From: Alkalihalobacillus sp. CinArs1
GTDB lineage: Bacteria; Bacillota; Bacilli; Bacillales; Guptibacillaceae
Assembly (NCBI RefSeq): GCF_947387515.1
Contig: NZ_CANDOB010000002.1
Span: 248,001-312,000 of the forward strand
Direction of reading: 5' to 3'
DNA length: 64,000 bases
Notes under the pieces: generated by a model
Seen by the model: only the letters and a program-made list of their open reading frames with translations
What the model was told of the DNA's origin: nothing
Database searches by the model: none
Position numbers and translations under genes: made by a program
Shown here: in pieces, positions 1 to 64,000 of the stretch
Layout: the number at the start of each line of letters is the position of its first letter
Numbering within the stretch: position 1 is the first letter of the stretch

Positions 1-1
1 C

Positions 2-196
2 GATGCGTATCGAAATAACGTCACGGAGGAATTAGCAATTGATCTAGATTGGCAGATTACGATGGGCGGCATCTGCTGGACGATTTATATGCTTAGATGG
101 CTGATCGATTATGGTGTGGACGCCATTCCAGAAGCGAAGGACTGGGTTCCAGATATGGTGAATGAACTCGAACGTTTATTAGAAACGCTGTCATAG
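2..196 (+). CDS. C-terminal end of an unidentified protein (partial)
   Basis: An open frame runs from the window edge to the TAG at 194-196 and gives 64 residues ending in NELERLLETLS. The rest lies outside the window. The tryptophan-rich helical tail (WQITMGGICW, MLRWLIDYG) is reminiscent of the last helices of aminoglycoside/choline-kinase-like phosphotransferases, but this is a guess. The next gene starts 13 bp downstream on the same strand, so the two may be co-transcribed. Confidence 0.45.
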   Translation, partial: DAYRNNVTEELAIDLDWQITMGGICWTIYMLRWLIDYGVDAIPEAKDWVPDMVNELERLLETLS

Positions 197-209
197 TTAG
201 GGGGATCAA

Positions 210-953
210 ATGAAGCTTTATGGAGATTTTGATAGAGAAGACTGGTTGAACGCGATGAAAATAAAGGCTGAGGATGTCCCTGATGCTTTTATCTTACACG
301 GAGAATGGGAACATGAATGGAATTTAGCGAGTTGGAAGGAGCTTCTTCATCACGATCAATGGCTCCCGGATTGGAATGCGATCGTAGGGACATACGGCGA
401 CAGACGGATTGGATTTGCAAATGTGTTTGGAGGCCCGATCGCAGCATCAGTTGCCCATCGGTTCTCCGTGCTAGAAACTGAGACGTTCATTCAAACGGGC
501 TATTTTGGCGGGTTGTCTCATGATGTGCAGTATGGTGATATTTTTATAGCGACGTCGGCAGCGATGGAAGATGGGGTATCACACTGGTACTTACCGGAGA
601 GAAAAACGGTCGAAGCAGACGAAGCACTTGTTCGAGAAGCGATCAGGTTTTGTGAGGAAAAAAATTATTCTTACGTAACAGGACCCATTTTCACAACGGG
701 TGCGATCCATGCTGAAACGAGCGAACTCGTCGCCTCCTGGGCGGATGACGGGTATATTGGAGTCGATATGGAGACGGCAACGACGTTTGCTGTCGCAAAG
801 AAATACGGCAGAAAGGCGATCAGCCTTCTTAACTTATCTGACCATATCATTAAAGGAGATACCCTCTACTCGGATAATCTTGAAAGAGATGAAATCGAAG
901 CGAAAACAGATGACAGGATTGAAGAACTAGCGCTTCACCTATCACATTTCTAG
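210..953 (+). CDS. Nucleoside phosphorylase family protein
   Basis: This 247-residue protein belongs to the PNP/UDP phosphorylase superfamily, which splits nucleosides with phosphate in purine/pyrimidine salvage. The C-terminal GVDMETATTFAVAKKYG segment (about residues 184-200) is the conserved Met-Glu nucleoside-binding region. LLNLSDH follows, where many family members have a serine-Asp catalytic turn. The AGGGGGAT ribosome site sits just before the ATG. The N-terminal half is less typical, so the substrate (uridine, purine or another nucleoside) cannot be called. A strong terminator follows directly. Confidence 0.75.
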   Translation: MKLYGDFDREDWLNAMKIKAEDVPDAFILHGEWEHEWNLASWKELLHHDQWLPDWNAIVGTYGDRRIGFANVFGGPIAASVAHRFSVLETETFIQTGYFGGLSHDVQYGDIFIATSAAMEDGVSHWYLPERKTVEADEALVREAIRFCEEKNYSYVTGPIFTTGAIHAETSELVASWADDGYIGVDMETATTFAVAKKYGRKAISLLNLSDHIIKGDTLYSDNLERDEIEAKTDDRIEELALHLSHF

Positions 954-956
954 AGT

Positions 957-994
957 AGACTTTTCAATTAAAAAAATTGAAAAGTCTTTTTTTT
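957..994 (+). terminator. Rho-independent terminator
   Basis: A 13-bp perfect stem (957-969 with 975-987) with an A-rich loop is followed by eight T. It ends the nucleoside phosphorylase unit. Confidence 0.9.
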
Positions 995-1097
995 CGAAAA
1001 CACGTTTAACACCTTTTTTTACGAGGGAACGAAAAGTAAAGGTTGTTATGAAGTGATTCGAAGCAGCTAGAAATTTGATGTAACGAGGTGGTTCATT

Positions 1098-2522
1098 TTG
1101 AGTCCGGATCAAATAGGGTTTGCGCTATTATATATAGGTGTCTTTCTTCTTATCGGAAAACTCATACGTGTGAAAGTGAAAATTTTGCAAGATCTTTTTT
1201 TACCAGCATCCATAATAGGGGGCTTTATCGCATTGCTCCTAGGTCCTCAGGTTCTTGGTAAGCTTGTCGCTCCTTTCGTCTCGGAAGGGCATTTCTTAGC
1301 GAACGGCATTATGACAGATACGATCATCGAGGTGTGGGCTGCGCTCCCAGGACTTATGATCAACGTGGTGTTCGCATCGTTATTCCTTGGCGCGACGATG
1401 CCGAAGCTTAAAGACGTGTGGACGTACGGCGGGCCGCAGCTCGCCTTCGGTTGGGCGATCGGCTGGGGACAATATGTGATCGGTCTATTAGTCGTCTTAC
1501 TCATTCTTACGCCGTTCTTCGATATTCCAGCGATGGCGGGGGCACTGATCGAGGTCGCCTTTGAGGGCGGTCACGGTACGGCAGCAGGTATGGCGAGTAC
1601 GTTCGAAGAGCTAGGCTTCTCGGAGGCATTCGACTTAGCGATTGGACTTGCGACAGTCGGTGTGCTGTCAGGTGTGATCTTCGGAATCATCCTGATCAAC
1701 TGGGCAGTAAGAAATAACAAAACAGAAGTGATCAAAGACGTTGATGGTTTCTCAGATCTCCGAAAGAGTGGGATCATGGAGTATCAAAACCGAGAGCCAG
1801 CTGGAAAGATGACGCTCCGACCTGAGTCGATCGAGCCGCTATCGTTCCATCTCTCGATCATTATGGTTGCCATTTTGATAGGTTGGTTGATTTTACAAGG
1901 GTTGATCGGACTAGAAGCGATTACGATCTCTCAGTGGACAGGCTCAAGCTTCATGACGTACATCCCGCTGTTCCCGATCGCAATGTTCGGCGGAATCATT
2001 CTACAAATCTTCTTTAATAAAAATGATAAGTACAATCTGGTCGATCGCCGCATGATCAACCGTATTCAAGGACTTGCATTAGACATCTTGATCATTTCAG
2101 CAATTGCGACGGTATCACTCGAAGTAATCGGTGACTACCTCGTTCCATTCTTGATTCTAGCTGTAGCCGGAATCTCATGGAACTTATTCGGATTCCTATT
2201 CCTCGCGCCAAAAATCATACCGAATTATTGGTTCGAACGAGGAATCGGAGACTTTGGTCAGTCGATGGGTGTTACGGCAACAGGGCTTCTCTTGATGCGA
2301 ATCGTTGACCCTGATAACGAATCACCTGCGTTCGAAGCGTTCGGTTACAAACAGCTCGTGTATGAACCGTTCCTAGGTGGTGGTCTCGTCACGGCGCTTT
2401 CGGTTCCGTTTATCGCAGGCGTTGGACCGTGGGCAGGATTGATTTTATCCCTTGCGATGACCGCACTTGGCATCTTCTTCGGAATCTTTTATTTCGGAAG
2501 AGGGAAGCATAAAGAAGGATAA
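1098..2522 (+). CDS. Sodium/glutamate symporter (GltS/ESS family)
   Basis: This is a 474-residue polytopic membrane protein. The opening GFALLYIGVFLLIGKLIR, the paired inverted halves and GGHGTAAGM (about residues 157-165) are typical of the ESS Na+/glutamate symporters. A hydrophilic loop at about residues 203-245 separates the halves and makes it longer than the E. coli protein (about 400). The start is TTG at 1098, placed by the AACGAGGTGG ribosome site at 1083-1092. It is a single-gene unit closed by a terminator. The substrate (glutamate or another carboxylate) is inferred from family. Confidence 0.8.
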   Translation: MSPDQIGFALLYIGVFLLIGKLIRVKVKILQDLFLPASIIGGFIALLLGPQVLGKLVAPFVSEGHFLANGIMTDTIIEVWAALPGLMINVVFASLFLGATMPKLKDVWTYGGPQLAFGWAIGWGQYVIGLLVVLLILTPFFDIPAMAGALIEVAFEGGHGTAAGMASTFEELGFSEAFDLAIGLATVGVLSGVIFGIILINWAVRNNKTEVIKDVDGFSDLRKSGIMEYQNREPAGKMTLRPESIEPLSFHLSIIMVAILIGWLILQGLIGLEAITISQWTGSSFMTYIPLFPIAMFGGIILQIFFNKNDKYNLVDRRMINRIQGLALDILIISAIATVSLEVIGDYLVPFLILAVAGISWNLFGFLFLAPKIIPNYWFERGIGDFGQSMGVTATGLLLMRIVDPDNESPAFEAFGYKQLVYEPFLGGGLVTALSVPFIAGVGPWAGLILSLAMTALGIFFGIFYFGRGKHKEG

Positions 2523-2530
2523 CAACGAGT

Positions 2531-2570
2531 AAAGGAAGCTGTCTCATTTATGAGGCAGCTTCCTTTTTGT
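2531..2570. terminator. Bidirectional terminator
   Basis: A 16-bp stem (AAAGGAAGCTGTCTCA with its partner) is flanked by A and T runs between convergent genes. Confidence 0.9.
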
Positions 2571-2578
2571 GTAAGAAC

Positions 2579-3385
2579 TTATTCATCTCGCCAGTAATCT
2601 ACGAGTTCTTCTTCCGCGATCAGTGCTTCAACTTCAGACACGCTGTCTCCATCGAGCATGTATGAATAACCAGATGGTGAACCTTCTGCTTCATTCATGG
2701 TGATATTAAGGTCATTCACTAACCCAATCAAATACGTCATGCCGACTTTCATTCGTTCACTCGGCTCCTTCCATTGATCAAGATATCGAGTAGGAGCTAC
2801 TGTTCCATCTAAGTTTAAATGTTCATATCGTTTGCGCTCTTCGTTATTGAGAAGAATCGAGAGGTTCTTTAGATTTTCAAAGTCTTTTTCAATCGCTTCT
2901 CCTTGAACGGTTATGCCAACAAGAGAGACTCGAATCGATGTTGCTCCTATGGTTTTGTAATACATGTGATCATCGTCATGCTGCTCAGGTACGGGGGCAT
3001 TTAACGTTTCAGCATAGGAAGCGATCATCTCTTTTGCACTTGTAGGATGAGTTTCGACGACGTCGCTCGGGACGGTCACATCAGTCCATTCTTTATTGAG
3101 TCCAGAAGAGCTCGTAGAATTCCCTTCGCTAACAGAAACAGAATGTTCTTGGGGATTTGGTTCATCCACGGCTGATGGATCGGTCTTTTCTAGCCCACCT
3201 GTTAAGATAATCGCTCCGAAGACCGCTAATACTACCACTGTTGAAGCCGTGTAGAGTAAGAACTGTAATGGGTTCCTCTTCTTCTTAGATGAGATATGAT
3301 GGAGGACCGCTTGTTTTCCTGCATTAGAAAATGAGATGGTTTCATACGTTTCTTCATGAAGTTTTTGTTTTAGGTCATGATTCAT
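2579..3385 (-). CDS. Membrane-anchored anti-sigma factor (ECF partner)
   Basis: This 268-residue protein has a cytoplasmic N-terminal segment of about 40 residues, one transmembrane helix (LLYTASTVVVLAVFGAIIL, about 43-61) and a large extracytoplasmic domain. That is the layout of anti-sigma factors that hold an ECF sigma factor at the membrane. Its ATG overlaps the sigma-factor stop by 4 nt (ATGA), so the two are translationally coupled. The N-terminus lacks the zinc HxxxCxxC motif, so it is not a ZAS-type anti-sigma. The function rests mainly on context and topology. Confidence 0.7.
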   Translation of the reverse strand: MNHDLKQKLHEETYETISFSNAGKQAVLHHISSKKKRNPLQFLLYTASTVVVLAVFGAIILTGGLEKTDPSAVDEPNPQEHSVSVSEGNSTSSSGLNKEWTDVTVPSDVVETHPTSAKEMIASYAETLNAPVPEQHDDDHMYYKTIGATSIRVSLVGITVQGEAIEKDFENLKNLSILLNNEERKRYEHLNLDGTVAPTRYLDQWKEPSERMKVGMTYLIGLVNDLNITMNEAEGSPSGYSYMLDGDSVSEVEALIAEEELVDYWRDE

Positions 3386-3918
3386 GGCTGTAAACCTCTC
3401 CTTTCGAGTTCTAATTTAAGAATTTGCTTTCCTCTCCTTAGTCGTGTTTTGATTGTGCTTTCGTTCAGTTTCGTTATTTCGCTAATTTCTCTGATTCTTA
3501 ATTCTTCATAATAATACAGATAGAGGATGCCTCGGTATTTATGTGGTACTTGTAGCAACGACTCGGTGACAGCATGTTGGTCGTCTTTTTGAATCAGCTT
3601 AATTTCTGGTGTGAGTTCATTCGATGGGTGGTAAGTTTTACTGTAAGGCAGCCATTTTTTGAAAGCATGTGTTTTTAACGTATCTAATGAACGATTGACC
3701 GTAATGCGGTAAAGCCAAGTTTTGAAGCTTGATCGCTTTTCGAACGTATTGAGATGGTGATAGCAGCTTATAAACACATCCTGTGTGATGTCTTCTGCTG
3801 TGCTCAAGTCTTTTACATATGTAAAAGCAAGCTTCTTGACCATGTCACCGTATTCATCCATAAGGTGAACGATCGTTTCTTCCCGCGTTGCGTCTTCGAT
3901 CGAGTGCGCATTTTCCAA
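3382..3918 (-). CDS. ECF-type RNA polymerase sigma factor
   Basis: This 178-residue sigma-70 family protein has region 2 at about residues 15-85 (AEDITQDVFISCYHHL, FKTWLYRITVNRSLD). Region 4 is a helix-turn-helix at about residues 130-172 (LRIREISEITKLNESTIKTRLRRGK). The start is TTG at 3918, fixed by AAAGGAG 10 nt upstream. It forms an overlapping pair with the anti-sigma gene. An ECF-type promoter lies 47 nt upstream, so the operon probably activates itself. The inducing stress is unknown. Confidence 0.88.
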   Translation of the reverse strand: MENAHSIEDATREETIVHLMDEYGDMVKKLAFTYVKDLSTAEDITQDVFISCYHHLNTFEKRSSFKTWLYRITVNRSLDTLKTHAFKKWLPYSKTYHPSNELTPEIKLIQKDDQHAVTESLLQVPHKYRGILYLYYYEELRIREISEITKLNESTIKTRLRRGKQILKLELERRGLQP

Positions 3919-3962
3919 GAATTATCAGCTCCTTTCTTAAAGCTGTATCGGTAATTTAATCT

Positions 3963-3990
3963 TAGACGATGGAGAAAGAGAATAGTTTCA
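3963..3990 (-). promoter_or_regulatory. ECF sigma promoter (TGAAAC-N16-CGTCTA)
   Basis: Reading the minus strand, TGAAAC (3985-3990) is separated by exactly 16 nt from CGTCTA (3963-3968). This is the AAC/CGTC signature of Bacillus ECF sigma promoters. It lies just upstream of the ECF sigma gene, as expected for autoregulation. Confidence 0.8.
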
Positions 3991-4054
3991 TATTTTAAGA
4001 AAACAATGGAAATGATTTATAATCAAGCGCATGTTGGAAGAAGGACGTGATAGT

Positions 4055-4378
4055 ATGGTCAGTGCTTTATTATTGTTTGTTCTTGCGGGACTAGCTGAAA
4101 TAGGTGGAGGCTATCTCATCTGGCTTTGGTTACGGGATGGCTATCCTTCATATTACGGCGTGATCGGTGGGATAACGCTTGCGCTGTATGGCGTGATCGC
4201 AACCTTTCAAGCATTCCCATCTTTCGGTCGTGTGTACGCGGCATACGGAGGCGTGTTCATCATTCTTTCAGTACTATGGGGATGGGGTGTCGATCAGAAG
4301 ACACCTGATGTTTATGATTGGTTGGGAGCGGGAATCTGTTTGGTCGGTGTATCTGTCATGCTGTTTAGCCCGAGATGA
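4055..4378 (+). CDS. YnfA family (UPF0060) small membrane protein
   Basis: This 107-residue protein has four predicted transmembrane helices and the family landmarks [22 protein letters not shown] and [10 protein letters not shown]. The ATG at 4055 is preferred over an in-frame ATG at 4031. It has GAAGGA at a workable distance and gives the usual 107-108 residue length. The family resembles small drug-efflux pumps; its transport role is not settled here. Confidence 0.88.
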
Positions 4379-4399
4379 TCGCTCGTGCTACGACAGGTG

Positions 4400-4439
4400 C
4401 ATTTTACCTCAGGCATACCCGTTGACTTTCGGTAAAATG
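4400..4439 (+). other. Hairpin in the leader of the symporter gene
   Basis: CATTTTACC (4400-4408) and GGTAAAATG (4431-4439) form a 9-bp perfect stem around a 22-nt loop. No T-run follows, so it may be a leader structure or a weak terminator of ynfA. Confidence 0.4.
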
Positions 4440-4507
4440 TAAGGTATCTTTATTTCCTAGTAAATTCATAGGACTAATATTAGTTTATTTGCAAGGGGAG
4501 AAAGGGA

Positions 4508-5737
4508 ATGAAGAAACTATTTCGAGGCTATCTTGATGTCTCATTAATATTAAAAATTACGATAGCACTTCTATTAGGGATTGTCGTAGGTTTTGTTTTT
4601 GGTGAAGATGCGGCTGTGCTTGCGCCGTTCGGTGATCTATTACTTAATCTATTAAAGTTTCTCATCATACCGCTCGTTCTCTTCACACTGATCGTTGGGG
4701 TAAACCAAACGAAGCTTGGAGATTTAGGACGTAAGGGCGGAAAGGTGTTCAGCTTTTATGTGATTTCCAGTGCGGTTGCGATGATCGTCGGAATTACGGT
4801 TGCGAGCCTCTTCAATCCTGGAGAAGGATTAAACCTCACTCCGAACGAAAGCGTTGAAGTGCCAGAAAATCCAGGCGTGGTGAGCGTCTTACTAAACATC
4901 GTTCCAACGAATATCGTGACGGCGTTTAGTGAGATGAACCTTCTTGGAATCATCTTTACAGCGCTCGTTTTCGGAATCGCGATTTCTGCTCTTAGAAGTT
5001 CAAGTGAAACAGCTGAGCTTGGAGAGCATCTTTATAAAGTTGTTAACGGACTGAACGAAGCCACGTTCAAGATCATGAACGTCGTGCTACAATACGTTCC
5101 GATCGGAATCTTTGCGATCATTGCGAAGACGATTGGTAACCAGGGGATCGACACCATTCTTTCACTAGGAAACATGATCGTGGTGTTATATATTGCACTC
5201 GCTGTACAAATCGGGATCTATGTGATTGCGATGCTGTTCTTCAAAGTGAAACCCGGTGAGTTTTTCAAAAATGCACGTACGCCGATGATCACGGCTTTTG
5301 TTACGCAGAGTAGTTCAGGCACGCTACCGGTGACGTTAAATGCGGCAAGAGGACTTGGCCTTTCAAAGAGCTTATATAGTTTTAGTTTACCGTTAGGTGC
5401 TACGATCAATATGGATGGAGCTGCGATACGAATTGCGGTATCCGCTGTTTTCGCCGCTAACGTTGTCGGCACACCGCTAAGCTTTCCGGATATGCTTGCG
5501 ATCGTGCTCGTAGGAACGCTCGCATCGATCGGTACTGCTGGTGTTCCTGGTGCAGGAATCATCATGATCGCTACAGTGTTTTCTCAGGTAGGCTTACCGA
5601 TGGAAACAGTAGCATTGCTAACTGCTGTTGATGCGCTTGTTGGAATGGGTGCAACAGCACTCAACGTTACTGGAGACCTTGTCGGTTCTTCAGTGATCGA
5701 CCGTACCGAAAAGAAAAGTGAGTTAAAAAGTGCTTGA
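4508..5737 (+). CDS. Dicarboxylate/amino acid:cation symporter (DAACS family)
   Basis: This is a 409-residue glutamate-transporter-fold protein related to GltP/GltT/DctA. The serine-rich re-entrant loop is present (TQSSSGTLPVT, about residues 264-274). The NMDGAAI segment (about residues 299-305) and the second hairpin (GTAGVPGAG) are also present. It couples uptake of glutamate/aspartate or C4-dicarboxylates to H+ or Na+; the exact substrate cannot be read. GGGGAGAAAGGG precedes the ATG. Its own terminator follows. Confidence 0.9.
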   Translation: MKKLFRGYLDVSLILKITIALLLGIVVGFVFGEDAAVLAPFGDLLLNLLKFLIIPLVLFTLIVGVNQTKLGDLGRKGGKVFSFYVISSAVAMIVGITVASLFNPGEGLNLTPNESVEVPENPGVVSVLLNIVPTNIVTAFSEMNLLGIIFTALVFGIAISALRSSSETAELGEHLYKVVNGLNEATFKIMNVVLQYVPIGIFAIIAKTIGNQGIDTILSLGNMIVVLYIALAVQIGIYVIAMLFFKVKPGEFFKNARTPMITAFVTQSSSGTLPVTLNAARGLGLSKSLYSFSLPLGATINMDGAAIRIAVSAVFAANVVGTPLSFPDMLAIVLVGTLASIGTAGVPGAGIIMIATVFSQVGLPMETVALLTAVDALVGMGATALNVTGDLVGSSVIDRTEKKSELKSA

Positions 5738-5741
5738 CCTG

Positions 5742-5783
5742 AAAGACCAGGGGAAATCTTATGATGACCCTGGTCTTTTTTTA
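5742..5783 (+). terminator. Rho-independent terminator
   Basis: The 11-bp stem AAAGACCAGGG/CCCTGGTCTTT is followed by a T-run after the symporter gene. Confidence 0.9.
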
Positions 5784-5786
5784 TAA

Positions 5787-5815
5787 TTGCAGACATTGGA
5801 GCGGAATGGTATACG
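5787..5815 (+). promoter_or_regulatory. Sigma-A promoter for the HIT gene
   Basis: TTGCAG (5787-5792), a 17-nt spacer and TATACG (5810-5815) preceded by TGG form an extended -10 promoter, 84 nt before the HIT start. Confidence 0.55.
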
Positions 5816-5898
5816 ATACCTATAAGAGGGCTATCCCGGTATTTTTAGAGGACTTTTATCATGTCCTATCGAATTTTTAGAAGTGGAGGGGGATGCTG

Positions 5899-6294
5899 AT
5901 GTACAAAAAAGATTGTCCATTTTGCAATCCATACAGCGATGTAAACCAAACGATCGTGTTTGAAAGTGAAACATGTTATTTTCTTCAGCATGACAATGAA
6001 CAACGAGTGTTGAAGGGTTCTGGCGTGATCGTTCCAAAAAAGCATAGGAGCGACCCTTTTGATTTAACAGAAGAGGAATGGCTCGATACATATACGCTCT
6101 TAAATCGAGCGAAAGCCTACCTGGATGAACGGTTTTCCCCTGATGGCTATACTGTCGGCTGGAATGTTGGAGAAGTGTCAGGTCAATTCATCCCACATAG
6201 TCACCTTCACGTGATTCCGAGGCATATGGATGAGCCGCTTGCTGGGAAAGGCGTTCGCTATTGGTTGAAGCAGGATGAAAATAAGCGAAGATAA
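5899..6294 (+). CDS. HIT family hydrolase
   Basis: This 131-residue histidine-triad nucleotide-binding protein carries PHSHLHVIPRH near the C-terminus (the HxHxH hydrolase signature). CPFC at the N-terminus is typical of zinc-containing HIT proteins. HIT enzymes hydrolyse nucleoside phosphoramidates or dinucleoside polyphosphates. The ATG at 5899 is chosen because GGAGG lies 9 nt upstream; the ATG at 5893 would be only 3 nt away. A second, truncated HIT gene occurs at 40.6 kb. Confidence 0.88.
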   Translation: MYKKDCPFCNPYSDVNQTIVFESETCYFLQHDNEQRVLKGSGVIVPKKHRSDPFDLTEEEWLDTYTLLNRAKAYLDERFSPDGYTVGWNVGEVSGQFIPHSHLHVIPRHMDEPLAGKGVRYWLKQDENKRR

Positions 6295-6298
6295 AAGG

Positions 6299-6322
6299 AA
6301 CCGCACTCGAATCGAGTGCGGT
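6299..6322 (+). terminator. Inverted repeat, probable weak terminator
   Basis: A near-perfect 11-12 bp dyad (AACCGCACTCG/CGAGTGCGGTT) directly follows the HIT stop. It lacks a T-run. Confidence 0.45.
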
Positions 6323-6344
6323 TATTGAGCGTGGGAGGAAAAGT

Positions 6345-7448
6345 ATGAATATACAAGAAATACGAAGCCCTTTTAGTTATAACGAGATTTCTAGCATGAA
6401 ACAACTCGAGACACCGATTGTGAAACACGTAGATGATGGGATCGAAATTCACTTTATCTACTTTGGAAATGAAGACACTTCGAGCGTTCACGTTTTAGGT
6501 AGTTTTCCAGGGTGGGAGTTACAAGGAGGGGAAATGACGAGGCTTGAAGAAAGCGACATCTGGGTAAAATCCTTTCTGGCAGATAGTGCATTCGCAAGCA
6601 CGTACTATTTCTCAATCAATGACGACTATGGTGATGATTGGGGAGAAAGGTTCAAGCACATGATCCTAGACCCATTAAACCCAAACACAATGGTATTTTC
6701 TGAAGTACCCGGTGACCCTCATACGGCAATCTCATACGTTGAAGGTGATGAGAAGCTAGCCACTATGAATTTGAGGAAGAAGGGGAACGTCTACAAGGAA
6801 ATGTTCAATAGCAGCGTCTTACATAATGAACGAAATCTCTGGATCTATGATCCTATCGAAGTTGACACGCCTAAGAACGTGTTGATTCTATTCGATGGTT
6901 TCCAGTATACAGATGCCATCCCGGCACCTGCTATGATCGATCATTTATATGATGAAGGGAAAATCCCTGCAACGGTTATAATCGGGGTGGATAGCCCAGA
7001 CCGCTTTACGGAGTTTGTTGGAAACGATGTGTTCACTCAATTTTTAACAGATGAATTATTACCATGGATTCGAGATACGTTCAGAGTGAATCGAGATAAA
7101 ATCGTTTTAGGAGGAGCAAGCTTAGGAGGATTGGCCGCATTTTATAGTGCGATTTCACGTCCGGATCTATTCGGTGGGGTTCTATCACAATCGGGTTCGT
7201 TCAATCATAAGAAGTGGGTGGATTGGCCTGTTCATCATATGAAAAATGAGTCGAAGCAACATCCTGTACGGATCTACATGAATGCAGGCAAGTTGGAAGT
7301 GCCAGCGTTACAAGAAGCCAATAACCAAACGTATTCAGCGCTCAAACGAAATGGCTATGATGTAACGTATGACGTGTTTAACGGTGGACATGACGTCCTA
7401 TGGTGGCGTGAAACGTTTCCTAGAGGGCTAGAATATGTCTTTAAGTGA
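6345..7448 (+). CDS. Enterochelin-esterase-like alpha/beta hydrolase
   Basis: This 367-residue cytoplasmic protein has two parts. An N-terminal immunoglobulin-like early-set domain (about 20-125; VHVLGSFPGWE) resembles those of Fes/CBM48 proteins. The C-terminal esterase fold carries the nucleophile Ser259 in GGASLGGLAAF, with a likely catalytic His in NGGHDVLWW near the end. Relatives hydrolyse ferric-siderophore esters (Fes, BesA) or feruloyl/acyl esters. No siderophore genes or Fur box adjoin it, so a siderophore role is only one option. The start is supported by GGGAGGAAAAGT. Confidence 0.8.
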   Translation: MNIQEIRSPFSYNEISSMKQLETPIVKHVDDGIEIHFIYFGNEDTSSVHVLGSFPGWELQGGEMTRLEESDIWVKSFLADSAFASTYYFSINDDYGDDWGERFKHMILDPLNPNTMVFSEVPGDPHTAISYVEGDEKLATMNLRKKGNVYKEMFNSSVLHNERNLWIYDPIEVDTPKNVLILFDGFQYTDAIPAPAMIDHLYDEGKIPATVIIGVDSPDRFTEFVGNDVFTQFLTDELLPWIRDTFRVNRDKIVLGGASLGGLAAFYSAISRPDLFGGVLSQSGSFNHKKWVDWPVHHMKNESKQHPVRIYMNAGKLEVPALQEANNQTYSALKRNGYDVTYDVFNGGHDVLWWRETFPRGLEYVFK

Positions 7449-7457
7449 GGAATGAAG

Positions 7458-7487
7458 AACTTATCCCAAATGGGGTAAGTTTTTTTG
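7458..7487 (+). terminator. Rho-independent terminator
   Basis: The stem AACTTATCCC/GGGGTAAGTT is followed by seven T after the esterase gene. Confidence 0.85.
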
Positions 7488-7530
7488 TGAATATTCCTCT
7501 GAAAATCTAGTATCAAGAGAATACATTAAC

Positions 7531-7565
7531 AATAAATACATATCAATAGTTAATAAGTATTTATT
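7531..7565 (+). promoter_or_regulatory. AT-rich inverted repeat, possible operator
   Basis: AATAAATAC (7531-7539) and GTATTTATT (7557-7565) are perfect inverted arms. They lie 57 bp before a membrane-protein/XRE-regulator operon. An operator for the XRE protein is an inference. Confidence 0.4.
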
Positions 7566-7621
7566 GAAAAACGATAAATAATGAGTTATATTCAACATAT
7601 CAAGCAAGCGAGGTGTTTACA

Positions 7622-8092
7622 TTGAAACTAGGTTCAACGAATTTTCTAAGAATCGTTGTAGTCGTCATTGGGGTTGCGGTACTTGCGCTGTGTATCTTTG
7701 CGTTACCAGCGATTGCGTCTGAAGCAGCTGAGGGTCAAACATTTCTTTATCCCATTTTAATTGGAATGTATGCTGCTGCCATTCCGTTCTATGTTGCGTT
7801 GTATCAAGCTCTAAAACTGTTAAGCTTCATCGATAAAGAAGAAGCGTTTTCTGATTCCTCTGTGAAGTCGCTACGAACGATCAAGTTTTCTGCAGCAACC
7901 ATCAGTGTGTTGTATATGCTCGTTATGCCGTTCTTTTATATAGTTGGAGAGAGGGATGATGCTCCAGGCGTGATTGCGATCGGATTAGTCATCACCTTTG
8001 CTTCTCTTGTGATCGCAGTATTTGCGGCTGTTCTTCAGAAGTTATTGAAGAGTGCGATCGAAATCAAATCTGAAAATGATCTAACGGTTTGA
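7622..8092 (+). CDS. DUF2975 membrane protein (YoaS-like)
   Basis: This 156-residue protein has four predicted transmembrane helices (about residues 8-30, 45-65, 95-115, 125-148). It matches the DUF2975 family, which is nearly always encoded beside a small XRE regulator, as here. TTG at 7622 is chosen because AGGTG lies 6 nt upstream; the GTG at 7613 would overlap that site. The order DUF2975-XRE-DUF817 is that of B. subtilis yoaS-yozG-yoaT. The function is unknown; a membrane partner of the regulator is an inference. Confidence 0.8.
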   Translation: MKLGSTNFLRIVVVVIGVAVLALCIFALPAIASEAAEGQTFLYPILIGMYAAAIPFYVALYQALKLLSFIDKEEAFSDSSVKSLRTIKFSAATISVLYMLVMPFFYIVGERDDAPGVIAIGLVITFASLVIAVFAAVLQKLLKSAIEIKSENDLTV

Positions 8093-8102
8093 GGTGAAGA
8101 AC

Positions 8103-8318
8103 ATGGCGATTATTATTAATATCGACGTGATGTTAGCAAAAAGAAAAATGAGTGTGACGGAACTTTCGGATAGGGTGGGCATCACGATGGCGAACCTTTC
8201 GATCTTGAAGAATGGAAAAGCGAAGGCGGTTCGATTTTCAACGTTGGAAGCGATATGTGAGGCATTGGAATGCCAGCCTGGCGATATTTTGGAATATAAA
8301 AACGAGAGCGGTAAGTGA
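8103..8318 (+). CDS. Small XRE-family regulator (YozG-like)
   Basis: This 71-residue protein is almost entirely a Cro/C1-type helix-turn-helix (VTELSDRVGITMANLSILKNGKAKAVRFSTLEAI). It ends in the LECQPGDILEY tail typical of YozG-like regulators. ATG at 8103 is preferred over GTG at 8094, since GAGGTG lies 6 nt before it. It sits 10 bp after the DUF2975 stop and overlaps the DUF817 start, so the three genes form one operon. Confidence 0.9.
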   Translation: MAIIINIDVMLAKRKMSVTELSDRVGITMANLSILKNGKAKAVRFSTLEAICEALECQPGDILEYKNESGK

Positions 8319-9139
8319 TGGGGCCACTTAAGCAGCTCGTCAGGTTCGGGTGGGAGCAAGCGCTATCCTGCTTGTTCCCGGTCGTTATCTTTGCTTCCTT
8401 AGCTCTTACGAAATTTGTTCCGCTCCCCCTATTGCCGAGATATGACTGGCTACTCTTAATCTGTTTAGTCATGCAGTGGTGGATGATTCGTTCTGGTCTT
8501 GAGACGCGAGATGAATTGAAGGTGATCACGATGTTTCACATCATCGGTCTCGCCCTAGAGCTCTTTAAAGTGCACATGGGCTCATGGTCATATCCGGCAG
8601 AGGGTTACTCAAAGGTTTTTGGAGTACCGTTGTACAGCGGATTTATGTATGCGAGCGTTGCGAGCTATCTCTGTCAGGCGTGGAGAAGGCTTAACGTAAA
8701 ACTGGTCAAATGGCCAACTTTGTGGCTCGTCGTTCCACTTGCGGCTGCAATCTACCTAAACTTCTTCACACATCATTATTGGATCGATGTTCGCTGGTGG
8801 TTATCAGCGCTCGTCATCATCGTCTTCTTTCAATCATGGGTCACGTATGAGGTTGGAGGAAAGCAATACCGCATGCCGATCGCGCTTTCATTTGTGCTCA
8901 TCGGATTTTTCATATGGATCGCAGAGAACATCGCGACTTTCTTCAGCGCATGGGAATACCCGAACCAGAGAGATGCCTGGAGTCTTGTTCACCTTGGAAA
9001 AGTAAGCTCGTGGCTTCTCTTAGTGATTGTCAGCTTTCTGATCGTAGCGACGTTAAAGCAGGTGAAAGGGAAAAGTTCTAGTTTGCCACGTACATCTTCT
9101 AGCTCTAGCTACCTCTCACTACGAGGAACGATGAAATAA
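8315..9139 (+). CDS. DUF817 integral membrane protein (YoaT-like)
   Basis: This 274-residue protein has seven to eight predicted transmembrane helices and many conserved Trp/His residues (ELFKVHMGSWSYPAEGYSK, WIAENIATFFSAWEYP). That pattern is characteristic of DUF817. GTG at 8315 overlaps the upstream TGA; the ATG at 8318 is equally possible. The last 25 residues are a Ser-rich tail. Its 3' end overlaps the convergent gene by 31 bp, with no terminator visible between them. The biochemical role is unknown. Confidence 0.85.
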   Translation: MMGPLKQLVRFGWEQALSCLFPVVIFASLALTKFVPLPLLPRYDWLLLICLVMQWWMIRSGLETRDELKVITMFHIIGLALELFKVHMGSWSYPAEGYSKVFGVPLYSGFMYASVASYLCQAWRRLNVKLVKWPTLWLVVPLAAAIYLNFFTHHYWIDVRWWLSALVIIVFFQSWVTYEVGGKQYRMPIALSFVLIGFFIWIAENIATFFSAWEYPNQRDAWSLVHLGKVSSWLLLVIVSFLIVATLKQVKGKSSSLPRTSSSSSYLSLRGTMK

Positions 9140-9582
9140 AGCGATGTTTCTTCATCTTCATGGTTAAAGGATTCTGGATAATATTCGAAGCAGTAAGAAA
9201 GGTCGATTTCCGAGGGTCTTTCTTTTTGTATGAAATCATAGACTGATTTAATGTCACGGTCTTTATTACGAAAGCTGATTTCAAAGGATAAATACGTTCC
9301 TTTTGGAATGATGATTCTCTCAAAATCACTCGTTTCACCGAATGCTGTGACTTCACAAGCTGCTGTGTATGCATAACTTCCGTGCTCGATTTCTTTCATA
9401 TAGCCGATCGCTTCTTCCTTTTCGACAAGGTGACTCACGTGACGGTTCATGAATTGCTCCGAGAACGTTGTCCAGAAAGACGGTAGATCCACTTCTTCTA
9501 AGGAGTTAAGGGAAAGGGAACCTGGATAGCTTAGGCCAACATAATAACGATCTTCGTTCCAGTGTAGTTTTTCGTAATTCAT
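9109..9582 (-). CDS. GyrI-like / AraC effector-binding domain protein
   Basis: This 157-residue protein has the alpha-beta pattern of the GyrI-like small-molecule-binding fold. IPKGTYLSFEISF at about residues 96-108 corresponds to the conserved 'ipaGtYavF' strand. There is no DNA-binding domain, so it is a stand-alone ligand-binding protein. The ATG at 9582 is used because GGAGG lies immediately upstream of it and inside the longer frame. The gene is convergent with, and overlaps, the DUF817 gene. The ligand is unknown. Confidence 0.65.
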   Translation of the reverse strand: MNYEKLHWNEDRYYVGLSYPGSLSLNSLEEVDLPSFWTTFSEQFMNRHVSHLVEKEEAIGYMKEIEHGSYAYTAACEVTAFGETSDFERIIIPKGTYLSFEISFRNKDRDIKSVYDFIQKERPSEIDLSYCFEYYPESFNHEDEETSLYFIVPRSER

Positions 9583-9706
9583 TGTAGTCGCCTCCATTTT
9601 TATAAACGTATCGTCCTCACAATCATAGCATGAACATCGTAGGAAATTTGATAGAAGAGGTACGCGTTAGGCATAGGTAAATAGAATCGTTCTATAACGG
9701 TAGCTA

Positions 9707-9734
9707 TTGTATTTTTAGAAGACTCCTATATACT
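9707..9734 (+). promoter_or_regulatory. Sigma-A promoter of thiC
   Basis: TTGTAT (9707-9712), a 16-nt spacer and TATACT (9729-9734) lie about 20 nt before the riboswitch. Confidence 0.6.
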
Positions 9735-9754
9735 AGAATCAAATACAATAGAGT

Positions 9755-9852
9755 TAACTAGGGGAGCCCAATGAGCTGGGCTGAGAAGGAAACGCTTTGA
9801 AGTTTCTTGACTCTTTGGACCTGATCTGGATCATACCAGCGTAGGGAAGTTA
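9755..9852 (+). ncRNA. TPP riboswitch (THI element) aptamer
   Basis: The sequence shows the two hallmarks of the thiamine-pyrophosphate aptamer: GGGCTGAGA near 9778-9786 and ACCTGATCTGGATCATACC at about 9819-9837. The P1 arms TAACT (9755-9759) and AGTTA (9848-9852) close it. A terminator at 9891-9929 forms the expression platform, and thiC follows. Binding of TPP is expected to cause premature termination. Confidence 0.97.
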
Positions 9853-9890
9853 GAACGATCATCACTGTAACGCAACGTCTGTTTACATAT

Positions 9891-11779
<1,889 letters not shown>

Positions 11780-11796
11780 CGTTAGGGGGCGGCATT

Positions 11797-11964
11797 GTGA
11801 ACGTTCATCAACTAGAAGAGGAAATGAAAGTTACGAAACAACACCTTGCATTACTGGAGAACCAATTAAAGGCATTTCAAGAAAAGTGTGAGCATCATTT
11901 TGAAGGAGATCAATACTTTGAAAAATGTTCGAAGTGTCATAAGGTAGAAGTTTTATATTATTAA
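11797..11964 (+). CDS. Small Cys/His protein of unknown function
   Basis: This 55-residue ORF starts at GTG 11797 behind AGGGGGC. An N-terminal amphipathic, coiled-coil-like helix (HQLEEEMKVTKQHLALLENQL) is followed by CEHHF and CSKCH, a possible zinc knuckle. It ends in VEVLYY. Small proteins of this plan are scattered in Bacillaceae, but no function is known to me. It begins 17 bp after thiC and could be read through from it. Confidence 0.6.
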   Translation: MNVHQLEEEMKVTKQHLALLENQLKAFQEKCEHHFEGDQYFEKCSKCHKVEVLYY

Positions 11965-11975
11965 CGTGGCTCACT

Positions 11976-12010
11976 CAACAAGTGGAGTTCGTTTAGCGCT
12001 CCACTTGTTG
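11976..12010 (+). terminator. Inverted repeat, probable terminator
   Basis: A perfect 12-bp stem, CAACAAGTGGAG/CTCCACTTGTTG, with an 11-nt loop follows the small ORF. There is no T-run, so termination would be weak. Confidence 0.5.
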
Positions 12011-12021
12011 CAATGTGACAA

Positions 12022-12165
12022 ATGAAGAGACATGGTGCTAATTTAGAGCTGCAACCACCGTTATTTTATAACTGGGTTGGGTTCGAATTAAGATTGCGAC
12101 AGATTCTAGAGAATGAAGCCGGCTTATATGCAGGGAGTTTACCAAAGGGCCATCACATTATTTGA
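12022..12165 (+). pseudogene. Possible DUF3885 fragment
   Basis: A 47-residue frame opens with ATG at 12022 but has no ribosome site. Its LELQPPLFYNWVGFELR segment resembles the start of DUF3885 proteins as I remember them. The reading frame then diverges and stops. It may be a gene remnant between thiC and the ABC exporter; chance similarity is not excluded. Confidence 0.25.
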
Positions 12166-12202
12166 ATTTTTCATAACTAGGTTATCGTTATAGAATAAAA
12201 GA

Positions 12203-12257
12203 TTGACTACTACGTCTAAATCGATTAGCATAGTTAGTTGATAATGGTTTTCAATTA
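12203..12257 (+). promoter_or_regulatory. Sigma-A promoter with overlapping Fur box
   Basis: TTGACT (12203-12208), 17 nt and TAGCAT (12226-12231) make a good promoter. Around its expected start site lies TGATAATGGTTTTCA (12239-12253), a 7-1-7 Fur-type dyad (consensus TGATAATNATTATCA, two mismatches). In B. subtilis the homologous ywjA is, to my knowledge, in the Fur regulon, which supports the call. Confidence 0.65.
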
Positions 12258-12304
12258 AACCACTTACATAGTATTCGAAAATTTGATAACAAAGGGATGG
12301 TTCC

Positions 12305-14041
12305 ATGCTCAAACGTTTCTTTTCTTATTACCGTCCATACAAGTGGCTGTTTATCTTAGATTTCTTTTGTGCCGTGTTTGTCGGTATATTGGAGCTGGCC
12401 TTCCCACTCGCAGTCAATCAGGTAATCGATCGGTTGCTGCCTGAACAAAATTGGTCGCTCATCATGTTCGCTTGTCTAGGATTGCTTCTCGTGTACCTGT
12501 TGAATACAGGACTGCACTATGTCGTGACGTACTGGGGGCACATGCTTGGAATCAACATCGAAACAGATATGAGACAGAAGTTATTTACGCACATGCAGAA
12601 GCTATCGTTCTCTTATTATGATGGGAATAAAACAGGGCATAGTATTTCACGTCTGACGAAAGACTTAGAGGAAATTGGAGAAGTTGCCCACCATGGACCA
12701 GAGGATGTTTTTGTTGCCTTGATGACGCTAGTCGGTTCGTTCGTTCTTATGCTCACGATCAATTGGCAGCTTGCCGTCATCTCTTTCATCGTGATTCCGT
12801 TCCTCATCATTCTTGCTGTTTACTTTAATAAAAAGATGACGAGAACGTTTCGTAAGATGTTCCATCGCGTCGCAGAAATCAATACTAGAGTCGAAGATAG
12901 CATCGGTGGCATTCGTGTTGTGCAGGCGTTCGCCAATGAAAAGCATGAACAAGAAAAATTTCTAGAAGAAAACAATCGCTATAAAGGAACGAAACTGCAA
13001 TCATACAAGATCATGGCACAAAACGTGACGGCAAACTACATGACGATGCGCCTGGTGACGTTAACGACACTACTGTTCGGCACGTATTTTGTTATTCAAA
13101 ATCAGTTAACATACGGTGAGTTTGTGGCCTTTATCCTTCTTGCAAATATTCTCATTGGCCCAATTCAGAAGATCAATGCGGTTATTGAAAGCTATCCGAA
13201 GGGGATCGCAGGATTTAAGCGGTATACAGAAATTATGGATACTGCTCCGGATATTGAAGATACACCGCAAGCTTTTCATAAAGAACTACAAGGTGACATT
13301 GTGTATCACGATGTGAGGTTTGGATATGAATCGTGGAATCCGATTCTTAAAGGCGTGAGTTTACAGATCTCTCCTGGGGAGACGGTGGCGTTCGTTGGGC
13401 CTTCAGGTGCCGGGAAGACAACGCTTTGTAGTCTGCTGCCTCGTTTTTACGAAGTTCATAGCGGAGACATCACAATCGATGGCACGAATATTCGTGATCT
13501 GAAACTTGAAACGCTGCGCAGTCAAATCGGTATCGTTCAGCAGGACGTCTTTTTATTTTCAGGAACGATTCGTGAAAATATTGAATATGGCAAGCTTGGC
13601 GCATCGGATGAAGAAATTCTAGAAGCAGCGAAACGAGCGAGGCTTGAGGAGTTCATCGCTGATCAACCAGAGGGACTCGATACGGTTATTGGAGAGCGTG
13701 GTGTGAAGCTGTCTGGAGGACAAAAACAGCGGCTTGCGATCGCGAGAATCTTCCTGAAGAACCCTCCTATTCTTATTTTGGATGAAGCGACTTCCGCATT
13801 GGATACGGAAACAGAAGAAGCGATTCAAAAGTCGCTGGATGAATTGACGGTTGGCAGGACGACACTCGTCATCGCACACCGCTTAGCGACGATCAAGAAT
13901 GCGGACCGGATTATGGTCGTTACGAAAGACGGCATTTCTGAAGAAGGCTCTCATGACGAACTTCTTCGTCAAGATGGCCTCTATAAAAAGCTTCACCAAG
14001 CTCAGTTTGGTCATCCTGAACTCTTAAAGGAAATTTATTGA
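12305..14041 (+). CDS. ywjA: ABC exporter, fused permease/ATPase (YwjA-like)
   Basis: This 578-residue half-transporter probably works as a homodimer. Six transmembrane helices (about residues 15-320) are followed by a nucleotide-binding domain. That domain has Walker A GPSGAGKTT (from residue 366), signature LSGGQKQR (about 470) and Walker B ILILDEATS (about 488). The opening MLKRFFSYYRPYK and GHMLGINIETDMRQ closely resemble B. subtilis YwjA. A Fur-type box overlaps its promoter, so iron limitation probably induces it. The substrate is unknown. Confidence 0.88.
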   Translation: MLKRFFSYYRPYKWLFILDFFCAVFVGILELAFPLAVNQVIDRLLPEQNWSLIMFACLGLLLVYLLNTGLHYVVTYWGHMLGINIETDMRQKLFTHMQKLSFSYYDGNKTGHSISRLTKDLEEIGEVAHHGPEDVFVALMTLVGSFVLMLTINWQLAVISFIVIPFLIILAVYFNKKMTRTFRKMFHRVAEINTRVEDSIGGIRVVQAFANEKHEQEKFLEENNRYKGTKLQSYKIMAQNVTANYMTMRLVTLTTLLFGTYFVIQNQLTYGEFVAFILLANILIGPIQKINAVIESYPKGIAGFKRYTEIMDTAPDIEDTPQAFHKELQGDIVYHDVRFGYESWNPILKGVSLQISPGETVAFVGPSGAGKTTLCSLLPRFYEVHSGDITIDGTNIRDLKLETLRSQIGIVQQDVFLFSGTIRENIEYGKLGASDEEILEAAKRARLEEFIADQPEGLDTVIGERGVKLSGGQKQRLAIARIFLKNPPILILDEATSALDTETEEAIQKSLDELTVGRTTLVIAHRLATIKNADRIMVVTKDGISEEGSHDELLRQDGLYKKLHQAQFGHPELLKEIY

Positions 14042-14050
14042 AAAAGGTCT

Positions 14051-14078
14051 TTGCTTTACTGGAAATGTTAGGTATACT
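14051..14078 (+). promoter_or_regulatory. Sigma-A promoter of the padR operon
   Basis: TTGCTT (14051-14056), a 16-nt spacer and TATACT (14073-14078) lie immediately before the first palindrome. Confidence 0.55.
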
Positions 14079-14080
14079 GT

Positions 14081-14141
14081 AACTACATTGCAATGCAATG
14101 TAGTTATTTTTTATTCAACTACCTTGTAAAACAATATAGGT
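14081..14141 (+). promoter_or_regulatory. Tandem PadR-type operators
   Basis: A perfect 11-3-11 palindrome (14081-14105; arms AACTACATTGC/GCAATGTAGTT) is followed by a degenerate copy at 14117-14141 that matches it at 19 of 25 positions. Their centres are 36 bp apart, and both lie between the promoter and the padR start. They are likely autorepression sites. The first palindrome plus its T-run could also act as a terminator. Confidence 0.65.
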
Positions 14142-14158
14142 GAACGGAGAGGTGGAAG

Positions 14159-14485
14159 ATGTCTTCGAGTCAGATTTTAAAAGGGATACTAGAAGGCTGC
14201 TTGTTATCCATTATTGGAAAAGGCGAAACGTACGGGTATGAAATGATCGAAAAACTGAATGAGTATGGGTTCAACATGGTAAGAGAAGGAAGTATTTATC
14301 CTCTGTTGCTACGCATGAAAAAAGAAGGGCTCGTTGTAACGTCACAAAAGCAGTTACCCTCTGGCGGGCCGAAGCGAAAGTATTATTCGCTAACTCGTAA
14401 AGGGGAAGAAGAATTAGCGGCATTTAAGGAGAAGTGGGGGTCACTATCAAAAAGCGTTGATCGCTTGTTAGAGGAGGAAGGATAA
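14159..14485 (+). CDS. PadR-family transcriptional regulator
   Basis: This 108-residue winged-helix protein has the PadR landmarks GETYGYEMIEKL, GSIYPLLLRMKKEGLV and GGPKRKYYSLTRKGEEEL. It has the short C-terminal dimerisation helix of the PadR-s2 type. GGAGAGGTGGAAG precedes the ATG. It overlaps the next gene by one base (TAATG), the usual pairing of PadR with a membrane protein it controls. Two palindromes upstream suggest autoregulation. Confidence 0.93.
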   Translation: MSSSQILKGILEGCLLSIIGKGETYGYEMIEKLNEYGFNMVREGSIYPLLLRMKKEGLVVTSQKQLPSGGPKRKYYSLTRKGEEELAAFKEKWGSLSKSVDRLLEEEG

Positions 14486-15240
14486 TGGGATTATCTGTTC
14501 AAAGTCAAGAGTTCCTAGCGAATCTACGACTCTATTTGATCTCGAGTGGGAAGAACGAAGACGAAATCGAAAGTATCATTAGTGAACTCAACGATCATTT
14601 GCTTCAAGCAGAAAAAGCAGGGAAAGATGTCAGTGACATCATAGGAAAATCGCCAAAGGATTATATGAAACAACTATCGAAAGAAATGCCGATCGATCGT
14701 AAGGATGTGTTGAAGTATAGTTTGATGGTCATGATTGGAGCCATTGCATTCATTGTGTTAGGAAACGTTGTTCGCGGCGGAATCGAAGCGTCTGTCCTCG
14801 AGCTCATCAGTTATCCACTCATCATTCTCTTTTATATTGGATTGATTTCAGTCACGTTCCGCCGGATTGCTACTAGTGGAAATAAGATGCTGGTGTGGAC
14901 GCTTCTAGGCATCGTAGGAGCGGTTCCAACCGTTCTCATACTAGCTTTACTTTTCTTAAATGGTGCCGTTGAGACACCTACAGTCACATTTCATTCAACT
15001 TGGAACATCATTGCCGCAGCTGTCGCCGTTCTCCTTATCATCGGCTTATCACTTTGGACGAGAACCTGGGTCATGATCATCATTGCTGCGATCGTATTTG
15101 TTCCTGACTTGATCATGAACGTTACCGAGCTCGAGGAAAGTACAAAAATCATTACATCCAGCATGCTGATCATGCTCGGGATGGCGATCTACCTATTCTT
15201 CATGTGGAAAAAAGACAAAAAGCAAAATGTTATAGGATAG
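14485..15240 (+). CDS. Membrane protein with N-terminal HAAS/DUF1700-like domain
   Basis: This 251-residue protein has a helical cytoplasmic N-terminal domain (about 1-75; FLANLRLYLISSGKNEDEIESII) of the type found in proteins encoded beside PadR regulators. Six or seven transmembrane helices follow. It is translationally coupled to padR. It probably forms a regulator/sensor pair with it, but signal and target are unknown. Confidence 0.7.
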   Translation: MGLSVQSQEFLANLRLYLISSGKNEDEIESIISELNDHLLQAEKAGKDVSDIIGKSPKDYMKQLSKEMPIDRKDVLKYSLMVMIGAIAFIVLGNVVRGGIEASVLELISYPLIILFYIGLISVTFRRIATSGNKMLVWTLLGIVGAVPTVLILALLFLNGAVETPTVTFHSTWNIIAAAVAVLLIIGLSLWTRTWVMIIIAAIVFVPDLIMNVTELEESTKIITSSMLIMLGMAIYLFFMWKKDKKQNVIG

Positions 15241-15244
15241 AAGA

Positions 15245-15269
15245 AACGCCCTGCAGTCCGCAGGGCGTT
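15245..15269. terminator. Terminator hairpin between convergent genes
   Basis: The 10-bp GC-rich stem AACGCCCTGC/GCAGGGCGTT lies 4 bp after the upstream stop and just before the end of the convergent gene. Confidence 0.7.
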
Positions 15270-15271
15270 CG

Positions 15272-15997
15272 TTATCTTCGTATTTTTTGTAGAAGTCTTA
15301 GAATCTCGATATATAACCATACTAGTGTGACCATGAGTCCAAACGCGCCGTACCATTCGAGGTATTTAGGTGCGCGAGCGTCGACACCTCTTTCGATGAA
15401 GTCAAAGTCTAACACGAGGTTAAGCGCGGCGATGGCGACGATGAAAACGGAGATGCCGATGCCGATCACGCCGTTTGAATGTAAGTATGGCACGGTCATC
15501 GTTGTAAACATGTTCAGTACAATATCGAGTAGATAGACAACAAAAATAGCGAGCGTCGCTGAGACGACCATCAAGCGAAAGTTCTTCGTTACTTTTATAA
15601 TTCTTGCCGCATAAAGGAATAACAGGACGCCCATAACTGAAAACGTTAGTGCTGCTGCTTGAATCACGATTCCAGGAAACTGGTTTTCGAGAATGGCAGA
15701 TATGCCGCCTATCGCAAAACCTTCAAGCGCTGCATAGATCGGTGCTGTGATAGGTGCTGCTTTCTTTACGAACACCGTGATTAGAGCGACCACGAGCGCT
15801 CCGATTCCTCCGATCATCATCATGAAGATGACGTCTTCCCCTTGCGTAAAGCGATACCATGTGTAGACCGCCGTTCCGAGTAAAAAGAGAAAGAGTACAA
15901 ACGTCTTTCCAACCGTACCACCGAGTGTCATCGTTTCGCCTTGTTCACCCGTATTGCGAAATATATCGTTCTTTAATACTGGATTTCCGCTTCTCAT
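15272..15997 (-). CDS. Bax inhibitor-1/YccA family-like membrane protein
   Basis: This 241-residue protein has about seven transmembrane helices and a soluble N-terminus of about 30 residues (SGNPVLKNDIF). LEGFAIGGISAILE and ALNLVLDFDFIERGVDARAPKYLEWYG are typical of the bacterial Bax1-I relatives. ATG at 15997 has AAAGGAAG nearby; the longer frame to 16054 would overlap the upstream GNAT gene. The proposed role is membrane homeostasis or a pH-dependent Ca2+ leak, known for only a few members. Confidence 0.85.
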   Translation of the reverse strand: MRSGNPVLKNDIFRNTGEQGETMTLGGTVGKTFVLFLFLLGTAVYTWYRFTQGEDVIFMMMIGGIGALVVALITVFVKKAAPITAPIYAALEGFAIGGISAILENQFPGIVIQAAALTFSVMGVLLFLYAARIIKVTKNFRLMVVSATLAIFVVYLLDIVLNMFTTMTVPYLHSNGVIGIGISVFIVAIAALNLVLDFDFIERGVDARAPKYLEWYGAFGLMVTLVWLYIEILRLLQKIRR

Positions 15998-16034
15998 TTT
16001 AGTCTTCCTTTCTATTAAGAAGGTTTCTCTTGTT

Positions 16035-16493
16035 CTACGAATGCGAGGTTCCAAACGTTTCAGAGAGTGCTTTTTTCATGAGAATGTGTGGAATCCCATC
16101 TTCCATGAATACGTCAGAGACCGTTTTATACCCTAACTTATGGTAAAAGGTTTCGGCTTGGACTTGACCGTGAAGCTTTACCTTCGTAACCCCCTGATTT
16201 GCTGCTAGCTCTTCAAGTTTGTGAACGATCATATTGCCGATGCCTTGCTTTCGATAAGATGGAAGGATGCATATGCGTTCGAGTTTTCCATACCCGTCAT
16301 GAACGCGCCATCTGCCAGTGCCAACCGCATGTTCGCCGTCCAGAATAAGAATATGCTCGGCATCCGCTTTTAGACTGTCAAATTCATCGTATTCTTCTTC
16401 TTCAGGCGTTCCTTGCTCATCGATAAAAACGTTCTTTCTAATTTCAAATGCTGTATCTAACTGCTTCTGTGTTTCGATAAGAATGGCTTCCAT
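16035..16493 (-). CDS. GNAT family N-acetyltransferase (YjcF/ElaA type)
   Basis: This 152-residue protein opens with RKNVFIDEQGTPEEEEYDEFD, typical of the YjcF/ElaA-like acetyltransferases. The acetyl-CoA loop is ICILPSYRKQGIGNMIV (about residues 72-88; Q/RxxGxG/A). GGAGAGGGG lies 8 nt before the ATG. The substrate is unknown. It is upstream of, and co-directional with, the Bax-inhibitor-like gene. Confidence 0.88.
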   Translation of the reverse strand: MEAILIETQKQLDTAFEIRKNVFIDEQGTPEEEEYDEFDSLKADAEHILILDGEHAVGTGRWRVHDGYGKLERICILPSYRKQGIGNMIVHKLEELAANQGVTKVKLHGQVQAETFYHKLGYKTVSDVFMEDGIPHILMKKALSETFGTSHS

Positions 16494-16644
16494 TCTATTG
16501 ACCCCTCTCCAAACGTTCTAGTAAAAGTATAATGAAAATCAGCTCAAGAAGAAAATAAAATGGATGTGTATGGAAGGTTTTGGATGCCGAGTAGTAGAAG
16601 ATGAGAGCAGTAGTTATGGAAGTGTATGTAGAGAGGGGTTAAGT

Positions 16645-17121
16645 ATGAGAAATTGGATGATAATTATAGGAACGCTCTTCCTTGTGCTGGCAGGCTGTAC
16701 ATCGAATAAAGAAGCTGTGACGCTCCCTGATAATATTCCAGAACATGTGTCAGAAAAAGATTTTGAAGAAATCGATTGGGAGAGAAAAGCGGAGCCGTTT
16801 GCGGATGGAAACATGATTGGAAATGAAAATAAGACTGGCGTCATCGGTATGGACCAACCTAGTTTAGAGGGTCAGAAATGGATGTGGCATCTATGGGGGG
16901 TGGAGGATACAGAATTAACGGTAGTCGGTTATCACCGTGAGAGTGGTACGGTTCACCAGATTCTTGCTGGTGCGTGGACGATTCCTTTAGGGGGAGAAAA
17001 CAATGGAGCGGATTCACACGCCCCTTCTTCTGTAATCGTTCCGAAAAAGGGGGAGTGGGCCATGCTGGTATATACGGGTGATTCCTTGTTCGATACGCTA
17101 ATTTATGAGATTGAAAAATAG
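16645..17121 (+). CDS. Lipoprotein of unknown function
   Basis: This 158-residue protein begins MRNWMIIIGTLFLVLAGC, a type II signal peptide with lipobox LAGC (lipidated Cys18). The mature part has a Trp-rich stretch (GQKWMWHLWG) and predicted beta structure. The ATG at 16645 is chosen over 16564 because it gives a proper signal peptide and has GAGAGGGG upstream. No enzymatic motif is visible. Confidence 0.8.
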   Translation: MRNWMIIIGTLFLVLAGCTSNKEAVTLPDNIPEHVSEKDFEEIDWERKAEPFADGNMIGNENKTGVIGMDQPSLEGQKWMWHLWGVEDTELTVVGYHRESGTVHQILAGAWTIPLGGENNGADSHAPSSVIVPKKGEWAMLVYTGDSLFDTLIYEIEK

Positions 17122-17130
17122 GTGAAGGCG

Positions 17131-17155
17131 AGCGGCTCTCTAAAGAGCCGCTTTT
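17131..17155 (+). terminator. Rho-independent terminator
   Basis: The 9-bp stem AGCGGCTCT/AGAGCCGCT is followed by TTTTG after the lipoprotein gene. Confidence 0.85.
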
Positions 17156-17187
17156 GTTGTTATAGTTTCTGTTTTACTCTTTTTGGG

Positions 17188-17234
17188 TTGATATAGTACA
17201 GTTGAATATTTAGAATAGTATGTAAACGCTTTAA
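17188..17234 (+). promoter_or_regulatory. Sigma-A promoter with CcpA (cre) site
   Basis: TTGATA (17188-17193), 17 nt and TAGAAT (17211-17216) form a near-consensus promoter. TGTAAACGCTTTAA at 17221-17234 matches the cre consensus TGWAARCGYTWWCW at 13 of 14 positions and covers the start site, so glucose repression through CcpA is likely. Confidence 0.75.
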
Positions 17235-17259
17235 ATTCTCAAAAGGGAGAGTGGATGTG

Positions 17260-18840
17260 TTGAACGTACCATTAGTGCTAACTGATTTTCTTGATCGAGC
17301 TGTCGACCTGTATGGAGAAAAGCCCGCGATTATCGATGATGAGCGTGTGTTAACATACAACGAGCTGAATAGCCGTGTGAATCAGCTTTCACGTGGACTA
17401 AAAGCACTTGGAATCGAAAAAGGTGATAAAGTCGCTTACCTTGCACCGAATACGACTGAAATGCTAGAAGGATTCTATGGGGTGTATCAAGTCGGAGGTG
17501 TCATGACGCCGCTGAATACCCGACTCAATCAGACTGACTACCAATTTATACTGGAGCATAGTGAAAGTAAGGCGCTTTTTGTAGATGAAGAGCTTTTTCC
17601 TCTCGTGGAAAATGTACTCCCTCTCCTGCCTGAGCTTAAGCATGTGTTTGTTCACGGAAACAATCAAGACGGTGGACGAGCTTACGAGCCGTGGCTACGT
17701 ACCTTCTCAGATGAAGCGTTTGAGCGAACGGAACTCGATGAAAATGATATCGCATCCCTGTTATACACGAGTGGAACGACGGGGGATCCGAAGGGAGTAC
17801 TGCTGAGCCATCGCTCGAACTATCTTCATGCTCTATCCACGATGCACCATCTTCGTGTAAGTGATCAAGATACGCTGCTTCACGTGCTTCCTATGTTTCA
17901 TGTGAATGGATGGGGTTCCCCCTTTTACTATACAGCGAACGGTGCTACGCAAGTGATGCTAAGAAAAACAGATCCGACTCTCATTTTAGATAAAATTAAG
18001 AAACACGGTGTTTCTATTCTCCATATGGCGCCAACCGTACTCAACATGGTCATTGAAGCGTTCGATGAAGAAAAGCCTGCGATCGATCAAGATGTACGAG
18101 TGGTGATCGCTGGGTCGGCGCCGCCTCCTGCTTTTGTTCGAAAAGTTGAAGAGGACCTGAGGTGGAAATTCATCCAGGTATATGGGATGACTGAAATCTC
18201 ACCATTGATCACGACGTCAGAACTACGCTCGATGGACATCGATCTTCCATCTGAAGAAAGGTATAAGCTACAAGCAAAAGCAGGGTATGCGATGATTGGA
18301 AGCAAAGTAAAAGTCGTAGATGAACTTGGAGATGAGGTTCCACACGATGGAAGAGCGATCGGTGAAATCATCACGCGTACGAACGGCGTGATGGAAGGGT
18401 ACTATAAAAATCCTGAAGCGACGAATGCGACGATCCGTAACGGGTGGCTTTATACAGGAGACATGGCTGTCGTGGATGAGGGTGGAACAATTGAAATCGT
18501 GGACCGAAAAAAAGATGTGATCATTAGCGGCGGAGAAAACATTTCTTCTATCGAAGTAGAAGCGACGCTTTACGAACATCCATCTATCTTGGAAGTCGCC
18601 GTTGTTTCAAAACCAGATGAAAAGTGGGGAGAGTCTCCACACGCAGTGGTCGTTCTTCGTGATGGCGAAACGCTGACAGAAGAGGAGCTGATCTCATTTT
18701 GCCGAGAAAAGCTTGCCCATTTTAAAGCCCCGAAAAGCGTGTCGTTCATGGACGAACTGCCAAAAACAGCATCAGGTAAAATACAGAAGGTCGTGATTCG
18801 AAAATCGTTCTGGAAAGATAAAAATAGATTAGTAAACTGA
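17260..18840 (+). CDS. Long-chain acyl-CoA synthetase (AMP-dependent)
   Basis: This 526-residue ANL-superfamily enzyme activates a fatty acid to its CoA thioester through an acyl-adenylate. The P-loop YTSGTTGDPKG starts near residue 169. The adenylate motif is YGMTEISP (about 310), the hinge is IVDRKKDVIISGGENISS (about 415), and the terminal lysine region is KTASGKIQK. The TTG at 17260 gives the common MNVPL opening; GTG at 17257 is possible. The upstream cre site fits fatty-acid degradation under catabolite repression. Chain-length preference cannot be read. Confidence 0.9.
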   Translation: MNVPLVLTDFLDRAVDLYGEKPAIIDDERVLTYNELNSRVNQLSRGLKALGIEKGDKVAYLAPNTTEMLEGFYGVYQVGGVMTPLNTRLNQTDYQFILEHSESKALFVDEELFPLVENVLPLLPELKHVFVHGNNQDGGRAYEPWLRTFSDEAFERTELDENDIASLLYTSGTTGDPKGVLLSHRSNYLHALSTMHHLRVSDQDTLLHVLPMFHVNGWGSPFYYTANGATQVMLRKTDPTLILDKIKKHGVSILHMAPTVLNMVIEAFDEEKPAIDQDVRVVIAGSAPPPAFVRKVEEDLRWKFIQVYGMTEISPLITTSELRSMDIDLPSEERYKLQAKAGYAMIGSKVKVVDELGDEVPHDGRAIGEIITRTNGVMEGYYKNPEATNATIRNGWLYTGDMAVVDEGGTIEIVDRKKDVIISGGENISSIEVEATLYEHPSILEVAVVSKPDEKWGESPHAVVVLRDGETLTEEELISFCREKLAHFKAPKSVSFMDELPKTASGKIQKVVIRKSFWKDKNRLVN

Positions 18841-18848
18841 GTGAAGTA

Positions 18849-18879
18849 AGGCATTTCCTACGTGGAAATGTCTTTTTTT
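18849..18879 (+). terminator. Rho-independent terminator
   Basis: The stem AGGCATTTCC/GGAAATGTCT with one wobble pair is followed by a T-run after the acyl-CoA ligase gene. Confidence 0.85.
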
Positions 18880-18951
18880 AAAACCAAAAAAAGGAAATAG
18901 GGGAGCGGAATCGAAAGAGTGATGTGGCGAATAAAAAGGAAGGGGAGCAAT

Positions 18952-19152
18952 ATGAGAAGAGTATCTGTTCTAGGGAAGATTAATTTAGTTCTTGGGCTGG
19001 TGTTTCTAACTGTTGGGATTTCGCTCGTTTTCTTAGATGGCTCGAGGTCTCTCATCATTGCATTTGCAGCTCTTGGCTTAGCTTTGATTCTATCATCACT
19101 ATTTTTAAACAAATCGCTGGTTAAAAAGGGTAGCAATGAAATATCAAAGTAA
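18952..19152 (+). CDS. Small two-helix membrane protein
   Basis: This 66-residue protein has two predicted transmembrane helices (about 10-30 and 34-54) and no recognised domain. The ATG at 18952 is preferred because AAGGAAGGGGAG lies just before it. Its 3' end overlaps the DUF3267 gene by 17 nt, so it belongs to the same transcript. Confidence 0.65.
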   Translation: MRRVSVLGKINLVLGLVFLTVGISLVFLDGSRSLIIAFAALGLALILSSLFLNKSLVKKGSNEISK

Positions 19153-19780
19153 CTTGCCAAAGGTCGATGAGCGTGAGCATAGTAAGCTGTTAAATGAAGG
19201 GTGGACGCCGTTAATCGAACCCCAGAGTGTGATGAGTGCCACTTTTCGCTCGATCCCTTTCATGATTCTGACGACACTTCTAAGTGCATGGATCATCATA
19301 GTAACTTCCTCACTTACGCTAAAAGATTTTGGAATCACCTCGAGCACGGATTCCCTAACACTGAGTATTCACGTTGGGTTCCTTATCGGCATCTTCCTTC
19401 TGCTTGTCGTTCATGAACTCCTTCATCTTATATTCGTACCACAATTTTTAAAGTCAGATAAAACGTATATCGGGTTAACGTGGTTCGGAGGGTATGTGGT
19501 AACAGAAGAGAAGCTATCGAAAACACGATACTTGTGGGTCACGGCAGCCCCTTTTATTATCCTATCGGTTCTATTGCCGCTCGTTCTAAGTTTAATCGGC
19601 CTGTTAACACCGATGATAAAGATGTTGATTTTATTAAACGCAGCCTCATCTTCAGTTGATATGTTGAATGTGGTCCTTATTACAAAACAAGTGCCAGCGA
19701 ACGCTACGTTACGAAACAACGGGATGAAAACATATTGGCGGAAGAGTGAGGGGGAGCGCAAAAACGCAGGAGGTTTTTAA
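19136..19780 (+). CDS. DUF3267 putative zincin membrane protein
   Basis: This 214-residue membrane protein carries a zinc-peptidase-like HELLH (VVHELLHLIF, about residues 92-101) in a transmembrane segment, as in the DUF3267 family. The family resembles site-2-protease-type proteins, but proteolysis has not been shown to my knowledge. Four to five transmembrane helices are predicted. It overlaps the genes on both sides (17 nt and 1 nt), marking a three-gene operon of small membrane proteins. Confidence 0.82.
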   Translation: MKYQSNLPKVDEREHSKLLNEGWTPLIEPQSVMSATFRSIPFMILTTLLSAWIIIVTSSLTLKDFGITSSTDSLTLSIHVGFLIGIFLLLVVHELLHLIFVPQFLKSDKTYIGLTWFGGYVVTEEKLSKTRYLWVTAAPFIILSVLLPLVLSLIGLLTPMIKMLILLNAASSSVDMLNVVLITKQVPANATLRNNGMKTYWRKSEGERKNAGGF

Positions 19781-20259
19781 TGGAGGTTTTATTAGCTGTA
19801 CATATTCTTGCAGGAACGATCTGCTTGATCACCGGTATTGGTGCGATGGTGTTTAAGAAGCGGAAAGGGAAGCACACGAACGTTGGACAAGTTTACCATG
19901 CATCTTATGTCCTCGTATTCATCACAGCCGTACTGATGGCGATCGTTCACTGGCAAGAGAGTCAATACCTTTTCTATATCGCATTGTTTTCATATGGTCT
20001 CGCCTTAGTCGGATTTCTATCGGTTAAAAAGAAAAAATCGAAGAGATGGTTAACGCTCCATATCGGTGGCATGCTCGGTTCTTATATTGGCATTGTAACG
20101 GCCACGCTCGTAGTCAATGTTTCTAAGATTCCAGTTTTGAACGAACTGCCAACGATTTACTATTGGTTTTTACCTACGATTATTGGGACGCCTATCATCA
20201 GAATGGTAGGACAACGATACAAAGCGAAAAAGCCTAGGAAGATGAAAACAGCGGTTTGA
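19780..20259 (+). CDS. DUF2306-like membrane protein
   Basis: This 159-residue protein has about five transmembrane helices. The family landmarks are HILAGTICLITGIGAMV, GKHTNVGQVYHASYV and LHIGGMLGSYIG, with conserved histidines that could bind heme or metal. The ATG overlaps the DUF3267 stop (TAATG) and AGGAGG lies upstream. The function is unknown. Confidence 0.78.
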   Translation: MEVLLAVHILAGTICLITGIGAMVFKKRKGKHTNVGQVYHASYVLVFITAVLMAIVHWQESQYLFYIALFSYGLALVGFLSVKKKKSKRWLTLHIGGMLGSYIGIVTATLVVNVSKIPVLNELPTIYYWFLPTIIGTPIIRMVGQRYKAKKPRKMKTAV

Positions 20260-20364
20260 TGCCGAAATTTGAAAATGTGAAGTAATCTCGATTCACTCGA
20301 ATAAAACCGCCCCACTTAGGGTAATGGGAATAAAAGAATACTAGCTTAAGTGGAGGGTGAAAAG

Positions 20365-20838
20365 ATGCAGAAAATGAATAGAGGAATCCTCACAGCAGTG
20401 TCCTCGATCGCAATCGCACAAGGATTGAAGATTTTAACGTACAAGCGGTTAACAGGGAATTGGGATTTCAAGCAGGTAGCAACAACGGGCGGAATGCCGA
20501 GCTCCCATTCAGCAGGGGTATCCGCTCTTGCGACGTATATCGCTGCAAACAAAGGCTCGCGTCATACGGAAACAGCTCTGGCTGCAATATTCGGTGTGAT
20601 CGTCATGTACGATGCCCAAGGGATCCGCCGTCATACAGGGGAAATCGCACAACTCGTGAACGATCTCGAAGACAATATCGCTGAGATTTCAAATTCTGGT
20701 CAATTTGCAAGTTTTGAATTCGTAGAACGCGAAAAAGAACTAAAAGAGCTCTTAGGTCACCAGCCTGTTGAGGTGCTCGGCGGAGCGCTTCTCGGTGCCG
20801 TACTAGGGTTCTTTTCGGCGAAACTAGAAAACAAATAA
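20365..20838 (+). CDS. DUF212 / divergent PAP2 family protein (YuiD-like)
   Basis: This 157-residue membrane protein has the family signature TTGGMPSSHSAGVSALATYIA (about residues 36-56) and AQGIRRHTGEIAQLVN. These resemble the phosphatase motifs of PAP2 enzymes. The ATG at 20365 is 8-9 nt after GGAGGG; the GTG at 20350 is inside the ribosome-site region. It may act as a membrane phosphatase, but the catalytic set is incomplete. Confidence 0.88.
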   Translation: MQKMNRGILTAVSSIAIAQGLKILTYKRLTGNWDFKQVATTGGMPSSHSAGVSALATYIAANKGSRHTETALAAIFGVIVMYDAQGIRRHTGEIAQLVNDLEDNIAEISNSGQFASFEFVEREKELKELLGHQPVEVLGGALLGAVLGFFSAKLENK

Positions 20839-20956
20839 TCGAAAGAGGCGCTTGCCGAGTGTAGGGGTTTTCTTTAGATAGTTTAAAAGAGCAGCTTTAA
20901 CGATGTAGAAGCCCCAAAGTACATGTTTTCAACACATGATTAGGAGGGGGTATAGA

Positions 20957-21331
20957 ATGGTAAGTCCGATCGCAAACAAAGTACATACCATTTTTGTTCA
21001 TGTTACTGATTTAGAACGCTCTGTGCGTTGGTATACAACGTTACTTGGTCAAGAGGTCAGTTTAGACGAAGTAGCGAATCCCGTCTACAATTTGAAGATC
21101 GATCATCATACAGGAGTTGTCCTCGATGCTGGTCCTGAGGGAGAAACGAAGAGAGTTGACCCATCAAAGCATCCGGTCTTTAATTTCCATGCTGATGATA
21201 TTCAAAAGGCTTATGAATATGTAAAAGAACTCGGATATACAGTTGACTCTGAAATCGTGCATTTCGATGACTTTTCTTTCTTCAATACTGAAGATCCTGA
21301 TGGAAATATCGTGATGATTTGTACAGGGTGA
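20957..21331 (+). CDS. VOC family (glyoxalase-like) protein
   Basis: This 124-residue vicinal-oxygen-chelate protein has one beta-alpha-beta-beta-beta pair. It opens with KVHTIFVHVTDLERSVRWYTTLLGQE and closes with NTEDPDGNIVMIC, which supplies the usual metal-ligand Glu/Asp positions. ATG at 20957 follows GGAGGGGG by 6 nt. The substrate (methylglyoxal, antibiotic or other) is unknown. Confidence 0.87.
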   Translation: MVSPIANKVHTIFVHVTDLERSVRWYTTLLGQEVSLDEVANPVYNLKIDHHTGVVLDAGPEGETKRVDPSKHPVFNFHADDIQKAYEYVKELGYTVDSEIVHFDDFSFFNTEDPDGNIVMICTG

Positions 21332-21346
21332 TCCAAGAACAATGAA

Positions 21347-21370
21347 GAGGGACTTCATACGAAGTTCCTC
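21347..21370 (+). repeat. First copy of a duplicated 24-bp hairpin
   Basis: GAGGGACTTC-ATAC-GAAGTTCCTC can fold into a 10-bp stem. It follows the VOC gene but has no T-run. An identical 24-bp copy with a T-run lies at 21671-21694. Confidence 0.85.
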
Positions 21371-21670
21371 AGCTTGTCGAGAAACCTATGCACATATTCG
21401 GTTCTCCCAACGCCGTAGTCGATGACGATCGCATGCTTTCCGCGGACGAACGTCCAAGCCCGAGGTGAAGCCTACACCCCGGTCTCGGCCGCCCGTTCTA
21501 CCGCAGGAGTCCGCGATCGTCTCTCCTACTTGAAGAGAATAAATCCCAAAAAACATTCCGTCTCAATGGTTTAACAGACGAATATTGGAATTCTGCTCTT
21601 CCTTTTACCCATTAACGGTAATTTGAAAATGGAATTCATCATAACACTGAGACTTTCTCTACAATCTAGG
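21371..21670. mobile_element. 300-bp insert with GC-rich Bacillaceae-type repeat core
   Basis: This non-coding stretch lies between two identical 24-bp hairpins. Its GC-rich core (21424-21521) has outer arms GACGATCGC/GCGATCGTC and inner CTTTCCGCGGACGA and CCGCAGGAGTCCGCG segments. The core resembles the interspersed GC-rich repeat (CTCCTGCGG ... CCGCGGAAAGC) that I recall in many Bacillus genomes. No ORF or transposase is present. A passively mobilised element is an inference. Confidence 0.55.
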
Positions 21671-21699
21671 GAGGGACTTCATACGAAGTTCCTCTTTTT
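21671..21699 (+). terminator. Second hairpin copy with T-run (terminator)
   Basis: This is the same 24-bp hairpin as 21347-21370, followed here by TTTTT. It is probably the original terminator of the VOC gene. Confidence 0.85.
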
Positions 21700-21770
21700 G
21701 TGTGCTTCATGATTTTCTTGCATTCAACACATAGTATAGAGAAAGGCTTTCTCAGATGGAGAGTGACGGT

Positions 21771-22301
21771 ATGAAGAAGATCATCCTAACGACTGATCGA
21801 CTCGTTCTACGGGAAATGTACCGAGAAGATGTTGATCACCTTTTAGAAATGTTTCAGGATCCTGAAGTGATGAAGTATTACTCTGGTTTGAAAAATCGAG
21901 AAGAGACGAGGAAATGGATCGAATGGACGCGCGAAAACTATGGTAAGTATGGTGTTGGGTTATGGATCGTCGAAGGTAAGAGCACTGGTGAATTCCTAGG
22001 ACAGTGCGGTCTCGTTTTACAGAAAGTCGATGGCAACATGGAGATCGAACTAGGATATTTATTGAAGAGATGCCAATGGGGAAAGGGGATCGCACTTGAA
22101 GCTGCACGTGCTTGTAAACACTATTGGTATGAAAAGATGACTGCAGAGAGAGTGATTTCTCTTATCGATCCTCTTAACGATCGATCGGCAAAACTCGCAG
22201 CTCGAATTGGGATGAAGTATGAAAAGCGTATTAGGAAATGGGAAAAGGAACTAGATCTTTACTCATTTTATCGTAGTGATTTCACCCATATTCAGGAATA
22301 A
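21771..22301 (+). CDS. GNAT acetyltransferase (RimJ/RimL type)
   Basis: This 176-residue protein opens with IILTTDRLVLREMYREDVDHL, typical of the RimJ/L group. IELGYLLKRCQWGKGIALEAA (about residues 88-108) supplies the acetyl-CoA loop, and AKLAARIGMKYEKR the C-terminal strand. ATG at 21771 follows GGAGAG by 7 nt; the ATG at 21756 lies before the ribosome site. The target could be a protein N-terminus or a small amine. Confidence 0.88.
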   Translation: MKKIILTTDRLVLREMYREDVDHLLEMFQDPEVMKYYSGLKNREETRKWIEWTRENYGKYGVGLWIVEGKSTGEFLGQCGLVLQKVDGNMEIELGYLLKRCQWGKGIALEAARACKHYWYEKMTAERVISLIDPLNDRSAKLAARIGMKYEKRIRKWEKELDLYSFYRSDFTHIQE

Positions 22302-22399
22302 ATAGAAGGTTCTGTATAAGTTGGGATTCGATTGTACTAAGGATAGATTCAGGACTATTTTACCTTTTTGTGAACATTTACGAAGCGGGCATTAGTAAA

Positions 22400-22428
22400 A
22401 GAGGAATAGGACTTTTGGGGCAGAATGT
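22400..22428 (+). promoter_or_regulatory. Sigma-H promoter of the kinase gene
   Basis: AGAGGAATA (22400-22408) matches the sigma-H -35 RnAGGAwWW. It is spaced 11 nt from GCAGAATGT (22420-22428), matching RnnGAATww with one mismatch. It lies 42 nt before the kinase start. Confidence 0.6.
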
Positions 22429-22469
22429 ATAGTGGTGTACTCACAAAAATCTAGATGTGTGGTGAAACC

Positions 22470-23768
22470 ATGATATTGACGGCTAAGAGTGTGCTATTAA
22501 ACCTTCTGGTGGTTTTTGCCCCATTAAGTATCATTCAGGTTTTCTATCTCCTCCAGCATACGAACTTTTTGAAACGTTCCTCTAAATGGATCCTTACTAT
22601 TTTTCCTGGTATTTCAATCGTCTTTTGTATGATGTATCCCTTTGTATTTAACGATGAATTTATTCTAGATTTCAGAAGAATTCCTTTTATATTGGGTGGG
22701 CTGTATGGTGGTCATTGGGTTGCGTTCGGATACCTGATCGTCACACTTGGGTTCCGCTATTCCATCGGTGGTTCTGGATTTATCACGACGCTTATCTTCT
22801 TCGGCGGACTTGCGATCATCATTTCATTCTTGTCTCCTATGTTTAAAAAACTCGATCTGAAGCATAAGCTTCTATTAGCCCTGGCGCTCGATAGCGTTGT
22901 TGGATGGTTTTCGGCAGGGTTTAGTTTAGCATTCTATGATACTGGTTTACCTACGAATGTGTGGGTTGTCTTCAATATCACTTCGTCAATTGGAATCATC
23001 GTCGCCATCCTCGTGTATGAAGTATTCATCAGTCAGTTTAACTTATTGAATTCGGTTATGGAAGGTCAAAAGCTGAAGGTCGCTAGCCATCTTGCGGCAA
23101 GTATTTCTCATGAAGTAAGAAATCCGCTTACCGTTAGCAGAGGTTTCCTTCAGCTCATCGATAGCGATGTGAAAGACCCAAAAACAAAGGGCTATATGGA
23201 TCTTGCGATAAAAGAAATCGACCGAGCAACGGATATCATCAACGACTATCTCACGTTTGCGAAGCCGTATCCAGAGAAGTACGATGTGATTGAAATTGAA
23301 AGGGAACTCTACACGAGTCTAAACGTCATTCAACCACTCGCCACGATGAACGATGTGACGATCACTTCGCATATCGAACTCCCATCAACGATTATCGAAT
23401 ATGAAAAGAAAAAGTTCCAGCAGTGTATTATGAACATCTTAAAAAATAGTATCGAGGCGATGCCTGAAGGAGGTACATTGACCGTTGAGGCGACTAAAAA
23501 GGGCAGCAAAGTAATCATCACGATTTCTGATACGGGTGTCGGCATGACGCCTGAACAGCTTTCACGCATCGGTGAACCGTTTTTTACTACGAAAGAAAAA
23601 GGGACGGGCCTCGGCATGATGGTGACTCATAGTATCATTTCTGCGATGAACGGTCATCTGTCATTTGAAAGCAAGCCTGGTAAGGGCACGACCGTTACGA
23701 TCTTTCTTGAAGTGAAAGAATCCTCTACAACAGGTTTTGCAGAACAGTCTAAGAAAGGAATCTCTTAA
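22470..23768 (+). CDS. Sporulation-type sensor histidine kinase (KinB-like)
   Basis: This 432-residue kinase has a 5-6 helix membrane sensor of the 5TM LytS/KinB type (about residues 1-195). The dimerisation domain follows, with phospho-acceptor His214 in SHEVRNPLTVSRGFLQL. The ATPase domain has N box NILKNSIEAMPEGG, G1 DTGVGM, F box FFTTK and G2 GTGLGMM. No response regulator is adjacent, as expected for an orphan phosphorelay kinase feeding Spo0F/Spo0A. A sigma-H-like promoter supports this. The ATG at 22470 is favoured over 22455 because GGTG lies between them. Confidence 0.85.
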   Translation: MILTAKSVLLNLLVVFAPLSIIQVFYLLQHTNFLKRSSKWILTIFPGISIVFCMMYPFVFNDEFILDFRRIPFILGGLYGGHWVAFGYLIVTLGFRYSIGGSGFITTLIFFGGLAIIISFLSPMFKKLDLKHKLLLALALDSVVGWFSAGFSLAFYDTGLPTNVWVVFNITSSIGIIVAILVYEVFISQFNLLNSVMEGQKLKVASHLAASISHEVRNPLTVSRGFLQLIDSDVKDPKTKGYMDLAIKEIDRATDIINDYLTFAKPYPEKYDVIEIERELYTSLNVIQPLATMNDVTITSHIELPSTIIEYEKKKFQQCIMNILKNSIEAMPEGGTLTVEATKKGSKVIITISDTGVGMTPEQLSRIGEPFFTTKEKGTGLGMMVTHSIISAMNGHLSFESKPGKGTTVTIFLEVKESSTTGFAEQSKKGIS

Positions 23769-23843
23769 TGAAACTTTTGAAACCTTCTCATAGGGGGAAT
23801 CGTATAGATAGACAAGTACCCATTAAGAAAGGTGGATGTTCGT

Positions 23844-24044
23844 ATGAAAAAGCTATACAAATCAACGCAAGATCGGAAATTATCAGGTGTGTTAGGCGGA
23901 CTGAGTGAAGTTTGGAACATGGATGCAAGCATGTTACGAATTGTTTTCGCGGTGTTGACCGTTTTATTAGTAGGACTCCCGATGGTCCTCATCTATGTGG
24001 TAGCAGCACTAATCTTGCCAGATGATAAGGATGTTTGGGAATAA
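23844..24044 (+). CDS. PspC domain protein
   Basis: This 66-residue protein has KKLYKSTQDRKLSGVLGGLSEVWNMDASMLRIVF followed by one transmembrane helix, which is a complete PspC domain. PspC-like proteins take part in envelope-stress responses. ATG at 23844 is 9 nt after AAAGGTGG. A terminator follows at once. Confidence 0.93.
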   Translation: MKKLYKSTQDRKLSGVLGGLSEVWNMDASMLRIVFAVLTVLLVGLPMVLIYVVAALILPDDKDVWE

Positions 24045-24045
24045 G

Positions 24046-24072
24046 GTGAAGACAGTAGTCTTCACTTTTTTT
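24046..24072 (+). terminator. Rho-independent terminator
   Basis: The 8-bp stem GTGAAGAC/GTCTTCAC is followed by seven T after pspC. Confidence 0.9.
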
Positions 24073-24094
24073 ATTGAGAAGGAGGGAAACGTGC

Positions 24095-24775
24095 ATGAAG
24101 GCAGTTCTTTTTGACCTAGATGGAACCTTATTAAATCGAGATGCTTCGCTCGAAGCATTCATTCGTGACCAATACGACCGCTTTCCACAGGTAGTGGGTC
24201 ACATTCCGAAGGACGTATATTGTGAAGCATTTATCAAATTTGATCAGCGCGGTTACGTTTGGAAAGATAAGGTGTATCAACGGATGATCTCAGAATTCAA
24301 GTTGAAAGGTGTGACCCCTGAGGAACTATTACACGACTACGTAAGCGAATTTAAGCATCACTGTGTCCCGTTTCCAAATCTCGTAGCGATGCTTGAAGAG
24401 CTAACGTCTCGTAACCTTACGTTAGGGATTATTTCTAATGGATTTGGACAGTTTCAGATGGATAATATAAAAGCGCTAGGCATTCAAGGTTATTTTGATG
24501 CGATTTTCATCTCAGAGTGGGAAGGATTAAAGAAGCCAGAGGCGAACTTGTTCTATCGGGCACTGAGTAAGCTCGGTGCATTGCCAGAAGAGAGCTTATT
24601 TATCGGTGATCATCCTGAGAATGACGTACACGCTGCCAAGCGAATCGGGATGAAGGGAGTCTGGAAGAAAGATAATCATTGGGAAACACCGGATGCTGAT
24701 GCGGTGATCGATGATCTGATAGAGCTTCCACGTTTACTCGATAAACTGGAGCCAGAGAAGGAGCGAAAACATTGA
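24095..24775 (+). CDS. HAD family hydrolase
   Basis: This 226-residue haloacid-dehalogenase-fold enzyme has motif I AVLFDLDGTLLN (nucleophile Asp near residue 8), motif II GIISNGFG and motif III/IV KKPEANLFYRAL and FIGDHPENDV. An alpha-helical cap (about residues 18-85) marks subfamily IA, the phosphoglycolate-phosphatase-like group. ATG at 24095 is 8 nt after GAAGGAGGG. It overlaps the next gene by 4 nt. Confidence 0.92.
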   Translation: MKAVLFDLDGTLLNRDASLEAFIRDQYDRFPQVVGHIPKDVYCEAFIKFDQRGYVWKDKVYQRMISEFKLKGVTPEELLHDYVSEFKHHCVPFPNLVAMLEELTSRNLTLGIISNGFGQFQMDNIKALGIQGYFDAIFISEWEGLKKPEANLFYRALSKLGALPEESLFIGDHPENDVHAAKRIGMKGVWKKDNHWETPDADAVIDDLIELPRLLDKLEPEKERKH

Positions 24776-25401
24776 AGCCAGTCATACCGAAAGCACCAAC
24801 GATGCCAGAACTAGCGCAGCATGAATGGAACGAAATCGAAGAGGTCGTTTTTGGAGAAGTGAAGACGCCTCGGCGGTGTGATGTTCTATTTATCTATAGC
24901 GGCACACATCCAGGACACTGGGAAAAAGCGATTGAAGCCTATCACAATGGATATGCGAAAGACATAATCGTCACAGGCGGAAAGAGTTTAACGGGCGTTC
25001 CTCACCCTGATTGGGATGATGAAGTCGCTTCAGAAGCGGATGTGATACTCTCCCACCTTCAGGGTAATGGGGTGCCTAAAGAATGTATCACGTACGAAAA
25101 GAAATCGACCAATACACTAGAAAACGTGATCTATGCGAAGGAAGTGTACGATTTTAGCCGTACGAAATCTGTTATGTACATATGTAAAAGTCATGCAGCA
25201 GGACGCCAGTATCGAACGCTAGCAAAACATCTTCCGAGTTCAATCGAGTACACTTCGTACACGTTTGATTGTACCTATAACGGTGTACGCGTTGGAAGGG
25301 GTAATTGGATGGATACAGAGGAAGGTAGAAAACGCGTTTGGGGAGAATACCTAAGGATTCAGCACTATGGAGAGCTAGGGCATATTTTGGCAGTTCAATA
25401 G
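24772..25401 (+). CDS. YdcF/ElyC-type DUF218 family protein
   Basis: This 209-residue protein has the DUF218 pattern: DVLFIYSGTHPGHWEKAIEAY, KDIIVTGGKSL, EKKSTNTLENVIYAKE and MYICKSHAAGRQYRTL. Relatives (YdcF, SanA, ElyC) bind nucleotide-like ligands or act in envelope biogenesis. No transmembrane helix is present, so it is cytoplasmic. The start is TTG at 24772, overlapping the HAD stop, with GAAGGAGCG upstream. Confidence 0.85.
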   Translation: MKPVIPKAPTMPELAQHEWNEIEEVVFGEVKTPRRCDVLFIYSGTHPGHWEKAIEAYHNGYAKDIIVTGGKSLTGVPHPDWDDEVASEADVILSHLQGNGVPKECITYEKKSTNTLENVIYAKEVYDFSRTKSVMYICKSHAAGRQYRTLAKHLPSSIEYTSYTFDCTYNGVRVGRGNWMDTEEGRKRVWGEYLRIQHYGELGHILAVQ

Positions 25402-25420
25402 GATGTAAGGAGATCACAAT

Positions 25421-26191
25421 ATGATTGAACGAATAGCGATTATTACCGGGGCAAGCCGGCCTAAAGGCATTGGTGCCGCGATTTGTCGTGAGCTAGCTTC
25501 AAAAGGGGTTCATGTCTTTTTTACTCATTTCACTCCCTTTGATGAGACGACTGGATATGATGATGCAGATCATCAGTGGGCAGAGACATTTGCGAGTGAG
25601 CTTAGAAGAAAAGGCGTAAACGTTGGTCACATGAACTTGGATCTAGCAGATAAAGACGCGCCGGACCAACTACTTGATAACGTTGAACGAGAGCTTGGGA
25701 AACCTACCATTCTCGTAAACAACGCAGCACACTGCGAAGAAGTAAGCTATAAAGAATTAACAGCTGAAATACTAGCAAAACACTTTGAAGTTAACGTTCA
25801 GGGAGCGTGTATGCTGACGGTGGAATTCGCGAAGCGGTTAGAAGGGACGCGGTTAGGCGGACGGATCGTGAATCTAGTGTCTGGGCAAGACAAAAGTCCG
25901 GTAGCAGGAAACCTGGCCTACATCACATCAAAAGGGGCTATCTCTGCTTTTACAAGGTCACTAGCGACAGAGGTTGCATCTGAAGAAATCACGGTGAATG
26001 CGGTTGATCCTGGCCCGACCGATTCTGGTTGGATGGATCAAGCAACGCAAGAGTTTTTAAAACCTAAGTTTCCAACGGGACGAATCGGGACACCAGAGGA
26101 TGCAGCGCGTTTGATTTCATTTCTCACAAGTGAAGAAGCAAGGTGGGTAACCGGTCAGATCATTCATTCAGATGGCGGATTTTGGGATTGA
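25421..26191 (+). CDS. SDR family oxidoreductase (FabG-like)
   Basis: This 256-residue Rossmann-fold dehydrogenase has the cofactor loop TGASRPKGIG (about residues 9-18), the NNAA motif (LVNNAAH), catalytic Ser in LVSGQ and the AYITSK Tyr-x-x-x-Lys. It closes with GQIIHSDGGFWD. The TGASRPKGIG variant with an inserted Pro-Lys is common in a Bacillus group annotated as 3-oxoacyl-ACP reductase-like. The substrate is unknown. It follows the DUF218 gene by 19 bp and may share its transcript. Confidence 0.92.
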   Translation: MIERIAIITGASRPKGIGAAICRELASKGVHVFFTHFTPFDETTGYDDADHQWAETFASELRRKGVNVGHMNLDLADKDAPDQLLDNVERELGKPTILVNNAAHCEEVSYKELTAEILAKHFEVNVQGACMLTVEFAKRLEGTRLGGRIVNLVSGQDKSPVAGNLAYITSKGAISAFTRSLATEVASEEITVNAVDPGPTDSGWMDQATQEFLKPKFPTGRIGTPEDAARLISFLTSEEARWVTGQIIHSDGGFWD

Positions 26192-26200
26192 ACTAACCTG

Positions 26201-26237
26201 AAAAATGGACACTTATAAGATGGTGTCCATTTTTTTG
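26201..26237 (+). terminator. Rho-independent terminator
   Basis: The stem AAAAATGGACAC/TGTCCATTTTT is followed by a T-run after the SDR gene. Confidence 0.9.
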
Positions 26238-26263
26238 TTTTTTCTATGGATAAACTCGTTTCT

Positions 26264-26296
26264 AATAAAAACAGACCCCGGTTCAAAACCGAGGTC
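26264..26296 (-). terminator. Minus-strand terminator
   Basis: The stem GACCTCGGTT/CCGGGGTC with one mismatch is followed on the minus strand by TTTTT. It ends the unknown gene that stops at 26350. Confidence 0.75.
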
Positions 26297-26349
26297 ACGC
26301 GTAGTGTAAGTTTTATGCAGGTTGTGGAAGGCTGTTGATCTTCCAGGTT

Positions 26350-26736
26350 TTATTTGACTGTATAGCCAAGAATGTGGTCAGAAAATACAACAAACTCATC
26401 TAGGTGAATCTTTGAGTCAGGAGACCCAATTTGAGTAATCGTAACGTTCTTCATATACACATTTGCGGCAACATTGAATAATTGCTTATCAGTGACATCA
26501 ATTGCAGGGTTCAGCTCATAGTCTTGAAGCGCAGCGCCTAGAATTGGTTCTTTTTCAATATCTTCAGCTAGTTCTTTAGCAAACTCTCCTTCTATAAACA
26601 TCGAGTCAGTAACGACTACTAATTTACTGGATTGAGGTCTATTCACTTGCAACTCCTCAATCTTTCCTTCCACTTCTACGAGCGTCAGTTTTTTAAAATC
26701 AATGACTTCTTCATTCTTAATCGCTTGTCCGTTCAT
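26350..26736 (-). CDS. Conserved-looking protein of unknown function
   Basis: This 128-residue acidic, soluble protein has no signal peptide, transmembrane helix or recognised motif. ATG at 26736 follows GGGGGC; the frame continues to 26766 without a better ribosome site. Codon use and the dedicated terminator support a real gene. It is a monocistronic unit facing away from the BCCT region. Confidence 0.65.
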   Translation of the reverse strand: MNGQAIKNEEVIDFKKLTLVEVEGKIEELQVNRPQSSKLVVVTDSMFIEGEFAKELAEDIEKEPILGAALQDYELNPAIDVTDKQLFNVAANVYMKNVTITQIGSPDSKIHLDEFVVFSDHILGYTVK

Positions 26737-26862
26737 AATAGCCCCCATGAAAAGATTGTTGTACATCCCATACTACTATTCAAGGTAACTTTCCCTACTC
26801 CTTCTTCACTTTTTACAATTCTTTTAGAAAGAGTGATTAGCGGGCTTTCTTAAGTTCATTAA

Positions 26863-26894
26863 AAAAACTGTGGTCCTTGCTTGACCACAGTTTT
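26863..26894 (-). terminator. Terminator of the MPDTS-protein gene
   Basis: A perfect 12-bp stem (26864-26875 with 26883-26894) is followed by T-rich sequence on the minus strand. Confidence 0.85.
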
Positions 26895-26898
26895 GTAT

Positions 26899-27486
26899 TT
26901 ATGCATGTACGCGTCTTCTAGCTACTAGAATAAGTGCGCCAGCTAACACTGCGCCACTACCGATCAGCATCATTGTTGGAAGGTTTGTTGAAGTGTCTGG
27001 CATTTCTCCGCCAGATGAATCATTCGCAACATGATTCATACGATCAGCGAATACCCACTTCCCTGCTTCGTATTTGTAGTGAATCGTTAGGGTGTATTCT
27101 CCGCGCATGTTATTTTCATTTGGTTGAGTAAGTTTATAATGATTTTCATTAATTTTTTCGAGGGTGTAATCTTTGTTGTCGAGTAGTCTTACGGGGCCAT
27201 CTCGGGCGATTTTGATGAGTTTTCCATCGCGTTCTTCAAAGAACGTATCAACATAATGATCAGCCAGCGGCCAAACCATTATGCTTTTGAACTCTTGCTC
27301 CAAACGATCGATTGAATCGTACTTCTTTACTTCGTTTTCCTTGTTCGTTTCAAGTTCGATCAGCTCATCGAATTGATTCTCTAACTCCTCCACCGGTGGC
27401 TTTCCATGGTCTTCAGCATAAACTGGGTTGTTCATGCCTAAGAAGAGTAGACCAACTACGACGAGTGCAGAAATGAATCGAAACAA
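26899..27486 (-). CDS. Secreted LPXTG-like protein, paralogue 1 (MPDTS)
   Basis: This 195-residue protein has a Sec signal peptide (residues 1-24, ending VYA), an acidic mature domain opening HGKPPVEEL, and a C-terminal sorting signal. The sorting signal is MPDTS at 162-166, a hydrophobic helix, then ARRRVHA. LPDTS/LPDTA are the motifs used by the class D sortase YhcS in B. subtilis; Met in place of Leu is unusual. The fold matches two paralogues at 29.4 and 30.3 kb. The start is TTG at 27486 after AAGGAGG. Function unknown. Confidence 0.78.
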   Translation of the reverse strand: MFRFISALVVVGLLFLGMNNPVYAEDHGKPPVEELENQFDELIELETNKENEVKKYDSIDRLEQEFKSIMVWPLADHYVDTFFEERDGKLIKIARDGPVRLLDNKDYTLEKINENHYKLTQPNENNMRGEYTLTIHYKYEAGKWVFADRMNHVANDSSGGEMPDTSTNLPTMMLIGSGAVLAGALILVARRRVHA

Positions 27487-27740
27487 TGTAAAACCTCCTT
27501 AATTAGTGTACATATTTTATGTTCCGGGTTTATCTGGAAGTTAAACGTATTTTAGTAAATTTTCTGTAAAAAAATTAATATTTGTGATCTTTCTGTAATA
27601 ATGCAAAGCGTTAAGAACTTTAGAAACTTTTTTGCGATTTTTGTCTTACATCGTCAGTTTTTAGGGTAATAGGGGGGAGGGACCTTATTCGCATAGGTTT
27701 TATACAGCAGCATTCAAATCGTTATGATGAGGTGAAAGGA

Positions 27741-29255
27741 TTGAAGAACGTTACGTCGGTTTTTTGGTACGGATTATTGATTTGTGGATTAGTAGTCCTA
27801 TGGGGAGCAGTAGCTCCATCTAATTTAGAAAGCGTCACATCAGCTGTGACAGGATATATATCAACACAGTTCGGATGGTATTATCTCTTAATCGTTATGG
27901 TCATTCTAGGATTTTGTATCTACTTAATCTTTTCGCCATTTAAAAATATTAAGCTTGGTGGAAAGAATGAAAAGCCCGAGTTTCCGCTTGCAACATGGTT
28001 TGCGATGCTCTTTAGTGCAGGCATGGGAATGGGCATGGTGTTTTGGACTACTGCTGAGCCAATTTCTCACGCATTTAAAAGTAGTCCGAACGGACAAGAA
28101 GGAACGCCTGAGGCCATTCAGCAATCTCTCGAGTATTCATTCTTTCATTGGGGCGTCCATGCGTGGGCAGTGTACTCGTTAGTTGCCCTCGTGCTGGCAT
28201 ACTTTAAATTCCATAAAGGGTACCCGGGGTTGATCAGTGCCACGCTCATTCCGCTGTTCGGGAAGAAAAGAATGGAGGGAATAGCAGGGACGTTGATCGA
28301 TACGCTTGCGGTCGTCGCGACAGTTGTAGGAGTCGCTGCAACGCTTGGATTTGGAACGGCTCAGATTAATGAAGGGTTAGCGTTTCTCTTTGGTACTCCG
28401 AGTAACTTTGGAATGCAGCTTTTGATCTTAGTTGTGTCAACGATTCTTTTCATCGCATCTGCATGGTCAGGAATTAGTAAAGGAATAAAGTATTTAAGTA
28501 ATATCAACTTAGGATTAGGCTTTGTATTACTTCTAATGCTGCTTATCGTTGGACCAACGCTTTATATCATGAACATGTTTACGAATACGATCGGAGGTTA
28601 TTTTACAAACTTCTTCGATATGAGTTTCAATATGAATCCAAACAACGAAGACCGTCAGTCATGGGTGAAAGGATGGACGGTGTTCTACTGGGCATGGTGG
28701 ATCTCATGGTCTCCGTTCGTCGGAATCTTTATTGCGAGAATTTCACGAGGACGTACGATCAAAGAATTTATGCTTGGCGTACTCTTCGTTCCATCGATCG
28801 TCTGCTTCATCTTTTTCTCAGTGTTCGGGGTATCAGCACTCGATCTTCAGCAGCAGGGGATCGCAATGATCTCAGATTATTCTCTTGAAACGGCGACGTT
28901 CGCCGTGCTTGAGCAGTATTCACTAGGGACGCTCATGACGATCATCACACTCTTTGTGATCGCGATTTTCTTTATCACGTCAGCAGACTCTGCGACGTTT
29001 GTGCTTGGGATGCTCAGTACGACAGGTAGCCTGAATCCAGCCGCACCTGTGAAGATTCTCTGGGGACTTAGTCTTTCTGCAATGGCAGCGATCATTATCT
29101 ACTTCGGAGGGACACAGGGACTCCAGAACATGCTTATCATCGCAGCCTTCCCGTTCTCCGTCGTGATCCTCATGATGGGATACTCATTCTTTAAAGCCGC
29201 AAATGCGGAAGTGAAAGAGAATAAGACAAATATACGTACGAATAAAGCGAGTTGA
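27741..29255 (+). CDS. BCCT family compatible-solute transporter
   Basis: This 504-residue, 12-helix transporter has the BCCT signature GMGMGMVFWTTAEP (about residues 93-106) and the conserved TM8 segment WTVFYWAWWISWSPFVGIF. Relatives (OpuD, BetL, EctT) import glycine betaine, choline or ectoine with Na+ during salt stress. TTG at 27741 follows GAGGTG by 6 nt; GTG at 27732 lies inside that site. It stands alone between genes for the LPDTA paralogues. An ectoine hydrolase is encoded 15 kb away. Confidence 0.93.
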   Translation: MKNVTSVFWYGLLICGLVVLWGAVAPSNLESVTSAVTGYISTQFGWYYLLIVMVILGFCIYLIFSPFKNIKLGGKNEKPEFPLATWFAMLFSAGMGMGMVFWTTAEPISHAFKSSPNGQEGTPEAIQQSLEYSFFHWGVHAWAVYSLVALVLAYFKFHKGYPGLISATLIPLFGKKRMEGIAGTLIDTLAVVATVVGVAATLGFGTAQINEGLAFLFGTPSNFGMQLLILVVSTILFIASAWSGISKGIKYLSNINLGLGFVLLLMLLIVGPTLYIMNMFTNTIGGYFTNFFDMSFNMNPNNEDRQSWVKGWTVFYWAWWISWSPFVGIFIARISRGRTIKEFMLGVLFVPSIVCFIFFSVFGVSALDLQQQGIAMISDYSLETATFAVLEQYSLGTLMTIITLFVIAIFFITSADSATFVLGMLSTTGSLNPAAPVKILWGLSLSAMAAIIIYFGGTQGLQNMLIIAAFPFSVVILMMGYSFFKAANAEVKENKTNIRTNKAS

Positions 29256-29268
29256 ATTAGGAGTATTG

Positions 29269-29300
29269 AAGGAAGCTGAATGGGTCAGCTTCCTTTTTTT
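29269..29300 (+). terminator. Rho-independent terminator
   Basis: The stem AAGGAAGCTGA/TCAGCTTCCTT is followed by a T-run after the BCCT gene. Confidence 0.92.
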
Positions 29301-29321
29301 GTATAAATTAGTGGTAATTAC

Positions 29322-29349
29322 TTGAATTTAGACCTCGCTATGGTAGTAT
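29322..29349 (+). promoter_or_regulatory. Extended -10 promoter of LPDTA paralogue 2
   Basis: TTGAAT (29322-29327), 16 nt and TGG-TAGTAT (-10 at 29344-29349). The same arrangement recurs at 30165-30192. Confidence 0.65.
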
Positions 29350-29433
29350 TATGAACAGGCGTAAGATTACATCAATATTACGAAAGTTAAAATTATTACA
29401 TAAACGCGCCAAAAACTTTTTGGAGGTTTTGTA

Positions 29434-30063
29434 ATGACTAGAATTCTTTCTGTACTCGTCATGGTCACGTTACTGTTTATGGGTTTCCAAAACACTGCGT
29501 CAGCACATGGACACGGAGAGCCACCGGTAAAGGAGATTGAAGAGAAGTTTCTTGGTTTTTATAATAATTTGAACGCCGATCCTGAAACACATGTTGTAAA
29601 CAACTATCATTCCATGGAAGAGATGGAAAAAGTCTTTGCACAAATTATGGTTCCTGGGCTTGCTGAAGCATATGTTAGTGAATTTTTTAAGGAAGAGGAT
29701 GGGAAGCTCCTTCACCGACCTCAAGATGGTCCATCATCGATCGAATTCAATTCCCATTATGATCTACAAAAAGTGAACAACAACCACTATAAGCTATCTC
29801 AAAAATTAACGGGAGAATTGCACGGCGGCCAAACGCTTACAATCGATTATATATACCAATCAGGGAAGTGGATTTTCGGAAACCGAAACAACATTCTTCC
29901 AGAAGTTCATGTCGATGGGAGTACTGACGACAACCACGACGAGACTACAGGTGATCAATTGCCTGATACAGCTACATTCTTCCCGACATCTATCATGGTC
30001 GGTGTTAGTGTCATGCTTGTTGGTGCACTTTTACTAGTTGCTAGAAAACGTTCAAACGCTTAG
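29434..30063 (+). CDS. Secreted LPDTA sortase-substrate protein, paralogue 2
   Basis: This 209-residue protein has a signal peptide (residues 1-24, ending ASA) and a mature domain opening HGHGEPPVKEIEE. The core is GKLLHRPQDGP ... NNHYKLSQ ... LTIDYIYQSGKWIFGNRNN. The wall-sorting signal is LPDTA (176-180), a hydrophobic helix and ARKRSNA. Expected location is covalently attached to peptidoglycan by a class D sortase, which is not in this window. Promoter and leader are near-duplicates of those of paralogue 3. No enzymatic motif is visible. Confidence 0.85.
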   Translation: MTRILSVLVMVTLLFMGFQNTASAHGHGEPPVKEIEEKFLGFYNNLNADPETHVVNNYHSMEEMEKVFAQIMVPGLAEAYVSEFFKEEDGKLLHRPQDGPSSIEFNSHYDLQKVNNNHYKLSQKLTGELHGGQTLTIDYIYQSGKWIFGNRNNILPEVHVDGSTDDNHDETTGDQLPDTATFFPTSIMVGVSVMLVGALLLVARKRSNA

Positions 30064-30164
30064 TTAATAGGTTCATATTATGAGAATTGCTGATTTGTCA
30101 GCTTTATTCTTATGTAAGACATGGCTTGTATTGGAATCTTTTTGCACAAACTAATGGTAAATAC

Positions 30165-30192
30165 TTGCATTCGAATGAGACTATGCTAGTAT
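30165..30192 (+). promoter_or_regulatory. Extended -10 promoter of LPDTA paralogue 3
   Basis: TTGCAT (30165-30170), 16 nt and TGC-TAGTAT (-10 at 30187-30192). It is a diverged copy of the promoter at 29322-29349. Confidence 0.65.
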
Positions 30193-30277
30193 ACTAGACA
30201 GGCGCAAGATTACAGTCATATTACAAAGATTAAAATTATTACATAGACGCGCCGAAAAATTTTCAGGAGGTTTTACA

Positions 30278-30889
30278 GTGAAAAGAATACTTTCCGCACT
30301 CGTTATTGTCACTGGTTTACTGTTTATGGGGTTCCAAAACACAGCATTAGCTCAGGATCATGGAGAGCCCCCAGTAAAGGAATTAGAAGCGGATTTTAAC
30401 GAGTTATTACAAGTAAAGAATGAAGAAAGCTCACTTATTTCAAAAGGCTACGATACTATCGAGAAGTTGGAGCAAGTCTTTGGCGAAATTATGGTCCCTG
30501 CACTTGCAGAAGTGTATGTTGGAAGTCTCTATAAAGAAGAAGATGGAAAGGTCATGGTCCTACCACAAGATGGTCGCCAAACAATCGATTTCAATCGTGA
30601 ATATGATTTTACAAAAGTGAATGACAATCATTACAAGCTTTCACAAGTTGCCACAAGCGACCTGTATGAGGGTCATACGTTAACAATCGATTATATCTAC
30701 AAATCTGGTGAATGGATTTTTGGTAACCGTAATAACCTTCTTCCAGAAGTGCATGTAGATGGTGGAGAGGAAGAAGGAGATCAATTACCTGATACAGCAA
30801 CACCATTTCCAGCGTACATGTTGATCGGCGCAGGTATCATGATGAGTGGTGCAATCGTATTAGTTGCTAGAAAACGCTCAAACGCTTAA
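30278..30889 (+). CDS. Secreted LPDTA sortase-substrate protein, paralogue 3
   Basis: This 203-residue protein is clearly related to paralogue 2. Shared features are the HGEPPVKELE opening, IMVPALAEVYV, the QDG turn, NDNHYKLSQ, LTIDYIYKSGEWIFGNRNN and LPEVHVDG. The sorting signal is LPDTA (170-174), a helix and ARKRSNA. The start is GTG at 30278 behind AGGAGG. The pair arose by tandem duplication that included the promoter and leader. The function is unknown. Confidence 0.85.
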   Translation: MKRILSALVIVTGLLFMGFQNTALAQDHGEPPVKELEADFNELLQVKNEESSLISKGYDTIEKLEQVFGEIMVPALAEVYVGSLYKEEDGKVMVLPQDGRQTIDFNREYDFTKVNDNHYKLSQVATSDLYEGHTLTIDYIYKSGEWIFGNRNNLLPEVHVDGGEEEGDQLPDTATPFPAYMLIGAGIMMSGAIVLVARKRSNA

Positions 30890-30907
30890 TAGAATAATAG
30901 AGTTGAA

Positions 30908-30940
30908 AAGGGAAGCTGAACATGCAGCTTCTCTTTTTTT
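30908..30940 (+). terminator. Rho-independent terminator
   Basis: The stem GGGAAGCTG/CAGCTTCTC (with a wobble) is followed by a T-run after paralogue 3. Confidence 0.88.
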
Positions 30941-31048
30941 GTTTTGTTAAAGAATTGTTTCTCTCCGCGGTCTTCTAAAATTTAACAGAAAAAGGATTTT
31001 TTATGTTACTCTAATGATAGTAACCAAATAACGTAAGGAGTTCGGTAG

Positions 31049-31201
31049 GTGAAGAAGTTGGAGGAAGAAATATATGAGCTGCGGATGGCGCTTTACGAAG
31101 TGGCGTTTGAAGCAGATACTTTTTCAAGTGAAGAAGTCATAGAACTAAGTCAAAAGCTGGATGAGAAATTAGTGAAACTTCAAATAGAGAAGGAAGAGTA
31201 A
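31049..31201 (+). CDS. Spo0E-like aspartyl-phosphate phosphatase
   Basis: This is a 50-residue helical-hairpin protein with the Spo0E signature LSQKLDEKLVKLQ near its C-terminus. Members dephosphorylate Spo0A~P and delay sporulation. It starts at GTG 31049, 8 nt after AAGGAG. It precedes a small membrane protein by 23 bp. At this size the match rests on the SQ-x-LD core and length, so it is likely rather than certain. Confidence 0.75.
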   Translation: MKKLEEEIYELRMALYEVAFEADTFSSEEVIELSQKLDEKLVKLQIEKEE

Positions 31202-31224
31202 ATGTAGTTGAAAGGAGTATGCGG

Positions 31225-31512
31225 TTGCCAACTTCAGTGCTAGGTAGAGTTTGTGCAGTGCCTCTTTTCTTTTATTTGGGTGTGTTGATCGCTTTGGTCG
31301 TAGGGATCTATCAAGATGCTCCACTTGGAGCAATCACACTAGTGATGAAGGTTGGGATCTTTGCGGGCTTTCCTATCTTCATCATTTCTATCTTCGCGGT
31401 TAGAAAAGAAATGTTCTATAAAAAATTTGTTCCTGTACTTTCACTAGTCATAAGTTTTTTCTCGTTAATCGGCACATTCTTTTTCATGTTTATATGGTCT
31501 TTCGGAGGATAA
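31225..31512 (+). CDS. Small three-helix membrane protein
   Basis: This 95-residue protein has three predicted transmembrane helices and no recognised domain. TTG at 31225 is 7 nt after AAAGGAG, whereas the ATG at 31219 is only 1 nt from it. It is probably co-transcribed with the Spo0E-like ORF. The function is unknown. Confidence 0.6.
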   Translation: MPTSVLGRVCAVPLFFYLGVLIALVVGIYQDAPLGAITLVMKVGIFAGFPIFIISIFAVRKEMFYKKFVPVLSLVISFFSLIGTFFFMFIWSFGG

Positions 31513-31545
31513 AAAAATCCGCTCAAACTTTGAGCGGATTTTACT
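31511..31545. terminator. Bidirectional terminator
   Basis: The stem AAATCCGCTCA/TGAGCGGATTT lies between A and T runs, between the small membrane gene and glnA. Confidence 0.9.
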
Positions 31546-31546
31546 T

Positions 31547-32869
31547 TTACTTATTCATATAACGTTCAACTTCCCACTGACTTACGTTCAGAGAGTAGTC
31601 GATCCATTCTTTTTCTTTGTCTTCGATGTAGCATCTAGACGTATGCTCACCTAGAGCGTCGATTACGACTTGGTCTTCTTTAAGTGCTTTGATCGCTTCT
31701 TTTAGGTTTGTTGGAAGCGTTGGTACATCATCTGTAGACACTTCGTAAAGGTTACGAGACTCTGGTTCACCTGGGTCAAGCTCGTCACGAATTCCTTCCA
31801 GACCTGCGTGTAGTACTGCAGCTAGCGTCAAGTAAGGGTTCGCTGTAGGGTCTGGGTTACGGATCTCAAAACGTGTACCCATTCCACGAGTAGTTGGAAC
31901 GCGGATCATACAGCTACGGTTAGAGTGAGACCAAGCAACACTTACAGGTGCTTCATAACCTGGTACAAGACGCTTATATGAGTTAACGTTCGGGTTTGTA
32001 ATTGCCGCAAGACCATTCGCATGGTGAAGAATACCAGCCATGAAGTGTTTCATCGTATCAGAAATTCCGTCTTCTTTGTTTTCGTCAAAGAATGCACTCT
32101 CGCCATCTTTAAATAGAGAAAGGTGGCAGTGCATACCAGAACCGTTCTCACCTGCGAATGGTTTAGGCATGAATGTCGCGTGATAATCATGTCCAGTCGC
32201 AACGTCTTTTACAACGCTCTTGAACGTTTGGATGTTGTCTGCAGCTTTCAATACACTGTCAAAACGGAAATTGATTTCGTGCTGTCCTTTTGCTACCTCA
32301 TGGTGAGAAGCTTCCATCTCAAAACCATATTTCTTCAACGTGCGAACGATATCGCGTCGTACTTGGTCACCTTTGTCTTTAGGTGATGCATCGAAGTAAC
32401 CACCGCGGTCATTCATTTTGCGGATCGGGTAGCCTTCATCATTCAGTTGGAATAAGAAGAATTCTGGTTCAGGTCCAACGTTTACAGTATAGCCAAGATC
32501 TTGTGCTTCTTTCATCGCTCGTTTTAAAATATAGCGAGGGTCACCTTCGAACGGTTCACCGTCTGGCGTGTGAATATCACAAATGAAGCGTGCGATGCAG
32601 TCCGTGTCGACCGCTTCAGGAAGTACTTTGAATGTTTCAAGATCTGGGAACAAGTACATATCACTTTCTTGAATATCTGAAAAGCCTGCGATTGAAGAGC
32701 TGTCGAACATCGCTTCATTGTTCATTACACTTTCGATCTCTTCAACAGGAAGCTCTACGTTCTTCGTTTCACCAAGCATGTCTGTAAACTCTAGGCGAAT
32801 AAATTCTACATTCTTTTCATGAACCTCATCCAAAATAACTTGTTTAATGCCTTCTTTTGTAATCGTCAT
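31547..32869 (-). CDS. glnA: Glutamine synthetase type I
   Basis: This 440-residue enzyme makes glutamine from glutamate, ammonia and ATP. Active-site landmarks are NVGPEPEFFLF, NGSGMHCHLSLF, NPNVNSYKRLVPGYEAP and SNRSCMIRVP. It is the GSI-alpha type, lacking the adenylylation loop. Where B. subtilis GlnA has feedback-sensing Arg62 (EGFVRI), this protein has Asp65 (AGFSDI), so feedback inhibition and regulator contacts may differ. No glnR adjoins, so it may be a second paralogue. A GlnR/TnrA-type box lies 74 bp upstream. Confidence 0.95.
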   Translation of the reverse strand: MTITKEGIKQVILDEVHEKNVEFIRLEFTDMLGETKNVELPVEEIESVMNNEAMFDSSSIAGFSDIQESDMYLFPDLETFKVLPEAVDTDCIARFICDIHTPDGEPFEGDPRYILKRAMKEAQDLGYTVNVGPEPEFFLFQLNDEGYPIRKMNDRGGYFDASPKDKGDQVRRDIVRTLKKYGFEMEASHHEVAKGQHEINFRFDSVLKAADNIQTFKSVVKDVATGHDYHATFMPKPFAGENGSGMHCHLSLFKDGESAFFDENKEDGISDTMKHFMAGILHHANGLAAITNPNVNSYKRLVPGYEAPVSVAWSHSNRSCMIRVPTTRGMGTRFEIRNPDPTANPYLTLAAVLHAGLEGIRDELDPGEPESRNLYEVSTDDVPTLPTNLKEAIKALKEDQVVIDALGEHTSRCYIEDKEKEWIDYSLNVSQWEVERYMNK

Positions 32870-32942
32870 ACATTACCTCACCTTTAGAAAGTTTTTTAAC
32901 TATTCACTATTTTACCGATAACAACGTATAAGTGTGGATTTA

Positions 32943-32959
32943 TGTAAGGAATCCTGACA
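32943..32959 (-). promoter_or_regulatory. GlnR/TnrA binding box
   Basis: TGTAAGGAATCCTGACA matches TGTNA-N7-TNACA at every defined position, 74 bp upstream of the glnA start. Nitrogen-dependent control of glnA is the natural reading. Confidence 0.8.
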
Positions 32960-33148
32960 TAAAATTTCACTTTGTCTATCAGCTATAGAAATAAATACCC
33001 TTATTTCGTTCACGTAAACCGCTCAAATAACAATCCATGATAGAAATGGTTTCCAAATGCTTCACTTTGCAAGACAATGATAGTATGTGTAAAAAGATTT
33101 GAAATTTGTATCACTTTGTATCAAAAATTTTATTCATTGAGGTGTCGT

Positions 33149-33928
33149 ATGCAGAAGCATGAATTAAAAGCGTTGTTTGATGAAGAAATGAGAAAAAACG
33201 TTACGCCTCCAGGCTTCCGAAGGGAAGAAACCGATCATGTTATTCGTCACGTTTCAGTCCATCAAGATGAACATGGTTTCATCATCTTTTCTAACTTGAC
33301 GAATGCTGACGCTAAAAAGGTTATTACGGGTGAAAAGGACCGCTTTGCTACATTAAAACAGGAGTTTGAGTGGAAAGTTTATAGTTATGACGAGCCTTCA
33401 AACCTTGTGGATCTTTTAGAAGATGAAGGGTTTAAGAAAGGTGAAAAAGAAGCGCTTATGGTCATCCCGCTTTCTGATGACCACTTTTTATTAAGTCACG
33501 ATACATCACATGTGAAGGAAATAACCGATTTGGAAGGAATCAATGCCATCATGAAGCTTGAAGAAAGCATATGGAATCACTCTTTCGCAAGCTTAGGAGA
33601 ACGGTTATGGCGTGACTTTAGAAATACGAATTCACTCTCCTTATATGGGATATATGAAGCTGGCGAATTGGTAAGTGCTGCCTGGATGTACTTGGAGGGA
33701 GAGAATTTTGCGAGCATGTGGGGTGGATCCACGTTACCACAGCATAGGAAAAAGGGACATTACACGGCACTTTTAGCTGCACGTGCGAAAAAAGCGAAAG
33801 AAATGGGGCATCCTATTTTAATGGTCGATGCAAGTCCGATGAGTGAACCAATTTTACAAAAGTGTGGATTTGAACGATTAGGGTATTCGTATGGCATGCT
33901 GTATCCTGGAGGGAAGTCACATGATTAA
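33149..33928 (+). CDS. GNAT family N-acetyltransferase (two-domain)
   Basis: This 259-residue protein has a divergent N-terminal half (about 1-125) and a C-terminal acetyltransferase domain. SAAWMYLEGENFASMWGGSTLPQHRKKGHYTALLAARAKKA holds the acetyl-CoA loop. This is the plan of large Bacillus GNAT proteins. ATG at 33149 is chosen from TGAGGTG; upstream sequence in the longer frame is not protein-like. It overlaps the next acetyltransferase by 8 nt. Confidence 0.85.
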   Translation: MQKHELKALFDEEMRKNVTPPGFRREETDHVIRHVSVHQDEHGFIIFSNLTNADAKKVITGEKDRFATLKQEFEWKVYSYDEPSNLVDLLEDEGFKKGEKEALMVIPLSDDHFLLSHDTSHVKEITDLEGINAIMKLEESIWNHSFASLGERLWRDFRNTNSLSLYGIYEAGELVSAAWMYLEGENFASMWGGSTLPQHRKKGHYTALLAARAKKAKEMGHPILMVDASPMSEPILQKCGFERLGYSYGMLYPGGKSHD

Positions 33929-34343
33929 AGAAATGAAGTCGGTTGAAGAAATAAGGGAAGCCTTTCTCGTAATGAGTGAGCTGCGCACGAATTTAGATGA
34001 AGAATCGTATTTAGAGTATGTGGATGAAGCGCGTAAAAAAGACATGTACCACCTGTATGCACTCTATGAGGAAGGGGAAATCGTAGCCGTCATCGGCTTT
34101 ACACCGATGATCACCTTATACTACGGAAGAAGTGTATGGGTTTATGATCTTGTGACTCGAAAGGAAGATCGCTCGAAAGGGTACGGCAAGTCGCTCCTTT
34201 CCTTTGTGGAGAAGTGGGCTAAAGACCATGGCTATAGTTCCATCGCACTTTCCTCAGGTCTTCAAAGGCATGATGCGCATCGATTTTATGAAGAAAAGAT
34301 GGCTTATGATAAAGTGAGCTATGTCTTTAAAAAGGAACTCTAA
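33921..34343 (+). CDS. GNAT family N-acetyltransferase
   Basis: This 140-residue acetyltransferase has VWVYDLVTRKEDRSKGYGKSLLSFVEKWAKD (about residues 76-106) as the CoA-binding motif A. SGLQRHDAHRFYEEK follows as motif B. ATG at 33921 follows GGAGGG by 7 nt. Overlap with the preceding GNAT gene shows a two-gene operon. The substrate is unknown. Confidence 0.9.
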   Translation: MIKEMKSVEEIREAFLVMSELRTNLDEESYLEYVDEARKKDMYHLYALYEEGEIVAVIGFTPMITLYYGRSVWVYDLVTRKEDRSKGYGKSLLSFVEKWAKDHGYSSIALSSGLQRHDAHRFYEEKMAYDKVSYVFKKEL

Positions 34344-34404
34344 AAAGGAAACTTCCTCACCCTCCATTCGTATAGTATAGTAGACACGAAAAGGAGGGAT
34401 GACG

Positions 34405-34905
34405 ATGGGGACTCGAAATAGACCGAACATTACTATCGAAAAACCATTTCTACATAACATCCTAGACATCATAGGGATCTCAGCATTACTCCTTTCAATC
34501 GCTTATGTTGTGCTCAACTGGTCAAGCATTCCTGAGGTGGTGCCTCACCATTTCAACGCTGCTGGTGAACCTGATCGGTGGGGAGACAAGTGGACGGTTT
34601 TCCTTTTACCTTCGATTGGGGTACTCATGTGGATTGGGCTTTCGTTCCTTGAGCGTATCCCTGACTCTTACAATTATGTTGTTAAGATAACTGAAGGAAA
34701 CGCTGAAAGGCAGTATTACTATGCCGTTACGATGATTCGCCTTCTAAAAAATGAAATCGCAATCTTCTTTGCTTTATTGAGCCAGAAAATCGTTGAGATG
34801 TCGAGTACCCAAGAAACCCTCGAGTTTTGGATTGTTCCGGTATTCCTAGTCATCCTATTTGGTACGATCATCATTTATCTCGTGAAATCCATACGGTGGC
34901 GATAA
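34405..34905 (+). CDS. DUF1648 membrane protein
   Basis: This 166-residue protein has the DUF1648 signature IPEVVPHHFNAAGEPDRWGDKW (about residues 44-65) after the first transmembrane helix, and three to four helices in total. The same domain begins SdpI-type immunity proteins, but the SdpI part is missing. ATG at 34405 is 6 nt after GGAGGG. Confidence 0.82.
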   Translation: MGTRNRPNITIEKPFLHNILDIIGISALLLSIAYVVLNWSSIPEVVPHHFNAAGEPDRWGDKWTVFLLPSIGVLMWIGLSFLERIPDSYNYVVKITEGNAERQYYYAVTMIRLLKNEIAIFFALLSQKIVEMSSTQETLEFWIVPVFLVILFGTIIIYLVKSIRWR

Positions 34906-35043
34906 GGAACAGGGCAAGATTTCCTTTAATTTTTTGAAGAAAGTTGTACGGGCGCTGTGTTATAGTTGAAGAGAGAATGATTCCCTTACATTACGTTTTG
35001 ATTGGAAACTTCCTATCGAAATGAACCATAAAGGAGCTACGCT

Positions 35044-35997
35044 ATGCTACGCCAAGAAAAAGACGTGAAAGTATTTGGTTTGAATTCAAACCCTGAACTT
35101 ACAGAAGAAGTTGTAAAACTTCTTGGAATCGAGTCAGGTAAGTCTTCCGTTAAGCGCTTCGCAGACGGTGAGATCAATATGAACGTTGAAGAAAGTATTC
35201 GCGGATGCGATACATATCTAGTTCAGTCCATCGGTGGGGCTGGATTAGGAAACGACTATTTGATGGAGCTCCTCATCATGATCGATGCATTGAAGCGAGC
35301 TTCTGCAAAAACGATCAATGTTGTGCTGCCATACTATGGCTATGCACGTCAGGACAGAAAAACCGGTCCAAGACAGCCGATCACAGCGAAACTGATCGCA
35401 AACATGCTCGAACGATCTGGTGCAACAAGAGTCCTAACGGTCGACCTACATGCGAACCAGATCGAAGGCTTCTTCAACATTCCGGTTGACCAGGTTTCTG
35501 GTATTCCTGTACTAGCCGAATACTTTGAGAAGAAACAGCTTGAGGATATCGTAATCGTTGCCCCAGACAACAGCAGTGCACTGCGTGCCCGTAAACTCGG
35601 ATCCCTGCTTGATGCTCCGATCGCATTGATCGATCGTCGTTCATACGACACAGGTGAGCCTTCTACAATCAACGTAATTGGAGATGTAGTAGGTAAAACA
35701 GCGATCATTATCGATGATATGATCGATACAGCGAAAAACGTGACGTTCACTTCTCAAATCTTAGAAGAGCACGGTGCGAAAGAAGTGTACGCGACATTCA
35801 CGCATCCGGTCCTTTCAGGCACGGCTACACAAGAAATCGCACAATCGAATATTAAAGAAATCGTTGTGACGAACACGCTGCCTTTACCGAAGAGCGGTGA
35901 CATCGATAAGATCACAGTCCTTTCGATCGCACCATTGCTTGCAGAAGCAATCCGCATCGTTCAAGAGAAACTGTCGATCAGTAAGATTAGAAAATAG
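35044..35997 (+). CDS. prs: Divergent ribose-phosphate pyrophosphokinase paralogue
   Basis: This 317-residue Prs-family protein has two phosphoribosyltransferase folds. It retains ESIRGCDTY, KRASAKTINVVLPYYGYARQ and His136 in DLHANQIEGFF. In the catalytic flexible loop, classic Prs has DKRRPRPN; here it is DRRSYDTG (197-204). The ribose-5-phosphate loop DDIIDTAGT is DDMIDTAKN (224-232), and PDHGG is PDNSS. These changes suggest altered or lost synthetase activity. The housekeeping prs normally sits by glmU-spoVG, so this is probably a second copy. Confidence 0.85.
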   Translation: MLRQEKDVKVFGLNSNPELTEEVVKLLGIESGKSSVKRFADGEINMNVEESIRGCDTYLVQSIGGAGLGNDYLMELLIMIDALKRASAKTINVVLPYYGYARQDRKTGPRQPITAKLIANMLERSGATRVLTVDLHANQIEGFFNIPVDQVSGIPVLAEYFEKKQLEDIVIVAPDNSSALRARKLGSLLDAPIALIDRRSYDTGEPSTINVIGDVVGKTAIIIDDMIDTAKNVTFTSQILEEHGAKEVYATFTHPVLSGTATQEIAQSNIKEIVVTNTLPLPKSGDIDKITVLSIAPLLAEAIRIVQEKLSISKIRK

Positions 35998-36007
35998 GTA
36001 ATAGAAG

Positions 36008-36039
36008 AGAGAAGCTGAGTGTTCAGCTTCTTTTTTTTG
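36008..36039 (+). terminator. Rho-independent terminator
   Basis: The stem GAGAAGCTGA/TCAGCTTCTT is followed by eight T after the prs paralogue. Confidence 0.92.
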
Positions 36040-36101
36040 TATAGTGTGATCGAATAGATAAATGCTATCGTTAGCTAGTTAAAACGTAAGGAGAGGTTAC
36101 T

Positions 36102-36644
36102 ATGAGAATGTTAGCAATACTTGGTCTTTCACTCATGTTAGTTGCATGTGGTACAGGTGAAGAAGGAGCAACTGAAAATAGTGGTGAGTCGAACTCACCG
36201 GAAATGAAAGAAGAGAACGATGGGGCGACCGACGATAACAAGATGAAAGAATCGGAGGAGAAGGGTTCTGATCGTGAGGAAGGCATGGCAGATTCACTAA
36301 GTGTTGAGATTATAAAAAAAGAGAACAATCAGGAAGGTCATCATGATTCTGGCCTCATGATCATGCTCGAACAAGGATCTGAAAATCCAGCTACACTGAC
36401 AGCGTTGGTCCAAAAGGAAGACGATGCAGTGGAAGGGGCGAGTGTGCGCTTTGAATACTGGAAAGAAGGAGAAGAGAAGCACATATACACTGATGCTGAG
36501 GAGATAGAGAGTGGAGAATATCAAGCGGAAACAGAGATTATGGATGAAGGGACCTACAACATGAAGGTTCATGTTGAAAAAGGGGACAACCTTCATACAC
36601 ATAAACCCTATACACTGGAAGTGAAGACTGCACAATCTTCATAA
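36102..36644 (+). CDS. Lipoprotein with YtkA-like domain
   Basis: This 180-residue lipoprotein has lipobox LVAC (Cys16) and a long acidic linker (about 17-65). The C-terminal YtkA/FixH-like beta-sandwich reads PATLTALVQKEDDAVEGASVRFEYW ... GTYNMKVHVEKGDNLHTHKPYTLEV. YtkA-like domains often bind or chaperone metals; the His-containing stretches (EGHHDSG, DNLHTHK) would suit copper, but that is inference. GGAGAGG precedes the ATG. Confidence 0.85.
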   Translation: MRMLAILGLSLMLVACGTGEEGATENSGESNSPEMKEENDGATDDNKMKESEEKGSDREEGMADSLSVEIIKKENNQEGHHDSGLMIMLEQGSENPATLTALVQKEDDAVEGASVRFEYWKEGEEKHIYTDAEEIESGEYQAETEIMDEGTYNMKVHVEKGDNLHTHKPYTLEVKTAQSS

Positions 36645-36656
36645 AGAGTCATACAA

Positions 36657-36691
36657 AAAGGCTGAGTGAATGTTCCATTCACTCAGCCTTT
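36657..36691. terminator. Bidirectional terminator
   Basis: A perfect 16-bp stem (36657-36672 with 36676-36691) lies between convergent genes, with A- and T-rich flanks. Confidence 0.9.
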
Positions 36692-36706
36692 CGACATAAA
36701 GCGGGT

Positions 36707-36718
36707 GGTGCCTGTCAC
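36707..36718 (-). repeat. GTGACAGGCACC repeat, copy A
   Basis: The 12-mer on the minus strand overlaps the stop codon of the HAD gene (TGA at 36715-36717). Further copies lie at 49414-49425 and 52161-52172. Confidence 0.8.
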
Positions 36719-37461
36719 TCGCCCTTCATAATGTGGTCGATTGCGTGTGCGACACCGTGCTCTGTATAAGATTTCGTAATCCAGTCTGCTGCTTCTTTTA
36801 CGGGCTCCTGTGCGTTGCCCATCGCAACACCGAAGCCAGCTTCACGAATCATCGCAATATCGTTCATACTATCTCCAACAGACATCACTTCGTCCATGGA
36901 AAGATCAAGCCATTTCGTTACTTTGCGTAGCGCAGCTGCTTTGTTTACACCTGCAGGGTTGATTTCCATGTTAGTTAAACTAGAGTTTGTGACTTCTAGT
37001 GCATCGTTGCTCATCACTTCATCTAAAATAACCTGGCGCACGTCGTCGTCTTTCACATCGAAACCGAATTTCAACCAGTCATATTCATGAAGATCTTTCT
37101 CGAACGGAGTATTCGAATTAAATACTCCTTCAGTTGTGGAAGACCAGAACCAAACATCATGCTTTTTCTTAAGATCCCAAAGGTTCGCGACAATCTCACT
37201 ATCGAGGTGCGTACTGTCAACAAGGTTGAAATGCTGATCATAAATTTGACCCCCGTTTACCGTGATCAAGTAAGCTGATTCGCCTAACTGTTCTGCAATC
37301 TCACGACAGAAAGGGAGAGAGCGCCCAGTGCTGATCACAACATGATACCCAGCTTCTTTCGCACGGCGCACTGCGTCCTCATTTTCCTTCGACACTTCGC
37401 CTTCATGATTAACGAGCGTGCCATCCATATCTAACGCGATTAACTTTATCTCTTTTTTCAT
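36715..37461 (-). CDS. Cof-type HAD-IIB phosphatase
   Basis: This 248-residue protein has motif I LIALDMDGTLVN, motif II ISTGRS, the large C2 cap (about 85-190), GVNKAAALRKV and motif III/IV VGDSMNDIAMI. It ends GVAMGNAQEPVKEAADWIT, the Cof/YkrA pattern. Such enzymes dephosphorylate sugar phosphates or flavin precursors. ATG at 37461 follows AGGAG by 8 nt; GTG at 37470 is too close to that site. Confidence 0.92.
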   Translation of the reverse strand: MKKEIKLIALDMDGTLVNHEGEVSKENEDAVRRAKEAGYHVVISTGRSLPFCREIAEQLGESAYLITVNGGQIYDQHFNLVDSTHLDSEIVANLWDLKKKHDVWFWSSTTEGVFNSNTPFEKDLHEYDWLKFGFDVKDDDVRQVILDEVMSNDALEVTNSSLTNMEINPAGVNKAAALRKVTKWLDLSMDEVMSVGDSMNDIAMIREAGFGVAMGNAQEPVKEAADWITKSYTEHGVAHAIDHIMKGE

Positions 37462-37540
37462 CTCATCCACTCCTATCTTTCGCTGACTCTATTCTAATAC
37501 AAATGAAACGAAATCTGTAGTCGAGTGGTTTTTTATAGGC

Positions 37541-37575
37541 AAAAAAAAAAAGAGAACCTGATGAATAGGTTCTCT
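37541..37575 (-). terminator. Minus-strand terminator
   Basis: The stem AGAGAACCT/AGGTTCTCT is followed on the minus strand by more than ten T. Confidence 0.92.
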
Positions 37576-37606
37576 AAGGTTATTGAGTTTTAGTAAGTTC
37601 TGACAA

Positions 37607-37882
37607 CTATTCCTCTCTCTTCTTCCCAAATACTTTCTTCGAAGCACCTTTGATCATTTTCTCAGCCTTATCTGCCGTTTTTCCTACAGCATCTGTGCCG
37701 GCCTTACTCACATTCTTCACAAAATCAGTAGACGTATCAGAGACCTTGCCAACGAGACCGCCTTTTCCGCTAACAGACTTCACCATATCATTAACTGTAT
37801 CCGCAGATTTATTCACAAGATCGTTTGCTTGTTTGGAGGTTTTCTTCACCAGGTTTTCGTCTTGTTTCTTTTGATCAGAAAT
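37607..37882 (-). CDS. Small Lys/Ser-rich protein with probable ATT start
   Basis: This 91-residue protein is strongly helical, made of repeated (V/S)x(K/D)-type segments (VNKSADTVNDMVKSVSG, VGKVSDTSTDFVKNVSKAG). It is reminiscent of stress or amphipathic-helix proteins. An AAGGAGG site (37890-37896) lies 7 nt before ATT at 37882, whose frame reads SDQKKQDENL into the rest. The only standard start, GTG at 37849, has no ribosome site. The ATT start is therefore preferred. No function can be assigned. Confidence 0.6.
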   Translation of the reverse strand: MSDQKKQDENLVKKTSKQANDLVNKSADTVNDMVKSVSGKGGLVGKVSDTSTDFVKNVSKAGTDAVGKTADKAEKMIKGASKKVFGKKREE

Positions 37883-38033
37883 AAGATCTCCTCCTTAAAA
37901 AATGAAATTCATTACTATACATATGGTTGAATTCCAGTGAATATGCGTCTTTTTTTCATTTTACATTATGCGCTTCTCGTGTGAGTGGTATGATGAATAG
38001 AACCTACGTTTGTAAGTTAGGGGGCAATTAGCA

Positions 38034-38789
38034 ATGAAGTTAACGCAAGAAACCCAGTATGTGAAACGTCTCAATGTAAAGGAAGATGAGATCCCTTCAT
38101 ACGATTTCTTTCCATTTGATCTCCCGGTAATTAAGCATTTTAAGGAGCTTTTGTTTCACCCAAACGTGACGTACATCGTTGGTGAGAATGGGATGGGGAA
38201 ATCGACGCTGCTTGAAGGGATGGCGATTAAGTATGGGTTCAATCCTGAAGGCGGGACGCTTAACTTTAATTTTTCGAGCTATGATTCTCACTCAAACTTA
38301 GATCACTATTTGCGACTGGCAAAAGGCGTTTATAAGGCGAAGGATCATTTCTTCTTCAGAGCGGAAACGTATTATAATCTCGCTACAAATATTGAAGAGT
38401 TAGATGCTGATCCGTTTGCGGGGGCAAAAGTCGTCGATGGGTTTGGAGGCAAATCGCTCCATCAACAATCTCACGGAGAATCCTTTTTCGCGGCTTTTAC
38501 CAATCGGTTTCGAGGAGAAGGGTTATATATTTTAGATGAACCTGAGGCAGCACTTTCTCCCATCAGACAGCTGTCGATGCTTGCCCGCATCCACGAACTG
38601 GTCGAGCAGGGGTCTCAGTTTATTATCGCCACACACTCGCCGATCCTTATGGCGTACCCAGATTCGAAAATGATTGTGCTGAGTGAAGATGGAATGACTG
38701 AGACAACATTAGAGGAGACGGAACACTTTAAGGTGATGAAAGAGTTTTTTGATGATAAAGATCGGTTGCTGCATCACTTGTTTCAGTGA
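38034..38789 (+). CDS. AAA/ABC-type ATPase (COG3910-like)
   Basis: This 251-residue soluble ATPase has Walker A VGENGMGKST (about residues 50-59), a QQSHGES signature-like loop (about 149), Walker B GLYILDEPEAAL and the switch His in ATHSPILMA. It has no transmembrane part and no adjacent permease. It belongs with stand-alone predicted ATPases rather than classic importers. The first six residues are MKLTQE; a GGGGGC site precedes the ATG. Confidence 0.85.
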   Translation: MKLTQETQYVKRLNVKEDEIPSYDFFPFDLPVIKHFKELLFHPNVTYIVGENGMGKSTLLEGMAIKYGFNPEGGTLNFNFSSYDSHSNLDHYLRLAKGVYKAKDHFFFRAETYYNLATNIEELDADPFAGAKVVDGFGGKSLHQQSHGESFFAAFTNRFRGEGLYILDEPEAALSPIRQLSMLARIHELVEQGSQFIIATHSPILMAYPDSKMIVLSEDGMTETTLEETEHFKVMKEFFDDKDRLLHHLFQ

Positions 38790-38801
38790 ACAGCGGCAAG
38801 T

Positions 38802-38830
38802 TTGACAGATCATCAACAATAGGAGATAGT
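38802..38830 (+). promoter_or_regulatory. Sigma-A promoter before the cobalamin riboswitch
   Basis: TTGACA (38802-38807), 17 nt and GATAGT (38825-38830) lie 39 nt upstream of the aptamer. Confidence 0.5.
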
Positions 38831-38869
38831 AAATTTTAGGTAAGAACGTTTTCTTACTAACTGAATAGG

Positions 38870-39025
38870 CCTTATGGTGGCTTTTATAAAAAGCTGAAAA
38901 GGGAAGTTTGGTGAAAATCCAGCGCGGTCCCGCCACTGTGAAGAGGAGGCACATCGCAATACCACTGTTTCAAAACGGGAAGGGCGATGTGCTGAGGAAT
39001 CTGAGTCAGGAGACCTGCCATAAGG
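38870..39025 (+). ncRNA. Cobalamin (B12) riboswitch aptamer
   Basis: The outer stem CCTTATGG (38870-38877) pairs with CCATAAGG (39018-39025). Inside are the conserved GGGAA, the B12-box core GCCACTG (38932-38938) and AGTCAGGAGACCTGCC (39004-39019). This is a complete cobalamin aptamer. A terminator follows at 39123-39154, then an acyl-CoA thioesterase gene. That target is not usual for this riboswitch class. Confidence 0.95.
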
Positions 39026-39122
39026 AAGAGCATTGATTCCTACGGGAGATAGGAGGGTGTTACGTGGAAAGTACTAACGGATACTGTTTGGTGATTCCGT
39101 GATTTCGTGACGTTTATTTCTA

Positions 39123-39154
39123 GCGCATCTTCAACTTGGAGATGTGTTTTTTTG
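39123..39154 (+). terminator. Riboswitch-controlled terminator
   Basis: The 9-bp stem CGCATCTTC/GGAGATGTG with two wobbles is followed by eight T, between the B12 aptamer and the thioesterase. Confidence 0.8.
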
Positions 39155-39185
39155 TTTCTTGAAAAAGTGAAGGAGGAACGCAATC

Positions 39186-39656
39186 ATGGAATCTTTACCA
39201 GTAAGCTATTCGAAAATGACACAAACAAGGTTGGTGTTACCGCCAGATACGAATCATTTGGATACGATTTTTGGAGGAAAAGTGTTAGCATACATCGATG
39301 AAATCGCAGCATTAACGGCTATGAAACACTCAAATTGTGTGGTCGTGACGGCATCGATCGACTCTGTTGATTTTCTATCATCCGCGAAAGTTGGAGATGC
39401 GTTAACGCTCGAGGCTTGTGTCACGAGGTCCGGTCGAACGTCGATGGAAGTGTATGTGAAGGTGTACGCAGATGATCTTCTTCACGGACGAAAAGTGATG
39501 ACGACAGAATCGTTTTTAACGATGGTTGCGGTCGACTCAGAAGGGAAACCGAAAGCCGTGCCAGGCATCCTACCTGAAACGGATGAAGAGAAGAGGCTGT
39601 ACGACACTGCGCCTTCAAGGAAGGAACATCGTCAGAATCGTTCAAGGTTAAGGTGA
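39186..39656 (+). CDS. Acyl-CoA thioesterase (YkhA type)
   Basis: This 156-residue hotdog-fold enzyme hydrolyses acyl-CoA to free acid and CoA. NHLDTIFGGKVLAYIDEIAALTAMKHS (about residues 23-49) is the conserved central helix with the catalytic Asp-containing GG-x-x-x-x-x-x-D pattern. VDSVDF and GRTSMEVYVKVYAD follow, as in YkhA/YciA. AAGGAGG precedes the ATG. Its leader carries a cobalamin riboswitch with terminator, so transcription should fall when B12 is plentiful. Confidence 0.92.
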   Translation: MESLPVSYSKMTQTRLVLPPDTNHLDTIFGGKVLAYIDEIAALTAMKHSNCVVVTASIDSVDFLSSAKVGDALTLEACVTRSGRTSMEVYVKVYADDLLHGRKVMTTESFLTMVAVDSEGKPKAVPGILPETDEEKRLYDTAPSRKEHRQNRSRLR

Positions 39657-39667
39657 TAATGGAGGGT

Positions 39668-39700
39668 CCCTCAGGTAACGAATTCCTGAGGGGTTTGTTT
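39668..39700 (+). terminator. Rho-independent terminator
   Basis: The stem CCCTCAGG/CCTGAGGG is followed by a T-rich stretch after the thioesterase gene. Confidence 0.8.
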
Positions 39701-39773
39701 ATTTTTGCCAGATTAAAAGGGAGAGCGCCTTAAGAATCGAATTATGTATGGGGCATAATGTAGGAGGGTAAGT

Positions 39774-40148
39774 ATGAAGCGCTACCGATTTGGTCGAGGT
39801 AAAGAGATAACGAAGTTTGATAGTAAGCATGTGGTGATTTCGCCTATTACGAGAATGATAGAAGAAGAGGTCGATGTGATACAGATCGCTTGTATGCATC
39901 TTGGTCGTGATGGATTACTCGGAGGTCATGAAGCTGTGGTGCCACAAATGTTCCTCGTGCTAGAAGGAGAAGGAATCGTGAAGGGCGGCGATCAAACTGC
40001 TCGTATTCAAAAAGGAGAGCTCGCGATGTGGGAAAGAGGGGAATGGCATGAGACGTCGACGGAAGATGGCATGACCGCAATCGTTATAGAATGTGACAAG
40101 CTAAAGCCGTTCAGTGGTTTACAGGAAATAATAGATGAAGGGAATTAA
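39774..40148 (+). CDS. Cupin domain protein
   Basis: This 124-residue single-cupin protein has motif 1 GGHEAVVPQMFLVLEGEGIVKGG (about 50-72) and motif 2 IQKGELAMWERGEWHETST (about 78-96), with His/Glu positions that could bind a metal. Its 3' end overlaps the DUF4825 lipoprotein gene by 14 nt. The substrate is unknown. Confidence 0.85.
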   Translation: MKRYRFGRGKEITKFDSKHVVISPITRMIEEEVDVIQIACMHLGRDGLLGGHEAVVPQMFLVLEGEGIVKGGDQTARIQKGELAMWERGEWHETSTEDGMTAIVIECDKLKPFSGLQEIIDEGN

Positions 40149-40629
40149 GCTTGTTTTTATAGTATTGCTAATCATCGTCAGCGGCTGTCGTTCTGCTGAA
40201 CCAGCCGAGGAAACGCTTTTTCAGTACAAAGATTCATACATAGGAGACAACGGAGCGGTTGGTGCGATCTTACGAATGCTGCCTGGTAGCACGGAGTTAA
40301 AAAGTTTATCGCTGCAAACAAAAAGCGAGCCATATGGCTTAACAGCTTATTATTCAAAAGCGCTACCAGAAGAAGAGCAAAGAGAAACGTTTCTATTCAA
40401 TGCAACGTTTCTTTTCACGTTGATTCAAAATGCTGAGGTTGTTTCTGCTGATTACGATGGCGAGGTATTGTCGGTTACGAGAGATGAGTTACAAGCTTGG
40501 TATGGTGAGAATCTTTTTGAAGCTGCTTCAGAAGATGAACTGATCGACCTTGCTCAGCCAAAGCTTGAAGACTCGGAGCAAGTCAATCAATTTTTTGAAA
40601 ACCAAACAGGAGTGAATAAGCGTGACTGA
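40135..40629 (+). CDS. DUF4825-like lipoprotein
   Basis: This 164-residue lipoprotein has lipobox VSGC (Cys18). The mature part FQYKDSYIGDNGAVGAILRMLPGS and SKALPEEEQRETFLFNATFLFTLIQNA matches the DUF4825 domain as I remember it. It lies in an apparent operon from the cupin gene onward. The function is unknown. Confidence 0.72.
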   Translation: MKGIKLVFIVLLIIVSGCRSAEPAEETLFQYKDSYIGDNGAVGAILRMLPGSTELKSLSLQTKSEPYGLTAYYSKALPEEEQRETFLFNATFLFTLIQNAEVVSADYDGEVLSVTRDELQAWYGENLFEAASEDELIDLAQPKLEDSEQVNQFFENQTGVNKRD

Positions 40630-40720
40630 TTTTTATTGTGATGAAGTATTGAGTGGAAATACTGCTGTTCAAGTCGTCAAAGAGACGGAAAATATCTTTT
40701 CCGGAAAGGCGTTGAGTTAA
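40622..40720 (+). pseudogene. Truncated HIT family gene (5' remnant)
   Basis: GTG at 40622 opens a 32-residue frame, MTDFYCDEVLSGNTAVQVV..., which is the standard N-terminus of a HIT protein (DFYCxEVLSG). It stops after about 25 HIT-like residues, without the fold or the His triad. The next gene starts 3 bp later. It reads as the leftover of a HIT gene deleted internally. Confidence 0.7.
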
Positions 40721-40723
40721 GCG

Positions 40724-41260
40724 ATGATCATCATGATCAATGGCGCGTTTGGAGTTGGAAAAACGACTGTTGCCAATGAGCTTCTAAACAAAATCGATAA
40801 CAGTATGCTTTTTGACCCAGAAGTGGTCGGAGGGATGCTCAGTGCGTTGCTTCCTTCATCGATCAAAGAAGAAGAGGCACTCACTGGTGATTTTCAAGAC
40901 TTGGAATTATGGAAAGAGTTCACCGTCTTGATTGCAAAGCGGACGGCAGAGAAATATGATAAACACCTCATCGTCCCGATGACGATTCGGAAACCTGATT
41001 ATTTTCATTATATATTTGATGGATTTAAACGAATCGATCCTGAGACGTTTCATTTTTGCTTAACAGCTAGTAAGGAAACGATTACGACTAGACTCTTGAA
41101 TCGGGGAGAAGCTTATGGAAGTTGGTGTTTTTACCAAACCGATCTGTGTATAGAGGCTTTTTCTTCTGGAGGATTCGGGGAATATATTTCAACTGAGAAC
41201 CGACGAATAGAAGAGGTTGTAGACATTATTATAAAAAGGTTAGTGATGCCGATTCTTTAG
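40724..41260 (+). CDS. TmrB-like P-loop nucleotide kinase
   Basis: This 178-residue protein has Walker A INGAFGVGKTTVANEL (about residues 5-20), FDPEVVGGML, LIVPMTI and FCLTASKETITTRLLNRGE. It follows the same order as the TmrB tunicamycin-resistance protein of B. subtilis. TmrB binds ATP and confers resistance; whether this homologue does is not known. It directly follows the truncated HIT frame, so translation may be coupled to it. Confidence 0.8.
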   Translation: MIIMINGAFGVGKTTVANELLNKIDNSMLFDPEVVGGMLSALLPSSIKEEEALTGDFQDLELWKEFTVLIAKRTAEKYDKHLIVPMTIRKPDYFHYIFDGFKRIDPETFHFCLTASKETITTRLLNRGEAYGSWCFYQTDLCIEAFSSGGFGEYISTENRRIEEVVDIIIKRLVMPIL

Positions 41261-41277
41261 GATAGGAAGGAGCATGT

Positions 41278-42009
41278 GTGTTGGGTAAGCCAAAAGTTCT
41301 GGTGTTCGGAACGTTTCATATGAAGTATACGAAAGACCTTTATAAGGTGGATACGGATGATTTGGAAACGGAAAAGAGACAAGCAGAAATGACCGACGTT
41401 GTTGACCGATTAAAACGGTTTGAGCCTACAAAGCTAGCATTCGAAATTGTAAAGAGTGAGAATGCTGGGCTTAATCAAGAGTATAAGGATTACGTGAATG
41501 GTAATGGAGAGCTCAGGGTCGATGAAGTGCATCAACTTGGCTTTCGTATCGCGTCTCAATTAGAGCATAAAAAAGTATATGCGGTCGATTGGATGGATAC
41601 GGTCGGAAATCGAGCGCTAAGTGAGGTATATGATTGGGCAAAAGAAGAGCAGCCTGAGCTTTATGAATATATCAACAAAACGTATCGCTCGCATTCTCAT
41701 AAAAGTCTGGAAAACAGAACGATACTCGAGCTTTTACATGAGATGAATTCTCCTGAAGAAGTGATGAAGAATCACGAGATGTATATGAACATCGCTCGTA
41801 TCGGAAAAGATGAGCAATACGTTGGCATCGATTGGGTTCGATGGTGGTATCAGAGGAACTTGATTATCTATCACAATCTAGCAGAGCTCTGTGAGCCTGG
41901 TGCTCGAACACTTCTCATCATAGGGTCTGCTCACGTTCACCTCGTTTCACAGTTTTTAGAAGAAAGCGGTTTGGTTGAGGTAGAGAGAGTAGGGAACTAT
42001 TTAGAGTGA
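41278..42009 (+). CDS. DUF5694 domain protein
   Basis: This 243-residue soluble protein has VLVFGTFHMKYTKDLYKVD at the start, KVYAVDWMD in the middle and TLLIIGSAHVHLVSQFLEESG at the end. This is the DUF5694 pattern, distantly like TraB/EreA proteins with His-containing GTFH and GSAH motifs. GTG at 41278 (or TTG at 41281) follows GGAAGGAG. The activity is unknown. Confidence 0.85.
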   Translation: MLGKPKVLVFGTFHMKYTKDLYKVDTDDLETEKRQAEMTDVVDRLKRFEPTKLAFEIVKSENAGLNQEYKDYVNGNGELRVDEVHQLGFRIASQLEHKKVYAVDWMDTVGNRALSEVYDWAKEEQPELYEYINKTYRSHSHKSLENRTILELLHEMNSPEEVMKNHEMYMNIARIGKDEQYVGIDWVRWWYQRNLIIYHNLAELCEPGARTLLIIGSAHVHLVSQFLEESGLVEVERVGNYLE

Positions 42010-42021
42010 AAAGGTGACGTA

Positions 42022-42528
42022 ATGAAAATGAATCTAGTCGTACAGCGGTATGATCAAGACTATCAAGAACAAGTGGTGGATTTGATTTCTACGATCCAAC
42101 AAGATGAATTTCAAATCCCAATTACAGTAGAAGAACAGCCTGATCTATATGCGATCGCGTCGTTTTATCAAACAGGGAAAGGGAACTTCTGGCTTGCGAT
42201 CTATAATGGACGTGTAGTGGGTACGATTAGCCTACTCGACATCGATAACAACCAGCTCGCACTACGTAAGATGTTTGTACATAAGGATTATCGAGGGGGG
42301 CCTTTTTTTGTCGCAAAAAGATTGCTACAAGAAGCGATAAAGTGGTCGAGGGAGAATGAAGTTCATGACATATACCTTGGTACAACGCCGCAATTTTTAG
42401 CGGCACATCGATTTTATGAGAAAAATGATTTTGTTCGGGTGGGGTTGGAAGACCTCCCGAAATCTTTTCCTGTTCTGGCTGTGGATAAAAGGTTTTATAG
42501 GTTGGAGATGAATCGAAAGGTAATGTAA
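42022..42528 (+). CDS. GNAT family N-acetyltransferase
   Basis: This 168-residue acetyltransferase has GTISLLDIDNNQLALRKMFVHKDYRGGPFFVAKRLLQEA (about residues 67-105), a variant CoA loop lacking the usual GxG, and FLAAHRFYEKNDF. It begins 12 bp after DUF5694 and ends a cupin-to-GNAT operon. The substrate is unknown. Confidence 0.88.
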   Translation: MKMNLVVQRYDQDYQEQVVDLISTIQQDEFQIPITVEEQPDLYAIASFYQTGKGNFWLAIYNGRVVGTISLLDIDNNQLALRKMFVHKDYRGGPFFVAKRLLQEAIKWSRENEVHDIYLGTTPQFLAAHRFYEKNDFVRVGLEDLPKSFPVLAVDKRFYRLEMNRKVM

Positions 42529-42538
42529 AAAGGTTAAG

Positions 42539-42569
42539 GCAGATCCATGATGAATGGGTCTGCTTTTTT
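42539..42569 (+). terminator. Rho-independent terminator
   Basis: The stem GCAGATCCA/TGGGTCTGC is followed by six T after the GNAT gene. Confidence 0.9.
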
Positions 42570-42681
42570 GATGCGTGACCTTATTATTTTTTGTAAAAAG
42601 GGAGTTGTGTCGTAAGGCGAGATGATGGTAGTATGAGTTAACTGAAAATTTAAACAATAGTTTTAGGGAGGCGACGTCCCA

Positions 42682-43884
42682 ATGATGCCATTTGAGTTGC
42701 GAGAGTACCAGGAACGCATTCAGCTGACGAAGAGAAGGATGCTCGATGAAGGTCTTGAAGTTCTGCTTATAACGGACCCTGCGAACATGAATTATTTAAC
42801 GGGGTATGACGGCTGGTCATTTTACGTGGATCAAATGGTCGTCGTGATCATCGATGAAGAGCAGCCGCTTTGGATCGGAAGAAAGATGGACGGCAATGGT
42901 GCGAAGGCAACGACATGGCTTCACCATGAGAACCTCGTAACGTATACCGATGATTACGTTCATTCGAACGTGAAGCATCCGATGGATTTTGTTGCGAAAA
43001 CACTTGAAGAACTTGATCAAAGTACGCGTCACATCGGGGTAGAGATGGGCGCATATTACTTCACCGCCTTAGCGTTTGAATCGTTGAAAAGAAACCTTCC
43101 TGACGCGAAGTGGAAAGATGCCACCCTCCTTGTGAACCGTGTTCGGATGGTGAAATCGAATCAAGAGATTCTATATATGAAAAATGCAGCCAGGCTCGTT
43201 GAACTCGGAATGCAAAAAGCGGTCGATACGATCTCTGAGGGCGTTCGAGAATGTGACGTCGTGGCTGATATTTATAGCAGTCTCATCAGTGGAACACCTG
43301 AATTTGGCGGAGATTATCCAGCGATTGTTCCGATGTTACCATCAGGGGAACATACGTGTACACCGCATCTCACATGGTCTGATAAACGGTATCGAAACAA
43401 TGACCTCGTCATTATCGAAATTGCTGGCTGCTACAAACGATACCATTGTCCGATGGCGCGAACGGTCTCAGTTGGGACGCAAGATGAGAGAGTTCGAGAC
43501 ATTGGAAAAGTCGTGGTAGAAGGGCTCGATGAGACGCTCGCGTTCGTAAAACCTGGCGTAACGTGCGAAGAGGTTGAAGAAGTTTGGCGGAAGTCGATTG
43601 CTCGGCATGGCATCATGAAGGATTCACGCCTCGGCTATTCGATCGGACTAAACTATCCACCTGATTGGGGTGAACATACGGCGAGCGTTCGACAAGGTGA
43701 TCAAACAATTTTACAACCGAATATGACGTTTCATCTTATTCCTGGAATCTGGTATCACGATTTTGGGATTGAAATCAGCGAATCGATCAGAGTCACGGAG
43801 AGCGGAAGCGAAGTTCTTGCGAATTTTTCAAGAAAGCTAATCGATGCAAAAGGCGTGTCGATGATGGGGAACGATGCAGTCTGA
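42682..43884 (+). CDS. doeA: Ectoine hydrolase-like M24 family protein (DoeA)
   Basis: This 400-residue creatinase/prolidase-fold protein strongly resembles DoeA, which opens the ectoine ring. Matching segments are MNYLTGYDGWSFYVDQ, GGDYPAIVPMLPSGEH, EIAGCYKRYHCPMART and IGLNYPPDWGEHTASV. The M24 metal-ligand aspartates are replaced (EIAGCYKRYHC), as expected for the non-metallopeptidase branch. The next gene is 18 bp downstream. Acetylating steps (doeB, doeC, doeD) are not in the window, so the pathway here is incomplete or uses other loci. Confidence 0.82.
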   Translation: MMPFELREYQERIQLTKRRMLDEGLEVLLITDPANMNYLTGYDGWSFYVDQMVVVIIDEEQPLWIGRKMDGNGAKATTWLHHENLVTYTDDYVHSNVKHPMDFVAKTLEELDQSTRHIGVEMGAYYFTALAFESLKRNLPDAKWKDATLLVNRVRMVKSNQEILYMKNAARLVELGMQKAVDTISEGVRECDVVADIYSSLISGTPEFGGDYPAIVPMLPSGEHTCTPHLTWSDKRYRNNDLVIIEIAGCYKRYHCPMARTVSVGTQDERVRDIGKVVVEGLDETLAFVKPGVTCEEVEEVWRKSIARHGIMKDSRLGYSIGLNYPPDWGEHTASVRQGDQTILQPNMTFHLIPGIWYHDFGIEISESIRVTESGSEVLANFSRKLIDAKGVSMMGNDAV

Positions 43885-43902
43885 AAAAGGAGGAGATCGA
43901 TT

Positions 43903-45096
43903 GTGAAAAAACCAGGAATGGGGACATCGTCCGTCTGGGCAGGGGAGAAAGAATACCTCTCTCATGGTGCGACGCAAGTTCCGGTCGTTCATAGCGTAGC
44001 GTATGGATATGATGACATGGACGAGTGGTATGAGGTTGCGGTTGGAAATAAGAAGGGTCATATCTATGGTAGGAATACGAATCCGACTGTTCAGGCGTTT
44101 GAAGATAAGGTGAAGGCGCTTGAAGGAGCGGAAGCGGCGACGAGTTTCTCGACAGGGATGGCGGCGATCAGCAATACGCTCGCAACGTTTCTTTTTCCAG
44201 GAGATCGAATCGTGTCGATCAAAGATACGTATGGTGGCACGAATAAAATCTTCACGGAATTTCTTCCGATGTTAAACGTCGATGTGATGCTTTGTGAAAC
44301 GGGAAATCATGAGCTCATTGAGGAAGAGGTCGAGAAGGGATGCCGCATTCTATATCTCGAGACACCGACGAATCCAACGGTAAAGATTACGGATATCAAG
44401 CGGATGGTAAAAGCCGCTCACAGAGTGGGGGCGCTCGTTGTTGTCGATAACACGTTTGCTACACCGATCAATCAGAACCCGCTCGAATTCGGAGCGGATC
44501 TCGTGATCCATAGTGCTACGAAGTTTCTCGGTGGTCATGCTGATGCACTCGGCGGGGTCGTTTGTGGAAATAACAACTTGGTCGAAAAAATCTATCATTA
44601 CCGGGAAATCAACGGAGCGACGATGGATCCGATGAGTGCCTATCTCTTGCTGCGAGGGATGAAAACGCTCAAGCTTCGTGTACAGAAGCAGTGCGATAAC
44701 GCGATGAAGGTCGCGACGTACTTAACGTCACAGGCACTTGTCGAAGAGGTATATTATCCTGGACTCGAGAATCATCCGGGGCATGAGATCGCGAAACAGC
44801 AGATGAAGGATTACGGCGGGATGTTCAGCTTTGCGGTGAAAGGCGGTGTGGAAACGGTGAAGCATCTTTTACCGAAGCTTACGTTTGCAAACCGAGCCGC
44901 AAATCTTGGAGCCGTGGAGACAACGGTGGGACCGTCACGAACGACGAGTCATGTCGAATGCACACCTGAAGAGAGAGCGGCCATGGGCATACCAGAAGGA
45001 TTAATTCGCTACTCAGCGGGTATAGAAGATGTAGAAGACCTTATCGATGATTTAGAACAAGCGTTTCAAGCCGTTGTAAAAGAAGTGAAAGTCTAG
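43903..45096 (+). CDS. Cystathionine gamma-synthase family PLP enzyme
   Basis: This 397-residue Cys/Met-metabolism PLP enzyme has YGRNTNPTV, FSTGMAAIS and VVVDNTFATP. The cofactor lysine is in HSATKFLGGH, and TTSHVECTPEER and IRYSAGIEDVEDLI lie near the end. These cover the whole fold. GTG at 43903 follows AAAGGAGGAG. Its tight pairing with the DoeA-like gene suggests a role after ectoine opening (2,4-diaminobutyrate-type metabolism) rather than methionine synthesis, but this is inference. Confidence 0.85.
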   Translation: MKKPGMGTSSVWAGEKEYLSHGATQVPVVHSVAYGYDDMDEWYEVAVGNKKGHIYGRNTNPTVQAFEDKVKALEGAEAATSFSTGMAAISNTLATFLFPGDRIVSIKDTYGGTNKIFTEFLPMLNVDVMLCETGNHELIEEEVEKGCRILYLETPTNPTVKITDIKRMVKAAHRVGALVVVDNTFATPINQNPLEFGADLVIHSATKFLGGHADALGGVVCGNNNLVEKIYHYREINGATMDPMSAYLLLRGMKTLKLRVQKQCDNAMKVATYLTSQALVEEVYYPGLENHPGHEIAKQQMKDYGGMFSFAVKGGVETVKHLLPKLTFANRAANLGAVETTVGPSRTTSHVECTPEERAAMGIPEGLIRYSAGIEDVEDLIDDLEQAFQAVVKEVKV

Positions 45097-45232
45097 TAAA
45101 ATCTCCTTAAAGTCAGAAAAGTTAAAAGAATCTGCATTGTGAAGTTTAAAGTTTTGTAAAATCGGTTAGATTTATAGTAACAGCGATAACAATTGTAGCT
45201 GCGTTTCTAATAATAGAATGGAGGATGAAACA

Positions 45233-45433
45233 ATGGATCATCGAAAAATCTATTCAAACCAAGTGTCGGAGCAGAGTCAGGAAGTAATCGCAGAGCTACT
45301 AGAACATGTCCACAATAACGCTATTAAACATAGAGAAGAGCTACTTATGAAAGAAATAGATAAAGCATTAGATGAGCGTGACCGCGAGACATTCATGGAA
45401 CTAACAGAGCGATTGAAAACTTTCCATAATTGA
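45233..45433 (+). CDS. IDEAL domain small protein
   Basis: This 66-residue protein's C-terminal half, REELLMKEIDKALDERDRETFMELTERL, fits the IDEAL domain, a short helix-turn motif found in several Bacillus proteins such as YpiB. The N-terminal half is a charged helix. ATG at 45233 is 8 nt after GGAGG. The role is unknown. Confidence 0.75.
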   Translation: MDHRKIYSNQVSEQSQEVIAELLEHVHNNAIKHREELLMKEIDKALDERDRETFMELTERLKTFHN

Positions 45434-45496
45434 TAGGCATAAATGACGAACCGTTTGCTTATAATCTAGTATCACCTAACTCAGGAGGAGATAGAG

Positions 45497-45652
45497 ATGC
45501 TAGATTTGGCAGCGGTTTTTCATATGGCTACAGAGTGGATGGTCGCAAATAAAGGGTACAAGCTTCAGTCGGTCATTTTGTTCGGTACGTTAGGATTTTC
45601 GTTTATTAGCTATCTGATCTGGTACGTAACGAAGGGATATCGAGCTGTTTAA
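45497..45652 (+). CDS. Small single-helix membrane protein
   Basis: This 51-residue ORF starts at ATG 45497, 6 nt after AGGAGGAG, and contains one transmembrane helix (about residues 25-44). No family is recognised. The strong ribosome site is the main support. Confidence 0.6.
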   Translation: MLDLAAVFHMATEWMVANKGYKLQSVILFGTLGFSFISYLIWYVTKGYRAV

Positions 45653-45699
45653 GCGTTTAATCGATCGTTTCTTGTGGGGATGGATGAGTGTTAATAGTG

Positions 45700-45815
45700 G
45701 ATATCCGCGATTTTGAGGGGGTTATCCGCGAAATTCTCATTATTTCCGCGGAAATTTTATTTTATCTGCGATAATCGAGTAGATATCCGCGAAAAAAGGA
45801 ATTTATCTGCGAAAC
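45700..45815. repeat. Cluster of TATCCGCGA repeats
   Basis: Six copies of TATC(C/T)GCGA or a close variant lie at 45702, 45723, 45743 (TTTCCGCGG), 45763, 45784 and 45804. Spacings are about 20-21 bp and the linkers AT-rich. There is no ORF. The spacing is too short and the units too variable for CRISPR. Confidence 0.75.
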
Positions 45816-45830
45816 GTGCTTTAATACGCT

Positions 45831-45859
45831 AAAAAAAGACCCCTGGTATCAGGAGTCTT
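45831..45859 (-). terminator. Minus-strand terminator
   Basis: The stem AAGACTCCTG/CAGGGGTCTT with one mismatch overlaps the lipoprotein stop and is followed on the minus strand by seven T. Confidence 0.8.
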
Positions 45860-46538
45860 CGATCGGAATGTCAATTGTTTTTGCCTTAGCTTTGGAGTTC
45901 TTATCTTCATCAAACACGTCACTCGTTTTTACAGTTAGGGAGGAAAGTTCAGCGATATCTGTTTCGTTAAGCACAAATCCCAATTCGCCAGTACGTTCTT
46001 CGTTACCTTCGTATACCCCATAAAGTTCTTCGAGGTAAAAGTCTTCCTCAAACCCTTTTTTCTCTCCTTCACTCGTTTCGAGCACGGAGACAGGAGCAAA
46101 ATCAACTGGTTCATCTGAAGTGTTCTTCACTGTTACGTGCAGTTTTACATAATTAAAGTTCTTTTCGTCATCGGAATAAGGATGGAAGAAGTCGATCAAG
46201 TCCATCGAAGGCGAATAGTTCATCACTTTAACGTCTGAAATAGTGAGTTCAACGTCTCCGATTTTCGTCGTTTCGTTATAGTTTGAGAGTGCTTTTAACG
46301 TAACGGATCCATCTTCATCCTCATGGAAATCGCCAACCTTCGTTAGTGAGCTGTCATCCGGTGCTTGTGGATTATCGGGAGCTTTGGCTGATTTATTTTC
46401 CTTTTTGTTTTCATCTTTTTGCTGATTGTCTTCTTGCGCTGTTTCAGATTGCGTATTATTGTCTGCGCCTTGCTCAGCGTCAGTCGCACATCCGGCAAGG
46501 AGTAGGGAAGCTGCTAGAAAGAATCCGATAGTTTTCAT
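45849..46538 (-). CDS. Lipoprotein (DUF4352/DUF5068-like)
   Basis: This 229-residue lipoprotein has lipobox LAGC (Cys17) and a Gln/Glu/Asn/Lys-rich linker (about 18-65). A beta-sandwich domain follows, with GDVELTISDVKVMNYSP and NFNYVKLHVTVKNTSDEPVDF, the DUF4352-type pattern. It is located on the outer membrane face. It lies downstream of phoA on the same strand, but a terminator separates them. Confidence 0.8.
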   Translation of the reverse strand: MKTIGFFLAASLLLAGCATDAEQGADNNTQSETAQEDNQQKDENKKENKSAKAPDNPQAPDDSSLTKVGDFHEDEDGSVTLKALSNYNETTKIGDVELTISDVKVMNYSPSMDLIDFFHPYSDDEKNFNYVKLHVTVKNTSDEPVDFAPVSVLETSEGEKKGFEEDFYLEELYGVYEGNEERTGELGFVLNETDIAELSSLTVKTSDVFDEDKNSKAKAKTIDIPIEDS

Positions 46539-46563
46539 TGAGAAAGACCTCCTGCTTATAAAA

Positions 46564-46590
46564 TTCCCGCTGCCGTATGAGCAGCGGGAA
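46564..46590 (-). terminator. Terminator of phoA
   Basis: The perfect 10-bp stem TTCCCGCTGC/GCAGCGGGAA has a T-rich minus-strand flank. Confidence 0.8.
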
Positions 46591-46613
46591 CGTTTTTCTT
46601 AGTATGCCCTTAA

Positions 46614-48038
46614 TTAATCGTCGTCACGCTCGTTGTCGTCATCATCTTCATCATCATCTTCGTTCTTCTGCTTGATGAGAAGGTCGTTCACCATTTGACC
46701 CGTCTCTGTATTGTCATGAAGACCGATGAAGTTTTCTGCTCCAGGACCGTAAGCATACACGTTTACGTCTTCACCAGTGTGGCCGCCAGTTGTCCAGCCA
46801 GTTCCTGAACGCAGGTCGAAGATTTTCTCGATCGCATTGTCGATTTCAGTTGTTTTGTCTTTTTCAGCTTTCGTAGCTTCTTTTACCCAGTTGATTTCTT
46901 CTTCAGTAAGCTCTAGGTCGATATACTTGTTAAGCGTTTCTTCTACGTCAGCACCTTCAGCGATTTGCTCTGCCATAAAGTCAGGCGTACGCTTAGCAGC
47001 TTTTAGTGGAGCTGGATCCCACTTGTATTCACCGTCGCGACCCATTGCGAAGCCGCCAGTTGAGTGGTCAGCAGTTGTAACGACTAGCGTGTGCTTGTCT
47101 TTTTTCGCGAATTCGATTGCTTCTTTATATGCTTGTTCGAAGTCTTCCATTTCACTCATCGCTGCAACAACATCGTTGTCGTGACCAGCCCAGTCGATTT
47201 GGCTTCCTTCTACCATTAGGAAGAAGCCGTCTTTGTCTTTGCTAAGGCGATCGAGTGCAGTTGTTGTCATGTCAGCTAGTGAAGGCGTTTCTTCGTCGCG
47301 GTCGATCATCTTGTCCATTCCTTTTTCACCGAAAAGGCCAAGGATCTGTTCGTTATCGTCACTCATAAGATCTTCTTTATTTGTTACGTAGCTGTATCCA
47401 GCTTCTTCAAACTCACCAGCAAGGTCACGATCCGCGCGTTCGAAGTACTTTGTACCACCACCAAGAATGACATCTACTTTATGCTCGCCATCGACTTTTT
47501 CATCGAAATAATCATCAGCGATCGCATTGTAGTTGTGGCGGGACTCATCGTGAGCACCGAATGATGCTGGAGTAGCGTGGTTTACTTGAGATGTTGATAC
47601 AAGCCCTGTCGCTTTATCTTCTTTCTTAGCGCGCTCTAGCACAGTTTCAACTTCTTGCTTTTCCATATCAACAGAGATTGCGCCGTTGTATGTTTTGATA
47701 CCAGCGGCCATTGAAGTACCTGCTGCAGCTGAGTCCGTTACGCTTTCTTCATGATCCCAAGAGTACGTTTGCTGCTGCCCAAGTAGCTGCTTATCGAATG
47801 CTACTTCTTCCATATAAGGCGTTGATTTGTCATCCATGAATGAACGGTATGCCGTGTTATACACAGGACCCATTCCGTCACCGATTAAGAAGATAACGTT
47901 TTTGATTTCACCATTAACTTTTAGATCTTTATCTGATTTCGCCTCTGTTTCAGGAGCGCCACCAGCAAAGCTGCTGAATGCGAGCGTTGAAACAACTGCG
48001 AATGGGATTGCTTTTTTCTTGAAGTTTTTAAAATTCAT
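46614..48038 (-). CDS. phoA: Secreted alkaline phosphatase
   Basis: This 474-residue protein has a Sec signal peptide (about 1-33, AFSSFAGGAPETEA). Landmarks are LIGDGMG (metal Asp), the nucleophile Ser103 in VTDSAAAGTSMA, QVNHATPASFGAHD, VEGSQIDWAGHDND, TTADHSTGG and GWTTGGHTGEDV. It releases phosphate from organic esters outside the cell. The last 20 residues are nearly all Asp/Glu, unlike B. subtilis PhoA/PhoB. Four 11-bp-phased PhoP-type hexamers precede the gene. Confidence 0.95.
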   Translation of the reverse strand: MNFKNFKKKAIPFAVVSTLAFSSFAGGAPETEAKSDKDLKVNGEIKNVIFLIGDGMGPVYNTAYRSFMDDKSTPYMEEVAFDKQLLGQQQTYSWDHEESVTDSAAAGTSMAAGIKTYNGAISVDMEKQEVETVLERAKKEDKATGLVSTSQVNHATPASFGAHDESRHNYNAIADDYFDEKVDGEHKVDVILGGGTKYFERADRDLAGEFEEAGYSYVTNKEDLMSDDNEQILGLFGEKGMDKMIDRDEETPSLADMTTTALDRLSKDKDGFFLMVEGSQIDWAGHDNDVVAAMSEMEDFEQAYKEAIEFAKKDKHTLVVTTADHSTGGFAMGRDGEYKWDPAPLKAAKRTPDFMAEQIAEGADVEETLNKYIDLELTEEEINWVKEATKAEKDKTTEIDNAIEKIFDLRSGTGWTTGGHTGEDVNVYAYGPGAENFIGLHDNTETGQMVNDLLIKQKNEDDDEDDDDNERDDD

Positions 48039-48091
48039 TTGAGTACCTCCCGTGTTTCTTTTTTCTCACAATGTGTACTTTACTAGATAAC

Positions 48092-48130
48092 GGTTAAGGG
48101 TCTATTAATAGATTGTTAGAGAAGTGTTAA
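48092..48130 (-). promoter_or_regulatory. PhoP box array upstream of phoA
   Basis: Minus-strand hexamers TTAACA, CTAACA, TTAATA and TTAACC are each separated by exactly 5 nt (11-bp period), 54 bp before the phoA start. This is the TT(A/T/C)ACA-N5 repeat bound by PhoP~P in Bacillus. Confidence 0.85.
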
Positions 48131-48417
48131 GGTTTTTGGGTCGATTGTTACAGTCGAAAACAAACGATAAGTTACGATAATAAAAGAATTTTAACGATGT
48201 TTAGTTAATGACCTGGGTGATTTCTCGACTATCGATCGATAGAATTGTACTTTTTTAGAATGATAGAGAAGGAAGGAGGAGGTTTGCAAGCGTTTTCGAA
48301 CGAATTAGTATGAAAGGAAGGGAAGAAGGAACCCGCGCGCATTGTATTTGTACCATTTGTTGCGGGGAATTTTTACTAGAGGAAAACGTACACTTATTAC
48401 TTTGAGGAGGTAAAATG
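48131..48417. other. Intergenic region between phoA and the amidase
   Basis: This 287-bp stretch holds no credible ORF. It contains a weak cre-like sequence, TGCAAGCGTTTTCG (48285-48298), and TAGTAT about 10 nt further on. The amidase promoter probably lies here. Confidence 0.4.
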
Positions 48418-49317
48418 ATGCACACGCTTTCAACTGATTCTGTTATTTATGACTTTAATAAAGCTCATGCTCCAGTGAAAAAGGTAAAGGTAGGAGATAC
48501 GATCGAAATCAGTACATACGATTGTTTTGAAAATCAAATTCAGTCGGAAGACACTGAGATTACGGGAATCGATTGGAACCGTGTTAACCCAGCGACAGGT
48601 CCTATTTATATAGAAGGTGTTGAGCCCGGTGACGTTTTGAAAGTGAAAATTGAGAAGCTCGAGATCGGTGACCGCGGTGTGATGGTCGTGGGTCCTGATC
48701 TCGGTGTCATGGGGCATCGGCTTGAGGAAATGAAAGCGAAGATGATTCCGATAAAGGATGGGAAAGCCGTGTTTAACGAGATTGAACTTCCGCTAAATCC
48801 CATGATCGGCGTGATTGGGGTCGCACCTGAAGGGGAGGGCGTGTCATGCGGAACGCCGGGTGCCCATGGAGGAAACATGGACAATAAGATGGTCACGGAA
48901 GGAGCAACGCTGTATTTCCCTGTTGCAGTGGAAGGAGCATTGTTTGGACTTGGTGATTTTCACGCGGCGATGGGTGATGGAGAAGTGAGCGTTTCTGGGA
49001 TCGAAGTAGAAGGAAAAGCGACAGTGACGTTTGAAGTGGTGAAGGATGAAGGCATTACACAGCCAATGTTAGAAAACGATGAAGTCGTAACGCAAATCGC
49101 TTCAGCAGAAACGCTTGATGAAGCTGTTAAGGTTGCAACTGAGCTGATGATCAATCGAATATGTCGAAAAACAGGCATGTCGGTGAGTGACGTGACGATG
49201 CTGATGAGTGCGGTGGGGCAAGTCGAAGTGTGTCAGGTTGTCGATCCACTCGTGACAGTGAGGTTTGTTGTGCCGAAATGGTTGGAAGAGAAGTTTGGGG
49301 TAAGGTTGATCGGGTGA
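48418..49317 (+). CDS. Acetamidase/formamidase family protein
   Basis: This 299-residue FmdA/AmdA-type amidohydrolase has VNPATGPIYIEGVEPGDVLKVKI, GVAPEGEGVSCGTPGAHGGNMD (about residues 137-158) and LFGLGDFHAAMGDGEVSVSG, the metal-binding core of the family. It hydrolyses short amides to carboxylate and ammonia, which could feed the nearby nitrogen genes. ATG at 48418 is 7 nt after AGGAGG. Confidence 0.92.
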   Translation: MHTLSTDSVIYDFNKAHAPVKKVKVGDTIEISTYDCFENQIQSEDTEITGIDWNRVNPATGPIYIEGVEPGDVLKVKIEKLEIGDRGVMVVGPDLGVMGHRLEEMKAKMIPIKDGKAVFNEIELPLNPMIGVIGVAPEGEGVSCGTPGAHGGNMDNKMVTEGATLYFPVAVEGALFGLGDFHAAMGDGEVSVSGIEVEGKATVTFEVVKDEGITQPMLENDEVVTQIASAETLDEAVKVATELMINRICRKTGMSVSDVTMLMSAVGQVEVCQVVDPLVTVRFVVPKWLEEKFGVRLIG

Positions 49318-49341
49318 GGTGTACTTTCTACAAGTTAAGGT

Positions 49342-49388
49342 GAAACTAATAGCCTCCAGTCCCTATGAGACTTGGGGCTATTAGTTTC
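49342..49388 (+). terminator. Long-stem terminator-like hairpin
   Basis: The perfect 13-bp stem GAAACTAATAGCC/GGCTATTAGTTTC follows the amidase gene; its T-run is poor. Confidence 0.65.
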
Positions 49389-49413
49389 GTCAAAATTTGA
49401 CAAAATTCGGAGA

Positions 49414-49425
49414 GTGACAGGCACC
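49414..49425 (+). repeat. GTGACAGGCACC repeat, copy B
   Basis: The 12-mer is preceded by TTGACAAAATTCGGAGA, a context partly shared with copy C at 52161-52172. Confidence 0.8.
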
Positions 49426-49495
49426 ATACCCCGTTTGAACTATATACAGTCGGGTAACTTATAAATGAATAGGTAAATTGGAGGGGTGATGAACA

Positions 49496-50875
49496 TTGGC
49501 TAGTAAATATGGAGCAGTAGTACAAGAATCATTGGATGCATTATTAGAAGATGAAACATTTATGCCGAACTTTACCGGGGAAGAGAGAGAGAAGGCGTTT
49601 GATTCTCTTGAAGCAATTCTTTCTACACCAAACCAAATTCAGAAATCATTTCTACGTGTACCGATGGAGAATGGGAAGATTTTGAGGATCCCAGCGTTCC
49701 GTGTTCAGCATAACAACGCGCTTGGTCCTTATAAAGGGGGAATTCGTTTTCATGAATCGGTCGATGAAGATGAAGTCGTTAACCTCGCTACACTGATGAC
49801 GCTTAAGAATGCGCTTCACGAAGTGCCGTTCGGTGGAGGAAAAGGCGGCGTTGTGATCAATCCGAGGGAGTACTCTGAAAAGGAACTACATACGATTTCA
49901 AAGAAATACGTTCACTATTTCAGTGATATCCTTGGTCCAGACAAAGACATCCCGGCTCCAGACGTTGGTACAGGAGAGCGCGAGATGGATTGGATGATGG
50001 GTGAATTCAAATCGATCCATCCTGGTCAAGCGTATCGAGGAAGTTTTACAGGGAAAAGCCACTTGAACGGTGGTTCGCTAGGACGTAGAGAAGCGACCGG
50101 TAAAGGCGTTTACTATACGTTCCGCTATTTAATGCACGACTTTTTGAATGACAATAAAGATTGGTTTGAGCGAAACCAGAACTTGTTTGCGAAAACAGCG
50201 ATGGAGCATGCAGATCGCGATTTGACCGTTGGCATTCAAGGGTTCGGTAATGTAGGTTCTGTTGCGGCACTCGAAGCTTACAATTGCAATTACATCAAAA
50301 CAAAAGTTGTGGCCGTGAGCGACCGAAACGTAACCCTTTATAATGAAGAAGGACTCGACATCAATGCGCTCGTTGCTTTTACTTCTGAAAATGAAGGAGA
50401 CCTGCCTACAACAGATGAAGCGCTGAACAATTACGGAATCGAGGCGGACATTAGAGACCGCGAAGACGTTCTTTACCTTGATACCGACGTTCTGATTCTC
50501 GCTGCTCTTGAAGAACAAATTCATGAAGACAACATGCAAGATGTGAAAGCACGCTTGATCGTCGAAGGTGCGAACGGTCCGATCACGATGAAGGCGGACG
50601 ATTATTTGAGTCAGAACGGCGTATTGATCATTCCAGATATCCTCGCAAACGCAGGTGGTGTAATCGTTTCTTACTTCGAATGGTTACAAGGAAGAGAAAC
50701 GCAGTTCTATAGTGAAGAAGAAGTGAACACGATGCTTGTTAAAAAGATGAAGGAAACGATGGATCAAGTGTTGCCTCAATTCTTTAATGATCCGTTCCCG
50801 CTTCGTCAAAATTGCTACATGCATGCGGTGACAAAACTTTGTAATACGCTCTATCGTCACGGAAAACTATATTAA
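49496..50875 (+). CDS. Glu/Leu/Phe/Val dehydrogenase (glutamate dehydrogenase type)
   Basis: This 459-residue enzyme has the substrate domain GPYKGGIRFHESV, PFGGGKGGV with its lysines, and PAPDVGTGEREMDWM. The nucleotide domain is VGIQGFGNVGSVAA. It probably interconverts glutamate and 2-oxoglutarate. It is about 35 residues longer than RocG/GudB, with extra sequence (about 205-232, DFLNDNKDWFERNQNLFAK) between the domains. TTG at 49496 follows GGAGGGG. It is monocistronic. Confidence 0.93.
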   Translation: MASKYGAVVQESLDALLEDETFMPNFTGEEREKAFDSLEAILSTPNQIQKSFLRVPMENGKILRIPAFRVQHNNALGPYKGGIRFHESVDEDEVVNLATLMTLKNALHEVPFGGGKGGVVINPREYSEKELHTISKKYVHYFSDILGPDKDIPAPDVGTGEREMDWMMGEFKSIHPGQAYRGSFTGKSHLNGGSLGRREATGKGVYYTFRYLMHDFLNDNKDWFERNQNLFAKTAMEHADRDLTVGIQGFGNVGSVAALEAYNCNYIKTKVVAVSDRNVTLYNEEGLDINALVAFTSENEGDLPTTDEALNNYGIEADIRDREDVLYLDTDVLILAALEEQIHEDNMQDVKARLIVEGANGPITMKADDYLSQNGVLIIPDILANAGGVIVSYFEWLQGRETQFYSEEEVNTMLVKKMKETMDQVLPQFFNDPFPLRQNCYMHAVTKLCNTLYRHGKLY

Positions 50876-50888
50876 GCTTTATTTATAT

Positions 50889-50920
50889 ACTCCTCTGTCT
50901 AGTGACAGGGGAGTTTGTTT
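50889..50920 (+). terminator. Rho-independent terminator
   Basis: The 11-bp stem ACTCCTCTGTC/GACAGGGGAGT is followed by TTTGTTT after the dehydrogenase gene. Confidence 0.85.
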
Positions 50921-50993
50921 GGTTAAAAAGGAATACTGCCTTTTTGGAGCGAAAGTGTGATGAAGAAATAAATCAAGTTGCTGAGGTGATGAC

Positions 50994-51344
50994 ATGAAGA
51001 TAAAAGGATTTGGAGGCGTGTTCTGGCGAACAGGTGATGTAGCTGCACTTTCAAAGTGGTACAAAGACGTGTTGGGGATCGAGATGGAATCCTGGAATGG
51101 AACGGTCATTAAGCCGCAAGAAGGAAACGAAACGATCTTTTCATTTTTTTCAGAAGACGATGGGTATTTTCCTGCGGGTCAACAAGTGATGGTAAACTTT
51201 CAGGTCGAAAGCATCGAAGCGTGTATGATGCACCTTGAGAAAGTCGGTGTGCCGTTAGTGAAAGATCTTGAAAAAAGTGAATATGGTTCGTTCATATGGA
51301 TTGATGACCCAGAAGGCAGGCGCATTGAGCTCTGGGAGAAGTAA
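50994..51344 (+). CDS. VOC family (glyoxalase-like) protein
   Basis: This 116-residue VOC-fold protein opens with GFGGVFWRTGDVAALSKWYKDVLGIEM and closes with FIWIDDPEGRRIELWE. The terminal Glu is a typical metal ligand. TGAGGTG precedes the ATG. It is followed 17 bp later by a small zinc-ribbon ORF. The substrate is unknown. Confidence 0.88.
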   Translation: MKIKGFGGVFWRTGDVAALSKWYKDVLGIEMESWNGTVIKPQEGNETIFSFFSEDDGYFPAGQQVMVNFQVESIEACMMHLEKVGVPLVKDLEKSEYGSFIWIDDPEGRRIELWEK

Positions 51345-51360
51345 GCATAGGAGGATTCAT

Positions 51361-51510
51361 ATGAATGAACGTGTAGGAACATGTACCGAGTGCGGGAAAG
51401 AGCTGTTTTGTAGAGATGGGTTTTTGGATGGCGTAGTTGGTGAAGATAAGGAATTGTATTGTTTTGATTGTGCAGAGGATGTTTCTGTTCGTGATAAAGG
51501 TAACGTATAA
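51361..51510 (+). CDS. Small double-CxxC zinc-ribbon protein
   Basis: This 49-residue protein has CTEC (about residues 8-11) and CFDC (about 34-37), separated by 22 residues, a likely single zinc-ribbon. ATG at 51361 follows AGGAGG by 5 nt; the longer frame to 51268 overlaps the VOC gene and is not used. It is probably co-transcribed with the VOC gene. The function is unknown. Confidence 0.7.
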   Translation: MNERVGTCTECGKELFCRDGFLDGVVGEDKELYCFDCAEDVSVRDKGNV

Positions 51511-51514
51511 TAAA

Positions 51515-51548
51515 AAGCTGTTCTCCGAATGTGGAGGACAGCTTCTTT
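51515..51548. terminator. Bidirectional terminator
   Basis: The 12-bp stem AAGCTGTTCTCC/GGAGGACAGCTT with one wobble lies between convergent genes. Confidence 0.88.
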
Positions 51549-51555
51549 GTACTCG

Positions 51556-52068
51556 TTATTCCATCGTCATGTTATCTTTAAAGGACGTGATCTTCGTTTT
51601 TGTTGCATCTAATAGCTCTTTCACTTTCTCAACATCTGGCTCGTCTTTCTTTGTTTCGTCAATCAATGGATAGAGGTCGCTTTCAATATCCTTATATTCA
51701 TCGGGATATTCCTTTTCGAGCTTCTCTTCAAAAAGATCCCAGTGTGAGTCGATCTGGTTTCCAAGTTCGTTCATCTTCGCAACATCATCAGGTGATTCTT
51801 CTAGTACTGTGCTAAGAGAGTCAAGGTCAAATAGAACTTTATCGACACCCGTTTGGAGGTCAACCTCACTTCCTTCACCAGCAGTGTTGCTGTCTCCAGC
51901 ACCACCTTGACCTGAACTATCTTCCGTTACCGCATCATCATTCATAGAGGACTCTTCTGACGTATTCGTATTACCGTCTTCTTCCCCTGTAGAATTATCT
52001 CCACAGCCCGCAAGCAGCGTGCCGGCAGCTAGTCCAATCGCAAGTAATAAAGAAGTATTCTTACTCAT
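51556..52068 (-). CDS. Lipoprotein of unknown function
   Basis: This 170-residue lipoprotein has lipobox LAGC (Cys22) and a Ser/Gly/Asp/Asn-rich linker (about 23-70). A helical C-terminal domain (KVLFDLDSLSTVLEESPDDVAKMNELGNQI ... DLYPLIDETKKDEP) resembles helical-bundle surface domains. ATG at 52068 follows AAGGAG by 9 nt. No partner gene is evident. Confidence 0.78.
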   Translation of the reverse strand: MSKNTSLLLAIGLAAGTLLAGCGDNSTGEEDGNTNTSEESSMNDDAVTEDSSGQGGAGDSNTAGEGSEVDLQTGVDKVLFDLDSLSTVLEESPDDVAKMNELGNQIDSHWDLFEEKLEKEYPDEYKDIESDLYPLIDETKKDEPDVEKVKELLDATKTKITSFKDNMTME

Positions 52069-52160
52069 ATTCAACAACTCCTTCCTTTTCCTCTATTGGT
52101 TCCCATTTCCATTAAAAAGTAAACAGAGCGGCAAGCAATTTATTCGACAAAATGTGAGTG

Positions 52161-52172
52161 GTGACAGGCACC
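52161..52172 (+). repeat. GTGACAGGCACC repeat, copy C
   Basis: The 12-mer is preceded by TTCGACAAAATGTGAGTG and ends 5 bp from the glpQ stop. Confidence 0.8.
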
Positions 52173-52176
52173 GTAC

Positions 52177-52983
52177 TTAATCTACGTAATCAGGGTAGTC
52201 GGTGATGATGCCATCGACGCCAGCTTCTTTGAGGGCTTGTACAGATTCACGGTCTCTTGCTGTCCAAGGGTGAACGTCCATGTCGTAGTCATGAATTCTT
52301 GTTACGAGTTCACGATCGACTAAGCTCTTCGATGGGTTTACGTAGGAAGCATACTCTGAGAATGCTTCTAAACGTTGATCTGTTAGATGATCCGGGTTGT
52401 AAACGAGGACGCCTAATGGAACAGAAGGCAGGATGCTATGAAACGTTTGAACGGAGTCATGATCAAACGATTGGACGATAATTTTATTGTTGTTTGGCTT
52501 ATGCATGTTTCTTTCTGTTAGTGCATCCGCTACTTTTTGTTCGATTCCTGGGTAAAGGGATGGCGACTTGATCTCGATCAATATCCCGATTTTACCGCGG
52601 TACTCATCAAGCACTTCTCCTAGAGTTGGAATTTTCTCACCTGTAAAAGCTTCATCGAACCAACTGCCAGCATCAAGAGAGCGAAGCTCTTCGAGTGTAA
52701 GATCCTTCACTTTTCCAGAACCATCTGTCGTACGATCAACGGATGTATCGTGAATCACCACGAGTTCGCCATCTTTACTAAGCTGTACATCGAGTTCAAA
52801 CATGTCGGACTTCATGTCTACTGCTTTCTCGAAAGCTGCCATCGTATTTTCAGGCGCATAGCCAGACGCTCCTCTGTGTGCAACGTTGACGATCTCTTCT
52901 TTTTTTGCAAAAGCATTGGCAGGTTGAATGATGAGACCGAGTGCGACCATGGCAGTTACCGTAGTCATCATAAGTTTTTTCAA
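52177..52983 (-). CDS. glpQ: Secreted glycerophosphodiester phosphodiesterase
   Basis: This 268-residue GDPD-family TIM-barrel protein has a signal peptide (1-25, ending AFA). The catalytic signature is VAHRGASGYAPENTMAAF and FELDVQLSKDGELVVIHD, followed by VDRTTDGSGKV. It hydrolyses glycerophosphodiesters, including teichoic-acid fragments, to glycerol 3-phosphate outside the cell. TTG at 52983 follows AAAGGAG. PhoP-type repeats upstream tie it to phosphate starvation, as known for B. subtilis glpQ. Confidence 0.92.
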   Translation of the reverse strand: MKKLMMTTVTAMVALGLIIQPANAFAKKEEIVNVAHRGASGYAPENTMAAFEKAVDMKSDMFELDVQLSKDGELVVIHDTSVDRTTDGSGKVKDLTLEELRSLDAGSWFDEAFTGEKIPTLGEVLDEYRGKIGILIEIKSPSLYPGIEQKVADALTERNMHKPNNNKIIVQSFDHDSVQTFHSILPSVPLGVLVYNPDHLTDQRLEAFSEYASYVNPSKSLVDRELVTRIHDYDMDVHPWTARDRESVQALKEAGVDGIITDYPDYVD

Positions 52984-53031
52984 GTAAAACAGCTCCTTTT
53001 GTTGTTGTTCACTATCAATCTACTGAAAGAT

Positions 53032-53059
53032 TGTTAAGTGAAGATAAAGGAGAGGTTAG
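53032..53059 (-). promoter_or_regulatory. PhoP box upstream of glpQ
   Basis: Minus-strand hexamers CTAACC, TTTATC and TTAACA are separated by exactly 5 nt (11-bp period), 49 bp before the glpQ start. Confidence 0.7.
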
Positions 53060-53328
53060 AGTGTAGTGACGAGGTTTAAAGGATTTCATGTAAAAGGACC
53101 CAGAGATGTTTACAACGGTTTAAGGGGATGGCATTTTACCTATAGGGCTAACGATGTGAATAAAACGCACAGAGATCGCATCATGCTTTCTATTCATTAA
53201 AGATTGGAAGAGAGAAGAGAGACGTCCGAACAGTCGGAATGGTTCATGATAGAAGTCCCGAAAAGGTAGAATTGGTTGTCTTTTGATAGAATGGTTGGAA
53301 GAAAGCATGACACTAGGAGGATTCAACG
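53060..53328. other. Intergenic region with no gene seen
   Basis: This is 269 bp between glpQ and the methyltransferase. A minus-strand frame here lacks a ribosome site and protein character. No RNA element was recognised. Confidence 0.4.
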
Positions 53329-53925
53329 ATGGAAGAAAACGTTTTCGAACAATTGGCGAAGCGCTACGATACGGAAGAACGGAAGGAACTTGCAAATGTC
53401 ATCGTAAACGAATTCAGGGAACACTTACACAACAGCAAATCAAAATCGCTGCTTGATTATGGGAGCGGAACTGGTCTTGTTGGTTTAGCTCTCGTGGATT
53501 TAGTAGATTCCGTTATGTTAGTGGATTCCTCAAAACAGATGCTCGACGTTGCGGAAGGTAAGATTACTAGGAATGGTATAAGCAACGCGAAGGTTCTTCA
53601 TTCAGACTTTATGGAACAAACGCCAAAAATAAAGTCAGACATCGTCATCATGTCACTCGTGCTACTTCACATCCCCGATACGACGACTATTTTACAGAAG
53701 CTATTCACCACCCTGAATGATGGAGGGAAGCTAATCATCGTCGATTTTGATAAAAATGAGAAGATTGCTCATCCGAAGGTGCATAACGGCTTTTCGCATG
53801 AAGAGCTCAAGAAGAAGCTTTCAGAGGTTGGTTTTCGATCAAATGAGATCAAGACGTTTCATCATGGAAGTGGTATTTTCATGAAGCAGGACGCTTCTAT
53901 GTTTATCTCCACAAGTTCGAAGTAA
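53329..53925 (+). CDS. Class I SAM-dependent methyltransferase
   Basis: This 198-residue methyltransferase has motif I LLDYGSGTGLVGLAL (about residues 40-54), post-I VMLVDSSKQML, motif II HSDFMEQ and motif III LHIPDTTTILQKLFTTLNDGGKLIIVDFD. The substrate is unknown; it resembles small-molecule methyltransferases. AGGAGG precedes the ATG. It is a monocistronic unit with a terminator behind it. Confidence 0.9.
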   Translation: MEENVFEQLAKRYDTEERKELANVIVNEFREHLHNSKSKSLLDYGSGTGLVGLALVDLVDSVMLVDSSKQMLDVAEGKITRNGISNAKVLHSDFMEQTPKIKSDIVIMSLVLLHIPDTTTILQKLFTTLNDGGKLIIVDFDKNEKIAHPKVHNGFSHEELKKKLSEVGFRSNEIKTFHHGSGIFMKQDASMFISTSSK

Positions 53926-53930
53926 CAACG

Positions 53931-53966
53931 GAAAGAGCTTGGAAGCATCGCCTCCAAGCTCTTTCT
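53931..53966. terminator. Bidirectional terminator
   Basis: The perfect 13-bp stem GAAAGAGCTTGGA/TCCAAGCTCTTTC lies between convergent genes. Confidence 0.92.
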
Positions 53967-53974
53967 TGATGCAC

Positions 53975-54784
53975 CTACAGCGGTAAATTTCGTTTTCGAA
54001 ACACGAACACGGTTGCGACGTATGCGAGTAATCCTAATCCGAAGAGTGTGACAGAGACGAACGCGACGTTCACATCGCCGTTCGCGATCTTCGCTGGTTC
54101 AAAGAGTGAGAAGAGCGTAAGGTTCCGTAGCCAATCTAAGTCTGGAACGATCTTACCCGCCATATCTAATGCGTAGAATAAAAACGTTACCCCGCCAGCT
54201 GCTGCAAACGCCATTTTCTCATCGTTAAAAAGGGAAGAGATGAGGATGGAGTAGCCTCCTACCGCAAAGAAAAGTAAGAACCCTACAAAGTTGATCTCGA
54301 AAAAGTCGCCCATCCCAATCGCGTATTGGTCGTCGATCAGGAGTTCTCCAGCGGCAAACCCGCCTGCAAAGTTTAGAAAAATAATGATAACAAGACCAGT
54401 GATGAGAACGGCGATTTGCGTGATTGCGACCTCAGCGCGGGATACTTTGGTAGAAAGTAAGTAAGCCATTGATCCTCGGTCGACTAGCTTTGCGATCAGT
54501 TGTATCGCGGTCATCACGCTGAAGATTCCTAAGATGAATAAAAAGAATAGTCCGTAGTATTCTGCTGAGATGAACTCTCCGTAAGTGCCGAACGATTCGA
54601 GTCCGAACGCATTCTTCAAGCTATCAGGATAAATGGCTGTTAGCTCTTGAATTTTATCGATGTTGTCGGAAATCATCGGAAAGAGAGATGTCATTAAGAT
54701 GACGTAGACAGCAGAAGCGATGCCGAAGCTCATGATGCTTTTTAAGTTTGATTTCATCATCTGTTTATAGAGTGAAGCGCTCAT
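53975..54784 (-). CDS. ABC-2 type permease
   Basis: This 269-residue membrane protein has six predicted transmembrane helices of the ABC-2 export type. Its conserved central segment includes LVDRGSMAYLLSTKVSRAEV. Its ATG overlaps the ATPase stop by 4 nt, so the two form one exporter. The operon begins with a TetR regulator, suggesting drug or toxic-compound efflux. The substrate is unknown. Confidence 0.87.
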   Translation of the reverse strand: MSASLYKQMMKSNLKSIMSFGIASAVYVILMTSLFPMISDNIDKIQELTAIYPDSLKNAFGLESFGTYGEFISAEYYGLFFLFILGIFSVMTAIQLIAKLVDRGSMAYLLSTKVSRAEVAITQIAVLITGLVIIIFLNFAGGFAAGELLIDDQYAIGMGDFFEINFVGFLLFFAVGGYSILISSLFNDEKMAFAAAGGVTFLFYALDMAGKIVPDLDWLRNLTLFSLFEPAKIANGDVNVAFVSVTLFGLGLLAYVATVFVFRKRNLPL

Positions 54785-55668
54785 CCGTTCACCTCCTCAG
54801 CATTGTAATAGTCCATGAAGATCTGCTCGAGGCTCTGGTTTGCAGCGCTTACGTTTTTAATAGGGTAGTTTGCGAGTTCTTTAAAAAACGCGTCATAGTT
54901 CCCTTGCACCTCAATCCGTACCATGTTTCCATCTGTCTTCTCAATCGATAGAGTAGAAGATTTCACCGCTTCTACATCTTCAGGGTTGAAGAAGGTAATG
55001 TCGAATAATTTTCGCTGCATCGACTGCAGCTCATGAATATCCTTCACGGTAACGATTCGCCCGTCTTTAATGATGGCGGCTCGGTCACACGTTCGTTCGA
55101 TTTCTGAAAAGCTGTGGGATGACATGAGGAACGTTTTCCCTTTATCCTTTTCTTCAAGCACAAGCTCAACGAAGACGCGCTGCATCAAAGGATCGAGTCC
55201 AGATGTCGGCTCATCGAGAATGTAGATGTCCGGGTCGTGCATGAACGTCGCTACGATCCCAACTTTTTGCTTCATGCCTTTAGACATCTTACGAATCGGG
55301 GTTTTCGGATCGAATTGGAGGCGACGGATCAATTCCTCTCGCTTTTCCTTATCCTGTTTTCCCTGCATACCTGCGATCATGTCGAGAAATTCTGTCCCTT
55401 TCATACCGTCTAAAAAGGCGATTTCCCCTGGTAAATAGCCAACATGTTCGCGTGCTTTTGCCTGCTCGCTCCACGCATCGTACTCGAACACTGTCGCGCT
55501 TCCCTTTTGCGGCTTCATGTAACCCATCAGGTGTCTGATCGTCGTCGACTTTCCGGAACCGTTTGGACCGAGGAAGCCGAATACTTCGCCTTTTTTCACA
55601 TCGAACGACACATCGAAAATCCCTTTTCCATTTGAAAACTGGCGCGTAAGGTTCTTGATGGTAATCAT
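54781..55668 (-). CDS. ABC transporter ATP-binding protein
   Basis: This 295-residue ATPase has Walker A FLGPNGSGKST (about residues 33-43), signature MSKGMKQKVGI (about 129-139), Walker B DIYILDEPTSGLDPL and the switch His in SSHSFSEIE. A C-terminal regulatory tail (about 215-295) is typical of DrrA-like exporters. It is the partner of the overlapping ABC-2 permease. It starts 21 bp after the TetR gene stop. Confidence 0.93.
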   Translation of the reverse strand: MITIKNLTRQFSNGKGIFDVSFDVKKGEVFGFLGPNGSGKSTTIRHLMGYMKPQKGSATVFEYDAWSEQAKAREHVGYLPGEIAFLDGMKGTEFLDMIAGMQGKQDKEKREELIRRLQFDPKTPIRKMSKGMKQKVGIVATFMHDPDIYILDEPTSGLDPLMQRVFVELVLEEKDKGKTFLMSSHSFSEIERTCDRAAIIKDGRIVTVKDIHELQSMQRKLFDITFFNPEDVEAVKSSTLSIEKTDGNMVRIEVQGNYDAFFKELANYPIKNVSAANQSLEQIFMDYYNAEEVNG

Positions 55669-55689
55669 GACTAAACCCCCTTCGTTACG

Positions 55690-56535
55690 TTATAGAAAGT
55701 AGTTTCGTAAACGTGATGCGAAATCCAAGTAGCGATCGTATTTATCGAGATTGGACGCCATGCCCTTTATGACCGCTTGTCTTGGGGATGTTCTCGCTAG
55801 CTCATCTAAAAGGATCGTCGCGGTATCGATCAGATTCTCATCACTTTCTTTTTCTAAAATGAGTGTGAGCACATTTTTAATTTCTTCGAGGTCATGCAGA
55901 TTAAATCCTTCAGGCATGATCTGTTCGATGACTTCCTCTGTTATGACTGGTTGGTCACTACTTTCTGAAAATCCGGTCATCAAATAGTCGGTTTTCCTCG
56001 TGACTGCAGATGCCACTTCTAAATAATCGAACTCAATATTATCTAGAATGATAAGGTCGATGTAGTTTTTCATTAAACTCTGAACAGCAAGACTCGCTTC
56101 CCACACGTATGGTTCGCACTCTTTTCCATAAATCGCAAGGAGATGATTTTTGTAAAAAAGGTACGAATTGAAGCGCATCTTTCTGATGAGTTCTTCGATT
56201 GACTCGTTGAACGGAATCGCCTGCTCACGGAATTGCATGATGATGAACTCCCGGTGATCTGCGATTTCTTCCATAAAGACTTTGAGCTGGTACGTAAATT
56301 TTTCCTTTGGAGACATCGGCTCGGTTGCGACTTCATTCACTTTACGCTGCATTCTGTTCCAATAGTACATGAGGACTTGGAATAGCAATTCGTCTTTCGA
56401 TTTAAAGTGAAGGTAAAATGCGCCTTTCGAGATATCGCATTCCTTTGCGATCTCTTGAACAGACGTTGCGCTGAATCCTTTTTTCGCAAAAAGCTTGATG
56501 GCATTCTCTATAATCATTATTTTTTTTGGTTCCAT
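55690..56535 (-). CDS. TetR family transcriptional regulator
   Basis: This 281-residue regulator has an N-terminal helix-turn-helix (AIKLFAKKGFSATSVQEIAKECDISKGAFYLHFKSKDELLF, about 10-52) and a long C-terminal ligand domain. ATG at 56535 is placed by AAAGGTGG. It heads the ABC operon and is divergent from the RND pump gene, matching the yerO-yerP (swrC) layout of B. subtilis. Two TGACC-N4-GGTCA sites in the shared intergenic region are its likely operators. Confidence 0.9.
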   Translation of the reverse strand: MEPKKIMIIENAIKLFAKKGFSATSVQEIAKECDISKGAFYLHFKSKDELLFQVLMYYWNRMQRKVNEVATEPMSPKEKFTYQLKVFMEEIADHREFIIMQFREQAIPFNESIEELIRKMRFNSYLFYKNHLLAIYGKECEPYVWEASLAVQSLMKNYIDLIILDNIEFDYLEVASAVTRKTDYLMTGFSESSDQPVITEEVIEQIMPEGFNLHDLEEIKNVLTLILEKESDENLIDTATILLDELARTSPRQAVIKGMASNLDKYDRYLDFASRLRNYFL

Positions 56536-56575
56536 ATATTGACCACCTTTTATCACGTTAATGAACATTTCTTCC

Positions 56576-56630
56576 TTGACCTCTGACCGAGTGGTCATGT
56601 ATATTTTATAACAGAATGACTACTTGGTCA
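56576..56630 (+). promoter_or_regulatory. RND pump promoter with two TetR operators
   Basis: TTGACC (56576-56581), 18 nt and TATATT (56600-56605) form the promoter. TGACCGAGTGGTCA (56584-56597) lies in its spacer and TGACTACTTGGTCA (56617-56630) just after the start site. The two 5-4-5 palindromes are 33 bp apart. Confidence 0.75.
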
Positions 56631-56651
56631 AAAAGGGGAAGGAGAGAACGT

Positions 56652-59600
56652 ATGAGCAAGATTATAAACTTTTCGATGAATAATAAATTTGCTGTCTGGC
56701 TTATGACCATCATCATTACAGCTGCTGGTCTATATTCCGGATTGAATATGAAATTAGAAACGATTCCAAATATCGATCCACCGATCATTACGGTTACGAC
56801 CGTGTATCCAGGTGCGACACCTGCAGAGGTGGCTGATGAGATATCAGAACCGATCGAGCAGAAAGTGCAGAATTTAAGCGGAATGAAATCCGTAAGTTCA
56901 AGCTCGTTCCAAAATGCTTCGAGTTTACAGCTCGAATATAATTTTAGCAAAGATTTAGATGAAGCAGAGGACGAACTTCAAGAAGCAGTAAATGAAGTAG
57001 TGTTACCTGATGGCGCTGAGACGCCTGATGTGTCGCGAGTGAACTTTAATGCGTTCCCTGTTATCAGTATGAGTGTTACGAATGAAAATGGTGATCTTGC
57101 TGAGCTCACTTCGACTGTTGAAGATACGATCGCACCTGCACTCGAAGGGTTAGATGGTGTTGGCGATGTTCAGGTTGCTGGTCAAGAAGTGAGAGAAGTT
57201 CAGCTTCAGTTTGATGACGAAGCGCTCTCTGAACGAGGCATGGACCAAGAAACGGTTACGAACTTGATCAAAGGTTCAAAAGTGACGTTCCCGCTTGGAC
57301 TATACACGTTTGATGATACACAGAAATCCGTTGTGATCGATGGAAACATCACAACGATCGATGATTTAGAAAAACTCCAAATTCCAATGATTCCATCGCA
57401 GAGTGCGCCGCAAGGAACCGCTCCGCAACAAGGTGCTCCTGGAACGCCGTCAGGTCAAGGAGCTCAGGGAGGTGCTGAAGCTGTTCAAGCACAGCAAGGC
57501 ATTCCAACCGTTGCGTTAGGTGAGATCGCTGATTTTGAAATCGTTGCAGAAGCCGAGTCGATTTCACGTACGAACGGGGAAGAATCGATTACGGTTCAAG
57601 TAATCAAATCGCAAGAAGCGAATACGGTCGACGTTGTCGATCAAGTGAAGGAACAAGCTGCTGAGTTTGAAGATGAACTAGACGGTATCGACTTCATCTT
57701 TACGTTCGACCAGGGCGAGCCGATCGAAGAATCCGTAAGTACGATGTTGAACAAAGCATTGTTCGGCGGACTGTTTGCGATCATCGTCATTCTGTTGTTC
57801 CTGCGTAACATTCGAACAACGTTGATTTCGGTCGTATCGATCCCGCTATCTCTATTCATCGCGTTACTCGTATTGAATCAAATGGGAATCACGCTTAACA
57901 TCATGACGCTCGGTGCGATGACCGTTGCGATCGGACGTGTTGTCGATGATTCGATTGTTGTCGTTGAGAACATATACAGGCGGATGTCATTAAAAGAAGA
58001 GAAGTTAGAAGGTAAGGAACTGATTCGATCCGCGACGAAGGAAATGTTCATGCCGATTCTATCGTCAACGATCGTGACGATCGCGGTTTTCCTACCGCTC
58101 GGACTCGTTGAAGGTGTCGTAGGTCAAGTGTTCCTTCCATTCGCATTGACGGTAGTATTTGCACTACTCGCTTCATTAATCGTTGCGGTTACGATCGTAC
58201 CGATGATGTCGCACTCGCTTTTAAATAAAGAACAGGCAATGAAAAGCCATAAGGATGGTCCAGGGAAGCTCGCTACGTGGTACCGTTCAATTTTAAATAG
58301 TGTTCTAAATCATAAGATCATCTCTTCGATCGTTGCGATCGGTGTCCTTGTAGGGAGTATCGCGATGATTCCGCTAGTTGGCGTTAGCTTTTTACCAGGT
58401 GAAGAAGAGAAGATGGTGATGCCGACGTTCAGTCCTGCACCTGGACAAACGCTTGAAGATGTCGAGTCGATCGCACTTGAAGCGGAGAAGTATTTTGAAG
58501 GTCGAGACGATGTTGAGATCATTCAATACTCTGTTGGTGGAGAAAATCCGATGAACCCTGGTGCATCCAACCAGGCGGCATTCTTTGTGATGTATGCGGA
58601 TGATACGGAAAACTTCACTGAAGAAAAAGAACAAGTGATCAAAGATTTGAAAAACATGACGGACAAAGGGGAATGGAACAACCAGGAATTCTCTTCTACA
58701 GGTTCTAGTAACGATATCCAGGTTCAAATATTTGGTGATACGATGGATGACATTAAGCCATATGTAGAAGAGGTGGAAGGCGTCCTCAATGATCAAGATG
58801 ATCTAAATGAAGCCGAATCCAGTCTCGCTGAGTCGTATGAAGAATACACGCTCGTCGCAGATCAAGAGAAGCTCAGTCAGCTAGGGCTAACCGCCGGTCA
58901 AGTCGGTATGGAGCTCGGTCAGAACGGGCAGCGTTCAGAAATTACGACGGTAAAAGAAGATGGAGAAGAGCTTCAAGTCTTCATTGAAGTTGAGAAAGAC
59001 GACTATGAAACATTTGAAGAGTTAACAGATAAGGAAATTCAGTCGCCAATGGGTGTATCCGTTCCAATCAACGAGCTGTTTACAGTTGAAGAAGGAACAA
59101 CAGAAGACACGATCACGCGCCGTGATGGAAAAGTGTACGGCAGCGTTTCAGCGAAAGCAACAACGGATGATATCGGATCCGTCTCTGCTTCTGTAAAAGA
59201 GGAGTTGGATAAGATCGACCATCCTGATACGATCGACATTTCGATCGGCGGGGTTACAGAAGATATCAATGAATCGTTTGGTCAGCTAGGTCTTGCGATG
59301 CTTGCGGCGATTGCGATCGTCTATGTTGTGCTCGTCATCTTCTTCGGAGGAGCACTTGCGCCATTCGCAATCCTGTTCTCCCTACCGTTCACGATTATCG
59401 GAGCAGTTCTAGGGCTGCTAGTTGGTGGAGAAACATTGAGTATATCCGCTATGATCGGTGCACTGATGCTGATCGGAATCGTTGTTACGAACGGGATCGT
59501 CCTGATCGACCGCGTTATTCAGAAAGAAAAAGAGGGATACTCAACGCGTGAAGCATTGCTCGATGCTGGGATGACACGCTTACGTCCGATCTTGATGACA

Positions 59601-59786
59601 GCTCTGGCAACGATCGGTGCGCTGCTACCACTCGCACTCGGTTTTGAAGGTGGCTCGATCATCAGTAAAGGTCTTGGACTTACCGTTATCGGTGGTCTTG
59701 CGAGCTCGACGCTCCTAACCCTATTGATTGTACCGATCGTGTACGAAATGTTGAGCAAGTTTCAGAAAAAGCCAAAAAAAGCATAG
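56652..59786 (+). CDS. swrC: RND family efflux transporter (SwrC/YerP-like)
   Basis: This 1044-residue HAE-type RND pump has 12 transmembrane helices with two large extracytoplasmic loops. GRVVDDSIVVVENIYRR (TM4, proton-relay Asp), FLPLGLVEGVVG, GVSFLPGEEEKMVMP and MIGIVVTNGIVLIDR-type TM10 segments are visible. B. subtilis SwrC exports surfactin and is needed for swarming. A Pro/Gln/Gly-rich insert lies at about residues 247-283. ATG at 56652 follows AAGGAGAG. It is probably repressed by the divergent TetR. Confidence 0.92.
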   Translation: MSKIINFSMNNKFAVWLMTIIITAAGLYSGLNMKLETIPNIDPPIITVTTVYPGATPAEVADEISEPIEQKVQNLSGMKSVSSSSFQNASSLQLEYNFSKDLDEAEDELQEAVNEVVLPDGAETPDVSRVNFNAFPVISMSVTNENGDLAELTSTVEDTIAPALEGLDGVGDVQVAGQEVREVQLQFDDEALSERGMDQETVTNLIKGSKVTFPLGLYTFDDTQKSVVIDGNITTIDDLEKLQIPMIPSQSAPQGTAPQQGAPGTPSGQGAQGGAEAVQAQQGIPTVALGEIADFEIVAEAESISRTNGEESITVQVIKSQEANTVDVVDQVKEQAAEFEDELDGIDFIFTFDQGEPIEESVSTMLNKALFGGLFAIIVILLFLRNIRTTLISVVSIPLSLFIALLVLNQMGITLNIMTLGAMTVAIGRVVDDSIVVVENIYRRMSLKEEKLEGKELIRSATKEMFMPILSSTIVTIAVFLPLGLVEGVVGQVFLPFALTVVFALLASLIVAVTIVPMMSHSLLNKEQAMKSHKDGPGKLATWYRSILNSVLNHKIISSIVAIGVLVGSIAMIPLVGVSFLPGEEEKMVMPTFSPAPGQTLEDVESIALEAEKYFEGRDDVEIIQYSVGGENPMNPGASNQAAFFVMYADDTENFTEEKEQVIKDLKNMTDKGEWNNQEFSSTGSSNDIQVQIFGDTMDDIKPYVEEVEGVLNDQDDLNEAESSLAESYEEYTLVADQEKLSQLGLTAGQVGMELGQNGQRSEITTVKEDGEELQVFIEVEKDDYETFEELTDKEIQSPMGVSVPINELFTVEEGTTEDTITRRDGKVYGSVSAKATTDDIGSVSASVKEELDKIDHPDTIDISIGGVTEDINESFGQLGLAMLAAIAIVYVVLVIFFGGALAPFAILFSLPFTIIGAVLGLLVGGETLSISAMIGALMLIGIVVTNGIVLIDRVIQKEKEGYSTREALLDAGMTRLRPILMTALATIGALLPLALGFEGGSIISKGLGLTVIGGLASSTLLTLLIVPIVYEMLSKFQKKPKKA

Positions 59787-59796
59787 AAGGTAAAGG

Positions 59797-59826
59797 ATGA
59801 CGTGTGGAGTTCCACACGTCATTTTA
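59797..59826 (+). terminator. Rho-independent terminator
   Basis: The perfect 12-bp stem ATGACGTGTGGA/TCCACACGTCAT is followed by TTTTA after the RND pump gene. Confidence 0.88.
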
Positions 59827-59900
59827 CGAAGAAGCGGATCTGGAACGGTCGGTTCATATAAAGGTATTGAAGATGGAAGATATGAGATAAAGTAGGTAAG

Positions 59901-59928
59901 AACGAGAGCATCGATGCTCTCGTTTTTT
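59901..59928 (+). terminator. Palindromic terminator-like hairpin
   Basis: A perfect 24-bp palindrome (arms AACGAGAGCATC/GATGCTCTCGTT) is followed by TTTT. It is a second hairpin between the pump and the lipoprotein gene, without an ORF of its own. Confidence 0.75.
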
Positions 59929-60010
59929 AGTGCGTATTTTGAAGATTATGGAAGGTTTACAGGGTGAATGATCGAACTTTGTTAGTAGCATTATTCGAAG
60001 GAGGAATTTA

Positions 60011-60538
60011 GTGAAACGTTTAATTGTACCGATTACAGTAGGGATCGGTTTGCTTGTTGGCTGTAGTGATGGAGATGTTTCGAGTGTGGAAGGGGGGAAA
60101 ATGAAAGATAACGAAAAAGAAGTTGAAGTGCAGGCAATGGAAGATGTTTTCCTAGATGCACATGAAATGACGGCATACGAACATTTCGCAGAAGATTTTA
60201 ATGAAGGACATCTTGCAGATCTTAATCCACTTAGCATCGCTAAGCTGCATCTATACGCATCGTTACAGCAAAATCATGATGTTCATTATGCTCTTTATAC
60301 CGATCGTGAAGGGCATGTCGCGTGGTCTAAAGCAGAAGATGATAAGATTCCAGATCGTGATAGAGGAACGAGAGAAAGTGTGTTGGCAAATATAGAGGGC
60401 ATTCAAAATGGAAAATTCGTTCAGAGTGATGAGATTACAGGGTATATCGAATTTCATAATGAACGTGGAACACAAGGGTATCAGATGGTAAAAGATCAAG
60501 ATGGAAATTGGCGCGTAGCATTCATGCCGATTCAGTAG
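60011..60538 (+). CDS. Lipoprotein of unknown function
   Basis: This 175-residue lipoprotein has lipobox LVGC (Cys18). The mature domain has conserved-looking segments (HEMTAYEHFAEDFNEGHLADL, SIAKLHLYASLQ, DGNWRVAFMPIQ). It resembles small NTF2-like or DUF-type secreted domains, but I cannot name the family. GTG at 60011 follows GGAGG. Confidence 0.75.
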   Translation: MKRLIVPITVGIGLLVGCSDGDVSSVEGGKMKDNEKEVEVQAMEDVFLDAHEMTAYEHFAEDFNEGHLADLNPLSIAKLHLYASLQQNHDVHYALYTDREGHVAWSKAEDDKIPDRDRGTRESVLANIEGIQNGKFVQSDEITGYIEFHNERGTQGYQMVKDQDGNWRVAFMPIQ

Positions 60539-60622
60539 CATAATCTACATTTTCGCACTTAAACCGCATAGGGATGTATACTATAGAGTAAGGTCTTATC
60601 ATCTAAGAAGAGAGCTGATCAT

Positions 60623-60784
60623 ATGAAGAGCTTCTTTCGAAAAATGTTCGGTTTAGAGAAATGCATGATCTGTAAACAAAAACCGGTCCGCCCTCAGTAC
60701 TATTTGGACGAAGAAGATAACCGTAAACCCGTTTGTTATAAATGTGTTTCCTACGCGGAACGACGTGCGTATCGAAAAGCGTAA
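60623..60784 (+). CDS. Small double-CxxC protein
   Basis: This 53-residue basic protein has CMIC (residues 14-17) and CYKC (38-41), a probable zinc-ribbon, flanked by Arg/Lys-rich ends (FFRKMFG, AERRAYRKA). AGAGAG precedes the ATG. It could bind nucleic acid; that is inference. A terminator follows. Confidence 0.65.
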   Translation: MKSFFRKMFGLEKCMICKQKPVRPQYYLDEEDNRKPVCYKCVSYAERRAYRKA

Positions 60785-60797
60785 TTTCTAATATAAA

Positions 60798-60842
60798 GGT
60801 GAGGATTTCTTAATTCCGTTAAGAGATTCTCATCTTTTTTAT
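60798..60842 (+). terminator. Rho-independent terminator
   Basis: A 14-bp stem (with three wobbles) is followed by six T after the small CxxC gene. Confidence 0.85.
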
Positions 60843-61002
60843 ATGAGTGAATCAAATTAGTTGATTCTTTGATTACTTTCTATTATCATTATCTTTGTTT
60901 CAAGATATCTTAATTAAAAACTCTTTGGCTCGAGGGATTGGGAGTAGTCCGATTAACACATACTATGGCGAGCCTTAAAGAAAAACAGAAAGGAAGTTAA
61001 AC

Positions 61003-61638
61003 ATGACGAAAGTAATGTATATCACTGCTCATCCTCATGATGAGACGTATTCTTACAGCATGGCAGCTGGAAAGGCTTTTATCGACCAATACAAAGAGGT
61101 AAACCCTGATCACGAAATCATCCACATGGATTTATATAAAGAGCACATTCCTCAAATCGACGCTGATGTATTCAGCGGTTGGGGTAAGCTTCAAAAAGGA
61201 AGCGGGTTTGAAGAGCTTTCAGAGGAAGAAAAGTCAAAGGTAAACCGTCTATCAGAGCTATGTGAACAGTTTATCGATGCAGATAAATATGTATTCGTTA
61301 CGCCGTTCTGGAACTTCTTCTTCCCACCGGTACTAAAAGCGTATATCGATGCGGTATCTGTTGCTGGTAAATCGTTCAAATATACGGCTGAAGGTCCTGT
61401 TGGTCTTCTAACGGACAAAAAAGCAATGCACATCCAAGCTCGCGGTGGAATCTACTCAGAAGGTCCAGCGGCTGAGATGGAAATGGGCCATCGCTACCTT
61501 GGCGTTATGATGCAGTTCTACGGTGTGCCAACGCTTGAGCACGTGTATATCGAAGGACATGCATTGATGCCTGATAAAGCAGAAGAAATTAAAGAAAACG
61601 GTATTGCGCGTGCGAAGGATGCAGCACAAACGTTTTAA
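61003..61638 (+). CDS. azoR: FMN-dependent NADH-azoreductase
   Basis: This 211-residue flavodoxin-fold enzyme has the FMN loop [14 protein letters not shown] (about residues 9-22), the [21 protein letters not shown] segment (about 98-118) and [13 protein letters not shown]. These are typical of AzoR. It reduces quinones and azo compounds with NADH, protecting against electrophiles. AAAGGAAG precedes the ATG. The 160 bp upstream contain an AAGATATCTT palindrome but no clear MhqR/YodB operator. Confidence 0.93.
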
Positions 61639-61650
61639 GTGAACTATGCA

Positions 61651-61679
61651 AGACACCCTTTTATGAGGGTGTCTTTTTT
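61651..61679 (+). terminator. Rho-independent terminator
   Basis: The stem AGACACCCTT/GAGGGTGTCT is followed by six T after azoR. Confidence 0.92.
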
Positions 61680-61739
61680 ATGTATCGGAAGGAAAGGAGA
61701 ATCATTAGGAGAAGGTAAAGGCTAAGAGGAGGGATGCGA

Positions 61740-62915
61740 GTGGTAAGAGTTACAAAAAAGTCGATTTACTTTTGGCTTATAGGGTTCTGCTTACTTTTTA
61801 CAGGATGTTCGAACTCAAATTCTGTAGAAGTGGTGGAAGAAAGTTCAGGGAAGCAATCAGAACCTGTTGATTCGTATTGGCCAACTGAAGAGTGGCGTAC
61901 GACTTCAGCTGAAAGTGTTGGAATGGATTCATCTAAGCTAGTTGAGATGTTTGAGCATGTTGATTCTGAAAACATTCCAATGGAGGGGTTTCTCGTCATT
62001 AGAAATGGGTATATCGTAGCTGAAAACTATGGTGGGGAGTTTGATCAAGATAAGCCGCATCCGATTTATTCAGTAACGAAAAGCTTAACATCTGCCCTTA
62101 CAGGAGTGGCGATTCAAAAGGGCGCGCTCAACAGTGTCGAAGAAAAAGTGATGACGTACATACCGAAAGAAAACATCGAATCAATGAACCCTCATAAAGA
62201 AAACGTGACGATCAAGCACTTTTTGACGATGAGCTCTGGACTCGATTTTACCGAGCAAACGCAAAAAGGTTTCTATGAATCGGAAACGTGGGAAGCGTTC
62301 ATGAAAGGGAATGACCCTGCAATCTACATCTTGAATCGGCCTTTACGTGAAAACATAGACGAATGGAACTACAGCACAGGAGACGCAAGAGTTGTTTCAC
62401 GTGTTCTGCAAGAAGCAACAGGGAAACCACTATCTGACTTTGCAGAAGAGAGTTTATTCGAGCCACTTGGAATCGAGAACGTTGAATGGCCGACGGATCG
62501 TTCAGGCACGTCTTTCGGAGGCACTGGCGTCTTAATGACACCTCGCGACATGGCGAGACTAGGTTATCTGTACTTGAACGATGGGGAATGGGAAGGTGAG
62601 CAGCTGTTTCCTAAAGGATGGGTAGAAGAAAGTACGAAAGCGCACGTTTCGACCGGAGGGAATTTTGATGGTGATGATTACGGTTATTACTTCTGGTTAA
62701 AAGAAGTGAATGGCCATGACACCTTTAGAGGAATGGGCCTATATGGGCAGTACCTCGTAATGGTGCCAGACTTAAATCTCTTAGTTGTGCAAACCTCAAG
62801 TGGGATGGACGTTGATCCACTTTTAGAAAACTACATTCTGCCTTCTGTAAAAGCGGATGGACCGATTGAAGCGAACGAAAGCTCTGCCAGTGAATTAAAG
62901 GAAATGATGAAATGA
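61740..62915 (+). CDS. Serine hydrolase, beta-lactamase family lipoprotein
   Basis: This 391-residue class C-type serine hydrolase is anchored by lipobox FTGC (Cys23). The SxxK motif is SVTK in YSVTKSLTSALTGVA (about residue 111). YSTGD replaces the YxN motif, and RGMGLYGQ stands near the third motif. Such proteins act as D,D-peptidases or esterases. GTG at 61740 is used because GAGGAGGG abuts the ATG at 61734. Confidence 0.88.
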   Translation: MVRVTKKSIYFWLIGFCLLFTGCSNSNSVEVVEESSGKQSEPVDSYWPTEEWRTTSAESVGMDSSKLVEMFEHVDSENIPMEGFLVIRNGYIVAENYGGEFDQDKPHPIYSVTKSLTSALTGVAIQKGALNSVEEKVMTYIPKENIESMNPHKENVTIKHFLTMSSGLDFTEQTQKGFYESETWEAFMKGNDPAIYILNRPLRENIDEWNYSTGDARVVSRVLQEATGKPLSDFAEESLFEPLGIENVEWPTDRSGTSFGGTGVLMTPRDMARLGYLYLNDGEWEGEQLFPKGWVEESTKAHVSTGGNFDGDDYGYYFWLKEVNGHDTFRGMGLYGQYLVMVPDLNLLVVQTSSGMDVDPLLENYILPSVKADGPIEANESSASELKEMMK

Positions 62916-62916
62916 G

Positions 62917-62941
62917 AACAATCCCCAGGCCGGGGATTGTT
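62917..62941. terminator. Terminator between convergent genes
   Basis: The perfect 10-bp stem AACAATCCCC/GGGGATTGTT is followed by TTATT. Confidence 0.88.
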
Positions 62942-62944
62942 TTA

Positions 62945-63346
62945 TTATTGCCCAGGATGAAGAACGTTCGTAGCACTAAGTAAATTCCCGTCTGGATCTT
63001 TAAAACCGAACCCGCCAAATCCGTTATCAGGATTCACGTTGTATGGACCCACTTCGATTTCTTTCTCCTTCAACCAATGGTAAAAGCCTTCTAAGTCGTT
63101 TGTGTAAAAATCGAGGATGCTATGTACGACTTCGGTATGAAAGTTTTGAAAAGAGAGTTTTTCCGTTGATTCCGTTTCGACCAAAAAGATTGTCGGAACT
63201 CCTTGTTGATTGAACGTCAGCATGGCGTTTCGTTCTCCTTGAAAATGAATATGGACGCCTAGTATTTCTTGATAAAATGAAATAGACGATGGAAGGTTGC
63301 TGACGGGTATTTCAACAGTAGCAATATGAGAGATGAAACTAGACAT
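62945..63346 (-). CDS. VOC family (glyoxalase-like) protein
   Basis: This 133-residue VOC protein opens with HIATVEIPVSNLPSSISFYQEILGVHIHF and closes with GFGGFGFKDPDGNLLSATN, the usual paired beta-alpha modules. AGGAGG lies before the ATG. It is the third VOC gene in the window; they are not adjacent and look unrelated beyond the fold. The substrate is unknown. Confidence 0.87.
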   Translation of the reverse strand: MSSFISHIATVEIPVSNLPSSISFYQEILGVHIHFQGERNAMLTFNQQGVPTIFLVETESTEKLSFQNFHTEVVHSILDFYTNDLEGFYHWLKEKEIEVGPYNVNPDNGFGGFGFKDPDGNLLSATNVLHPGQ

Positions 63347-63527
63347 TAAACCGTACCTCCTTTCTCAATTATAATTGTGTTATTCAATTTTGTTTCAGTG
63401 GACTCCTTCTTAAATAAACATTATTTGAGGAAGTGAGGAAAGACCCGTCTATTTGGGTGAAGTGAAATGAAATATGGAATATTATGTTAAGATAAGTGTG
63501 CTAAAAAAAGTGGTTGGGGGAATTGTA

Positions 63528-63833
63528 ATGAAGAAACTGCTCGTCATTTCAGGAGTCGTCGTTGTATTGTTGGTTATAAATTTTCTAGGTCCTTACAACT
63601 TCTTTCTAGAGATTAATGAGAAAAACGCGTTAAAAGAAATCATCACGGAAGAGGGAACGTTTCAAGGAAACGACGTGATTACGATCGATTATCGAGGTTC
63701 TGATACATATTTTGTTTTGACGGAGAATGAAGACGGAAAACAAGTGAACTACATTGTGATGAGAGAGTACATCTCGATGATGAATGGACATTGGAAAGTG
63801 TTTGAAGAAACGTCTCGTAACCATTTCTTTTAG
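63528..63833 (+). CDS. Small membrane-anchored protein of unknown function
   Basis: This 101-residue protein has an N-terminal helix (LLVISGVVVVLLVINFLG) that could be a signal anchor, then an extracytoplasmic domain (VITIDYRGSDTYFVLTENEDGKQVNYIVMREY). ATG at 63528 follows GGGGG; the longer frame has no ribosome site. A lipoprotein gene follows 55 bp downstream. The family is not recognised. Confidence 0.65.
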   Translation: MKKLLVISGVVVVLLVINFLGPYNFFLEINEKNALKEIITEEGTFQGNDVITIDYRGSDTYFVLTENEDGKQVNYIVMREYISMMNGHWKVFEETSRNHFF

Positions 63834-63888
63834 CCTTAGTGAAACATTTCTTTTGTTTCTTTCGTCTGTCTAAGAGGAGGTTTTTACA

Positions 63889-64000
63889 ATGAAACTAAAA
63901 TTCGTCATGTTATTATCAGCTCTTTTAGTACTTGCTGCGTGTAATTCTGGCAGTTCGAGCTCAGAAAATCACCTCAACTCGCTTGTGGAGGCCAATCCAG
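63889..64000 (+). CDS. Lipoprotein, 5' part (runs off the window)
   Basis: ATG at 63889 follows AGAGGAGG and opens a type II signal peptide with lipobox LAAC (Cys18), then a Ser-rich linker. Only 37 residues are inside the window, so the family cannot be named. Confidence 0.75.
   Translation, partial: MKLKFVMLLSALLVLAACNSGSSSSENHLNSLVEANP

Follow-up and report, generated by a model that had tools for sequence, protein, structure and literature searches.

How Gram-positive cells restrain their lethal wall hydrolases is an active question. In Bacillus subtilis this restraint comes partly from a secreted inhibitor of DL-endopeptidases, IseA (YoeB, PF16800), which is under WalRK; a WalR-type box lies upstream of iseA, and the gene is repressed by WalR. 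IseA-fold proteins differ in their targets, and PMC12700454 describes three members with differing targets and binding modes. The same paper reports that IpdA acts on a polysaccharide deacetylase in sporulation. IpdA, like the family described below, is recognised as IseA-like by Foldseek rather than by sequence. Class D sortases are the second point of comparison. Their substrates in B. subtilis are YhcR and YfkN (PMC3222306), whilst LPXTA proteins are found in B. cellulosilyticus, the substrates being said in PMC3617157 to be predicted mostly as enzymes. No inhibitor-like class D sortase cargo was found in the literature searched.

Here we analysed a 64,000-nucleotide stretch (the window) of the Alkalihalobacillus sp. 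CinArs1 genome, in which three paralogous genes encode proteins that resemble IseA in predicted fold, secretion, a D-G stretch in register and, before most of the wall-anchored genes, a WalR-type box. They differ from IseA in sharing only 11-12% identity with it, lacking a PF16800 match, carrying a C-terminal class D sorting signal and occurring as three wall-anchored paralogues in one genome. With class D LPxTATN substrates (NF058670/NF058671) they share the sorting signal, the cognate sortase and, in relatives, a substrate gene adjacent to that of the sortase; however, whereas those substrates are mostly predicted enzymes, the cargo in the window would be inhibitor-like. We consider it reasonably probable that the three proteins are IseA-like inhibitors, fixed covalently in the wall, whose targets are peptidoglycan enzymes (most likely NlpC/P60 DL-endopeptidases), and that they are probably controlled by WalRK.

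The first gene (26899..27486, minus strand, TTG start) encodes 195 aa, the second (29434..30063, plus strand, ATG start) 209 aa and the third (30278..30889, plus strand, GTG start) 203 aa; the third is a tandem copy of the second with a closely similar leader. All are open reading frames at the places given by the first-pass annotation, which had described them as secreted paralogues with shared motifs. This description holds: the other two paralogues are 61% and 44% identical to the 29434 protein, signal peptides are visible in all three (called by eye, without a predictor), and the alignment contains the H-G-[EK]-P-P-V opening, the N-x-H-Y-K-L core and the tail motif, MPDTS in the first protein and LPDTA in the others. 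The three genes are under purifying selection, with dN/dS 0.26 for the tandem pair and 0.08 for the 26899 gene against its orthologue in Guptibacillus algicola (the first copy there, 91% identity), or 0.009 for the mature domain alone. A fourth homologue in the genome (C1:686694-687059) has no sorting tail and is lipoprotein-like by eye.

The tails had been read as class D sortase signals. The NF058670 model (cut-off 32 bits) was passed by two of the three, those of the first protein (26911..27003, minus strand, 34.3 bits) and the third (30785..30877, plus strand, 33.9 bits), with the second (29959..30051, plus strand) below it at 25.8 bits. A genome search, which the first-pass annotation had suggested, found three sortases, one of them of the class D, LPxTATN-specific type (C2:130726-131295; NF058671 234 bits, cut-off 140). 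Sorting of the three proteins by a class D (LPxTATN) signal and a cognate sortase is well supported. An Excalibur-domain protein (C2:673857) is the genome's fourth class D substrate. Class D sortases are present in 326 of the 397 genomes searched, so their co-occurrence with the family alone tells little. In nine other genomes a family gene lies directly upstream of the sortase gene: four of the six that carry the wall-anchored subfamily (E < 1e-55, 397 genomes searched) and five of eight named loci. The sortase of the window's genome groups with the family-linked sortases of these nine in a clade with 100/100 support. Its own locus is distant from the three genes, and the sortase gene is likewise non-adjacent in G. 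algicola, Halobacillus sp. Marseille-P3879 and T. devorans. An anchor-like pattern was found at 15 of 75 distinct domain ORF ends (one a cut copy), all within the wall-anchored subfamily; the tail of G146 escaped through the pattern's length limit. A contig scan with two peptide patterns picks up close relatives only. The processed acidic surface protein model TIGR04383, also an acidic surface protein with an LPXTA-type tail, was rejected: its cut-off is 50 bits, and the window proteins, which match its C-terminal part only, score 14.4, 22.7 and 21.4.

The function of the mature domain had been left open, with a search against Pfam and AlphaFold proposed. Neither Pfam nor NCBIfam has a model that covers this domain in the window proteins; beyond chance-level matches, only the anchor region is recognised. 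Sequence searches of the PDB (phmmer with one protein, profiles A4 and A6) returned unconvincing matches only, to lysostaphin (E 0.92), CNNM3 (E 0.48) and RAI1 (E 0.17), and IseA was absent from the results with both profiles. AlphaFold models were then compared with the PDB using Foldseek, one for the first protein (27019..27414, minus strand; m7d75a194e51e, pLDDT 93.1) and one for the second (29506..29916, plus strand; m29ab3f2240d8, pLDDT 91.1). The input to one of the two was the 16 wall-anchored sequences only, and the idea of IseA had been recorded before either was made. Ranks 1-3 were the B. subtilis IseA entries 2rsx, 8wt4 (IseA with CwlO) and 8i2e (IseA with LytE), at prob 1.00, E 0.0012-0.0033, TMq 0.53-0.58 and rmsd 3.7-5.9, every E-value for both models being at least 0.001. 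Short metallo-beta-lactamase matches reached prob 0.96-1.00 with one model (TMq < 0.30), so Foldseek probability by itself cannot single out IseA.

Alignment A6 (56 of the 86 domain hits, after removal of rows under 95 residues and of those with 75% identity or more to a retained row) matched eight IseA orthologues with Prob 89 and E 2.2e-6, the GKL..D-G stretch in register, over an alignment with IseA of only 98 columns; the wall-anchored subfamily alone gave Prob 8 and E 0.004. With E limited to 0.01, PF16800 itself recognises five of the 56 divergent members of the family (best 6.4e-6); with the limit at 0.1, it finds the lipoprotein homologue in 10 of the 14 genus genomes (best 3.2e-5, G008). 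It had no match to the three window proteins with E allowed up to 1, none in genome G000 at E 0.1 and none above its curated cut-off in the 14 genus genomes. The window proteins are therefore named IseA-like and kept out of PF16800 membership. An IseA fold is well supported as the predicted structure of the mature domain.

An IseA-like predicted fold joined to wall-attachment tags means that the three proteins may be wall-fixed brakes on wall cutting. As we propose it, small proteins that combine the IseA-like domain with a sorting signal of class D (LPxTATN type) would be secreted, and the class D sortase most likely cleaves the signal and joins them covalently to peptidoglycan. Held in place there, the domain would inhibit enzymes that remodel peptidoglycan. 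Their likeliest class is the NlpC/P60 DL-endopeptidases, of which the genome encodes three as candidate targets, and the conserved [D/E]-G-P loop would block the catalytic groove by insertion, in the manner of IseA. A wall-enzyme context, consisting of one fusion of the domain to VanY and one locus with ftsEX-PcsB/M23 neighbours, speaks for this reading. The D-G stretch of IseA is presumably the part that reaches into the active site; at its positions, the 16 wall-anchored rows have the acidic residue in 16/16 and the glycine in 15/16, with D-G aligned without a gap. This retention in register favours an IseA-type binding mode. It weighs against an alternative in which the anchored proteins use a different surface of the fold on another class of wall enzyme, such as a peptidoglycan deacetylase (the target reported for IpdA), an LD- or DD-carboxypeptidase, or the hydrolases of competitors or phages. 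That alternative draws on the variety of targets and binding modes among the three IseA-family members of PMC12700454, on the variable loop of the paralogues (QDGP, QDGR and RDGP) and on a fusion of the wider domain to a VanY-type D-Ala-D-Ala carboxypeptidase (L029); we judge it unlikely, if worth keeping in mind.

Expression would probably be under WalRK, acting at boxes a short way 5′ of each gene. These lie at 27554..27570 (one mismatch, 67 bp before the first start codon), 29366..29382 (one mismatch, 51 bp before the second) and 30209..30225 (exact, 52 bp before the third). With up to one mismatch, boxes precede 12 of the 16 wall-anchored genes, against a mean of 2.0 and a maximum of 6 in 300 shuffles, the related upstream regions in this count not being independent; four genes have none at this threshold. 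Of the lipoprotein homologues, 1/13 had such a box; the control set, with family members L126 and L130 removed, gave 8 hits in 105. YycI is present in the genome. In the tandem pair the boxes start 17 bp past a -10-like TAGTAT (29344-29349 and 30187-30192, by eye). They may thus sit 3′ of the promoter, an arrangement in keeping with repression of the kind seen for iseA. The TTGAAT/TTGCAT-16-TAGTAT pairs concerned were found by eye and fall under the threshold of the promoter scan, and other promoter-like sites overlap the boxes of the pair. The scan itself gave 14 sites over 26200-31600 where 12.7 were expected and is therefore no evidence of promoters. A leader RNA structure before the pair is without support, as the two leaders gave different folds (z -2.09 and -0.54), and Rfam returned no family over 24000-34000. 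By eye, a sigma-B-like promoter (GTTTAA and a CCGGAACA block) was seen 5′ of the 26899 gene.

The fold could also serve a structural or sensing role without inhibition, sensing ions or fragments of peptidoglycan or serving as a surface spacer. The weak PF16800 signal, the short alignment with IseA and the so far predicted nature of the inhibition would allow this. However, the very strong constraint on the mature domain together with loop conservation suggests a specific partner, and the IseA-fold proteins described in the available part of PMC12700454 are inhibitors; we regard such a role as very unlikely.

The first-pass annotation had tied the family to the BCCT osmolyte transporter gene between the first and second genes (27732..29255, plus strand; TIGR00842 521.9 bits, cut-off 407.55), and possibly to osmotic stress. 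The BCCT gene is flanked by the family in two species, the window's and G. algicola, and in the window it shares a 245-bp divergent intergenic region with the 26899 gene. Each of the 14 genus genomes has between four and six matches to BCCT, and the other carriers are mostly from genera known for halotolerance. The linkage was followed into relatives and held only in G. algicola: tblastn found no BCCT gene in the nine sortase-adjacent stretches (7-10 kb each), the BCCT orthologue (76-79% identity) persists in 10 of the 12 other genus members though they have no wall-anchored copies, and between the BCCT gene and the tandem pair lies a terminator-like hairpin. A wall system for osmotic stress, functionally linked to the transporter, is rejected on synteny and judged very unlikely; the transporter gene looks like a chance neighbour outside the system.

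We return to wall-anchored inhibition. Tentatively, and short of an even chance, the proteins may form a layer of autolysin inhibitors covalently immobilised in the wall, WalRK-controlled and sortase-fixed, that brakes endopeptidases in place instead of by a diffusible inhibitor. In this lineage the brake would have been amplified to three loop-varied paralogues, alongside a membrane lipoprotein form, and would have replaced canonical IseA, not found in the genus. If the proposal is true, a sortase-anchored IseA-like protein adds spatial control, as a covalently fixed brake, and class D sortases gain regulatory cargo. The wider domain occurs in 89 of the 397 genomes of the order (E up to 1e-18), in forms that include lipoprotein-like proteins and the fusion to a D-Ala-D-Ala carboxypeptidase. 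As PF16800 misses 51 of the 56 divergent members scanned (E up to 0.01), many of the order's hypothetical proteins would become testable as wall-enzyme inhibitors.

The three open reading frames described in the first-pass annotation were confirmed at 26899-27486 (minus strand), 29434-30063 and 30278-30889 (both plus strand). Compared with the middle protein, the other two are 61% and 44% identical. All three C-termini carry class D type sorting signals; taken along the genome, their NF058670 scores are 34.3, 25.8 and 33.9 bits, the middle protein falling under the cut-off of 32 bits. The BCCT gene (27732-29255, plus strand) is separated by 245 bp from the divergent 26899 gene and ends at a terminator-like hairpin (29268-29296), after which comes the tandem pair. 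Each gene of the pair has one leader (29350-29432 and 30195-30276); the two are closely similar, with GGCGY...RCGCGCC arms and repeated ATTACA-like elements common to both. RNA folding did not support a common structure for these leaders. The three genes are under constraint. dN/dS was 0.26 between members of the tandem pair and 0.08 between the 26899 gene and its Guptibacillus algicola orthologue, falling to 0.009 when only the mature domain is compared (dS 0.69, identity 98.5%). A 138-aa ORF at 26350-26766 (minus strand) matched only HydF_dimer, weakly and sub-threshold.

For none of the three window proteins did the mature domain match a Pfam or NCBIfam model beyond chance level. The domain, to which the first-pass annotation had assigned no function, is predicted to be IseA-like, an idea that predated any structure model. 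AlphaFold models were built from a 40-sequence alignment (pLDDT 91.1, pTM 0.84) and from 16 wall-anchored sequences alone (pLDDT 93.1, pTM 0.86). In both Foldseek searches the IseA entries 2rsx, 8wt4 and 8i2e were the top three PDB entries (probability 1.00, E 0.0012-0.0033, TMq 0.53-0.58), with no E-value below 0.001 and the fourth entry 6-8 times weaker than the third. Short metallo-beta-lactamase matches were also high-probability in the second search, with TMq below 0.30. Sequence evidence agrees with this likeness. The Pfam IseA model, PF16800, matched 5/56 divergent family members (best 6.4e-6), and an alignment of these 56 matched eight IseA orthologues in a profile comparison (Prob 89, E 2.2e-6), the orthologue set itself recovering the PDB IseA entries at 1e-50. 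A narrow wall-anchored profile gave only Prob 8 and E 0.004 against IseA, and profile searches of the PDB did not reach IseA. The stretch GKLLHRPQDGP aligns ungapped with GKLAVPIGDGD of IseA, which we take to be its inhibitory loop; among the wall-anchored rows the acidic residue is present in 16/16 and the next glycine in 15/16.

The broad domain was found in 89/397 genomes of the order (E up to 1e-18), as short lipoprotein-like or signal-peptide proteins (judged by eye), as a VanY fusion and in longer proteins. The fusion (L029 1324-2466, on G043:C18) joins the IseA-like domain to a VanY-type D-Ala-D-Ala carboxypeptidase domain. One lipoprotein-like copy is found in the window genome (C1:686694). 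The lipoprotein homologue of the window's genus, Guptibacillus, scored with PF16800 in 10/14 genomes (E up to 0.1, best 3.2e-5), the window genome's own copy giving no score at that limit and no match in the 14 genomes exceeding the model's cut-off. Anchor-like tails were restricted to the wall-anchored subfamily among the domain ORFs examined. This subfamily (E below 1e-55) occurs in 6/397 genomes, those of the window, G. algicola, G031, G066, G146 and G176.

The window genome encodes three sortases. One is the class D enzyme that wall anchoring would call for, LPxTATN-specific (NF058671 234 bits, cut-off 140), its gene solitary and ~117 kb ahead of the window. For the other two the nearest class is F, with scores of 150 and 142 bits that fall short of its cut-off of 166; one class F-like gene adjoins that of a DUF4397 protein whose tail is of the MPQTG type (L002 1489-2927, contig C5) and the second lies at C1:1034244. 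In G031, G066, G146 and G176 (4/4) a class D sortase gene immediately follows the wall-anchored gene. The IseA-like gene of G066 (L127, contig C22) has an in-frame stop in its signal-peptide region, the adjoining sortase being open, and is either a pseudogene or the product of a sequencing error. A sortase was directly downstream in 5/8 named loci (Planococcus halotolerans, P. salinarum, Planomicrobium sp. Y74, Thalassobacillus cyri and T. pellis), and tblastn found none in 10 kb of the Halobacillus sp. Marseille-P3879, T. devorans and G. algicola loci. Because class D sortases are common (326/397 genomes, E up to 1e-20), the argument rests on gene adjacency, not on co-occurrence; such sortases frequently adjoin their substrates (PMC3617157, in excerpt).

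A midpoint-rooted tree of 26 class D sortases was built, with only one sortase included from each of the seven genus genomes, which have two matches apiece; the program warned of long branches. The window genome's orphan sortase fell inside a 100/100 group of 19. All nine family-linked sortases belong to this group (55-67% identical to the orphan), as do the G. algicola enzyme, seven others from the genus and the one from G014. Branching order within the group was weakly supported. The seven remaining enzymes fell outside (34-36% identity). Same-group sortases instead adjoin an Excalibur-type substrate in three other genus genomes read (G007, L158 3077-4292; G009, L159 3192-4275; G001, L160 2861-3999) and in G014 (L163 3407-4634), so the partner gene varies by lineage. 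An Excalibur substrate is encoded in the window genome too (C2:673857).

The proposed tie between the family and the BCCT transporter was not borne out. All 14 genus genomes contain four to six BCCT matches (E up to 1e-120), and the orthologue is kept at 76-79% identity in 10/12 genus members without wall-anchored copies; therefore the transporter is not tied to the family. Across 16 context stretches, tblastn located a BCCT gene in that of G. algicola (L054) only. The pairing was observed in just two species, with its order rearranged, G. algicola having two tandem copies on one side of the BCCT gene and the window genome one and two on opposite sides.

WalR, the repressor of iseA in B. subtilis (excerpts of PMC7299342 and PMC4478028), has the consensus TGTWAH-N5-TGTWAH (PMC9210968, in excerpt). 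We scanned the 150 bp preceding each of 16 genes of the wall-anchored family, using 300 dinucleotide shuffles as a control. WalR-type boxes were exact in 3/16 genes and present with at most one mismatch in 12/16 (shuffles: mean 2.0, maximum 6), cases that are not independent because the upstream regions are related. Without the two leaders that prompted the idea, boxes remained in 10/14 (shuffle maximum 6). The genus lipoprotein homologues had a box in 1/13, the same as shuffles, and other genes in 8/105, two family members being left out of this control set. For each gene of the tandem pair a -10-like hexamer was picked out by eye, and the box starts 17 bp beyond it, which would suit repression. 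A promoter scan returned other candidates overlapping these boxes, with sites no more numerous than in shuffles. YycI, a partner of WalK, is encoded in the window genome.

The IseA-like proteins are exported and most likely linked to peptidoglycan by the class D sortase, and the exposed domain would then inhibit wall enzymes close to the attachment site. IseA reportedly blocks LytE via substrate mimicry (PMC13204101, a review, in excerpt), and IseA-fold proteins are reported to inhibit differing wall enzymes (PMC12700454, in excerpt). First candidate targets would be the three NlpC/P60 enzymes of the window genome; peptidoglycan-binding repeats occur in two of them and SH3 domains in the third. 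Wall-related genes also precede the IseA-like gene and sortase in one case each from G146 (ftsE-like, ftsX and PcsB coiled-coil/M23 peptidase genes, directly before; L129 1-4432, C33:32500-40000) and G031 (a PG_binding_1 and 3D-domain wall protein gene, just upstream; L130 1947-2885, contig C40). A literature search, mostly outside subscription papers, found neither work joining IseA and sortase nor anchored autolysin inhibitors. NCBIfam has models for both the sorting signal and the sortase. The novelty lies in the cargo, a predicted IseA-like domain joined to a wall anchor, and in a sortase neighbour that is kept across several genera.
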